Source: Syntrophaceae bacterium (GTDB lineage Bacteria > Desulfobacterota > Syntrophia > Syntrophales > Smithellaceae). From it: a stretch of 39,592 bases of DNA. Below the pieces are notes generated by a model. The model had not been told where the DNA came from. It saw only the letters and a list, made by a program, of their open reading frames with translations, and did no database searches. The translations under genes were made by a program, and so were the position numbers. Below are positions 1 through 39,592 of the stretch, piece after piece (the first letter of the stretch is position 1; every line of letters begins with the position of its first letter). The DNA lies in the NCBI GenBank assembly GCA_003141615.1, contig PLMV01000118.1, positions 1 to 39,592 of the forward strand. Direction: 5' to 3'.

Positions 1-35
1 GCTTGCGGCGGGGAGGTTCATTTAGGAATGAAATT

Positions 36-137
36 ATGTTTCTTAAAGATTTAAAAAGCGGCGTTATTCAGATACTGACCAAAGTATTGGTACTCGTAGT
101 AGTCGTACTTACGGGGTCTGCCGCTCTGTATCTTTAA
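36..137 (+). CDS. Putative ilv operon leader peptide (33 aa), BCAA-rich
   Basis: Short ORF starting at ATG 36 with TAGGA about 8 nt upstream and ending in TAA at 135-137. The peptide has 13 Ile/Leu/Val in residues 10-25, and residues 17-25 are nine branched-chain residues in a row, including four consecutive Val codons at 96-107. It lies 160 bp before ilvB and is followed by competing hairpins. This composition and placement match the E. coli ilvL and ivbL leader peptides by analogy, not by alignment. The expected role is to sense charged tRNA-Val/Leu by ribosome stalling. A small one-pass membrane peptide is the alternative reading, since the run is hydrophobic, but position and hairpins favour a leader. 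Confidence 0.72.
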   Translation: MFLKDLKSGVIQILTKVLVLVVVVLTGSAALYL

Positions 138-157
138 GAAATTAAAATAAAAGATAC

Positions 158-238
158 AAGCCGCAGGCTCCTGAAGCCCGCGGCTTTGTTGTTTCAGGCA
201 CAAAGCCGCTTTTTCCCAAAGAAACTGGCGGTTTTTTT
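158..238 (+). promoter_or_regulatory. Transcription attenuator upstream of ilvB
   Basis: Four segments can pair in mutually exclusive ways. Segment 1 (158-169) pairs with 2 (175-186) as a 7+4 bp stem with one mismatch. Segment 2 (180-188, GCGGCTTTG) pairs perfectly with 3 (201-209, CAAAGCCGC). Segment 3 (202-209) pairs with 4 (228-235) as an 8-bp stem with one G-U, within and followed by the T run 232-238, which is the likely terminator. The 2:3 hairpin would be the antiterminator. It follows the BCAA-rich leader ORF and precedes ilvB. Exactly how a ribosome stalled near 84-110 would free segment 2 is not clear, because segment 1 lies about 20 nt after the leader stop. Confidence 0.65.
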
Positions 239-296
239 AGTTTTACGGTTTTGAGCCGATATATTATATTATAATAAACAGGGGGATATTTAAAAT

Positions 297-2000
297 ATGA
301 AGCTGAAAGGCACACAAATTTTGCTCAAGGCGTTAGAAGAAGAAAAAGTTGATATTATTTTCGGGTACCCTGGCGGAGCCGTTCTTGATATTTACGATCA
401 GCTTTATAAAAGCGACATGAAGCACATTTTAGTCCGGCATGAGCAGGGCGCTGTCCATGCTGCTGACGGCTACGCCCGCGCGACTGGAAAAGTGGGTGTG
501 TGCCTGGTTACATCCGGTCCCGGCGCCACCAATACCGTTACCGGCATTGCCACGGCGAATATGGATTCCATCCCTCTGGTTGTTTTTACAGGACAGGTTC
601 CTACAGGACTTATCGGCAATGATGCTTTTCAGGAATGTGATATTACGGGTATAACACGCCCCTGCACCAAGCATAATTTTCTGGTGCGCAGCATTGATGA
701 TCTTGCGCCGACCATTAAGGAGGCTTTTAATATTGCCCGATCGGGAAGGCCGGGCCCTGTTCTGGTTGACTTGCCGAAAAATGTGATGGCAGCGGAAGCA
801 GATTATGATCCCGCCAGTATAAGAATTAGAAATTACGAAGTGGCCTATAAACCGGCCCCCAAGAAAATGGCCAATGTCTTCGAAATGCTGACTTCAGCTA
901 AAAGACCTTTAATTATGACGGGCGGCGGTGTTATTCTGGGAAAGGCTTCGGCACTGCTGACCCAATTGGCCAGAAAATATCAGATTCCAGTTACGGGGAC
1001 ATTGATGGGGCTTGGTTCTTTTCCTGGTTCTGATCCGCTCTGGCTGGGCATGCTGGGAATGCACGGCACTTACTATGCCAATATGGCCATCAGCCACTGC
1101 GATTTGCTTCTGGCCGTGGGTGTAAGATTTGACGACAGGGTCACCGGCACTATTGAAACATTTGCCGCCAACGCCAAAATTGTACACATTGATATTGATC
1201 CTTCTTCCATTAATAAAAATGTTGTTGTTGATTTGCCGATAATCGGTGATACCAAAGCAACACTCACGGATATGATCAAATTTTTGGCGGAGCACAATTA
1301 CACGCAAACACCAGCAGAGCGGCAGGAATGGCTGGGGCAGATTGCCGAATGGAAGGAAAAAGTGCCGCTGACATATTGTCAAAACAGCAAGGAAATTAAG
1401 CCGCAGAATGTAATTGAAACGCTGTACAAATTAACTAAAGGCGACGCGATTATTACAACTGAAGTCGGTCAAAATCAGATGTGGACAGCGCAGTTTTTCC
1501 ATTTTGATAATCCCAATACTTTCATCTCTTCGGGCGGATTGGGAACGATGGGTTTTGGCCTGCCCGCGGCCATTGGCGTCAAATGCGCTTTTCCGGATAA
1601 ACAGGTCGTGGATATCGCCGGCGACGGCAGTATCCAGATGAATATTCAGGAACTGGCCACTGCCGCGCAATATAAAATTAACGTGAAAATAGTTCTTTTG
1701 AACAATGGCTATCTGGGAATGGTTCGCCAGTGGCAGGAATTGTTTTACGAAAAACGCTATTCGCACACGGATATGACTTACGCTCCTGACTTTGTGAAAT
1801 TAGCGGAAGCTTATGGCGTTGTCGGTCTGCGCGCGACTAAACCGGAAGAGGTAGAAGCTGTTCTAAGACAGGGTCTTTCTCTTGACAGACCGGTGCTGAT
1901 GGATTTCCGGGTATCGCGTGAAGAATGCGTATATCCCATGGTGCATCCGGGTGATTCGATCAGTAATATGTCGCTGGGGTCGAGAGAGATGATTAATTAA
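297..2000 (+). CDS. ilvB: Acetolactate synthase large subunit
   Basis: Catalytic subunit of acetohydroxyacid synthase. It condenses two pyruvates, or pyruvate and 2-oxobutyrate, in the first shared step of Val, Leu and Ile synthesis; it is cytoplasmic and uses ThDP, FAD and Mg2+. The 567 aa length is normal. The N-terminal ThDP domain holds the catalytic Glu49 in HEQGA. The C-terminal domain carries the ThDP/Mg motif GDG at 442-444 through NN at 469-470. A GGGGG ribosome binding site lies about 11 nt before the ATG. It is the first structural gene of ilvBNCD, behind a leader-peptide attenuator, and a family A palindrome starts at the base right after its stop codon. Confidence 0.97.
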   Translation: MKLKGTQILLKALEEEKVDIIFGYPGGAVLDIYDQLYKSDMKHILVRHEQGAVHAADGYARATGKVGVCLVTSGPGATNTVTGIATANMDSIPLVVFTGQVPTGLIGNDAFQECDITGITRPCTKHNFLVRSIDDLAPTIKEAFNIARSGRPGPVLVDLPKNVMAAEADYDPASIRIRNYEVAYKPAPKKMANVFEMLTSAKRPLIMTGGGVILGKASALLTQLARKYQIPVTGTLMGLGSFPGSDPLWLGMLGMHGTYYANMAISHCDLLLAVGVRFDDRVTGTIETFAANAKIVHIDIDPSSINKNVVVDLPIIGDTKATLTDMIKFLAEHNYTQTPAERQEWLGQIAEWKEKVPLTYCQNSKEIKPQNVIETLYKLTKGDAIITTEVGQNQMWTAQFFHFDNPNTFISSGGLGTMGFGLPAAIGVKCAFPDKQVVDIAGDGSIQMNIQELATAAQYKINVKIVLLNNGYLGMVRQWQELFYEKRYSHTDMTYAPDFVKLAEAYGVVGLRATKPEEVEAVLRQGLSLDRPVLMDFRVSREECVYPMVHPGDSISNMSLGSREMIN

Positions 2001-2142
2001 CGACTTCGTGAAAAGCTCCATATGCTGCGTTGCGCTTCATCTTTCCCCGGCCTGCGCTGGGGCAGGCTATGCGGCCTACCAAAAAGTAGGCCTCATTCCA
2101 AAAGCTTCGCGCGCCTTGCCTCTGGAGCTTTTGACGAAGTCG
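2001..2142. repeat. Family A palindromic intergenic element, copy 1
   Basis: Begins directly after the ilvB stop codon. The 20-bp terminal arms 2001-2020 and 2123-2142 are complementary with one mismatch (CGACTTCGT/AAAAGCTCCA). The centre holds a perfect GGCCTAC/GTAGGCC hairpin. Conserved inner words GCGTTGCGCTTCA and GCGCGCCTTGC recur in the other family A copies, while the outer arms differ from copy to copy yet stay self-complementary. It separates ilvB from ilvN inside the operon. Confidence 0.85.
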
Positions 2143-2182
2143 TGAAATACGAAGTTTTCAAATATTATATGTGAGGTAAAAA

Positions 2183-2668
2183 ATGGAAAAAAAGGAGCAC
2201 ATAATTTCAATACTTGTTCACAACAAGCCGGACGTGTTGGCCAGAATTGCCGGAATACTGGGCGGCAAAGGCTATAACATTGAAAGTCTCTGTGTGAATG
2301 CGACCACGCAATACGAAATATCAAAAATAGTTATGACCACCGTTGGCAGTCAGGAAACTGTCACTCGTATTGAAAATCAATTGCAAAGGCTCGTCGATGT
2401 CATTCAGGTTGATGATTTAACCAATGTGGAATCAATTCACCGGGAACTGATTCTCGTCCGCGTGAATTTAACAGTGGACAAGAAAGATCAGATAAAGAAA
2501 GCGGTTGACACGAATAAATGGAAAGTAATAGTTTCCGCGGATACATATATAATCCTGGAAATAACCGGCGATCAGTCGCAGATTGATTTTGCTCTTGCGC
2601 GGCTTATGCCTCTAGGCATCGCTGATATAACAAGAACAGGAATTATAGCGTTGAATTTGGAAAATTAA
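2183..2668 (+). CDS. ilvN: Acetolactate synthase small (regulatory) subunit
   Basis: Regulatory partner of IlvB; it binds valine for feedback inhibition and stimulates the catalytic subunit. The protein is 161 aa, usual for the family (gene often called ilvH or ilvN). An ACT domain fills about residues 5-75, starting HIISILVHNKPDVLARI and containing GGKGYNIESL. The remainder matches the ALS small-subunit C-terminal domain. The start is backed by GAGG about 6-9 nt upstream of ATG 2183. It sits 182 nt after ilvB, with the gap mostly filled by a palindromic element, and 54 nt before ilvC. Confidence 0.95.
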   Translation: MEKKEHIISILVHNKPDVLARIAGILGGKGYNIESLCVNATTQYEISKIVMTTVGSQETVTRIENQLQRLVDVIQVDDLTNVESIHRELILVRVNLTVDKKDQIKKAVDTNKWKVIVSADTYIILEITGDQSQIDFALARLMPLGIADITRTGIIALNLEN

Positions 2669-2722
2669 TCATGGGTATGAAAAATTAATTAAAATTTATT
2701 AATATTATTATAGGGGGTTATT

Positions 2723-3781
2723 ATGGCAAAAATTAATTTTGGCGGCGTTATTGAAGATGTCATCACAGCAAAAGAATTTTCTCTGAAAAAAGCTCAGAAA
2801 GTTTTAAAAAAAGAAGTAGTGGCGGTGCTGGGTTACGGTGTTCAAGGGCCGGCGCAGGCTTTTAATATGAGAGATAACGGCATTAATGTAATTATCGGTC
2901 AGGCAAAGGAAGACAAGCGATACTGGAAAAAGGCCATTGCTGACGGCTGGGTTCCCGGCAAAACTCTTTTCCCGATAGAAGAAGCGGTAAAGCGTGGCAC
3001 GATTATTCAGTATCTTGTTTCCGACGCAGCACAGAAGATTCTCTGGCCCAAAGTCAAGGCCAATCTGAAAAAAGGCGACGCGCTTTATTTTTCGCACGGG
3101 TTCTCCATTGTTTATAAGAAACAGACCGGAGTTATCCCGCCTGCTTTTGTGGATGTTATCATGGTCGCTCCCAAAGGTTCGGGGACCAGCGTTCGCAGAA
3201 ATTTTCTGGACGGCAGCGGTATAAACTCCAGCTTTGCCGTGCATCAGGATTTCACCGGCCGCGCGATGGAGCGGACAATTGCTCTGGGTATCGCTATCGG
3301 GTCCGGCTTTTTATTCCCGACCACTTTCCAGATGGAAGTTTACAGCGATTTGACCGGCGAACGCGGCGTGCTCATGGGCGCGCTGGCGGGAATGATGGAA
3401 GCGCAGTACAATGAATTGCGCAAGCATGGCCACACTCCCAGTGAAGCCTTCAACGAAACGGTGGAAGAGCTTACGCAAAGCCTCATTCGATTGGTTGCGG
3501 AAAATGGTATGGATTGGATGTATGCCAATTGCTCCGCCACGGCTCAACGCGGAGCTTTGGACTGGCGTCATAAATTCCGCAAAGCGGTGGAACCTGTGTT
3601 TGCCGAACTTTATAAGTCTGTCGCTACCGGTAAAGAAACAGAAATTGTGTTGAGAGTCAACAGCGCTCCGGATTACAAAGTTAAACTGGAAGCGGAACTC
3701 AAAGAAATGCGTGATTCGGAAATGTGGAAGGCGGGAGCCGCCGTGCGCGAGTTGAGACCGGAAAAACGCAAGAAGAAATAG
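2723..3781 (+). CDS. ilvC: Ketol-acid reductoisomerase
   Basis: NAD(P)H- and Mg-dependent isomeroreductase that converts acetolactate to 2,3-dihydroxyisovalerate, the second step after IlvBN. The Rossmann dinucleotide motif GYGVQG lies at residues 37-42, catalytic His125 in FSHGF, and the metal ligands Asp209 and Glu213 in SDLTGERG. At 352 aa it is slightly longer than the common class I enzyme (about 330) and much shorter than class II (about 490); the C-terminus is a basic tail ending RKKK. The AGGGGG site precedes ATG 2723. A family A palindrome begins 1 nt after the stop, before ilvD. Confidence 0.96.
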   Translation: MAKINFGGVIEDVITAKEFSLKKAQKVLKKEVVAVLGYGVQGPAQAFNMRDNGINVIIGQAKEDKRYWKKAIADGWVPGKTLFPIEEAVKRGTIIQYLVSDAAQKILWPKVKANLKKGDALYFSHGFSIVYKKQTGVIPPAFVDVIMVAPKGSGTSVRRNFLDGSGINSSFAVHQDFTGRAMERTIALGIAIGSGFLFPTTFQMEVYSDLTGERGVLMGALAGMMEAQYNELRKHGHTPSEAFNETVEELTQSLIRLVAENGMDWMYANCSATAQRGALDWRHKFRKAVEPVFAELYKSVATGKETEIVLRVNSAPDYKVKLEAELKEMRDSEMWKAGAAVRELRPEKRKKK

Positions 3782-3782
3782 C

Positions 3783-3958
3783 GGGCTCGTAAAAAGTCCA
3801 TACCCTGAAGGGCACCATGGTCTGCGGTGTTGCGCTGCAAACCGCATCGCTCAACGTATGAAAATACATGTGACCTTTAGGTTATACGCCTCGCGGTTCG
3901 GCTTTTTGCGCGCCTTGCATCTGGAACTCGTGTGCCCTTTAGGGTATTTTACAAACTC
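3783..3958. repeat. Family A palindromic element, copy 2 (composite)
   Basis: Starts 1 nt after the ilvC stop. The ends GGGCTCGTAAAA and TTTTACAAACTC are imperfectly complementary. It contains GTGTTGCGCT and TTTTTGCGCGCCTTGCATCTGG typical of family A, but its centre (CTCAACGTATG...ATACGCCT) resembles family B. Three copies of the nested module TA(A/C)CCTGAAGG(T/G)CAC occur at 3801-3815, 3870-3884 and 3932-3946, the last two inverted, so this copy looks like a family A shell with extra hairpins inserted. Confidence 0.8.
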
Positions 3959-4008
3959 TTTTAGAATTTATATTTTTAGAAATATTTTGAATTAAGGGAG
4001 AGAAAACA

Positions 4009-5670
4009 ATGAGAAGCGATCTCATGAAAAAAGGTTTCGAGCGGGCGCCGCATCGTTCACTTTTCAAGGCGATGGGCTACACGGATGAAGAAATTGCGCG
4101 GCCACTGATCGGTGTGGTCAATTCGGCCAATGAAATCATTCCCGGACACATCCATTTGGATTTAATCACTCAGGATGTCAAAGCGGGAATCCGTATGGCC
4201 GGAGGAACACCCGTGGAATTTCCGGTTATCGGCGTTTGCGACGGTATCGCGATGGGACATGAAGGAATGAAATATTCGCTCGCCAGCCGCGAGTTGATTG
4301 CCGATTCCATCGAAATCATGGCGATGGCTCATCCTTTTGACGCTCTGGTTTTCATTCCCAACTGCGACAAAATCATTCCGGGCATGCTCATGGCCGCACT
4401 GCGCCTGAATATTCCGGCCATTTTCATCAGCGGTGGTCCAATGCTGGCGGGAAAACTTCAGGGCAAGGCCGTTGACCTCATCACTGTTTTTGAAGGCGTC
4501 GGCGCCGTCAAAGCCAAAAAGATGACTGCCGCCGCGTTGAAGCAACTGGAAGATTGCGCCTGTCCGGGATGCGGTTCCTGCTCCGGTATGTACACGGCCA
4601 ATTCCATGAACTGTGTCACGGAAGCATTGGGTCTGGGGTTACCCGGCCACGGGACTATTCCTGCTGTACTGGCTTCCCGTCATCGGCTGGCCAAACATGC
4701 CGGGATGAAAATAATGGACTTGCTCAAGAAGAACATCAGGCCGCGCGGCATCTGTACGCTAGCCGCTTTTAAAAACGCCATCGCTGTGGATATGGCGCTG
4801 GGCTGTTCCACCAATACCGTTTTACATATTCCCGCCATTGCCCATGAAGCGGGAATCAAGCTCGATTTGAACCTCTTTAATAAAATCAGCGAGAAAACTC
4901 CCAACCTCTGTAAACTGAGTCCCGCCGGGCATCATCATATTGAAGATTTGGATACGGCGGGAGGCATTCAGGCCGTAATGAAAGTGATCAGCGCCTTGGG
5001 TGTCATTGATCAAAAGGCAATTACAGTAACCGGCAAAACTGTCGGCGCTAATTTAAAAAGCGCCCGTGTTTTAAATACGGAAGTCATCCGGCCATTAAAA
5101 AATCCCTACTCACAGCAAGGCGGTATCGCGATTTTGCGCGGCAACCTCGCACCGGATGGAGCGGTGGTGAAACAATCCGCGGTGGCGCAGGCCATGCAGG
5201 TGAATGAAGGCCGAGCCCGCGTGTTTGATTGTGAAGATGACGCCATTGCCGCAATTATGGCCGGAAAAATAAAATCCGGTGATATTGTTGTTATCCGCTA
5301 TGAAGGCCCCAAAGGCGGCCCGGGCATGAGAGAAATGCTCTCGCCCACATCAGCAATCGTGGGTATGGGCCTGGATAAAACCGTTGCGCTTTTGACTGAC
5401 GGACGCTTCAGCGGCGGTACGCAGGGCGCGGCTATCGGTCATATCTCGCCGGAAGCCGCGGAAGACGGCCCGATCGCGCTGGTTAAAGAAGGTGATATCA
5501 TCGCCATCGATATTCCGGCCAAGAAGCTGAATCTGAAAGTAAGTGATCAGGAATTGGAAAAACGTAGAAAAGCTTTGAAGCCTTTCAAGCCGGCAATTAC
5601 CACCGGCTATCTGGCGCGCTATGCGAAGTTGGTGACGTCGGCGTCAACGGGGGCAATCTTCAAAGATTGA
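4009..5670 (+). CDS. ilvD: Dihydroxy-acid dehydratase
   Basis: Fe-S dehydratase that turns 2,3-dihydroxyisovalerate (or its methylvalerate analogue) into the 2-keto acid, the third shared step of Val/Ile synthesis. It is 553 aa, normal for the IlvD/Edd family. Cluster-type cysteines are seen at Cys77 (GVCDG), Cys119 (PNCDK) and in the cluster Cys183-185-188-191 ([12 protein letters not shown]). The substrate-binding region includes [11 protein letters not shown] and the C-terminal DGRFSGGT motif. GGGAG precedes ATG 4009. It is the last gene of ilvBNCD; ilvE, leuA and others are absent here. A family A palindrome follows 2 nt after its stop. Confidence 0.97.
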
Positions 5671-5672
5671 TT

Positions 5673-5796
5673 GGGCTGTTGAAAAACGCCCACTTGCGGC
5701 GTTACGCTTCGCCTTTCGTCATTGCGACGTATGCACAAAATACGTCTCATTCCTCATGGCTCGCGCGCCTTGCATATGAGCATTTTTGAACAGCCC
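5673..5796. repeat. Family A palindromic element, copy 3
   Basis: Begins 2 nt after the ilvD stop. The ends GGGCTGTT and AACAGCCC are complementary and the pairing continues through AAAAA/TTTTT. The centre has GACGTAT/ATACGTC. It shares GCGTTACGCTTCGCC, TTCGTCATTGCGACGTAT and GCGCGCCTTGCAT with the copy at 20727. It lies between the plus-strand ilv operon and a convergent minus-strand gene, so it may double as a terminator. Confidence 0.85.
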
Positions 5797-5889
5797 TCAA
5801 ATTCAAAGCGTTATCTGTGTTGGGAATTAATATAAATTGCAGATCAACCCGATTGAAAGGCATAAGTTGAATTTACTAATGAGCCTAAT

Positions 5890-6771
5890 TCATGAATTTC
5901 TTATCAATTCGATTAACTTACTACTTGATAGTCCGCTATAATTAAAGAAAATACTTTTAAATAATTGCAATATAACTTTATATTCTTTCATAATTTTAGT
6001 ATCGCTTATACCAGTGTCAATTTTATTTTGTAGTTTATTTGAACTATAAGCTAGAAAATCAGAAAGTGAACTATAATAAAGAGCTTTTTTTGTAAAAAAA
6101 TGCGGATGTTTGCATATCGACATATATTTATCTGGTACCCTTAAATACAGATTATCAATTCCAGAATACAATTTATTAAATAGTTTCATTGCTACGCTTT
6201 GATAGGTTTTTGGTTCAAGGCTATATTCCTGTTCCATGTATATGTGGAAAATACTATAATTAGGGAATCTTAATATAACTCGTTCAAGATTATTCCAAAA
6301 CAATGAAAAAAATATTTCCTCGTTACTCATTGTATCAATTTTCATTTCAGTTAATAAAATATCTTTACTCTTTGAAATAGACAAGCATGACATTGGTGCT
6401 TTGTTTACAATTGCAGAATATTCTTTAAGAAAAGAGGTTGTATTATTCTTTAATATTCTTTCTCTTCCCAAAATACTTGTGAAGTGGATGTTATCTATCC
6501 CATATTTCTTAATTAATTCTTCTAAATCTTTTTCTAATTTATTTTGAAACTCTTTTTTCTGATATGGGAGAATAATTAGGCCTGACGAGAAATGCCCTTT
6601 AAATTCAGATTCGTCCGCAATAATAGTTACAATTTCCCCACCTTGTTGTATGACAGGTTTAATATAGTCATTTATTCTGAAATCTGTAATACTCTTAAGT
6701 TTCAATGACAATGGCGATTGATCTTCGTATTTATCGTCGTTGTTAATTATCCTATAATATTTATAAGTCAT
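5890..6771 (-). CDS. AT-rich hypothetical protein, DUF3800-like
   Basis: A protein of about 293 aa from ATG 6771; an upstream TTG at 6810 would add 13 residues, and no clear ribosome binding site decides. Near residue 50 it has a hydrophobic strand followed by ADESEFKGHFSSGLIILP, then later DNIHFTSILGRER. These resemble the opening DESG strand and the conserved His strand of DUF3800 proteins, a group with an RNase H-like fold often found near mobile elements and defence genes. That assignment is by eye and uncertain. The gene is markedly more AT-rich than the ilv genes and points against them, which suggests acquired DNA. It is followed upstream on the same strand by a toxin-antitoxin pair. 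Confidence 0.55.
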   Translation of the reverse strand: MTYKYYRIINNDDKYEDQSPLSLKLKSITDFRINDYIKPVIQQGGEIVTIIADESEFKGHFSSGLIILPYQKKEFQNKLEKDLEELIKKYGIDNIHFTSILGRERILKNNTTSFLKEYSAIVNKAPMSCLSISKSKDILLTEMKIDTMSNEEIFFSLFWNNLERVILRFPNYSIFHIYMEQEYSLEPKTYQSVAMKLFNKLYSGIDNLYLRVPDKYMSICKHPHFFTKKALYYSSLSDFLAYSSNKLQNKIDTGISDTKIMKEYKVILQLFKSIFFNYSGLSSSKLIELIRNS

Positions 6772-6897
6772 ATTTTTCAATTTTGTATTTGTAATATTAA
6801 CGGACAACAATTAATGTCTAAACTTCTTTTTTTGATTATTTTTATATCGCTTTAGCTATGGCTTTAGTCTGTATATTTAATGCCGAGCCATTTGAAC

Positions 6898-7179
6898 TTA
6901 TCGTTTTTTCAAATACTGCTTCAAATCGCGATAATAGTTTTCATGCTGTCCGATCATGACAAGTTCCAAATCTTTGCTGACCTTTCGATAGGCGAGCAGA
7001 TATTGGGCTGTTTTAATTTTGAACTTGTGCACAAATATTTCTCGTAGGTCGCCCTTCTTTTCCTCCCCGATGTTTGGGGCTTCTGCAATTTTTCTAATTT
7101 CTTGATCCAAAGAGTCCTTCTCGGTCTTTGACATCTTTTTTACTTTTTTCTCAAACGACCTTGATTGATAGATTTTCAT
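6898..7179 (-). CDS. RelE/ParE-family toxin
   Basis: A 93-aa basic protein with the compact RelE/ParE superfamily plan: an N-terminal strand and helix (IYQSRSFEKKVKKM), a Lys/Glu-rich helix, then strands GDLREIFVHKF, TAQYLLAYRKV and LELVMIGQHENYYRDLKQYL. Members inhibit translation by mRNA cleavage at the ribosome (RelE) or poison gyrase (ParE); sequence alone does not decide which. It begins 6 nt after the stop of the upstream antitoxin gene, so the two are co-transcribed. It lies in an AT-rich accessory patch. Confidence 0.8.
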   Translation of the reverse strand: MKIYQSRSFEKKVKKMSKTEKDSLDQEIRKIAEAPNIGEEKKGDLREIFVHKFKIKTAQYLLAYRKVSKDLELVMIGQHENYYRDLKQYLKKR

Positions 7180-7185
7180 GATGCT

Positions 7186-7404
7186 CTATTCAAACTTGTA
7201 TTCGGTCTTCTCGCCCTGATCCAGTTCGTCCAATCCAATCAAAATCTCCTTGATGAGAGAGTAGGGCAGGTCGGGATTTTCTTCAGCGCATTTGCCCATT
7301 CGAGCCCAGTGTTCAATCTGACCGGCTACGGACCGGTGATCAATCCGGCTGAATTTTTTAGCATCGTCCATTAGATCTTCAGATACTCTTACTGCTGTTG
7401 CCAT
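7186..7404 (-). CDS. ParD-like antitoxin
   Basis: A 72-aa protein starting at ATG 7404, chosen because GGAGG sits 8 nt upstream; an in-frame TTG at 7419 lies in front of that site. The N-terminus MATAVRVSEDLMDDAKKF followed by HRSVAGQIEHWARMGK matches the ParD-like family of short DNA-binding antitoxins. The C-terminal part is acidic and likely wraps the toxin. Stop is 6 nt before the RelE-type toxin gene. A structured repeat (7446-7610) lies directly upstream, where the autoregulated promoter would be expected. Confidence 0.82.
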   Translation of the reverse strand: MATAVRVSEDLMDDAKKFSRIDHRSVAGQIEHWARMGKCAEENPDLPYSLIKEILIGLDELDQGEKTEYKFE

Positions 7405-7445
7405 TACATATTCCTCCAACTATTAATTAATCCCGCGACTTGGAT

Positions 7446-7610
7446 ATCCCCCTGCTCCAGCCGGGGGAAGAATGCGCCGTAACTCGCGGGAGGTCGCGTT
7501 ATCCTCTGCTTCGCGGGATAATTCGACCTGCAAGCTTCAGTGCACTTTGTTTCTGAAGCTTGGATCTCATTATTATAGGGAGCCTCCGGCTCCTGTCGGA
7601 GGGGGCTCCA
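7446..7610. repeat. Family C structured repeat, long copy
   Basis: A stretch of nested inverted repeats: CCCCCTGCTCCAGCCGGGGG at 7448-7467, a perfect 10-bp pair CAAGCTTCAG (7531-7540) and CTGAAGCTTG (7553-7562), and GGGAGCCTCCGGCTCC near 7577. The words GCTCCAGCCG, GAATGCGC, CGGGAGGTCGCGTTA and GGGAGCCT recur in the same order at 29372-29460. An ORF of 78 codons runs through it on the minus strand but is judged spurious. Confidence 0.7.
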
Positions 7611-7696
7611 CTGTTGCAGTGTGGTAGCAATATACATCAATTAATTGCATTATGCAACAAAATATTTTTGCCGTAGTCGGTAGTAGAAATAATAAT

Positions 7697-7818
7697 GCCG
7701 CTTTCAAATCAAAGATGATATCAAGGCGGCGAGGAAGAGGCGACGCAAGCGGATGGTGCCATACGTTGAGGAGCCGATGACGCTGCCAACACAGATAGCG
7801 CTTTGATTTGAAACCGGC
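7697..7818. repeat. Family B palindromic element, copy 1
   Basis: Terminal arms GCCGCTTTCAAATCAAAG (7697-7714) and CTTTGATTTGAAACCGGC (7801-7818) are complementary with one mismatch. Inside are AAGGCGGCGAGGAAGAGGCG, CATACGTTGAGGAGCCGATG and ACGCTGCCAACA, words shared in order with the copy at 18075. It abuts the 3' end of pldA (stop at 7820-7822 on the minus strand). Confidence 0.82.
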
Positions 7819-7819
7819 A

Positions 7820-8947
7820 CTAGTTCCAGTCTGCCAGCATAAACCCCGCGCTTATCCGGTTGACGCTTGTGTTATAGTCGAGCAGGCTTTCTCCGTAGCC
7901 ATTGAAATACTGTACATAGAGGCTGATCTTCTTTGCCAAATTATCGTTAATCGTGGATAGTGGCATGCTCCAGTCCAACTGAATCGCTCCCAGATTATCC
8001 GACCGTAAATTATTGCGCAGCATCACGGCAAACCGCTGATTTCTCCAGTAGAGCGTTCCCCATAGTTCGCCATATCCCGTATATCGGGTGATATCGGGAT
8101 TGTCGTCGTTTATTTCGTTTTCAGGAAGCCGGTACCAAGTTTTTAAAAGCAGGCTGAAGTTATCCTTTTCCAGACCAAAATTGGCAACAATACGGTTCCA
8201 ACTGCGGGAAAGCGGCTCGGAGCGTCCGTTGGATTGATGATTAAATCCTACGTTTATAAATTGCAGTTTCGTTCCCATAAGATAGGGAATTTCACGTTGC
8301 ATGCGGAAATTAAAGAGCAGTTCCGGTTCGTAGTTGGTGTCTCTGAAAGGCGCGGAAAATGCCGAATTGTAAAGCTGCCAGAACGATTGCTGTGTGTAGG
8401 CTACCCAGATATCCACACCTCTGATTCCGGTACTTTTTTCGATAATATCTTTTATTTCTGAATTTCTTACAATATCTCTCCAGATTTTAAATTTAAAGCT
8501 CAGTTGAAATTTTACCTCGTTGTATTGGGATTTGGCTTTGGGATCAAAATCCAGATCCGTGTCTTGATTGGGTGACGAATTATAGGCAAGCGGCAGGAAA
8601 AAACAGGGGCGATAAGGCCAGAGCACAAAAATATTTCTTTCTTTATTGGGATCAAGGCTCATGTCCCAATATTTTTCCATAACGGAAATAACTTTTTTCT
8701 CCTCGACAGGCTCTTTTGCCGCCGCTTTTTCAGCAGGAATAACGTTAACAGCTTTTTTTGCGGCAGGTAGCTGTTTCGCCAGATCATCGAAGCATTTCAA
8801 TCTCGCGGCATTATCATCTTTGATTGCCACGCATTTTGCCAGACTGTCGTCAATTTCAGCGGCGTTGCCGGGGAATGCTGCAATCAGCAGAAAAAATACA
8901 CATGCCAATGTTAATTTATATGCCAACGCAGCATTTAGAATTTTCAT
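7820..8947 (-). CDS. pldA: Outer membrane phospholipase A
   Basis: Outer-membrane beta-barrel phospholipase A1/A2 (OMPLA) that removes phospholipids misplaced in the outer leaflet. The catalytic residues are visible as His237 and Ser239 in GFNHQSNGR plus Asn251 in SRSWNR; the 14-residue His-Asn spacing equals E. coli OMPLA (His142, Asn156). The family words YTQQSFWQ and PFRDTNYEPE are present at about 184-208. A signal peptide covers residues 1-29, ending PGNAA. At 375 aa it is longer than E. coli PldA (289), the extra being an Ala/Lys-rich periplasmic segment at about 30-95. Starts 27 nt after the kdsB stop, so probably one transcript with it. Confidence 0.9.
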   Translation of the reverse strand: MKILNAALAYKLTLACVFFLLIAAFPGNAAEIDDSLAKCVAIKDDNAARLKCFDDLAKQLPAAKKAVNVIPAEKAAAKEPVEEKKVISVMEKYWDMSLDPNKERNIFVLWPYRPCFFLPLAYNSSPNQDTDLDFDPKAKSQYNEVKFQLSFKFKIWRDIVRNSEIKDIIEKSTGIRGVDIWVAYTQQSFWQLYNSAFSAPFRDTNYEPELLFNFRMQREIPYLMGTKLQFINVGFNHQSNGRSEPLSRSWNRIVANFGLEKDNFSLLLKTWYRLPENEINDDNPDITRYTGYGELWGTLYWRNQRFAVMLRNNLRSDNLGAIQLDWSMPLSTINDNLAKKISLYVQYFNGYGESLLDYNTSVNRISAGFMLADWN

Positions 8948-8974
8948 GCACTTGCTCTTCGATGTTTTTTATTT

Positions 8975-9721
8975 CTACTTTTTTTCTGTAAGAATATGTC
9001 GCACTCTTTCCAACTCCTGCTGATTGTCGACTTCGACAGAATCATGAGGAGTGATGACAACTTTAATTTTGTAGCCGTATTCCAGCGCTCGTAGTTGTTC
9101 GAGGGCTTCGAGCTTTTCGAGCTTTCCTTCGGGCAGTTTGGTGAAGATATCGAGAAAATCACGGCGATAGGCGTAAATTCCGTGATGTTTATAGTAATCA
9201 GCTTTCAGGGATTTATCGCGCACATAGGGGATTGTCGCACGTGAAAAATAAAGGGCAAACCATTCATTATCAAAAGCAACTTTCACCGCGTGGGGATGGG
9301 TTATTTCTTCTTCCAGAATAATTTTGTAAATCAGTGTGGACATGTTGATGGCCGGATCATCGATTAAGGGCTGGATGACTTCGTCCACCTGCACCGGTTC
9401 AAAGATCGGCTGATCGCCTTGAATGTTGACGACAATCGCGTCGGCGGAAAGATTCAGCGATTTTGCAGCTTCGGCGATTCTGTCCGTGCCGGAGCGGTGT
9501 GTGGCGGCCGTCATGATCGCGTTGCCGCCAAATTTTTTCACAGCGTTAAAGATTCTTTCGTCGTCAGTAGCCACTGCCACGTAAGGTATCGCCTTGGCTT
9601 TAGCTACCCGTTCATAGACATGCTGGATCATCGGCTTGCCGCAAAGATTGGCCAAAGGTTTGCCCGGAAACCGGCTGGATTCATAGCGGGAGGGGATAAT
9701 GCAGACAATATCTCTTTTCAT
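8975..9721 (-). CDS. kdsB: CMP-KDO synthetase (3-deoxy-manno-octulosonate cytidylyltransferase)
   Basis: Activates Kdo with CTP to CMP-Kdo for lipid A inner-core assembly in the cytoplasm. The 248-aa protein has the nucleotidyltransferase opening IIPSRYESSRFPGKPLANL at residues 8-26, the Mg-binding IQGDQP near residue 100, and the central YFSRATIPY and YKHHGIYAYRRDFL segments typical of KdsB. GGAG lies 5 nt before ATG 9721. It sits in a minus-strand envelope run, upstream of pldA; a toxin-antitoxin pair separates it from hldD. Confidence 0.95.
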   Translation of the reverse strand: MKRDIVCIIPSRYESSRFPGKPLANLCGKPMIQHVYERVAKAKAIPYVAVATDDERIFNAVKKFGGNAIMTAATHRSGTDRIAEAAKSLNLSADAIVVNIQGDQPIFEPVQVDEVIQPLIDDPAINMSTLIYKIILEEEITHPHAVKVAFDNEWFALYFSRATIPYVRDKSLKADYYKHHGIYAYRRDFLDIFTKLPEGKLEKLEALEQLRALEYGYKIKVVITPHDSVEVDNQQELERVRHILTEKK

Positions 9722-9770
9722 TTTCGCTCCACAAATTCTATTTCATTCAAAAAAACGATATGGCTAATAT

Positions 9771-10049
9771 TTAATACGCATCTTTTCTGTGTTTAATTGC
9801 AATGATACCTACAGTATTTTCACTATGATCAATTTCAAAAAAAATGCGATAATCACCTACTCTATAGCGCCATATTTCTGGGTTATAACCTTTTAATTTT
9901 TTAATATTCGGGCCGTAATGTGGTTCTTGCCGGAGTTGGAGATAAACAATATTTTTTATTTTAGAATATAATTGTTCAGCCTGATGCTTATCGAAATTAT
10001 GGAGTTGCTTCTTAAAATTTTCTGTTTCGAATATTTTGTATTTATTCAA
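9771..10049 (-). CDS. RelE-family toxin
   Basis: About 92 aa if it starts at TTG 10049, which overlaps the antitoxin stop by 8 nt (TTGAATAA); a TTG at 10070 would add seven residues. The first start is preferred because it gives the usual RelE opening NKYKIFETENFKKQL. Later PHYGPNIKKLKGYNPEIWRYRVGDYRIFFEI is the conserved core of the RelE/YoeB-like toxins, with the Arg-rich strand WRYRVGDYRI expected at the active site. The C-terminus KHRKDAY is also typical. Likely a ribosome-dependent mRNA interferase. Confidence 0.85.
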   Translation of the reverse strand: MNKYKIFETENFKKQLHNFDKHQAEQLYSKIKNIVYLQLRQEPHYGPNIKKLKGYNPEIWRYRVGDYRIFFEIDHSENTVGIIAIKHRKDAY

Positions 10050-10284
10050 CGAAGGAACCCCGTTTGGCAAGAAAATCCTTGTGGCCCTTCTTTAAACTTT
10101 TATTTAATTCAACATCGCTTTTTATTTCATCCATTTCAATTTCATCGCAAAATAATTCATTTTCAATAAACCGCAGGGCAGATGTTTCGATAAAATTAGA
10201 CAGAGTCCGATGGTCTCTATCTGCATAGATTTTAAAAAGGTCGTAATTTTTCTCGTCAAGACGTAAAGTAACGGTTCTGGACAT
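10042..10284 (-). CDS. Ribbon-helix-helix antitoxin
   Basis: An 80-aa protein starting SRTVTLRLDEKNYDLFKIYADRDHRTLSNFI, a ribbon-helix-helix DNA-binding domain like the RelB/DUF6290 antitoxins. The acidic stretch CDEIEMDEIKSDVEL at about 55-70 probably contacts the toxin. ATG 10284 has AGGTG upstream. The stop overlaps the start of the RelE toxin gene, so the pair is translationally coupled. It is inserted between hldD and kdsB, two lipopolysaccharide genes. Confidence 0.85.
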   Translation of the reverse strand: MSRTVTLRLDEKNYDLFKIYADRDHRTLSNFIETSALRFIENELFCDEIEMDEIKSDVELNKSLKKGHKDFLAKRGSFVE

Positions 10285-10363
10285 ATTTATTCACCTCCAT
10301 TTGTGTATTCTATTGTATTCTATATAAATACGCAAGTAATATTTTCCAGAAGGTAAATAGATG

Positions 10364-11341
10364 TTATTTCCCTAAGTATGGGTCGGCCTGCTGCAAATGA
10401 TTCACCACATAATCACGCACGGACTCTTCCAGCGATGAAAACATTACAGGACATCCGGCCTTTTTCAGTTTGCTCATTTGGGCCTCGGTAAAATACTGAT
10501 ATTGATTGCGCAGAGATTGCGGCATTTCAATGTATTCGATATTTGTTTTTTTCTTCATTGCCGCGAAAACCGCTTTGATCAGGTCATTCCATGTTCTGGC
10601 ATTTCCCGTTCCCAGATTAAAAATGCCGTTGGCCTTGGGATTGTTAAAGAGCCACCACATCGCGTTGACACAGTCTTTGACATAGACAAAATCGCGTAGC
10701 TGGCCGCCGTCCTTGTATTCCTTTTTATAGGATTTGAAAAGCTTCACCTTGCCGGTTTCCCTGATTTGATGGAACGCTTTGAAAATTACGCTGGTCATAT
10801 CCCCCTTGTGGTATTCGTTAGGGCCGAAGACATTGAAAAATTTGATTCCGGCGATCTTTTTATCCAGGGAAGTTCTCAAGACCAACAAATCAAATATTTG
10901 TTTTGAGTAACCATACATATTAATCGGCCTGAGTTGGCTTATTTTGCTGTGGTCATCGGAAAAGCCCTGTGTTCCATCGCCGTAAGTAGCGGCGGAACTG
11001 GCGTAAATAAACCGGATGCCGCGTTTCACAGACCATTCGGCCAATGTTTTAGTGTAGAGATAATTGTTATTCCAGAGATAATCCGCGTCGCGTTCCGTAG
11101 TGGATGAGCAGGCGCCCATGTGCACGATGGCGCTGATTTTAAAAGGAACTTTATCAGCGCAAATCATTTGTAGAAAATCATCTTTATGGATGTAATCAAC
11201 AAAACGCCGGTTAACCAGATTTTTCCATTTATCATCGGTTCCCAGTTGATCTACTATGACAATATCATCAATGCCTTCTTGGTTCAGTTTCCAAACAAAA
11301 GCGCTGCCGATAAATCCGGCGCCACCTGTAACGATAATCAT
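10364..11341 (-). CDS. hldD: ADP-L-glycero-D-manno-heptose 6-epimerase
   Basis: Converts ADP-D-glycero-manno-heptose to the L form for the lipopolysaccharide inner core (also called rfaD or waaD). An extended SDR enzyme of 325 aa with the NADP-binding TGGAGFIG at residues 5-12 and the catalytic YxxxK as Tyr143-Lys147 in MYGYSKQ. The family signatures DKWKNLVNRRFVDYIHK and FNVFGPNEYHKGDMTSV are present. GGAG lies 7 nt before ATG 11341. It follows pgeF by 84 nt on the same strand. Confidence 0.95.
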   Translation of the reverse strand: MIIVTGGAGFIGSAFVWKLNQEGIDDIVIVDQLGTDDKWKNLVNRRFVDYIHKDDFLQMICADKVPFKISAIVHMGACSSTTERDADYLWNNNYLYTKTLAEWSVKRGIRFIYASSAATYGDGTQGFSDDHSKISQLRPINMYGYSKQIFDLLVLRTSLDKKIAGIKFFNVFGPNEYHKGDMTSVIFKAFHQIRETGKVKLFKSYKKEYKDGGQLRDFVYVKDCVNAMWWLFNNPKANGIFNLGTGNARTWNDLIKAVFAAMKKKTNIEYIEMPQSLRNQYQYFTEAQMSKLKKAGCPVMFSSLEESVRDYVVNHLQQADPYLGK

Positions 11342-11425
11342 TTGCGTTGCTCCTTTGCTTTTTATGCGTTAGCCTTAAGTAATACTGAAAATAAATGCTG
11401 TCAATAAAGAAAATTATCCATAAAA

Positions 11426-12280
11426 TTATTGAACCAAATAATTTTTATCATCAAAAATATGAACATGGCAAGGAGCTTCCCCCTTGATCATCATGAAATT
11501 GATCTGCCTGCCCGTGATTCCGCCCGATCCCCGATGCGAGAAAAAGAGGTCCTGGCGGCAAGATGTGCAGAAACCGGAAGTTTCGATGTTCCTCTCCGGA
11601 ATATTGCAATTCATAATTTGCCGGCGGTTCGCCTCAACCAAATCCAGCATCCCCTTATTTGTTCTGGCACCGGGAAATAAAAATGCTTCATTGTTTTTTT
11701 GTTTACGAAAAGCATTCGCCACAGTGGCGTCAACCTCATAACAACATTTGCCGATAGCCGGACCTATTGCTACCAGAATATCCTGCATAAATGAACCATA
11801 TATCTCGTGGAGCAACCGGACGACCTTGGCGCTGATTCCCAGAGCGGAACTGCGCCAGCCGGCATGAACCACAGCGATGATTTTTTTCACCCGATCGGCA
11901 AAGAAAACCGGCACACAATCCGCCGTCTTGATGCAAATAGCCAGATTTTTGCGGCTGGTGGCAATGGCATCATGATTTAAATCTTCGCGTGAAGAAAAAT
12001 AGTCGCCGGATGGATTGATGACAAAAATATCATCGCTGTGAACTTGATTGACAACCAGAAATTTTTCCAACGGTATGTCAAATGCCGTGGCCAGCCTTCC
12101 CCAATTTTGCAGGACTTTGTTTTCTTCATCTCCTTCACGGAAACTCATATTGAGGCTGGCGTAATCATCCTGCGAAGCGCCGCCATTTCTCGTGCAAAAG
12201 GCGTGAACTAAGAAATCGCATTCGCTGAAAATGGAGGACTGCAAAAACTCGATGGAATTCTTTTTAACCAGAGTGAACAT
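11426..12280 (-). CDS. pgeF: YfiH-family multicopper/purine nucleoside phosphorylase-like protein (PgeF)
   Basis: A 284-aa member of the YfiH (DUF152, laccase-like) family, proposed to correct misincorporated residues in peptidoglycan precursors and reported to act on purine nucleosides. The metal-binding residues are His81 in VHSDD, Cys122 in TADCVPVFF and His139 in VVHAGWR; the 17-residue Cys-His spacing equals E. coli YfiH. ATG 12280 was chosen because AAGGGA lies just upstream and it leaves a 10-nt gap after rluD. A longer frame to 12415 would overlap rluD and adds no conserved sequence. Pairing with rluD matches the common rluD-yfiH arrangement. Confidence 0.9.
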   Translation of the reverse strand: MFTLVKKNSIEFLQSSIFSECDFLVHAFCTRNGGASQDDYASLNMSFREGDEENKVLQNWGRLATAFDIPLEKFLVVNQVHSDDIFVINPSGDYFSSREDLNHDAIATSRKNLAICIKTADCVPVFFADRVKKIIAVVHAGWRSSALGISAKVVRLLHEIYGSFMQDILVAIGPAIGKCCYEVDATVANAFRKQKNNEAFLFPGARTNKGMLDLVEANRRQIMNCNIPERNIETSGFCTSCRQDLFFSHRGSGGITGRQINFMMIKGEAPCHVHIFDDKNYLVQ

Positions 12281-12290
12281 TTTCTTTCCC

Positions 12291-13313
12291 TTATTTTCCC
12301 CCCCCAACCGGGGATGCTGAATCAACCATTTTGGAATTAACATTTGCGCGCAGTTGCGCGCACAAATCAGCCATATCTTGGGGCATATCCGCGTTAAATT
12401 CGACTCTCTTGCCATTCAGCGGATGAATAAAAGAAAGATATGCCGCGTGCAGAGCCTGCCGGTTAAATGCTTTTATCTGCGCCTTGAACACTGAATTGGC
12501 GATATTCTGCATTCTATTTGTCGCACTGCCGTACACGGCATCTCCGATTATCGGATAACGAAGATCAGATAAATGCACGCGAATTTGATGAGTACGCCCG
12601 GTTTTAATCTCCACTTCCAGTAACGTAGCCACGCCGTAACGTTCGATCACCTTCCAAAAAGTGATCGCTTCTTTGCCTCGCTTAGTAGTTGTAGACATCT
12701 TTTTGCGATCAATAGTATGCCTGCCCACAGGCTTTACTATTTCACCTTGATTGTCCTTCGTGTTTCCCCAGACAAGCGCCAGATATTTTTTTTGCACCTC
12801 ATGCTTTTCAAACTGCGCGGAAAGATGACGATGCGCATCATCAGATTTTGCCGCAACGATCAGGCCGGAGGTGTCTTTATCCAATCGATGGACAATGCCC
12901 GGCCGCAACACGCCGCCAATTCCCGATAGATCGTGGCAATGAAAAAGCAGGGCATTGACTAACGTGTTTTCGTAATTGCCAGGCGCCGGATGCACCACCA
13001 TGCCCGCCGGTTTATTGATCACAATAATGGCCGCGTCTTCATAAACAATATCAAGGGGGATGTTCTGCGGAAGGGCCGTCGCCTCTTGCGGTGGCCTTTG
13101 GGTCAGGACGATAATATCCCCTTCCTTCAAGCGTTGACTGACTTTTGGTATTATACCATTAACCAATACATCGCCTTCTTCAATGACGCATTTAACATGC
13201 GATCGGGAAAGAGCTTCGTCGACTTGCGCCAGAAAGATATCAAGCCGCTGGCCGATCTGGCTTTTATCAATCGTAAAACGTATTTCTGTGGACTGATCAA
13301 ATTCGGTGGACAA
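12291..13313 (-). CDS. rluD: RluD-type 23S rRNA pseudouridine synthase
   Basis: Isomerises uridines to pseudouridine in 23S rRNA (helix 69 for E. coli RluD). An N-terminal S4 RNA-binding domain (about residues 18-75, GQRLDIFLAQ...LVNGIIPK) is followed by the RluA-family catalytic domain, with the active-site Asp145 in GIVHRLDKDTSG. The length of 340 aa is usual. The start is a TTG at 13313 supported by GGAG 7 nt upstream; no ATG lies nearby in frame. A 27-residue C-terminal tail after QDMADLCAQ is not conserved. Followed 10 nt later by pgeF. Confidence 0.92.
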   Translation of the reverse strand: MSTEFDQSTEIRFTIDKSQIGQRLDIFLAQVDEALSRSHVKCVIEEGDVLVNGIIPKVSQRLKEGDIIVLTQRPPQEATALPQNIPLDIVYEDAAIIVINKPAGMVVHPAPGNYENTLVNALLFHCHDLSGIGGVLRPGIVHRLDKDTSGLIVAAKSDDAHRHLSAQFEKHEVQKKYLALVWGNTKDNQGEIVKPVGRHTIDRKKMSTTTKRGKEAITFWKVIERYGVATLLEVEIKTGRTHQIRVHLSDLRYPIIGDAVYGSATNRMQNIANSVFKAQIKAFNRQALHAAYLSFIHPLNGKRVEFNADMPQDMADLCAQLRANVNSKMVDSASPVGGGK

Positions 13314-13361
13314 ATTATTACTCCAGCAATTTCCTTACTTTTGTCATTGCCATTTTTAATT

Positions 13362-13465
13362 GTCATACCGGCGCAGGCCGGTATTCAGTTTTGTTTTTTC
13401 TGGATGCCGTCCTTCGACGGCATGACGAAAATGTTGTCATTACCCAGCTTGACTGGGTAATCCAG
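13362..13465. repeat. Triple-hairpin repeat (GTCATnCC...ATCCAG type)
   Basis: Three hairpin units in a row: GTCATACCGGC/GCCGGTATTCAG, CTGGATGCCGTC/GACGGCATGAC in the opposite orientation, and GTCATTACCCAG/CTGGGTAATCCAG. Each unit is a short palindrome and the first two form one larger palindrome. A related single unit is at 23750. Repeats of this look are widespread in Desulfobacterota genomes, from general memory. Confidence 0.75.
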
Positions 13466-13500
13466 TCTTTCTTCTTTCCCTCTTTTACTTGTGCCCTCTA

Positions 13501-13515
13501 GTGCCCTTCAGGGTA
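13501..13515 (-). repeat. Nested 15-bp hairpin module, solitary copy
   Basis: GTGCCCTTCAGGGTA is the exact reverse complement of TACCCTGAAGGGCAC at 3801-3815 inside family A copy 2. Here it stands outside any family A or B element, next to a partial duplicate GTGCCCT at 13491-13497. Confidence 0.6.
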
Positions 13516-13685
13516 TCAGGGTAAATCCGGTATTTTCTAAAAAAGCATGAATTTAAAGACTGATAATGGTTTGCGCTGTTTTTAGTGACAATTTTCAAGG
13601 GGATAGATTTGACCCCAGTTCCTGCCTTATTATTAATCCCTTTTTCAAAAAAAAAGGTGTTATGTTTGCGGAATATCAAGAAAGT

Positions 13686-14957
13686 TTATTCGTATATCTG
13701 AACATCCAGAATAGAATAAGTATCTCCATACATTCTTTTAACTTTTACAGTAAAGTTACTTCTTATTTTTGCACCGAATGAATTTTCGGCATCAACGTAA
13801 GATTTTACAACAAAGGTTCTGTCGCCAATCTCCTTTATGTATTGCCCATGAGAACTCCATGGGAATTTTGCTGTTGAAGGTGCTTTAAACCTTTCTTTAA
13901 CAGCTCTTACAGCGATAACCCAAGCAAAAGATTCATCATCAGCACTCGGTTCTCTTTCATACTCTACTGCCGATTCCGTATTAGTTTTCTGATTTATTTC
14001 GCTTGATGTTTCGTATTCATGAGTTTCCTCAATAACTTTTTGCATATCAAATTCATTAAGTTTATTAATATTTTCTTCTAAATAAGTTCTATGTATTCTC
14101 TCGCCATAGCCGCATACAGTAAAATTGCTATAATTAATTATATAAATACAACGTTTAACCCCATTTTTTTTTATAGAAAAATCATTTTTGTATTCTTCTA
14201 CACCGCATTCTCTTAAGGTATCTATATTGGTTTGATAAATTTGACATAGAATTTTGTATTGCTCGTTAAGATTTTTACTAAAGAAACTATCTTTCATTAA
14301 TAAAATTATTGGTACCTTATAGGGTATAAGAAGATCTTCACGTCCATATATAGCAAGTGCTTTTTTTGTCATTTCAGTATCGTGTTCTATACTATCGACA
14401 TCCTCGAAATTTTTAGTAATAACTACTTTTACTTTTTGTGCTATACCGTCATCACTAAATATCCTTTCGCCAAGGGGTTTTTTATTATTAGTTTTTTCTA
14501 TTTCTAATCCACTACAGTCAAAACGATATATCTTCCCATTCAATTTTGCCCTAACAAATCGTTCTGAGCCAACAAACTTATTATGACCTATATTATTTGC
14601 ATTTACATCATGATATTCAAAGAAATGAGAGGTAATACTCTTATCGAACTTTTCATATATTGATTTAAAAGCGTTTTGTTTGTCTTCAAACTTCAGGTGC
14701 TCAAAATCATTGCTTAACTCTAAATCTAATTCTGAACTTATACCACCACTTAATTTGTAAGATTTTACAAATTTATAACTTTCCAAAATGACATCTAAAT
14801 CTTTTTTAAGTTCTCTAGTATATAGATAATTTTGTGCAATAGGCTTCATAATAAAAACACCTAATATTATTAATGCAATTGCTCCGAAAATAGCCTTCTT
14901 CAAGATATTCACCCTTTCCATATTGATCGAGAATCTACCATACTTGTTCTCATTCAC
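13686..14957 (-). CDS. Membrane-anchored protein of unknown function
   Basis: About 423 aa from GTG 14957; the start is uncertain, as no strong ribosome binding site is seen. One transmembrane helix lies at about residues 23-42 (IFGAIALIILGVFIM), followed by a long Lys/Glu/Asn-rich region. The last 85 residues (AWVIAVRAVKERFKAPSTAKFP ... YVDAENSFGAKIRSNF) resemble a short C-terminal domain I recall from many otherwise unrelated bacterial hypothetical proteins, often beside mobile elements; its function is unknown. The gene is clearly AT-richer than its neighbours. It follows a small Cys-containing gene on the same strand and is bordered by repeat fragments, which suggests transfer. Confidence 0.6.
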   Translation of the reverse strand: MNENKYGRFSINMERVNILKKAIFGAIALIILGVFIMKPIAQNYLYTRELKKDLDVILESYKFVKSYKLSGGISSELDLELSNDFEHLKFEDKQNAFKSIYEKFDKSITSHFFEYHDVNANNIGHNKFVGSERFVRAKLNGKIYRFDCSGLEIEKTNNKKPLGERIFSDDGIAQKVKVVITKNFEDVDSIEHDTEMTKKALAIYGREDLLIPYKVPIILLMKDSFFSKNLNEQYKILCQIYQTNIDTLRECGVEEYKNDFSIKKNGVKRCIYIINYSNFTVCGYGERIHRTYLEENINKLNEFDMQKVIEETHEYETSSEINQKTNTESAVEYEREPSADDESFAWVIAVRAVKERFKAPSTAKFPWSSHGQYIKEIGDRTFVVKSYVDAENSFGAKIRSNFTVKVKRMYGDTYSILDVQIYE

Positions 14958-15032
14958 GGTGACCCAACAAAATAGGAATCCACGGCGGCACGCTTATTTT
15001 GACCCATTCCCAGACCGCCTTGTAGCAAATTT

Positions 15033-15266
15033 CTACGGTTTGCTGTCTGGATAAACACACTTACTCCAATCGTAAGTTGTGCTCCGTCCAGATGATTCAC
15101 CAACACCGCAATCTGATTTGTGATCACAATCCAGTTTAATAGTATGTTGACTATCAATGTCACCTGTAAGAGAAGAACGGTGTATCAAAATCGTTCGGGT
15201 AATATAGACTATTGTGCCCATTTTGGTGCATTCAAAATCCTCGTATTGGACATCACGTTTTGACAT
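15033..15266 (-). CDS. Small hypothetical protein with cysteines (77 aa)
   Basis: Starts at ATG 15266 with an excellent site, GGGAGGA 6 nt upstream. It has four Cys, at about residues 13, 47, 53 and 70 (FECTKMG, LDCDHKSDCGVG, WSKCVYP), spaced like a possible small metal-binding or disulfide fold. No family was recognised. It ends 75 nt before the membrane-anchored protein on the same strand and likely belongs to the same inserted segment. Confidence 0.55.
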   Translation of the reverse strand: MSKRDVQYEDFECTKMGTIVYITRTILIHRSSLTGDIDSQHTIKLDCDHKSDCGVGESSGRSTTYDWSKCVYPDSKP

Positions 15267-15326
15267 ATTTCATCCTCCCTCTAAAAACTTGGTTCTTATC
15301 CCAAATAAATGAGATATGGTGTAGGG

Positions 15327-15347
15327 CGCGTTACCTGAACGCGCCGC
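15327..15347. other. Hairpin downstream of selA
   Basis: GGCGCGTT and AACGCGCC form an 8-bp stem with a 5-nt loop just beyond the selA stop. There is no T run on the minus strand, so termination is not certain. Confidence 0.35.
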
Positions 15348-15351
15348 GTTC

Positions 15352-16767
15352 TTAATTGGACATTACTTGCTTCAATCCCTCAATGATGAATAGGAAATCA
15401 TCCTCCGCTATAGTGCGCAAATCAAGCAGTATTTCATCTTTATCCACTCTGACGATTACCGGCACTTCGAGCTTTCGCAATTTTTCTTCCATTCGGCTGG
15501 CCGCCATTTTCTTGTTTTTAATACCGACTAAAATAGTCGGGATCTTTTGTGTAGGTAAAGACCCACCCCCGGCTGCGGCGAAATCTTCATGCAGGGAAAA
15601 TTTTAGTGAATCAAAATTTTCCTTTTGCAATTTGGCGATTAGTTTGAGGGCGCGTTTTTTTACCGCGGCGACAGGTTCAGTCAAAGCCTTCAATGACCTT
15701 AATTTTTTAACCGCAGCGGCTGGATTTAGATAATGCATCAATGTTGCTTCCAGAGCGGCCAGCGTGAATTTGTCTATACGGAGCGCGCGGTTCAGCGGAT
15801 TTTTCTTGATTTTCTCCAGAACATCTTTTTTGCCTACAATGATTCCGGCTTGCGGGCCGCCCAGCAATTTATCTCCGCTGAAGGTGACTACATCAACTCC
15901 GGTGGATAAAACTTCGCGAACGGTGGGCTCATGCTGAAGGCCGTAAAGGTCAAGATCAATCAAGCAGCCGCTGCCCAAATCGTCCATGACCGGAATGCCG
16001 CGGCTTTTTCCCAAAGCCACCAGGGATTCAATATCCGCTTCTTCGGTAAAGCCGACGATACGGAAATTGCTGGTGTGCACTTTTAAAATTAAACCGGTAT
16101 CGGCGTTGATTGCTTTTTCGTAATCGCTCAAGCGGGTGCGGTTGGTTGTGCCTACTTCGCACAAACGGGATGCGCTCTTATGCATAATTTCGGGAATGCG
16201 GAATTCGCCGCCGATTTCGATGAGTTCGCCACGGGATACGATAGCTTCTTTTCCTTCGGCCAGAGTGTTGAGGACAAGCAAAACAGCTGCGGCGTTGTTG
16301 TTAACAATTAGTGCGTCTTCGGCTCCGGTTAGAGTACAAATTAAATGGCTTACATGATCATAGCGCTGGCCGCGTTCTCCTTTTGCTAAATCAAATTCCA
16401 GATTGGAATAGCTCTTGCCCACTTCCACAATTCTCTGCAGGGCTTCCGGACAGAGCGGCGCGCGGCCAAGATTAGTGTGCAGGATGACGCCGGTGGCATT
16501 GACTACCCGGCGCAAGCTATAGCGGTATAATCCTTTTATTAATCGCTCCACTTCGCCCACAGCACTTGCCAAGTCTAAAGAAAACTTCGGCAGATCTTTT
16601 TCTTTTGCTTCAATTATTTTTTCTCTTAAATTTTGTACAACCGTTCTACAGGTTGCTATGACAATGTCGCGCGGCGCCAGAGAATAGATATCCTGCTTCT
16701 CCAGAAGGAGAATAATTTCGTCAATCTTCGGCAATTTTTTCAGCATTTCTTTTCTTTGCTCATCCAT
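15352..16767 (-). CDS. selA: L-seryl-tRNA(Sec) selenium transferase
   Basis: Pyridoxal-phosphate enzyme that converts Ser-tRNA(Sec) to selenocysteinyl-tRNA(Sec) using selenophosphate. The 471-aa length fits SelA. The PLP-binding Lys is Lys300 in FSGDKLLGGPQAG; the family block VVNATGVILHTNLGRAPL lies at 88-105 and GTTNRTRLSDYEKAI at 206-220. Its presence implies that this organism makes selenoproteins, but selB, selD and tRNA-Sec are not in the window. It starts 22 nt after the stop of a HemN-like gene and is probably co-transcribed with it. Confidence 0.95.
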   Translation of the reverse strand: MDEQRKEMLKKLPKIDEIILLLEKQDIYSLAPRDIVIATCRTVVQNLREKIIEAKEKDLPKFSLDLASAVGEVERLIKGLYRYSLRRVVNATGVILHTNLGRAPLCPEALQRIVEVGKSYSNLEFDLAKGERGQRYDHVSHLICTLTGAEDALIVNNNAAAVLLVLNTLAEGKEAIVSRGELIEIGGEFRIPEIMHKSASRLCEVGTTNRTRLSDYEKAINADTGLILKVHTSNFRIVGFTEEADIESLVALGKSRGIPVMDDLGSGCLIDLDLYGLQHEPTVREVLSTGVDVVTFSGDKLLGGPQAGIIVGKKDVLEKIKKNPLNRALRIDKFTLAALEATLMHYLNPAAAVKKLRSLKALTEPVAAVKKRALKLIAKLQKENFDSLKFSLHEDFAAAGGGSLPTQKIPTILVGIKNKKMAASRMEEKLRKLEVPVIVRVDKDEILLDLRTIAEDDFLFIIEGLKQVMSN

Positions 16768-16789
16768 AAAAAAATCCTTTTAACCAAAT

Positions 16790-18040
16790 TTATACAATGT
16801 TGACCTGCTTGCGGCAGTATTCACGAAAATTATTAACGGCGATAAAAAACTCCCGCATCATTATTACCCAGAGGTAATGGCCGCGCGGCGTTAAATGCAA
16901 ATAAGGAGGGAAATAACGAAAAGCCCTGACGATTTCAAAGGCGGCTATTTCCTTCCATAAAGTTTTTAAAAACTTACCGTTGTATTTTTCCTGCAGGGCC
17001 GAGATATCCAGTTTTGTGCTGAATAATTTCATTAAGAAATCATAACTCATTTGATCGTGAAGATTAAACTTGCGGGAAGCTTTCAGCGGCAGTCTGCCTT
17101 GCTCCAGAGAAGCGATATATTCCGCGATGTCAAAAGTATTGGAATAACAGGTTCCATGCAGATAGCCGATAGCGCCGCTGCCCAAGCCGGCATATTCGTC
17201 GTAGTCAACAACGTATTCATCAATAAGAGCTTTTTTGCGGGAAAAGCACCAGGCCGACGAAAAATCATAATTTGTTTCCAGACGCCGAACTATCAGTTCG
17301 TATAATTTTTGTTCACCCCTGAAATCAACAGCTCCTATTGTTTTCTCCATGGTCCCTTGTGTTATGGATGAAACCATCAAAGGGTAAAAGGTGGTTTGAT
17401 CCATGTTTAAATTCAGTAAAATGGCTAAATCCTCATCGAGCATTTGGGATGTTTGCCCAGGGAAATTAAAAATCATATCGGCGTTTAAGGTATCGAAACA
17501 TCCTTGAGTGTTTTTAAGCCGCTCCGCGATGACATCGCCTGAACCATACTTTTCATAACGCCCGATTTTTTTAAGCAGATCGTCGTTAAAGGTTTGCACT
17601 CCCACGGAAAGTCTGTTGACGCCGCTTTGTTGTAAAACTTCAATATTCCCGGAAGTTAAATGATTAGGATTTGTTTCTACGGATATGTCCTTGATCGGAA
17701 AAATTCCCCGCGCCAGATTCAGAGTTTCCGCCAGTTCATCAATAAGCACGGTAGGAGTGCCGCCGCCGACATAAATCCCTTTGAATTTATAGCCTTTTTC
17801 CTGATAGATTTTAATTTCTCGGCGCAGTGCTTTAAAATATTTTCGAGTAAGTGGCTCGGTAAAAGTTATCCGGTGAAAGGAACAATAGGGGCAGAGTTCT
17901 TCACAAAAAGGAATATGCATGTAGAGGAGGCGCGGTTTTTCATCGCTGCAGGAAGGCAATTCCGGCAAAATCCCCTCTTCAAATTTCAACGAACGGGCGA
18001 ACTCCCGTTTCGCTATTTTGGTAACAATTTGATTAATCAA
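16790..18040 (-). CDS. HemN/HemW-like radical SAM protein
   Basis: A 416-aa radical SAM protein of the coproporphyrinogen III oxidase-like family. The cluster cysteines are Cys46, Cys50 and Cys53 in IPFCEELCPYCSF, followed by the SAM-binding YVGGGTPT and later ETNPNHLT and RLSVGVQTFND. It has a HemN-type C-terminal domain. Family members include oxygen-independent coproporphyrinogen oxidase, the heme chaperone HemW and heme-utilisation proteins; the sequence does not settle which. The start is TTG 18040 with AAGGA 7 nt upstream. Placed just ahead of selA. Confidence 0.82.
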   Translation of the reverse strand: MINQIVTKIAKREFARSLKFEEGILPELPSCSDEKPRLLYMHIPFCEELCPYCSFHRITFTEPLTRKYFKALRREIKIYQEKGYKFKGIYVGGGTPTVLIDELAETLNLARGIFPIKDISVETNPNHLTSGNIEVLQQSGVNRLSVGVQTFNDDLLKKIGRYEKYGSGDVIAERLKNTQGCFDTLNADMIFNFPGQTSQMLDEDLAILLNLNMDQTTFYPLMVSSITQGTMEKTIGAVDFRGEQKLYELIVRRLETNYDFSSAWCFSRKKALIDEYVVDYDEYAGLGSGAIGYLHGTCYSNTFDIAEYIASLEQGRLPLKASRKFNLHDQMSYDFLMKLFSTKLDISALQEKYNGKFLKTLWKEIAAFEIVRAFRYFPPYLHLTPRGHYLWVIMMREFFIAVNNFREYCRKQVNIV

Positions 18041-18074
18041 GTATCAATCCTTAGTATTTAGATTAGTGCATATC

Positions 18075-18198
18075 ATAACATTTCGATTTCAAAGGATAAC
18101 GAGGCGGCAAGGAGGAGGCGCCGGAGGCGTATTGGACCATACGTTGGAGAAGCCGACGACGCAGCCAACAAAGTTAGCCAAAGAAAGCGAAGTGTTAT
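18075..18198. repeat. Family B palindromic element, copy 2
   Basis: Arms ATAACATTTCGATTTC and its near complement at 18183-18198 bound the element. Internal words GAGGCGGCAAGGAGGAGGCG, CGGAGGCGTATTGGACC and CATACGTTGGAGAAGCCG match other copies. This one lies between divergent genes (HemN-like and def), unlike the others, which follow stop codons. Confidence 0.82.
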
Positions 18199-18300
18199 TA
18201 TTGTTTAACAAAAGATATGTATATATTGCAAGCTACAATTACTTGAAATAACGAAGAATAGGTGGTAAATGGCACGAAAATAATTTTTCGGTGAAGTTTT

Positions 18301-18864
18301 ATGCCTCAAAATAAAGTTTTAACACTATGGAATGATGAAGGAGAAAACGAAAAGGATACTTCTATCTTAAGAAAAAAATCCGTTGAATTACCTGTGCCTT
18401 TGGATAAGGAATCGCGCAAAATTATTAAAATACTTATAGATTCTTTTCTGGAAAGAGATGATGCTGTGGGTCTGGCCGCTCCGCAAATAGGCATTAATAA
18501 AAGAATTATCGTTTTCCGCAACAAAGGCTTTGATGAGGGGAAGGGTAAGATAAAAGATCCCAACGATTTCGAAGTGCTGGTTAATCCGCGAATTACTCAG
18601 GCACGCGGCGAAAAGGTAACGGGGGTTGAGGGTTGTCTGTCTTGCCCGGATATTCAAGTTGAGATCAGCCGCTTTCCTGAAATTAAAGTGCGCGCTTTAG
18701 ACGCCAAGGGAGAAAAAATTAACATAAGATATCTGGATTATGTTGCCCGCGTTATCCAACATGAGATTGACCATCTGGACGGTAAATTAATTGTCGATTA
18801 TGGTGGTGATATATATTATCCCAAAAGCAAACAACTCTTTTTTGAAAGACTTTTTAAATATTAA
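18301..18864 (+). CDS. def: Peptide deformylase
   Basis: Removes the N-formyl group from new proteins. All three family motifs are seen: VGLAAPQIG at residues 56-64, EGCLS with the metal ligand Cys112 at 110-114, and QHEIDHLDG with His154, Glu155 and His158. The length is 187 aa. It begins at ATG 18301 with GGTGA upstream. Position before gcvT is unusual (fmt is the common neighbour); 340 bp of non-coding sequence separates them, so co-transcription is doubtful. Confidence 0.93.
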   Translation: MPQNKVLTLWNDEGENEKDTSILRKKSVELPVPLDKESRKIIKILIDSFLERDDAVGLAAPQIGINKRIIVFRNKGFDEGKGKIKDPNDFEVLVNPRITQARGEKVTGVEGCLSCPDIQVEISRFPEIKVRALDAKGEKINIRYLDYVARVIQHEIDHLDGKLIVDYGGDIYYPKSKQLFFERLFKY

Positions 18865-19204
18865 TGAGACTCGCTGACTATAGGAAGCGTTAGTTGAATT
18901 ATCCAGCGAAGCAGAGAGTATTGAAACTCAAAACTTGATTTGAGTTTCATACCCGTGATTAAATCTTGAAATCTATTCGGAGTTGTAGTAGTCCTCAAGC
19001 CGGTAATTAATTTCGGCGCAATAAAATATTTTCCACAATTTAATTTTTTCCCGGAGAAGCGGTTTCATGATGAAAATTTAATGTCCGCATTGCGACCATA
19101 TTGTTCCGGGGCATAATGTTTTTCCGGGGGAAATATTTATTTGTGGCGGTATTTTTAATCATCATAGTGTTATCTATTATTATAAAATGCTGGATTAAAT
19201 AAAA
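18865..19204. other. Gene-poor stretch between def and gcvT
   Basis: Contains an 11-bp perfect hairpin (TGAAACTCAAA at 18922-18932 and TTTGAGTTTCA at 18939-18949) without a T run, the word CGTTAGTTGAA (18888-18898) that recurs inverted in the family B copy at 27854-27864, and a decayed zinc-ribbon ORF at 19067-19198. No glycine riboswitch was recognised although this is the leader of the gcv operon. Confidence 0.5.
19067..19198 (+). pseudogene. Decayed zinc-ribbon ORF
   Basis: Read from ATG 19067 (GGAG upstream), the frame gives MMKI, a TAA stop at 19079-19081, then CPHCDHIVPGHNVFPGEIF and ICGG before TAA 19196-19198. MKIxCPHC with a later Cys pair is the usual form of small zinc-ribbon proteins. 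A single base change (AAA to TAA) would explain the stop, and the second knuckle has lost its final Cys (CGGI). The reading as a dead gene is an inference from a short stretch. Confidence 0.35.
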
Positions 19205-20296
19205 TTGAAAAAAACACCTTTATATGAAAAACATGTTGTTTTAAATGCCAAAATAATTGATTTTGGCGGCTGGGCCATGCCTGTGCAATACACGAATGTT
19301 ATTGATGAGCACAGAACAACCAGAAGCACCGCCGGCCTTTTTGACATTTGCCACATGGGAGAAATCGAAGTTAAAGGTCCGCAGGCTCTTGATCTTTTAC
19401 AACTGGTTTTAACCAGAAATCTGGCTGATCAAAACATAGGGCAGGTTAAACTATCTGCCCTGCTCAACGAAGAAGGCGGCATTATTGACGACCTGACCGT
19501 CTACAAAATGGCCAAAGATTTTTATATGCTGGTGACCAACGCCACCCCCAAAGACCGTGACTGGCAATGGATAAAATCTATTCAGCAGGACAAACATTTT
19601 GATTGTATATTGGAAGATATAAGCGACCGGACCGGGAAACTGGACCTGCAAGGTCCGCGCTCGGAAGAAATTTTACAACAATTGACGGGAGCTAATTTGA
19701 GAACTCTACGTTTTTATCATTTTTGCGAATCTCCGGTCGCAGGATTGCTGGCAATTATTTCGCGCAGCGGCTATACAGGCGAAGACGGCTTTGAGATTTA
19801 TGCCGCAAGTAATGTTATCTGTGAAATCTGGGATAAGCTGATGATTGCCGGCGCGCAATCGGGATTGAAACCGGCAGGACTGGGCGCAAGAGATACGCTG
19901 CGCCTGGAAGCGGGTATGATGCTCAATGGGCAGGATCTGAACGAATCAATAAGTCCGCTGGAAGTACCTTATGGCTGGATTGTTGATGCACACAAAGAAT
20001 TTGTCGGAAAAACAGCGCTAATGGCCAGAAAAAATTCTGGCATCGGCAGCAAGCTCGTCGGTATAGAAATGACCGGACGCGGCATAGCCCGTCATGGCTA
20101 CAAAGTTTTTCACGGCGGAAAAGAAATCGGTATTGTAACTTCCGGTACATTTTCGCCCACATTAAACAAAGCAATCGGTTTGGCGTTTATCGATATCGCT
20201 TTCAGTGCACCGGATACGGAAATCGCAGTTGCTATTCGTGATACAATGACTGCGGCAAAAATTGTCAAGCTCCCATTTTATAAAAGATCAAAATAA
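19205..20296 (+). CDS. gcvT: Glycine cleavage system T protein (aminomethyltransferase)
   Basis: Moves the methylene group from aminomethyl-lipoyl H protein to tetrahydrofolate, releasing ammonia. It is 363 aa with the family opening KTPLYEKHVVLNAKIIDFGGWAMPVQY and the conserved GARDTLRLEAGMMLNGQDL near residues 227-245. The start is TTG 19205, required by the N-terminal match; no strong ribosome binding site is visible. First gene of gcvT-gcvH-gcvPA-gcvPB-lipA, 17 nt before gcvH. Confidence 0.94.
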   Translation: MKKTPLYEKHVVLNAKIIDFGGWAMPVQYTNVIDEHRTTRSTAGLFDICHMGEIEVKGPQALDLLQLVLTRNLADQNIGQVKLSALLNEEGGIIDDLTVYKMAKDFYMLVTNATPKDRDWQWIKSIQQDKHFDCILEDISDRTGKLDLQGPRSEEILQQLTGANLRTLRFYHFCESPVAGLLAIISRSGYTGEDGFEIYAASNVICEIWDKLMIAGAQSGLKPAGLGARDTLRLEAGMMLNGQDLNESISPLEVPYGWIVDAHKEFVGKTALMARKNSGIGSKLVGIEMTGRGIARHGYKVFHGGKEIGIVTSGTFSPTLNKAIGLAFIDIAFSAPDTEIAVAIRDTMTAAKIVKLPFYKRSK

Positions 20297-20313
20297 CATT
20301 AAGGAGGGACATC

Positions 20314-20712
20314 ATGTCCAAGCAAAATCCGAAAGACAGATTATATTCCCGCGACCATGAATGGATAAAAGATGATGGTAAAGGTACTGTCGTTGTCGGC
20401 ATAACTGATTACGCTCAGGAAATGCTTACGGACATTGTGTTTGTTGACTTACCGGAAATCGGAAAAAAAGTTGTCGCACATGCTACAGTGGCTGTTGTCG
20501 AATCGGTAAAATCCGTATCCGATATTTATGCCCCGGTGGGCGGCGAAGTCATTGATGTAAATACAAGGCTGGAAGAAACGCCCGAACTGATCAATCAGGA
20601 TGCTTTTGGCGAGGGCTGGATTGTGAAAATGCGCTTATCCGATGCAGGCGAACGAAAGATGCTGCTTAGCGCGGATGATTATGATGAAATATTGAAAGAG
20701 GAAAAAAACTAA
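20314..20712 (+). CDS. gcvH: Glycine cleavage system H protein
   Basis: Lipoyl carrier that shuttles the aminomethyl group among the P, T and L proteins. The 132-aa protein has the lipoylation site Lys66 in VVESVKSVSDIYAP and the N-terminal YSRDHEWIKDD block. AGGAGGG precedes ATG 20314. The last 19 bases of the gene region (TGAAAGAGGAAAAAAACTA, 20693-20711) are repeated exactly at 20848-20866 beyond a palindromic element. Confidence 0.96.
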   Translation: MSKQNPKDRLYSRDHEWIKDDGKGTVVVGITDYAQEMLTDIVFVDLPEIGKKVVAHATVAVVESVKSVSDIYAPVGGEVIDVNTRLEETPELINQDAFGEGWIVKMRLSDAGERKMLLSADDYDEILKEEKN

Positions 20713-20726
20713 ACAAAATTACTGGG

Positions 20727-20847
20727 CGGCTTTGTAAAATGCTTCAGATGCAAGGCGCGCAAATCCTGAGGAGTGAGACGTATTTTTTATACGTCGCAAT
20801 GACGAAGGGTGAAGCGCAACGCAGCAGATGGACTTTTTACGAAGCCG
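20727..20847. repeat. Family A palindromic element, copy 4
   Basis: Lies between gcvH and gcvPA. The ends CGGCTTTGTAAAA and TTTTTACGAAGCCG are complementary with one mismatch; the centre is GACGTAT/ATACGTC. In reversed orientation relative to the copy at 5673, with shared GATGCAAGGCGCGC, GCAATGACGAAGG and GAAGCGCAACGCAGCA. A 19-bp exact direct repeat flanks it (20693-20711 and 20848-20866). Confidence 0.87.
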
Positions 20848-20869
20848 TGAAAGAGGAAAAAAACTAGAA

Positions 20870-22195
20870 ATGGACTACTGCCCTCACACTCCTGATGATA
20901 TAAAACAAATGCAGGCGGCGATTGGAGTTGCCAATCTCGATGAGCTATTTGCCGATATTCCACAAAAATTCAGACTGAAGCAATTGCCGGATATTCCAGC
21001 CGCGTTATCCGAACAGCAGACTATGACTGTCATGAGCGAGCTTGCCTCGAAAAATAAACTGCCGCGATTTACTTTGACGGGTGCCGGCGCTTATCATCAC
21101 TTCATTCCTGCGGTTGTCGGACACATCGTGGGGCGCTCGGAATTCTATACCGCCTATACTCCTTATCAGGCCGAAATCAGCCAGGGAATTCTTCAAGCGA
21201 TCTACGAATACCAGACCATGATTGCCCATCTCACCGGCACCGAAATTGCCAATGCTTCGATGTATGACGGAGCTTCCGCAATGGTCGAGGCCGCGGTGCT
21301 TTGCGCTAAGATGTCCAATCGAACTAAAATTATTGTTGCCTGCTCGGTGCATCCTGAATACAGGCAGGTATTACGAACATACTCTTGGGCTAACGGCTAT
21401 ACAATCGTGGAAATACCACATGCGTCATCCGGTCAAATTGATTTGAATGCTTTGCAAAACGAGTTCGATGATCAGGTGGCCGCCGTTTTAGTGCAAAGCC
21501 CCAATTTTTTCGGCGTCATCGAAAATGTTGCTCCTATCGTGGATGCTGCCCATAAAAAAGGAGCATTGCTTGTTGCCGGTTTTACCGATGGCACTTCACT
21601 GGGCATTCTCCAGCCGGCGGGAGCAGCAGGCGCGGATTTTGTAGTGGGCGAAGGCCAGAGTTTCGGCAATCCTCTTAATTACGGAGGCCCTTATCTGGGA
21701 ATATTTGCCGCCCGAGAAAAATTTATGCGCCGAATACCCGGAAGACTGGTCGGCGCGACAGTAGATAAAAATGGAAAGCGCGGATTTGTGCTGACTCTGC
21801 AGACCCGCGAACAACATATCCGCAGAGAGAAAGCCACTTCTAATATTTGTTCCAACGAAGCGCTATGCGCGCTGGCGGCTGGCGTGTATCTGTCAGCTCT
21901 GGGCAAAAATCTTAAGCGGCTTGCCGAAATCAATATTTACAAAACACAATATCTTAAAAATAAACTCTTACAGCTTAAGGGATGGAAAGAAGTCTTTTCC
22001 GCTCTGGTTTATAACGAATTTGTTTTGAGCTGTCCTGATTCCAAAATGGTCAACGAAAAATTGAAAAATGAGGGAATAATCGGCGGATATGAATTGCAAA
22101 AAGATTATCCGGAACTGAAAAACGCCTTGCTCTTTTGCGCTACAGAGATGGTTTCGAAAGAGGATATAGACAAGGTGGTAGATATCATAAGATAA
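20870..22195 (+). CDS. gcvPA: Glycine dehydrogenase (decarboxylating) subunit 1 (P protein, N-terminal half)
   Basis: First half of the split P protein. With GcvPB it decarboxylates glycine on PLP and loads the aminomethyl group on GcvH. ATG 20870 is chosen because it gives MDYCPHTPDDIKQMQ, the usual GcvPA opening; an in-frame ATG at 20828 lies inside the palindromic repeat. The AGAGGA ribosome binding site at 20852-20857 comes from the second copy of the 19-bp direct repeat. The protein is 441 aa and includes FLGAGAY-like LTGAGAYHHFIPAVV and SEFYTAYTPYQAEISQG. Confidence 0.95.
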   Translation: MDYCPHTPDDIKQMQAAIGVANLDELFADIPQKFRLKQLPDIPAALSEQQTMTVMSELASKNKLPRFTLTGAGAYHHFIPAVVGHIVGRSEFYTAYTPYQAEISQGILQAIYEYQTMIAHLTGTEIANASMYDGASAMVEAAVLCAKMSNRTKIIVACSVHPEYRQVLRTYSWANGYTIVEIPHASSGQIDLNALQNEFDDQVAAVLVQSPNFFGVIENVAPIVDAAHKKGALLVAGFTDGTSLGILQPAGAAGADFVVGEGQSFGNPLNYGGPYLGIFAAREKFMRRIPGRLVGATVDKNGKRGFVLTLQTREQHIRREKATSNICSNEALCALAAGVYLSALGKNLKRLAEINIYKTQYLKNKLLQLKGWKEVFSALVYNEFVLSCPDSKMVNEKLKNEGIIGGYELQKDYPELKNALLFCATEMVSKEDIDKVVDIIR

Positions 22196-22214
22196 AATAT
22201 TTCAGATTTTTATT

Positions 22215-22245
22215 TGTCATTGCGAGTGGAACGAAGCAATCTCGC
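22215..22245. repeat. Short TGTCATTGCGAG...GCAATCTCGC repeat
   Basis: A single short inverted repeat between gcvPA and gcvPB, with TTGCGAG and GCAATCTCGC arms. It resembles short palindromic repeats known widely from bacterial genomes (from memory). It does not interrupt either gene. Confidence 0.6.
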
Positions 22246-22261
22246 ATTAAGGGGAACATGG

Positions 22262-23707
22262 ATGGAGTTAATATTTGAAATAAGCAAACCGGGACGCAGC
22301 GCGGTTTCTATAACCGCGAGCGATGTGCCCGCTGTCAATATTGAAGATACAATCGGCAATAAATATCTGCGCAGCGATCTTGATTTGCCGGAAGTGGCCG
22401 AAATTGATTTAATCCGTCATTACACAAATTTATCACGGCGGAATTTCGGTGTGGATCTGGGCTTCTATCCTCTGGGTTCCTGCACTATGAAATACAACCC
22501 CAAAGTTAACGAGAATGTAGCGGCATTTCCAGGTTTCACCGGTCTGCACCCATATGCCGACGCTGAATTTGCCCAGGGCAATCTGCAACTCATGTATGAA
22601 ATGCAAAAATATTTATGCGGCATTTTCGGCATGGCCGAATTCACTCTACAACCGGCGGCAGGCGCGCATGGCGAACTTACCGGCGTCATGATGATTAAAA
22701 AATATTTTGAAAAGAAAGGCCAGAAACGCCGCGTTATTCTGATACCGGACGCCGCGCACGGCACCAATCCGGCATCCGGCGCGCTTTGCGGATTTGATAC
22801 GGTGGAACTTCGTTCCAATAGCGAAGGAGGCGTTGATATTGAACACCTCCAGTCTTTGATGACAGAGGATGTGGCCGCCTTGATGTTGACTAATCCCAAC
22901 ACACTGGGACTATTTGAGCGCAATATCGAAAAGGTGGCAGCTATCGTCCACGGCAAAGACGGCCTTCTCTATGGTGATGGCGCCAATGCCAACGCTTTTT
23001 TAGGAAAAACCAGACCGGGCGATTTGGGATTCGATGTTATTCAGCTTAATCTGCACAAGACCTTTTCCACGCCGCATGGCGGCGGAGGCCCCGGCAGCGG
23101 TCCGGTGGGCGTGGGTAAAACTCTTGTTGATTTTCTGCCCGTGCCCCGCATTGTTAAAACCGGCGATAAATATAATTGGTCCGAAAAATTTCCCGATACC
23201 ATCGGCCGCATGCGCTCTTTTTACGGCAATTTCAATGTGGTTGTGAAAGCCTATACTTATATTCGCTCCCTGGGCGCTGAAGGTCTGAAGCACGCTACAG
23301 AAATGGCAGTGCTCAACGCGAACTACATTAAAGAAAAGTTAAAACCATATTTTGATTTGCCTTACGATCGTGTTTGCATGCACGAGTGCGTCTTTTCCGG
23401 TAATAGACAAGTTGTCCAAAGCGGAGTGCATACCAGTGACATCGCCAAGAGGCTGATCGATTTCGGTTATCATCCGCCGACCATTTATTTTCCGCTCATT
23501 GTGCATGAAGCTATCATGATTGAACCGACCGAGACGGAAAGTAAAGAAACGCTGGATGCTTTCTGTGAGGCTATGATTGCCATTGCGGCCGAGGCCAAAG
23601 AAAATCCTGATGGTGTAAAAAACGCGCCGCTGACAACACCAGTCAGCCGGCTCGATGAAGTGCTGGCCGCGCGCAAGCCCGATGTTTGCTGGAAAAGAAC
23701 AAACTGA
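22262..23707 (+). CDS. gcvPB: Glycine dehydrogenase (decarboxylating) subunit 2 (P protein, C-terminal half)
   Basis: PLP-bearing half of the split P protein. The PLP Lys is Lys266 in [17 protein letters not shown]; the conserved [13 protein letters not shown] lies at 69-81 and [13 protein letters not shown] at 162-174. ATG 22262 is chosen because AAGGGGA sits 7 nt upstream and the sequence matches the family from [13 protein letters not shown]; the frame is open upstream through a short repeat from a TTG at 22214. Length 481 aa. Co-transcribed with gcvPA. Confidence 0.96.
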
Positions 23708-23749
23708 TAATTTGAATTTAATAAGAGATACTAAACGTAGATTTAAGTC

Positions 23750-23779
23750 TGTCATTACCGCCGCCGAGCGGGAATCCAG
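23750..23779. repeat. GTCATTACC...GGGAATCCAG repeat unit
   Basis: A short unit just after gcvPB, TGTCATTACCGCC then GAGCGGGAATCCAG, related in its ends to the units at 13362-13465. Confidence 0.5.
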
Positions 23780-23850
23780 AAATTTTTATAAGTACTGTTA
23801 TTAGATGATTTTTAGTTAAATACCACGATGCACACTAATAAAAACAGTAT

Positions 23851-24747
23851 ATGCCCATGAATTCAAATATACATCAGTGCGAAAAATCAAAACTCCTCCG
23901 TAAGCCCCCCTGGCTCAAAGTACGCCTGCCTTATGCGGAAGAATGCCGAAAAATAAAAACAACTCTTGCCGAGCTTCAACTGCACACTGTTTGTCAGGAG
24001 GCGGCCTGTCCAAATATGGCTGAATGCTTTGCCGGTGGTACTGCAACTTTTCTAATTATGGGCAATATCTGCACACGCGACTGCCTTTACTGTAATGTTG
24101 AGCACGGCAAACCCGTGTCCATTGATGAAAAAGAAATTCATCATTTAATCGGCGCTGTACAGAAGATGAAACTGGAATATGTTGTAGTTACTTCCGTTAC
24201 TCGTGACGATCTGCCGGATGGCGGCGCACAAGTCTTTTCTCAGTGTGTCAGCAAATTGCGCAAGGCTTTGCCTGCCTGCAAGATCGAAGTATTAATTCCC
24301 GATTTTCAGGGAAATCAGGCGGCTCTGGAAAAAGTAATTGCCGCTAAACCCTATGCTATCAACCACAACATGGAAGTTGTGAAGCCAATATTTGCACAAT
24401 TACGGCCGCAGGGGAATTACGATATTTCTCTGGAACTGCTTAAAAATATAGGTTCGTCTCCTGTTATTTCCAAGAGCGGCTTCATGGTGGGCTTTGGCGA
24501 AAGCCGTGAAGACATTTTACAATTGATTGACAATCTGGCTTCTGTATCCTGCTCGCGCCTCACCATCGGGCAATATCAGCAACCGACCCTGAAACATTGG
24601 CCGGTAGCAAAATACTATCACCCGGATGAATTTGCCGAGTTCAAAGAAATTGCGTATCAAAAAGGTTTTCAACACGTGGAAGCGGGGCCCTTGGTGCGCA
24701 GTTCGTATCACGCGGCAAAAGCAATCCAAGGGTCAAGGGTAAAGTAG
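23851..24747 (+). CDS. lipA: Lipoyl synthase
   Basis: Radical SAM enzyme that inserts two sulfurs into octanoyl groups on lipoyl domains, here most likely GcvH. The auxiliary cluster ligands are Cys48, Cys53 and Cys59 (CX4CX5C) and the SAM cluster ligands Cys74, Cys78 and Cys81 (CTRDCLYC). The conserved C-terminal RSSYHA, whose serine binds the auxiliary cluster, is present. Length 298 aa. ATG 23851 or ATG 23857 could start; neither has a clear Shine-Dalgarno site. No lipB, lipM or lplA lies in the window. Confidence 0.95.
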   Translation: MPMNSNIHQCEKSKLLRKPPWLKVRLPYAEECRKIKTTLAELQLHTVCQEAACPNMAECFAGGTATFLIMGNICTRDCLYCNVEHGKPVSIDEKEIHHLIGAVQKMKLEYVVVTSVTRDDLPDGGAQVFSQCVSKLRKALPACKIEVLIPDFQGNQAALEKVIAAKPYAINHNMEVVKPIFAQLRPQGNYDISLELLKNIGSSPVISKSGFMVGFGESREDILQLIDNLASVSCSRLTIGQYQQPTLKHWPVAKYYHPDEFAEFKEIAYQKGFQHVEAGPLVRSSYHAAKAIQGSRVK

Positions 24748-24759
24748 TAAGGGGAAAAT

Positions 24760-25122
24760 ATGGCTGAAGAAAGTAAAGGCTTTCAGGGATTAAAAGCATG
24801 GCAAAAAGCATATGATTTAGCTTTGCACATATATGTTTTGACAAAAAGTTTTCCCAAAGGGGAAACTTATGGCCTTGTGACGCAGTTACAACGAGCCGTA
24901 GTTTCCGTTTCGGCAAATATTGCTGAAGGATATGAAAGGCAACACCGGAAAGAATATTTGCAGTTTTTATTTATTGCGAAAGGATCACTTGGTGAAACTG
25001 AAACTTATTTATTGTTGGCGAGGGATTTGGAGTACATAACGCCAACCGAATATGCAATTGCCGATGAAAAAAGAAAGGAGACCTCTAAACTTTTAAGGGG
25101 CTTAATCAAATCTCTATCCTGA
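24760..25122 (+). CDS. Four-helix bundle protein (23S rRNA intervening-sequence type)
   Basis: A 120-aa protein with the family pattern GFQGLKAWQKAYDLALHIY, FPKGETYGLVTQLQRAVVSV, ANIAEGYERQHRKEYLQFL and GSLGETETYLLLARDL. The fold is a four-helix bundle that forms a pentamer in known structures. The family was first seen in intervening sequences of 23S rRNA genes, but free-standing copies are common; the function is unknown. It starts 12 nt after lipA and ends 89 nt before lpd, so it is embedded within the glycine-cleavage gene set. Confidence 0.85.
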   Translation: MAEESKGFQGLKAWQKAYDLALHIYVLTKSFPKGETYGLVTQLQRAVVSVSANIAEGYERQHRKEYLQFLFIAKGSLGETETYLLLARDLEYITPTEYAIADEKRKETSKLLRGLIKSLS

Positions 25123-25211
25123 TTTATGCATTCAAATTGCCCCTTCGCTACATGACCCTTGACCCTTTTGTATCATTACGTGTACGATTCCATAAATTGT
25201 GAGGTTTAATT

Positions 25212-26570
25212 ATGTCTGAAAGTTATGATCTGATTGTGATTGGCGGCGGGCCGGGAGGCCTGGCAGCAGCCGAACTTGTCGCGGCAAAGAAAAAAAGCGT
25301 CCTCATTATCGAAAAAGATGGCTGGGGCGGCACCTGTACTCATCGCGGATGTATACCCACCAAGGCACTGCTTACTTGCAGCAAATTTTATGCGGATTTG
25401 AAAAAACTAAAAAGAGTAGGCATTAATATCGCCGAGATATCAATTGATTTTTCCGCAATCAAAAAACATCAGCAGCAAATTGTGAAAGTGTCCGCTCTCG
25501 GTGCGCAAAAGGTTCTCACCGATGCCAAAGTAGAAACAAAATTGGGAACAGGCGAAATTATTTCCCCCCGAGAAGTGCGCTTTACCGATTCATCCGGAAA
25601 GAGCGAAGCCTTCTTTACTCAAAATATCATCATTGCCTGGGGTTCTCAGCCGCAGATGCTTCCGGGAATTAATCCCTCCGATCGTGTTTTAACTTCAGAT
25701 GGCATTTTAAATTTAAATTTACTTCCTCCCCGTATAATAATTGTCGGGGGCAGCTTTATCGGTGTGGAATTTGCGACTTTTTTTGCCGAACTAGGCGTAA
25801 AAGTAAACTTAGTAGAACTATTGGAACAGATTCTTCCGAACGAAGATCATGAAGCGGTCGATTTGCTCCGGCAGGAATTGATCCGTCTGGGCATTAACAT
25901 TCACACATCGACAAAACTGGAAAGCCTGAAAGATACAGACAGCGGAGTTGTAGTGCAGGCGCAAAAAAATGGCGAACAATTAGAGCTGAACGCCGACTAT
26001 GCTCTGCTTTGTACGGGCAGAAAGCCTTTATTGAACACAGAAGAGCTAGACAATCTGGGAATTGAATATACAAAAGGCGGAATCAAAATAGATAAAGATA
26101 TGATGACGAATATGGCTGGTATTTACGCAGTCGGTGATGTTACCGGCGGTATGATGCTGGCGCATCGGGCGACACAACAGGCAAAGGTCGCCGCCGGACA
26201 TATTTGCGGAGACGGTACTTTTAATTATAACGAAAACTTTATTCCTTCCGTAGTGTATAGCCATCCGCAAATTGCACGCGTAGGCTATACGCAGAAACGC
26301 GCTCAGGAAGAAGGCCTGTCCATAGAAGTTGTAAAATCCTCTTACAGCGCCAACATTATTGCCCGCGCCGAATTGATGGGGCAAGGTTTTGTGAAAGCCA
26401 TCTTTCATCAAGATAAGCTTATCGGCGCAACTATCGTCGGCGACCACGCGGCAGAACTTATTACACCTCTTGCTCTTGCGGTATCCAATGGACTGACTAA
26501 AAAGCAATTGCGTTCATGGGTTATACCGCACCCGACGCTAAGTGAAATATTTATACCGCTTCTTGGCTGA
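25212..26570 (+). CDS. lpdA: Dihydrolipoyl dehydrogenase (L protein)
   Basis: FAD enzyme that reoxidises dihydrolipoyl-GcvH with NAD+. It is 452 aa, with the FAD motif GGGPGG at residues 11-16, the redox disulfide Cys42/Cys47 in GGTCTHRGCIPTK, the NAD motif IIVGGSFIGVEFA, and the catalytic His440-Glu445 pair in HPTLSE. GAGG lies 9 nt before ATG 25212. Completes the P, H, T and L set of the window. Confidence 0.94.
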   Translation: MSESYDLIVIGGGPGGLAAAELVAAKKKSVLIIEKDGWGGTCTHRGCIPTKALLTCSKFYADLKKLKRVGINIAEISIDFSAIKKHQQQIVKVSALGAQKVLTDAKVETKLGTGEIISPREVRFTDSSGKSEAFFTQNIIIAWGSQPQMLPGINPSDRVLTSDGILNLNLLPPRIIIVGGSFIGVEFATFFAELGVKVNLVELLEQILPNEDHEAVDLLRQELIRLGINIHTSTKLESLKDTDSGVVVQAQKNGEQLELNADYALLCTGRKPLLNTEELDNLGIEYTKGGIKIDKDMMTNMAGIYAVGDVTGGMMLAHRATQQAKVAAGHICGDGTFNYNENFIPSVVYSHPQIARVGYTQKRAQEEGLSIEVVKSSYSANIIARAELMGQGFVKAIFHQDKLIGATIVGDHAAELITPLALAVSNGLTKKQLRSWVIPHPTLSEIFIPLLG

Positions 26571-26615
26571 TGAAATTGATTTACAAAGAAAACAAATCAG
26601 TAATTGGTGATGAAC

Positions 26616-27299
26616 ATGGCAAGAACTTTGACTACCTATGTTGATTTAGAGCGATTGCAGACCTTAGGCGAAAGAGCATCAATAATAATCCGACTAATGA
26701 TGGCTGGGAATGATATTGCTTTAGCAAATCAGTGTCTTGGATACTATAAAGATGAAGCGTCATCAGTAAATAATGACATTCGACGTGGGGCTGGGTTATA
26801 TTTTATAAAAATGCAGTGTGGCCATATGAATGAAGCAATAATGCTAATTGAAGAAATAAATAAAGATGAATATCTTCTGGAAAGAGTTAAACGTTGTTCT
26901 GGCTTTGCGAAGGACGCATTTGACAAACTAAAAAAATGTTTAAGTGGCGGCTGCGACGAAAAGAAGTTTGCACAGTATATTAGACAGATACGCCATAATA
27001 CGGCATTTCATTATAGTAACAAATTGGTTGGCAAGGCATTAGCTGATCGAGCAGGCAGAACTGAATCAAGACGATCGAAAATAACATGTGGAGATAATAT
27101 TAGTCTTTGGCGGCTCCATCTTGCCGATGACATCCTAGATAGTATTGTATGCAGACATATATGGAAAATACCAAGAACTGCTAGCAGTCGGCAGGAAGCC
27201 GATAACATAGCAGACTTTGGAGGAGATTTATGCGTTGCATTTTTGGATTTTAGCGGGGAATATATATTTAGGTTTGTGAAAGAGCATGCAGCATATTAA
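26616..27299 (+). CDS. Hypothetical protein with HEPN-like RxxxxxH motif
   Basis: About 227 aa from ATG 26616; an ATG at 26610 and a TTG at 26604 are alternatives. It is mainly helical. The segment FAQYIRQIRHNTAFHYSNK has Arg followed by five residues and His, matching the Rx4-6H motif of HEPN RNases, and IRHNTAFHY resembles a segment I recall from HEPN-type hypothetical proteins. No family was recognised with confidence. It is more AT-rich than lpd, has a weak ribosome binding site, and no evident partner nearby. Confidence 0.6.
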   Translation: MARTLTTYVDLERLQTLGERASIIIRLMMAGNDIALANQCLGYYKDEASSVNNDIRRGAGLYFIKMQCGHMNEAIMLIEEINKDEYLLERVKRCSGFAKDAFDKLKKCLSGGCDEKKFAQYIRQIRHNTAFHYSNKLVGKALADRAGRTESRRSKITCGDNISLWRLHLADDILDSIVCRHIWKIPRTASSRQEADNIADFGGDLCVAFLDFSGEYIFRFVKEHAAY

Positions 27300-27376
27300 T
27301 AAACTTTTAAAGGTAGTCATTTGATTTTCTACTTACATTGTATCACTAACCTGGAAATGGAACAAAGGAGAGCAAC

Positions 27377-27727
27377 ATGAAGTTAATAAATTACACATCG
27401 GTTCCACTAACCCATTTTGATAATGATCAGGCCAAGGGAGTTGCTGGCCGCGTGGTTGTTGGCAAGAATGACGGGGCTGATAATTTTTGTATGCGGATTT
27501 TCGAAATTGCTCCGGGAGGAAATACGCCGAAACATATTCATCCATGGGAACATGAAATGTTTATTCACGCGGGTGGTGGTGAAATATACGGCAATGGCAA
27601 GTGGAATCCTGTCAAGCCCGGAAATGTTATTTTTATGCCGCCCAATGAAGAACATCAAGTCAGAAATACCGGCGAGGAATTATTGATTTTGGCCTGCCTA
27701 GTTCCGTCAATCGCGCCTGAACTATAA
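27377..27727 (+). CDS. Cupin domain protein
   Basis: A 116-aa single-domain cupin. The metal-binding first motif is PKHIHPWEHEMFIHAGGGEIYGNG (two His, Glu and His in order, near residues 55-75) and the second is PGNVIFMPPNEEHQVRNTG. Such small cupins can be isomerases, dioxygenases or sensors; substrate unknown. GGAG lies 7 nt before ATG 27377. The TAA stop forms part of the arm of the following family B palindrome. Confidence 0.85.
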   Translation: MKLINYTSVPLTHFDNDQAKGVAGRVVVGKNDGADNFCMRIFEIAPGGNTPKHIHPWEHEMFIHAGGGEIYGNGKWNPVKPGNVIFMPPNEEHQVRNTGEELLILACLVPSIAPEL

Positions 27728-27936
27728 TACCACGTTTCTTCTTCGGCTAACTTTGGTGGCATCGTCGTCGGCTTCCTCAACGTATAACCTGAAGGTCACA
27801 CGTTTTCATATACGCCTGCGGAGCCTCCTCCTTGCCTCACTGAAGTGGGACAGTTCAACTAACGAATTCCACTTTACTCCGCAACTGTAATTCGAGTTTC
27901 ACTGCCGTCGCGTTATCCTTTAAATAAACATGGTAT
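27727..27936. repeat. Family B palindromic element, copy 3 (enlarged)
   Basis: Ends ATACCA and TGGTAT are complementary and the first overlaps the cupin stop codon. Shares CTTCGGCTAACTTTGGTGGC, GTCGTCGGCTTCCTCAACGT and TACGCCTGCGGAGCC with the copy at 36703. It carries the module TAACCTGAAGGTCAC at 27785-27799 and an extra segment of about 70 bp (27838-27908) absent from the other copies. Lies between convergent genes. Confidence 0.82.
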
Positions 27937-27959
27937 AAAAATTTTATATCATCTTTAAT

Positions 27960-29300
27960 TTAGAAATGGTTTACATACTCAGCGGCTTTTTCGCCGGCCA
28001 CATATCCGGTCGAAAATGCGGCCTGTAAATTATAACCGCCGGTATCGGCATCAATATCCATAATCTCGCCGCAAAAGTACAGCCCGGTAATTAACTTGGA
28101 AGCCATTGTGCGCGGGTCTATTTCCGTAAGAGAAACACCGCCTGCTGTAACTATAGCTTTTTCTAAAGGCAGTGCCGATTTAATATTGAATCGTAGTGCT
28201 TTGAGGAGTTCAATAATTTTTTCTCTTTCAGGGGCAGTGATCTGGTGCGCCAGCTTTTCTTTATCAATTCCGGTCAGTTCGATAAATGGTTCAATCATCT
28301 TTGCGGGCAGATATTCTTTCATGATGCTGCTGATTTTTTTTTTGCTGGATTTATCCAAATCCCGCTGCAGACGCTTGTGTAATTGTTCTCTGGTCAAGGC
28401 CGGCTTTAAATCAATTAATATGGAAACAGGGCCTTTTTCCAAAGCCTCAGCGACAGCTAAACTCATCAACAAAATAATGGGGCCGCCTAATCCAAAATGA
28501 GTGAAGATCATTTCTCCGAAGCGGCTTTCAATTACCGGCGGCCGGGGTGATCTTTTTTCCCCGCGTCCATAGACGCAATCAGGCGTGAGTGCAGAATCAA
28601 TTACGGCCGCTTTATCCCGAAACGCCGTAGCGCGTACATTGCGCAGACTTACTCCTTGCATGGATTGAGCCAGTTTCTGTTCGTGCGCTATCAATGGCAC
28701 TAATGCCGGTTTAAGTTTAACTATATTGTGTCCCAATCCGGCACTGATTTTGTAGCCATCGCCGGTGGAACCGGTAGAAGGCCATGTGGCACCGCCTGTC
28801 GCCAAAATCACCGCTTTAGAGCGATAGTTTCCATTTTGCGTTTTGACGCCGCAAACCGCATTATCTTGGATGGCGATTCCAGTTACTTTAGTGTTTAGTT
28901 CTATCTGCACTTTATTTGCGGCAAGATATTTTTTAAAAACGCGCACGACATCATGAGCGTCATCGGAAACAGGAAAGATTCTGCCGCCCCGTTCTACCTT
29001 AGTGGCAAGGCCGTAGTTATTCAAGAAGCCAAGTAATTCCGGACGGAAAAAATTATGGAACGCGCTGAAAAGGAAACGGCCGTTATCTCCATACATGGAA
29101 ATGAAATCCTTCAATTCTGCCGAATTGGTTAAATTGCAACGCGTCTTGCCGCTGACCAGAATTTTTTTGCCGCAACTGTCGGTTTTTTCCAAAAGTAAAA
29201 CTCTGGCGCCGAGTTGGGCCGCTCTGCCTGCGGCCATAAGGCCCGCAGCTCCGCCGCCAACAACAATAATATCGCTATCTATTTTTTCGTCTGTATTCAT
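27960..29300 (-). CDS. HI0933-family FAD-dependent oxidoreductase
   Basis: A flavoprotein of about 446 aa of the HI0933 (BaiN/YhiN-like) family. The N-terminal dinucleotide motif IIVVGGGAAGLMAAGRAA is followed by the family signature GKKILVSGKTRCNLTN and, at the C-terminus, GLYFCGEIMDIDADTGGYNLQAAFSTG. The physiological substrate of most members is unknown. ATG 29300 (GGAG 10 nt upstream) is preferred over the longer frame to 29336, whose extra residues are not conserved. Confidence 0.87.
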   Translation of the reverse strand: MNTDEKIDSDIIVVGGGAAGLMAAGRAAQLGARVLLLEKTDSCGKKILVSGKTRCNLTNSAELKDFISMYGDNGRFLFSAFHNFFRPELLGFLNNYGLATKVERGGRIFPVSDDAHDVVRVFKKYLAANKVQIELNTKVTGIAIQDNAVCGVKTQNGNYRSKAVILATGGATWPSTGSTGDGYKISAGLGHNIVKLKPALVPLIAHEQKLAQSMQGVSLRNVRATAFRDKAAVIDSALTPDCVYGRGEKRSPRPPVIESRFGEMIFTHFGLGGPIILLMSLAVAEALEKGPVSILIDLKPALTREQLHKRLQRDLDKSSKKKISSIMKEYLPAKMIEPFIELTGIDKEKLAHQITAPEREKIIELLKALRFNIKSALPLEKAIVTAGGVSLTEIDPRTMASKLITGLYFCGEIMDIDADTGGYNLQAAFSTGYVAGEKAAEYVNHF

Positions 29301-29371
29301 CAGTTTATATCTCCACTTGCTCGAGGGGCGTAACATGAAAGAACATAACCGGTCAATACCGCAAATTGGAA

Positions 29372-29460
29372 TCGCCCGGCTCCAGCCGAGCGAGGAATGC
29401 GCTACAATTCACGGGAGGTCGCGTTACAGGGAGCCTTCGTCTCCCACTGAAGGAGGGGCA
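29372..29460. repeat. Family C structured repeat, short copy
   Basis: Shares GGCTCCAGCCGAGCGAGGAA, TGCGC, CACGGGAGGTCGCGTTA and GGGAGCCTTCG in the same order with 7446-7610, but lacks the middle 10-bp palindrome of that copy. It lies between the divergent flavoprotein gene and the sigma-54 promoter region. Confidence 0.65.
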
Positions 29461-29497
29461 CTCATGTAAAATTGCTGATGAATTATTCTCCATGGCA

Positions 29498-29512
29498 GGG
29501 GAGTTATTCCCC
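29498..29512. promoter_or_regulatory. Candidate activator binding site upstream of sigma-54 promoter
   Basis: GGGGA-GTTAT-TCCCC is a perfect short inverted repeat about 95-110 bp upstream of the -24 element, a usual distance for enhancer-binding protein sites. The link to the nearby NtrC-type regulator is inference. Confidence 0.4.
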
Positions 29513-29606
29513 ACTTATTGTCTGAAAAAAGTGGCAAGCAATTTTAACAAAAAATATTTATCAATTATTTTAATAACATAGATATTATTGATTTATATTT
29601 CTTTGT

Positions 29607-29622
29607 TGGCATGTAAGTTGCT
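29607..29622 (+). promoter_or_regulatory. Sigma-54 promoter
   Basis: TGGCATGTAAGTTGCT fits the sigma-54 consensus TGGCACG-N4-TTGCT with one change. The invariant GG (29608-29609) and GC (29620-29621) are separated by exactly 10 nt. Transcription would start near 29632, about 13 nt before the GGAGG site of the gene at 29660. Confidence 0.8.
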
Positions 29623-29659
29623 ATTACATATTTCAGAAATGTTATGGAGGTGGTTCATA

Positions 29660-30040
29660 ATGAAAAAAGCGTTATGGTATGTAGTTGGCACGGTTTTTCT
29701 TTTGTCAACCTTAGCTTTTGCCGCTGATAGGGCCGCTTCCCCTGTTAAGGTTGATCCGGTTAAAACAAATATTGTCAAAGCCGCCAAAATGCATGCTACA
29801 GGAAAAGTTATAGAAATTTCTGATGCATCTATTAAGATTGAACGTACCGTAAAGGGTGCTGTGGAAACTATGGAGTTTGCTTTAGAAAAACCTGTAAAAA
29901 ATGTTATTGTAAACGATTCTGTAAAAATAGCATACATTGAAAATGATGGTAAATTAATAGCATCGAGAGTGGCCAAAGTCACTTTCAAGAAAAAAGAAAT
30001 TAAGCCGGCTGAGATAAAGCCTGCTTCAGGTAAAAAATAA
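29660..30040 (+). CDS. Small exported protein, DUF5666-like
   Basis: A 126-aa protein with a Sec signal peptide (MKKALWYVVGTVFLLSTLAFA, residues 1-21). ATG 29660 has GGAGGTGG upstream; a longer frame from 29588 runs through the promoter. The mature part ATGKVIEISDASIKIE ... VIVNDSVKIAYIENDGKLIASRVAKV has the strand pattern of DUF5666/OB-like periplasmic proteins, by eye. The tail is Lys-rich (KKKEIKPAEIKPASGKK). First gene after the sigma-54 promoter and upstream of the three Lys/Ala-rich genes, with which it shares an export signal and basic tail. Confidence 0.75.
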   Translation: MKKALWYVVGTVFLLSTLAFAADRAASPVKVDPVKTNIVKAAKMHATGKVIEISDASIKIERTVKGAVETMEFALEKPVKNVIVNDSVKIAYIENDGKLIASRVAKVTFKKKEIKPAEIKPASGKK

Positions 30041-30109
30041 TTAGTTAGAGTCCCTTAATTTAAAGGGTGGCATTAAAATAAAACAAAATTTAAGAAGGAG
30101 GATTTTAAG

Positions 30110-30343
30110 ATGAAGCGTTTAGGATTATTTGTTGTTGCATTGGTTTTCGCATTTTGCACCACCGTAATGGCGGCTGAGCCCGTAGCAGCTCCCGTAGCAG
30201 CTCCCGCCACAGAGAAGGCTGATGCCGCAAAAGTTGTTGTAAAGAAAGCCGCAAAGAAAGCCAAAAAGAAAGTAAAGAAAGCCGCGAAGAAAGCCGAAAA
30301 GAAAGTTGAAGAAGAAGCTCCTGCTGCTCCTGCAGCAAAATAA
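30110..30343 (+). CDS. Exported lysine/alanine-rich protein, copy 1 (77 aa)
   Basis: Signal peptide MKRLGLFVVALVFAFCTTVMA (residues 1-21), cleavage expected after AMA-type VMA, leaving about 56 residues made almost only of Ala, Lys, Pro, Val and Glu. The core KKAAKKAKKKVKKAAKKAEK at about 44-63 is a strongly basic helix-prone repeat like histone H1 tails, but the protein is exported, so a chromatin role is unlikely. The architecture recalls the E. coli acid-shock protein Asr (signal peptide plus disordered Lys/Ala-rich region) without evident homology. AAGGAGG precedes the ATG. Function unknown. Confidence 0.82.
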   Translation: MKRLGLFVVALVFAFCTTVMAAEPVAAPVAAPATEKADAAKVVVKKAAKKAKKKVKKAAKKAEKKVEEEAPAAPAAK

Positions 30344-30369
30344 GTTTGTAAAAACTTTATGTAATTATA

Positions 30370-30400
30370 AAGAAGGGACAGGTAAAGCCTGTCCCTTCTT
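30370..30400 (+). terminator. Terminator after Lys-rich copy 1
   Basis: Perfect 13-bp stem AAGAAGGGACAGG/CCTGTCCCTTCTT with a 5-nt loop, followed by TAATTT. Confidence 0.88.
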
Positions 30401-30453
30401 TAATTTAAAAAGTTAGTATTAAATAAAACAAAATTTAGAAGGAGGATTTTAAG

Positions 30454-30720
30454 ATGAAGCGTTTAGTATTGTTTGTTGTTGCATTGGTTTTCGCATTTTG
30501 CACCACCGTTATGGCGGTCGATAAGCCCGCTGTTGCTCCAACACAGGAACAGGCTGTAGCCGCCGAAAAGGCTACTGTTGTAAAGGATGAAGCGAAAGTA
30601 AAGGCTGATGCGAAGAAAGCCAAAGCCGCGAAGAAAGCCAAAAAGAAAGTAAAGAAAGCCGCAAAGAAAGCTGCCGAGAAGAAGGCTGATGAAGCCGCCG
30701 AAGCAGCTCCGGCAAAATAA
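30454..30720 (+). CDS. Exported lysine/alanine-rich protein, copy 2 (88 aa)
   Basis: The signal peptide MKRLVLFVVALVFAFCTTVMA is identical to copy 3. The mature part of about 67 residues begins VDKPAVAPTQEQAVAAEKA, continues with a mixed Lys/Asp/Glu segment, then the basic block KKAKAAKKAKKKVKKAAKKA, and ends in an acidic/Ala tail EAAEAAPAK. Low-complexity and probably disordered or a single helix. The ribosome binding site AAGGAGG is identical to its sister genes. The minus-strand ORF opposite it is a compositional shadow. Confidence 0.83.
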   Translation: MKRLVLFVVALVFAFCTTVMAVDKPAVAPTQEQAVAAEKATVVKDEAKVKADAKKAKAAKKAKKKVKKAAKKAAEKKADEAAEAAPAK

Positions 30721-30745
30721 GTTTGTAAAAACTTTATGTGGTTCT

Positions 30746-30778
30746 AAAGAAGGGACAGGTTTTGCCTGTCCCTTCTTT
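30746..30778 (+). terminator. Terminator after Lys-rich copy 2
   Basis: Perfect 14-bp stem AAAGAAGGGACAGG/CCTGTCCCTTCTTT with loop TTTTG. Confidence 0.88.
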
Positions 30779-30832
30779 AAATTAAAAAGTTAGTATTAAA
30801 ATAAAACAAAATTTAAGAAGGAGGATTTTAAG

Positions 30833-31108
30833 ATGAAGCGTTTAGTATTGTTTGTTGTTGCATTGGTTTTCGCATTTTGCACCACCGTAATGGCGGTCGA
30901 TAAAGCCGCTGTCGCTCCGACAAAGGAAGAGGCTGTAGCAGCCGAAAAGGCTGATGTTGTAAAGGATGAGGCGAAAGTAAAGGCTGATGCTAAGAAAGCC
31001 AAAGCCGCTAAGAAAGCCAAAAAGAAAGTAAAGAAAGCCGAAAAGAAAGCTGCCGATAAGAAGGCTGATGAAGCCGCCAAAGCAGCCGAAGAAGCTCCGG
31101 CAAAATAA
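30833..31108 (+). CDS. Exported lysine/alanine-rich protein, copy 3 (91 aa)
   Basis: Same signal peptide as copy 2, then a mature part of about 70 residues: VDKAAVAPTKEEAVAAEKA, a charged linker, the basic block KKAKAAKKAKKKVKKAEKKA, and the tail KADEAAKAAEEAPAK. It differs from copy 2 by scattered Ala/Glu/Lys changes and three extra residues near the C-terminus, so the family is evolving by repeat change while signal and flanks stay fixed. Function unknown; a periplasmic or surface polycation that binds acidic polymers is one possibility. Confidence 0.83.
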   Translation: MKRLVLFVVALVFAFCTTVMAVDKAAVAPTKEEAVAAEKADVVKDEAKVKADAKKAKAAKKAKKKVKKAEKKAADKKADEAAKAAEEAPAK

Positions 31109-31133
31109 GTTTGTAAAAACTTTATGTGGTTCT

Positions 31134-31169
31134 AAAGAAGGGACAGGTTTTACCTGTCCCTTCTTTTTT
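31134..31169 (+). terminator. Terminator after Lys-rich copy 3
   Basis: Perfect 14-bp stem AAAGAAGGGACAGG/CCTGTCCCTTCTTT with loop TTTTA and a continuing T run to 31169. Confidence 0.92.
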
Positions 31170-31203
31170 GTTTACTGCTAGTTAATTATTCTTATTTTTG
31201 ATA

Positions 31204-31209
31204 TATAAT
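31204..31209 (+). promoter_or_regulatory. -10 box (TATAAT) just before the sensor kinase start
   Basis: A perfect TATAAT ends 7 nt before ATG 31217, so transcription would begin at or next to the start codon. No good -35 element is visible, and no Shine-Dalgarno site precedes the ATG. Confidence 0.4.
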
Positions 31210-31216
31210 ACAACAT

Positions 31217-32755
31217 ATGTTTAAAAAAATCTTCGACAAGATAAATATTTACAATGATAATCTGACAGTTCGTGTAAGACTGGTTGTGCTGACTGTTGCT
31301 GGTCTTGCTTTAACTATGGCCATTTGGGGCTTTGTTCAGCTTACCGCTCTGGATAGGATATTGGTCGATCAACAGGCAAAAAGGCTTGAAGGTGTGGCCG
31401 ATACAATCAGCACCTTTTATCAATTTTTCCCTACAAAACGGGGACTTCATGCCCTTGATTCAGCTCTTAAAGACTTCATTCAAACCGATGTGCGTTTGGC
31501 AAGAATTGATATTTTTGACACCAGTCATGGCAACGTTGATTACGTTACCGGCGCCAGCCGGGTCCAATATGAATGGCCTGATAATATTGTCTTTGCCGCC
31601 AGCGCAAAAAACAAGGTGCGTTATGTTAAAATAGAAACGGAAAGCGGTCCAGCGCTGGGTTTGCTTTATCCTGCTTCAGTAGAAATAAAAGGTTCGCACG
31701 TCGTCGTGGGCATTATTGGTTTTTCGCGCGCGAATGCCGAAATTATGAATAGCGCCCAACAATTGCTGATTTTCAGCAGTATCGGATTATTACTGTTCAT
31801 TCTTTTGATATTAGGATTAAGTTATGGCTGGATAATCGGCAGACCGCTGAAGCTGATCATTCAGACAATTGACGAATTTCAGAAAGGACAATATATAAAT
31901 AGAATTCCTATAGTTCACCGGGATGAATGGGGACAGATATCTAAGCACTTTAACATGATGGCTGATGAAATTCAGGATGTAATTACCAGGAATCTCGATC
32001 TGAACAGGCATCTGGAAGACCGTGTCCGCGAAGAAACGCTCAAGGTTGTTCAACTGCAAAAACAAGTTGCCGATCTGAAACAATTGACTGCTTTAGGGCA
32101 CTTAACGGCTAATCTCGCCCATGATCTGGGTACGCCGCTCCATTCCATTGGAGGTTTGGCTAACCTTCTTTTGGAAAGAGAAGGCTGGCCGCCGGATGTG
32201 GCCCATAAATTAAAATTGATTGTCCAACAAACCCAGCGGCTGGATAACGTCATTCAGAATGTAAGAAAAGCCACACGCCTTCCGGAGCCTCATTTTGAAG
32301 TGTTGACTATCCAGCAAATTTTAAGTGAGACACTGCCGCTTGTCGAATCCTTCATGCAAAAAAATAGAGTAGAAATGAGCGTAAATATTGACGACGGAAT
32401 CAAACCTTTATATGTCGATCGTTATCGTATTCAGACCGCACTGATGAATATAATTCAGAATGCTCTGGAAGCAATGCCGCAGGGAGGAAAAATAACTATA
32501 TCGGTCCAAACAATTTCCCAAAATGGTTTGGTAGCAGTGACTATCAATGATACAGGCACGGGAATGCCGCCCGATATGATTGAGAAAGCGTGTGAACCAT
32601 TCTTTAGCACAAGACAAAACGAAGGCCTGCGCGGACTGGGTCTGGCTATTGTACGCGACATAGTTAAAACTCACGGTGGTAAAATGGAAATAAAAAGCTC
32701 TCTGGGTCAGGGAACTTCTATTATTCTTTACTTGCCGGTATTCAAGGATAATTAA
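31217..32755 (+). CDS. Membrane sensor histidine kinase
   Basis: A 512-aa kinase. Transmembrane helices at about 21-43 and 183-207 enclose a periplasmic sensor region of about 140 residues. Then come HAMP (about 208-262), a coiled segment, the phospho-acceptor His302 in LTANLAHDLGTPLHSIGG, and the ATPase domain with N box NIIQNALEAM (411-420), DTGTGM (445-450) and GLRGLGLAIV (470-479). It resembles the NtrB/AtoS-type kinases that pair with sigma-54 activators. The likely partner lies convergent, 17 bp beyond its stop. No ribosome binding site precedes the ATG. Confidence 0.9.
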   Translation: MFKKIFDKINIYNDNLTVRVRLVVLTVAGLALTMAIWGFVQLTALDRILVDQQAKRLEGVADTISTFYQFFPTKRGLHALDSALKDFIQTDVRLARIDIFDTSHGNVDYVTGASRVQYEWPDNIVFAASAKNKVRYVKIETESGPALGLLYPASVEIKGSHVVVGIIGFSRANAEIMNSAQQLLIFSSIGLLLFILLILGLSYGWIIGRPLKLIIQTIDEFQKGQYINRIPIVHRDEWGQISKHFNMMADEIQDVITRNLDLNRHLEDRVREETLKVVQLQKQVADLKQLTALGHLTANLAHDLGTPLHSIGGLANLLLEREGWPPDVAHKLKLIVQQTQRLDNVIQNVRKATRLPEPHFEVLTIQQILSETLPLVESFMQKNRVEMSVNIDDGIKPLYVDRYRIQTALMNIIQNALEAMPQGGKITISVQTISQNGLVAVTINDTGTGMPPDMIEKACEPFFSTRQNEGLRGLGLAIVRDIVKTHGGKMEIKSSLGQGTSIILYLPVFKDN

Positions 32756-32772
32756 CGTTCAGCGGAGGATTT

Positions 32773-34116
32773 TCAATCCGCGGAAAGTTTTTCGTCCAAT
32801 AAGCCATAACGGCGAATCTTCAGGCGTAATGTTTTTCGGTCAATATCCAAAAGCTGTGCGGTTTTGGTTTGATTCCAGGAAGTCTCCTTCAGCGTTTGTA
32901 ATATCTTATCTCTTTCCGCTGTCTCTAACGGAGACATATTGGACAAGGCGGCGTCTTCCTTATTTTCTTTTTGTTGTTGAAAATGCTCCGGCAGATTTTC
33001 CGGGAGAACAACCGCGAAAGGTGAAAGCAATAAAGTTTGTTGCAGAACATTTTCCATCTCTCGTACGTTGCCCGGCCAGTTATATGCTATGAGTAACTCC
33101 ATTGCTTCTAACGAAATGCGCACATTTGGATAACCAAATTTTTTCAGTAATGATTCAATGAGCAACGGAATATCATCTTTATGCTCTCTCAAAGGCGGGA
33201 CACGCAAACGCACAATAAATCTGTATAACAAATCCAGACGAAAGCGGCCCAGGCTTACCTCTTCATCAATATTTTTGTTGGCTGCCGCCACTACCCTTAC
33301 AGTTACATTGTGAACATCATGGCTGCCAATTCTTCTTACTTCACCATTTTGCATAAACCGCAAAAACTTGCCTTGCAGAGCTGTTGACATTTCCGTGATT
33401 TCATCGAGAAAAACTGTTCCGCCTTCTGCTGATTCCAACAATCCGGCATGCTGATGATCAGCTCCAGTAAAGGATCCTTTCTCATACCCGAAGAGTTCAG
33501 ACTCCAATAAATTATCGGGAATAGCTCCACAATGAACTACAACAAAAGGTTTATCACGGCGCAAAGACATATTGTGTAAAGAACGGGCGGTCAATTCTTT
33601 TCCCGTTCCACTTTCACCTTCAATTAAAACACTGGCTGACGCATCGGCAATGCGGGCAATTTGTTTGTAGAAATCAACCATCATTGCCGACGAACCAATC
33701 AATTTCGGTTCTTCAGTTGTTTCCGGTTGCAATTTCATGCGCCGTTCACGCAGTTCCCTAACTTCCAATACTTTTTTTACAATAGTCCGGCATTCTTCCG
33801 GTGAAAAAGGTTTACTTATATAATCCCAGGCGCCCAGACTTATTGCCTCCATCGTTGTTTCCAGAGAACCATAAGCGGTCATAAGAATAACCGGCAAGTT
33901 CGGCCATTTTTTGTGCACTTCATCTAAAAATTGCAAACCATCCATTTCTGGCATGCGAATATCGGACATAAGCAGATCGTACCGCGAAAGATCTTGCTTC
34001 AAAGCTTCCTTGGCTGATGTATAGGCTTTTACTTCATAGCCATCAAGCGAAAGAGCTTCTTGTAAAAACTCGCAGGCGACCTCGTCGTCATCAATCACTA
34101 AAATGTGGGCTTTCAT
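32773..34116 (-). CDS. NtrC-family sigma-54-dependent response regulator
   Basis: A 447-aa enhancer-binding protein. Receiver domain with phospho-acceptor Asp52, Thr80 and Lys102; AAA+ domain with Walker A GESGTGKE (167-174), the sigma-54 contact loop GSFTGA (214-219, a Ser variant of GAFTGA) and Walker [10 protein letters not shown] (232-240); C-terminal Fis-type helix-turn-helix ([21 protein letters not shown]). It activates sigma-54 RNA polymerase after phosphorylation. Convergent with the sensor kinase gene. The only clear sigma-54 promoter in the window is at 29607, a plausible target. Confidence 0.93.
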
Positions 34117-34167
34117 AAAATTACCTGTGTTTATTTTTGGTAAAAAAATAATATAAAATGAAGATTA

Positions 34168-34623
34168 TTAAGGCAGGGCAGCAATAAAAAATCCCGAGAG
34201 CTTTTTGCTGCCTAGAGCATCTTGAGCAATGATGTCGCACTGAATTCTTTTTTCACCGTTTTCTACATACTTTTTGACTACCTTGCCGCTAACAGTGATT
34301 GTTGCTCTGTCTTTTGTGTTTTCCATATCATCCAAATCTGCCGGTTCTGTCATACTCAAAAAACGGGCATTAAATTTTCTTAAATATTTGTTTTCGATCC
34401 AGGAAGTGATGGCTTCGCCGGCAATACCCATAATTAACATGCCATGGGCAATAACATTTTTCATGCCGATCATTTTAATGAAGGTTTCATCATGATGAAG
34501 AGGATTAAAATCACCCGAAGCTCCGGCATAACGGACTAAATGTGTTCTGGTAATGGGCGCGGAAGTGTAAACGGGCATTTTGTTCCCAACTTCAATATCA
34601 TCATAATTTACAGCCATATTCAT
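34168..34623 (-). CDS. MaoC-like dehydratase, C-terminal-type subunit
   Basis: A 151-aa hot-dog-fold protein with the hydratase 2 motif YAGASGDFNPLHHDETF, giving the catalytic Asp-His pair in GDFNPLH. The family hydrates trans-2-enoyl-CoA to (3R)-hydroxyacyl-CoA or the reverse. Starts 4 nt after the stop of the partner gene; an internal ATG at 34617 has a slightly better spaced AGGAAG. With the upstream gene it forms a split two-subunit hydratase like mycobacterial HadAB or ChsH1-ChsH2, by analogy. Confidence 0.87.
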   Translation of the reverse strand: MNMAVNYDDIEVGNKMPVYTSAPITRTHLVRYAGASGDFNPLHHDETFIKMIGMKNVIAHGMLIMGIAGEAITSWIENKYLRKFNARFLSMTEPADLDDMENTKDRATITVSGKVVKKYVENGEKRIQCDIIAQDALGSKKLSGFFIAALP

Positions 34624-34627
34624 CTTC

Positions 34628-35092
34628 CTATCTTTCCAGCAATCTTGTCTGGGATTTGAGTACCAGTTCGCCCCGCTGATTTATCAATTCCGTTTCCAGG
34701 ACAGTAACCTCGACACTCTTGTTTCCGGTCCCCTTTTTTAACATATCGATAACTTTCATTTTACGGGTAATAACATCGCCAGCGTAAATGCTGCCAAAAT
34801 ATTCATACTCTTCTTCCCTATGCAGAAGCCTGTTTAAATCAATCCCCAAAATTTTAACTGTGCCCATCAGACCGCCACCAGTCCAAAAAAAGGTGCTTGT
34901 TGGAAAGGTGGGAGGAATCGGTATCCCTTGATAGCCTGCTTTTTTTGCAGCTTCTTCATCGTAGTAAATGGGATTGATTTGTTCCTTATTCTCTTTTTGA
35001 GAAACGGCTATGGCAAACTCAGTAATTTTATCTTTTTCTACTGTAAAAGTGTAGGCAGGAAATTCCATGCCCAACTTTGACTTATCCGCCAT
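34628..35092 (-). CDS. MaoC-like dehydratase, N-terminal-type subunit
   Basis: A 154-aa protein of the N-terminal MaoC/FAS1 dehydratase domain type: GMEFPAYTFTVEKDKITEFAIAV, then NPIYYDEEAAKKAGYQGIPIPPTFP. Such subunits lack the Asp-His pair and shape the acyl-binding tunnel for the catalytic partner, encoded 4 nt downstream. GGAGG precedes ATG 35092. Divergent from the MFS transporter gene. Confidence 0.87.
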   Translation of the reverse strand: MADKSKLGMEFPAYTFTVEKDKITEFAIAVSQKENKEQINPIYYDEEAAKKAGYQGIPIPPTFPTSTFFWTGGGLMGTVKILGIDLNRLLHREEEYEYFGSIYAGDVITRKMKVIDMLKKGTGNKSVEVTVLETELINQRGELVLKSQTRLLER

Positions 35093-35445
35093 AATAGCCT
35101 CCGAATAGAAATGAGTTTAATTTATATCACATTTATATCAGAATGGCACGATTTAATCTTTTTGGGTATAATCTTTTTGGGTATAATTCCCCGCCGTCGC
35201 GGCGAAGAAGGGTCATTTTGGTGACTAATTTGTCTTTGAATTGAAGAATGGCATGTAATCTCCTTAAAGCTATGCTTCTTAATATTTTTGAATATGGAAT
35301 ACTAATAATGAAGATCTAAGGGATCAATCCTGTATTTGATAATCTTCTTTATTTGCGATATTTGTTTCTTATGTTTATCATAAAGCGATTTAATGGTAAA
35401 GGAAGCGGCGGATATTTTATGTTCAATTGAACTGCGGATATATTA
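35093..35445. other. Divergent intergenic region, MaoC pair and MFS gene
   Basis: This 353-bp AT-rich gap contains an exact 15-bp tandem duplication (35154-35183), two TATAAT words it creates, a GC-rich hairpin CCGCCGTCGCGGCG near 35190, and a small inverted repeat TTATG-TTTAT-CATAA at 35369-35383. No ORF was supported. Confidence 0.5.
35154..35183. repeat. 15-bp tandem duplication with two TATAAT boxes
   Basis: TAATCTTTTTGGGTA occurs twice head to tail, followed by TAAT. It makes two TATAAT words at 35167-35172 and 35182-35187, 15 bp apart, on the strand that reads toward the MFS gene. Confidence 0.7.
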
Positions 35446-36699
35446 ATGGAAAAGAATCAGAAAATCTTCTGGGGCTGGTACATCGTAGGCGGCGCTTTTC
35501 TGGTAATGGGAATCAATTATGGAGCCCGTTACTGTTTCGGCGTATTTCTCAAACCGATGGCTGCGGAATTCGCCTTGTCGCGTTCAGTAATATCGCTGGC
35601 AGCTGCTATCAACATGCTCGTTTATTCCCTCGGCTCAATCTTTGTCGGTCGCATGCTGGATCGTATCGCGCCGCGCTGGATAACAACGACGGGAGGTATT
35701 GTTGCCGCTTGCGGTTATATCCTGACTGGTTTTGTAAGCACTCCTCTTGGTTTGTATATCAGCTATGGCTTGATGGTCGGGGCAGGAGCGGCAGGGATGG
35801 GTGTTGTCGCTTGTAGTTCTTCTGTCAGCAAATGGTTTATCAACAAGCGGGGGCTGGCTATTGGAATTGCTTCCATGGGAATAAGTCTGGGAACAGTAAC
35901 GCTCACGCCACTGTCCGGATATATTGTTGGAGTATTGAGCTGGCGGGCCGGGCTTATGGCTTTAGGCGTTATTACATTGCTGATCGGAGTTTTTGTTTCC
36001 CAAACGCTGATGAGAAAAACAAATCCGGAAGCATATAGTCTCTTACCGGATGGAGATAAAACAACGGTAATACATCAATCATCAGCGCCACAGGCGGTTC
36101 ATAAAATTTCAACCATGACCATGTTTAAAGATTCCCGTTTTTGGACACTGGCCATCTGCCAGGGTTTGGCTGTTATGATCAGCATGTCCGTTTTTGTTCA
36201 TCAGGTGGCATATGCTACAGATAATGGCATTGACAAGATGGCCGCTGCCTCATCTCTTGCCGCTATCAGCATGACCGGATTTATGGGGCAGTTCTTATTC
36301 GGCTGGATAACCGACAGAATAAAAGATCCTAAATATGGTTCTTTCATCGGGATATTGTTTATGCTGATCGGCACTATATTGCTACTGCATGTCCATACTG
36401 TTTCTCAGCTCTATATTTGCGCTCTTATATACGGATTTGGATATGGTTCACTTGCCCCGATACTGCCGCTTCTTGTCGCTAATCGTTTCGGCAGGCATGT
36501 TGTGGGATCAATCTATGGTCTTTTGACTTTTTTTATTGGTGTCGGCGGCGCTATCGGTCCGGTTTTAGGCGGTGTTATTTACGATCATTTTGGATCATAC
36601 AGGTATCTGTGGTTGGTAAATATTTTTGTATTGAGCTGTATAGCCCTTGCCATTTTGACCTTGAAAAAAGGAAAGCAATATACAACCACTGGATCATAA
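35446..36699 (+). CDS. MFS transporter, oxalate/formate antiporter (OFA) type
   Basis: A 417-aa protein with about 12 transmembrane helices and the opening WGWYIVGGAFLVMGINYGARYCFGVFLKPM common in OFA and monocarboxylate-type MFS carriers. The loop 2-3 motif appears as VGRMLDRIAPRW and the central repeat as GWITDRIKDPKYG. Substrate is unknown; a carboxylate is likely from the family. It sits between two MaoC pairs, so it may move a substrate of that pathway. The ribosome binding site is weak. A family B palindrome starts 3 nt after the stop. Confidence 0.88.
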   Translation: MEKNQKIFWGWYIVGGAFLVMGINYGARYCFGVFLKPMAAEFALSRSVISLAAAINMLVYSLGSIFVGRMLDRIAPRWITTTGGIVAACGYILTGFVSTPLGLYISYGLMVGAGAAGMGVVACSSSVSKWFINKRGLAIGIASMGISLGTVTLTPLSGYIVGVLSWRAGLMALGVITLLIGVFVSQTLMRKTNPEAYSLLPDGDKTTVIHQSSAPQAVHKISTMTMFKDSRFWTLAICQGLAVMISMSVFVHQVAYATDNGIDKMAAASSLAAISMTGFMGQFLFGWITDRIKDPKYGSFIGILFMLIGTILLLHVHTVSQLYICALIYGFGYGSLAPILPLLVANRFGRHVVGSIYGLLTFFIGVGGAIGPVLGGVIYDHFGSYRYLWLVNIFVLSCIALAILTLKKGKQYTTTGS

Positions 36700-36702
36700 A
36701 AT

Positions 36703-36850
36703 AATACCACTTCGCTTTCTTCGGCTAACTTTGGTGGCTATGTCGTCGGCTTCCTCAACGTATAACCTGATAACCTGAAGGTCACACGAGGTCACACGTG
36801 TACAATACGCCTTGCCGCCTCGTTATCATCTTTGATTTAGAAGTGGTATT
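36703..36850. repeat. Family B palindromic element, copy 4
   Basis: Perfect 11-bp terminal inverted repeats AATACCACTTC (36703-36713) and GAAGTGGTATT (36840-36850). The centre has the module TAACCTGAAGGTCAC (36771-36785) with matching partial duplications on both sides: an extra AACCTGAT on the left and an extra AGGTCACACG on the right. It lies just after the MFS stop codon, between convergent genes. Confidence 0.88.
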
Positions 36851-36921
36851 GCCTTGAGAGAATATTAAACGGCCGGTCTATAAACATTCCAGATGTTTGC
36901 CCCGTGACCGGCCGCTATCTT

Positions 36922-37308
36922 TTACGCCTCGACCTCGGCCTCAACGTTCTGGAGCACTTCAGCCCCGGTCTGGTTTACGACTTTGAGTTCGACCTTGGCG
37001 CGGCCAGCCTGCACGTCAGCCACGGTACCCTGGACTGAAATCGTGTCTTCCATCATAACCGGAGCACTGAATCGGCACCTTATTTTTTTCAATTTGCCGG
37101 GGTCGCCAGCCCAGTCGGTCACGGTTTTCGCAGTAAAGGCCAGTGTGCATAATCCCTGGAGAATTGCGCCGCCCAGCCCCACCATCTTTCCAAACTCGGG
37201 ATCGATATGTATCGGGTTATAATCGCCCGATGCGCCGGCGTAGTATATCGCCCGGTATTTATCGACTTTCTCACTTCCGGTGAATGTTTGTCCTTTTTCA
37301 ACTGCCAT
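36922..37308 (-). CDS. MaoC-like dehydratase, C-terminal-type subunit (second pair)
   Basis: A 128-aa hot-dog protein with the catalytic motif YYAGASGDYNPIHIDPEF and GAILQGLCTLAFTAKTV. It is the catalytic half of a second split enoyl-CoA hydratase pair, with its partner 10 nt upstream. GGAG lies 7 nt before ATG 37308. It is last in a minus-strand run of two acyl-CoA dehydrogenases and the two MaoC subunits. Confidence 0.88.
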   Translation of the reverse strand: MAVEKGQTFTGSEKVDKYRAIYYAGASGDYNPIHIDPEFGKMVGLGGAILQGLCTLAFTAKTVTDWAGDPGKLKKIRCRFSAPVMMEDTISVQGTVADVQAGRAKVELKVVNQTGAEVLQNVEAEVEA

Positions 37309-37318
37309 AGCGCTTCTC

Positions 37319-37756
37319 CTATTTCCGTACTACAAAGGTATAAGTTCCACGGCTCACGTCTTTGCCGTGCTGGTTTTTTGAATTGAGCTCGAGGGAAATG
37401 ACATCCAGCTTTTCCTTGTTCTTGATGTCACTAATCTTCGCGGAGGTGGTGATGGAATCGCCTGCTTTGACCACTTCAAAGAATTCCAGTTCCTGCTCGC
37501 CGTGCACAAGCATGGCCATGTTCAGGTTCAGCTCTTTGTCCATGAACACCGGTTCGATCAGGTGCGCGCCAAATACAACCGAGAATGTGGGGGGTGCGAT
37601 AATCGTGCCGTATTTAGATTTTTTGGCGAAATCGTCATCAAGATAATGGGGATCGGGATTCTTAATCGCTTTAGCGTATTCCTTAATTTTTTCCTTTCCC
37701 ACTTCATAGGTATACGTCGGATATGTTTTGCCGATGAATTTTGTATCTATGGCCAT
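37319..37756 (-). CDS. MaoC-like dehydratase, N-terminal-type subunit (second pair)
   Basis: A 145-aa protein with KTYPTYTYEVGKEKIKEYA, DPHYLDDDFAKKSKYGTI and IAPPTFSVVFGAH, the N-terminal MaoC/FAS1-type dehydratase signature, without the Asp-His motif. GAGGAG precedes ATG 37756. Partner of the gene 10 nt downstream. It is similar in plan to the pair at 34168-35092, so the two pairs are probably paralogues. Confidence 0.88.
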   Translation of the reverse strand: MAIDTKFIGKTYPTYTYEVGKEKIKEYAKAIKNPDPHYLDDDFAKKSKYGTIIAPPTFSVVFGAHLIEPVFMDKELNLNMAMLVHGEQELEFFEVVKAGDSITTSAKISDIKNKEKLDVISLELNSKNQHGKDVSRGTYTFVVRK

Positions 37757-37817
37757 AGTTATTTCTCCTCGATGTGGTAATCCCTTAAGCGGAGGGATGA
37801 TACCATTGTTTCATATC

Positions 37818-38990
37818 TTATGCCGCGTATTTCCGGATCAGGTCTTTCGCAATCAGCACACGCTGTATTTCCGAAGTTCCCTCGCCGATTTCGCCCAGCT
37901 TCGCGTCGCGGTAGAGGCGCTCCACCGGAAACTCCTTGATGTAGCCGTAACCGCCAAATACCTGTACCGCCATGCTGGATATCTGCGTGGCGGCCTCGGA
38001 AGCCCACACCTTTGCAACGGACGCCAGCACGGCGGACTCAGGGTTCTTCGTCTCCTTTGCCCAGGAGGCCTGGTAGATGAGGAGCCTCGCCACATCGGAC
38101 ATGATCATCATATCGGCGAGTTTGAAGGAGACTTCCTGAAAACGGTTGATCGGCTTCCCGAAGGCATTTCGTTCCTTGGAATACTTGTTCGCGTGCTGAA
38201 GGCATTTGGCAGCTATTCCCAGGCAGACGGTCGCCATGCCGATTCTGCCGTATTCAAGGGTCTGCATTGCCTGGATGAAGCCATTGCCAACTTGGCCGAG
38301 AACTGCGCTTTCCGGCACTTCGCAATCCTCAAGGATCAGCTCGGCCGTGGGGGAGCCGCGGAAGCCCATTTTGTCGAAGGGTTTGCTCACTGAAAATCCC
38401 TTTGTTCCCTTATCGACGAGGAAGCATGTGACTCCTGCGCCGGGGCCTTTCTCCTTGTCGTTGTAGGCAAAGACGAGAGCAGCGTCTGCTATGGTCGCGT
38501 TGGTGATGAAGGTCTTGGTTCCGTTGAGAATCCACTTGTCGCCCTTCTTGACTGCTGTTGTCTTAATTGAAGCCGCATCAGAGCCGGCTCCAGGCTCGGT
38601 AAGGCCGAAGCAGCCGATGAGCTCACCCTTGATTATGCCGGGAAGATATTTTTTCTTCTGCGCTTCGGTGCCGAACATTTTCAACGGCATGCCGAAAAGT
38701 CCGCTGGAGGCGCCACAGGATAAGAATGTGGAGGCGCATGCAGCGGCCACTTCTTCCCCCGCTATTGCCTGGCTGATTAAATCTAGATTCGTGCCGCCGT
38801 AGGCTTCATCGTGCCCCATGCCAAGAAAGCCAATGCCGGCCATCATTTTGATGTTCTCTTTAATCAGCTTTTCCACTTCTTTATGCTCAGCTTTATCTAG
38901 GATCTGGGCGCGCGGCTCTATTTCTTTGGTGCAAAACTTCGAAAAGTTTTCTTTTATTGATAATTGTTCCGGTGTCAAATCATAATTCAT
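37818..38990 (-). CDS. Acyl-CoA dehydrogenase
   Basis: FAD enzyme of 390 aa that oxidises acyl-CoA to trans-2-enoyl-CoA. Conserved blocks: CFGLTEPGAGSDAASIKTTA (FAD/substrate loop), NGTKTFITNA, FGKPINRFQ, and the C-terminal GGYGYIKEFPVERLYRDAK then IGEGTSEIQR. The catalytic Glu sits at residue 370 in IGEGT, the usual position. AGGAG precedes ATG 38990. Followed by the MaoC pair and preceded by another acyl-CoA dehydrogenase, so one operon for a beta-oxidation-type pathway is likely; electrons would go to an ETF not seen here. Confidence 0.94.
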   Translation of the reverse strand: MNYDLTPEQLSIKENFSKFCTKEIEPRAQILDKAEHKEVEKLIKENIKMMAGIGFLGMGHDEAYGGTNLDLISQAIAGEEVAAACASTFLSCGASSGLFGMPLKMFGTEAQKKKYLPGIIKGELIGCFGLTEPGAGSDAASIKTTAVKKGDKWILNGTKTFITNATIADAALVFAYNDKEKGPGAGVTCFLVDKGTKGFSVSKPFDKMGFRGSPTAELILEDCEVPESAVLGQVGNGFIQAMQTLEYGRIGMATVCLGIAAKCLQHANKYSKERNAFGKPINRFQEVSFKLADMMIMSDVARLLIYQASWAKETKNPESAVLASVAKVWASEAATQISSMAVQVFGGYGYIKEFPVERLYRDAKLGEIGEGTSEIQRVLIAKDLIRKYAA

Positions 38991-39040
38991 AATATTATTC
39001 TCCTGTCTTATGTCTGGTTATCCTGTATCCGGGCACGAAA

Positions 39041-39592
39041 TTAGAAGTAGCTAAGGATACGGGATATGATAAACCGCTGCATCTCGGAGGTCCCGCCGCC
39101 GATCTGCCCCAGCTTCGCATCCCTGAGGAATCGCTCGATCGGGTACTCATGTATGTAGCCGTAACCGCCGAATATCTGAACAGCATCGCTTGCGGCCTTC
39201 ATGCCCCAGTCGCCCACGATCGCTTTCGCGATGGAAGTATGCATATGGTTGAGAGGTTTGCCTGAATCCTTATCATGAGCAACGCGGTAAACGGTCATTT
39301 TCGCGGCCTCTTGTATAATTTTGAGGTCCGCCAGCTTGTGCTGTATCGCCTGGAACGAGTTGATCGGCTTGCCGAACTGCACCCGATCCTGAGAATACTT
39401 TGTGCATGCCTCTATCGCGAACTGCATACCGCCGACGAAGGGAGACAAAAGAGCGCTCCTGTCCCAAGAGAGAGTCTCGACAGTGTATTCAAATCCTTTG
39501 CCGACCTCGCCCAGCAGGTTTTCCTCCGGGACTTCGCAGTTTTCCAGAAATACCTCTGAGGTGGCGGATGCCCGAACGCCCATCTTGTGGAA
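39041..39592 (-). CDS. Acyl-CoA dehydrogenase, partial (window end)
   Basis: The C-terminal 183 codons of an acyl-CoA dehydrogenase; the 5' part lies beyond 39592. It has KMGVRASATSEVFLENCEVP, YSQDRVQFGKPINSFQAIQ and GGYGYIHEYPIERFLRDAK. The usual catalytic Glu position in the IGEGT block is Gly here (IGGGTSEMQR, codon at 39095-39097). Aspartate stands in SWDRSALL (codon 39461-39463), where isovaleryl-CoA and long-chain enzymes carry their relocated Glu. First known gene of the minus-strand operon, 50 nt ahead of the other dehydrogenase. Confidence 0.92.
   Translation of the reverse strand, partial: FHKMGVRASATSEVFLENCEVPEENLLGEVGKGFEYTVETLSWDRSALLSPFVGGMQFAIEACTKYSQDRVQFGKPINSFQAIQHKLADLKIIQEAAKMTVYRVAHDKDSGKPLNHMHTSIAKAIVGDWGMKAASDAVQIFGGYGYIHEYPIERFLRDAKLGQIGGGTSEMQRFIISRILSYF

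Follow-up and report, generated by a model that had tools for sequence, protein, structure and literature searches.

The window is the whole stretch of DNA that we analysed, 39,592 nucleotides in length. On its forward strand, a sigma-54 element (TGGCATGTAAGTTGCT, −24/−12; 29607-29622) that matches 11 of 12 consensus positions is followed by the gene for D56 (29660-30040), an exported, DUF5666-like OB-fold protein with a basic C-terminal tail (identified from the list of open reading frames, profiles, and a structure model). The next three genes on this strand encode exported Lys/Ala proteins of 77, 88, and 91 amino acids (copy 1, 30110-30343; copy 2, 30454-30720; copy 3, 30833-31108), as seen from the ORF list, the signal peptides, and an alignment. 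These ORFs, which span 30110-31108, confirm the three tandem genes with exported Lys/Ala products (mature parts of 56-70 amino acids) that the first-pass annotation had described. It had placed the bounds of the feature at 29607 and 31169. We find that the feature extends upstream to 29476, where a pair of operator palindromes begins, and downstream to 34116, by way of genes for a kinase and a regulator. The first (31217-32755, + strand) encodes a membrane histidine kinase with a PDC/Cache-like periplasmic sensor, HAMP, HisKA, and HATPase domains (assigned from profiles, a model, and conservation). The second (32773-34116, − strand), which is convergent with the kinase gene, encodes an NtrC-type sigma-54-dependent response regulator with a receiver, an AAA+ domain, and a Fis-type HTH (profiles and conservation). 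The earlier reading of the regulation was right about the sigma-54 promoter but stopped before these two genes, which are conserved partners throughout the order.

Beyond the regulator gene lie two MaoC-like hydratase gene pairs, together with acyl-CoA dehydrogenase genes (34168-35092, 36922-37756, and 37818-39583, all on the − strand; annotated from sequence). The first MaoC-like pair is co-directional with the regulator gene and lies upstream of it, and it is linked to the regulator in family f1 only.

Each of the three Lys/Ala proteins begins with MKRL(G/V)LFVVALVFAFCTTVMA and has a predicted Sec-type signal peptide of 21 residues that ends in VMA, a plausible cleavage site. The mature parts of copies 1, 2, and 3 (56, 67, and 70 amino acids) consist almost entirely of Ala, Lys, Glu, Asp, Val, and Pro. 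The copies had been said to have near-identical leaders, and this holds: the signal-peptide DNA is 95-98% identical among them, and the 5' leaders, which carry the ribosome-binding site AAGGAGGA, are near-identical. The terminators had also been called near-identical, which is true only in part. The hairpins that lie 3' of copies 1, 2, and 3 (30368-30402, 30745-30779, and 31134-31170, + strand; z of −7.3, −7.3, and −6.3) are alike, and stem-loops 1 and 2 are perfect, but only the third has a U-tract beyond the stem, and terminator scoring called only this one an intrinsic terminator. Nor are the products pure polycations, as had been thought: they are polyampholytes, and their net charge is about +8 to +10. 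Against Pfam and NCBIfam, the Lys/Ala proteins gave only sub-threshold low-complexity matches, and an Rfam search of the window found no RNA family.

Of 119 related genomes, 56 had Lys/Ala relatives in a protein search, which is an undercount, because operator-led loci (see below) reveal more Lys/Ala genes. Across the mature parts of 56 of these proteins, the composition is 33.6% Ala, 30.4% Lys, 10.6% Glu, 6.9% Pro, 6.7% Asp, and 6.5% Val, and these six amino acids account for 95% of residues. There are 1129 Lys versus 5 Arg; for comparison, Lys and Arg make up 5.2% and 6.5% of residues in long ORFs of the same loci. The net charge ranges from +3 to +14, and 46 of the 56 have no aromatic, His, or Cys residues. 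These genes are truly coding, because variation in their signal peptides sits mainly at third codon positions (per-site divergence of 0.39 at position 3, as compared to 0.12 at position 1 and 0.10 at position 2; n = 28 homologues). Also, a conserved hairpin lies 3' of 47 of the 56 genes (1 of 56 if shuffled). A composition this rich in Ala and Lys implies that the chains are intrinsically disordered, with some tendency to form helices but without a strong hydrophobic face. Thus, the Lys/Ala proteins are probably disordered, net-positive polyampholytes, and membrane-lytic activity is unlikely because a strong hydrophobic face is missing. In these exported disordered proteins, selection clearly keeps the composition (Lys, almost no Arg, net positive, hardly any aromatics) and not the sequence.

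The sigma-54 promoter that had been proposed ahead of the array is conserved. If we require at least 10 of 12 consensus positions and a distance of at most 700 nt, then a site lies upstream of 42 of 55 Lys/Ala homologues, as compared to 12 of 364 other long ORFs from the same loci and 25 of 1100 Markov shuffles (≥10/12), so it is not due to chance. The Lys/Ala genes without a site include copies 2 and 3 of the window and both of their counterparts in the sister genome. A count of dyads in 38 non-redundant promoter regions singled out one motif by a wide margin, TGGGGAATNATTCCCCA. It mostly occurs as a tandem pair, with centres at about −123 and −102 from the TGG of the sigma-54 site, 21-22 bp or two helical turns apart. 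In the window, the pair is TGATGAATTATTCTCCA (29476-29492) and AGGGGAGTTATTCCCCA (29497-29513), with centres 21 bp apart, and both are predicted regulator sites. Of 45 promoters, 42 have at least one palindrome (≥12/16), as compared to 16 of 900 shuffles.

As the motif was derived from these same promoters, a fair test is a genome-wide scan. The composite operator-operator-promoter pattern has 37 matches in 36 of the 119 genomes, and a reversed control has none. All 30 of the matches with readable downstream genes precede D56 and/or Lys/Ala genes, and another five coincide with the coordinates of D56 or Lys/Ala genes, so that the pattern leads to these genes in 35 of 35 checkable cases (35 of the 37 matches were judged; one in G039, at a contig end, and one in G116 were left out). 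The kinase is present in all 36 genomes, and Lys/Ala genes that are remote from the kinase have an operator pair and a sigma-54 site of their own. From the linkage and the co-distribution, we infer that the linked response regulator binds the operator palindromes. Matches to the pattern in two genomes of the phylum from outside the order (G313 and G267) have no palindrome of at least 13 matches and were taken as chance.

Overall, this appears, as far as genome comparison can indicate, to be a dedicated two-component/sigma-54 regulon with the Lys/Ala proteins and D56 as its outputs. The absence of the operator and the sigma-54 site at the Lys/Ala-like genes of loci L016, L037, L062, L063, and L069 counts against this reading. 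One of these, L016, encodes an exported Lys/Ala relative of 140 amino acids with LEA-like repeats (KDKVKGVEDKAKDKAKGAEDKA), and its genome (G034) lacks the kinase, a match to D56, and the operator, which is consistent with the regulon idea.

Other Lys/Ala-type genes were seen at the margins of the system. The sister genome G010 has extra copies (L037, L038, and L069), largely without operators, that resemble an 83-amino-acid ORF with KKRHKAEKKAA repeats near the end of contig C13 of G000, the genome of the window (L053); within the ~200 nt that are present on the contig upstream of L053, there is no sigma-54 site. Another contig of G000 (C155, 4923 bases; L054) has a second D56 gene (2553-2966, − strand) and a solo Lys/Ala gene (2059-2322, + strand), each with operators whose sequences are near-identical to those of a family f17 genome (G094). 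Because of the near-identity of its operator to that of family f17, C155 may be a contaminant of the window's assembly (reported contamination 5.92%). Finally, a genome from another order of the phylum (G269; L168) encodes an exported Lys/Ala-rich protein of 91 amino acids, without the palindrome, so this type of composition may have arisen elsewhere too; this gene also counts against the reading as a dedicated regulon.

Comparison in silico gives the gene structure, conservation, and linkage of this system, along with its operator/promoter architecture and the content of the regulon. The conserved unit comprises the operator pair, the sigma-54 promoter, the OB-fold protein, the Lys/Ala protein, the histidine kinase, and the convergent NtrC-type regulator. 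In most loci, the order is the sigma-54 site, D56, and then one Lys/Ala gene, which supports the earlier proposal of a co-transcribed layout with an exported DUF5666-like protein. The block of D56, Lys/Ala, kinase, and regulator genes is kept in families in which the outer neighbours (HI0933-like, cupin, MaoC-like, and lpd) are rearranged or absent. Among the 119 relatives, most of the genomes compared being metagenome assemblies, the kinase sensor is found in 74 and D56 in 75 (contigs were scanned for D56 with the tighter alignment A4, as A3 was too diverse). Both are found in 71 of the 78 genomes with either (P = 1e-23, Fisher exact test, uncorrected for shared ancestry), and in 66 of these 71 genomes they are at most 3 kb apart. 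The exceptions, which count against the regulon reading, are four genomes with D56 and no kinase and three with the kinase and no D56. In a complete genome (G084, 3,179,300 bases), the kinase gene adjoins a Lys/Ala gene. Across a sample of the phylum, the 14 genomes with the kinase sensor all belong to this order, and none of the roughly 379 sampled from outside it has the sensor; the limitation to one order rests on this sample of genomes.

The array of three had seemed to be the essence of the locus, but most relatives have one Lys/Ala gene at the corresponding place, and genomes of family f16 have two, about 680 nt apart, with one promoter each. Among the loci that we read, the three-copy array is common only to the window and the sister genome bog_1110 (G010, locus L086). 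A lack of related tandem arrays in sister genomes had been named as a refutation of the first-pass reading, and bog_1110, which is the closest sister genome, has an equal triple array, so the reading stands up to this check. On the sequence evidence, what is usually a single Lys/Ala gene has here expanded locally into three. The first-pass annotation had suggested a recent duplication or gene conversion, and of this only the duplication is borne out as proposed. The triplication is older than the split of the window's species from its sister, because their versions of copy 3 share 99% identity in the mature part. Given this, and as identity is 93% between copies 2 and 3 within the window and 91% between the orthologous copies 2 of the two species, gene conversion has been partial at most. 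Copy 1 has diverged fast, with 62% identity between the two species.

The explanation that we consider probable, with some reservation, is that a two-component system of the envelope is dedicated to this operon as its output and that the Lys/Ala proteins are envelope protectants. The kinase would sense a periplasmic or membrane signal with its PDC/Cache-type domain and, as is expected from these protein families, would phosphorylate the neighbouring NtrC-type regulator. Regulator dimers would then bind the two palindromes and activate the sigma-54 promoter. The transcript would give rise to D56 and to the disordered Lys/Ala proteins, presumably in large amounts given their strong ribosome-binding sites, and the signal peptides should direct both to export. 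The conserved hairpin after most Lys/Ala genes suggests that these outputs are made in excess over the downstream kinase, which is probably the case for both the Lys/Ala proteins and D56. In the periplasm, the net-positive polyampholytes could shield, stabilise, or reorganise the anionic surfaces of the envelope; alternatively, they could keep unstable client proteins soluble, as reported for Asr. We propose this protective role by analogy with Asr and ZraPSR. D56, with its basic tail, might be a partner or an anchor of the Lys/Ala proteins, and the number of Lys/Ala genes (three here, usually one, with dispersed copies elsewhere) might set the dose.

More tentatively, and at slightly less than even chances, we propose that this is a new envelope stress system of the Syntrophales, with a sensor from outside Pfam and an NtrC-type regulator with a predicted regulon that consists solely of disordered, nearly Arg-free Lys/Ala polyampholytes and their OB-fold partner with its basic tail, which would protect or reorganise the envelope by bulk electrostatic effects. 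The sensor matches no Pfam family, and a PDB sequence search with its profile found no relative. Its structure model (pLDDT 89) is PDC/Cache-like and is closest to WalK (Z = 13.8, rmsd 2.6, 132 residues), followed by CusS (Z = 11.1), DcuS, and CitA. The order is made up of syntrophic bacteria, most of them uncultured. Little is known about the stress biology of syntrophic fatty-acid degraders, because they are difficult to culture and live near the thermodynamic limit. Our search of the literature for an exported Lys/Ala system, for DUF5666, and for expression in Smithella or Syntrophus found nothing relevant among open-licence papers, which is weak evidence of absence. What began as an oddity in the sequence turns out to be a conserved regulon whose operator is sharply defined, so that both the signal and the function are directly testable.

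Another explanation, which we consider unlikely, is that the Lys/Ala proteins act outside the cell, as polymers resembling histone H1 tails that condense extracellular DNA or other polyanions and aid cell-cell aggregation in syntrophic consortia. Their composition is indeed like that of H1 tails and they have export signals, the system is restricted to a syntrophic order (among the sampled genomes), and OB folds frequently bind nucleic acids or polysaccharides. However, about 17% of residues are acidic, which would lower the affinity for DNA, Arg is lacking, and the operon has no gene for export across the outer membrane and no sign of secretion past the periplasm.

The fold of D56 raises a different possibility, namely a response to metals, in which D56 would carry metal in the periplasm in the manner of CusF, the kinase would sense metal as CusS or ZraS does, and the Lys/Ala proteins would be accessory. 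D56 is modelled as a five-stranded OB barrel (pLDDT of about 90 or more over most of residues 41-106). CusF is the best Foldseek match of this model (E = 2.2e-3), domains of SilF and SilB match it as well, CusS is among the structural neighbours of the sensor, and ZraPSR has a circuit of the same type. Nevertheless, what D56 shares with CusF and SilF is a small exported five-stranded OB fold, as predicted by the model, and OB folds of the single-stranded-DNA-binding (SSB) type score as well as CusF against the model (VIA-align). Of the four Cu(I)/Ag(I) ligand positions of CusF (His, Trp, Met, and Met; reference sequence verified against PDB entries), three are not kept: in the weak profile alignment (probability 21%), only one Met remains, and His, Trp, and the first Met are gone. 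Furthermore, D56 has a basic tail, the operon encodes no efflux pump, and His, Cys, and Met are almost absent from the Lys/Ala tails. We therefore downgraded the reading of D56 as a CusF-type metallochaperone to unlikely, and a metal response as a whole seems improbable.

The relationship of D56 to DUF5666 (PF18914) is also weak. The protein is exported and has a basic tail, as the first-pass annotation stated, but the family match amounts to 15 of 27 homologues at E of up to 1, with a best E of 0.0016, and the protein of the window has none; a PDB sequence search with the D56 profile found no relative either. In families f12 and f5 (L085, L121, and L083), D56 has a leader of the Lys/Ala type, an A/P-rich linker, and a basic or Lys-rich tail. 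From their sequences, the forms with a Lys-rich tail (L085 and L121) look like natural fusions, as if the two outputs had been joined, which speaks for the preferred reading.

Finally, it is very improbable that the Lys/Ala tails are low-complexity drift without a specific function and that only the OB-fold protein matters: the mature parts do differ in length and sequence, and copy 1 has diverged fast between the two sister species, but solo Lys/Ala genes keep an operator pair and a sigma-54 site of their own, the signal peptides are under coding constraint, and the composition and the net positive charge hold in 56 of 56 proteins.

The preferred reading, of a dedicated envelope two-component system with protective outputs, has two precedents, and its type of circuit is known; its outputs, operator, and sensor are not filed. 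The acid-shock protein Asr of Escherichia coli (NCBIfam NF033636) is reported to be a disordered chaperone of the periplasm and to support the integrity of the outer membrane (PMC10746267). Like the Lys/Ala proteins, Asr is a small exported protein with a signal peptide and a repetitive, low-complexity, Lys/Ala-rich basic mature part. This upholds the earlier view of Asr as the nearest analogue in architecture, even though the NF033636 profile gave just 22.5 bits for copy 1, no listed match for copy 2, and 14.0 bits for copy 3 (cut-off of 50). Unlike asr, the genes of the window are under a sigma-54 operator system and are linked to an OB-fold protein and a dedicated kinase-regulator pair. In this respect they resemble ZraPSR of enterobacteria, a two-component system that acts through sigma-54, controls a very small regulon, and has a small periplasmic protein among its outputs (PMC7657598); the window likewise has a kinase and an NtrC-type sigma-54 regulator linked to a sigma-54-driven gene for a small exported protein. 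The differences from ZraPSR are that the outputs in the window are an OB-fold protein and Lys/Ala polyampholytes, that the regulator gene is convergent instead of being in an operon with the kinase, and that the operator is another one. The kinase and the regulator also score far short of the equivalog cut-offs for ZraS and ZraR (151.6 versus 479 bits and 358.2 versus 760 bits), and profile scans found no homologue of ZraP among the proteins of the operon. Since these curated cut-offs are missed and ZraP has no counterpart, the system of the window is a member of neither group, but it would work like ZraPSR in its regulation and like Asr in its output.
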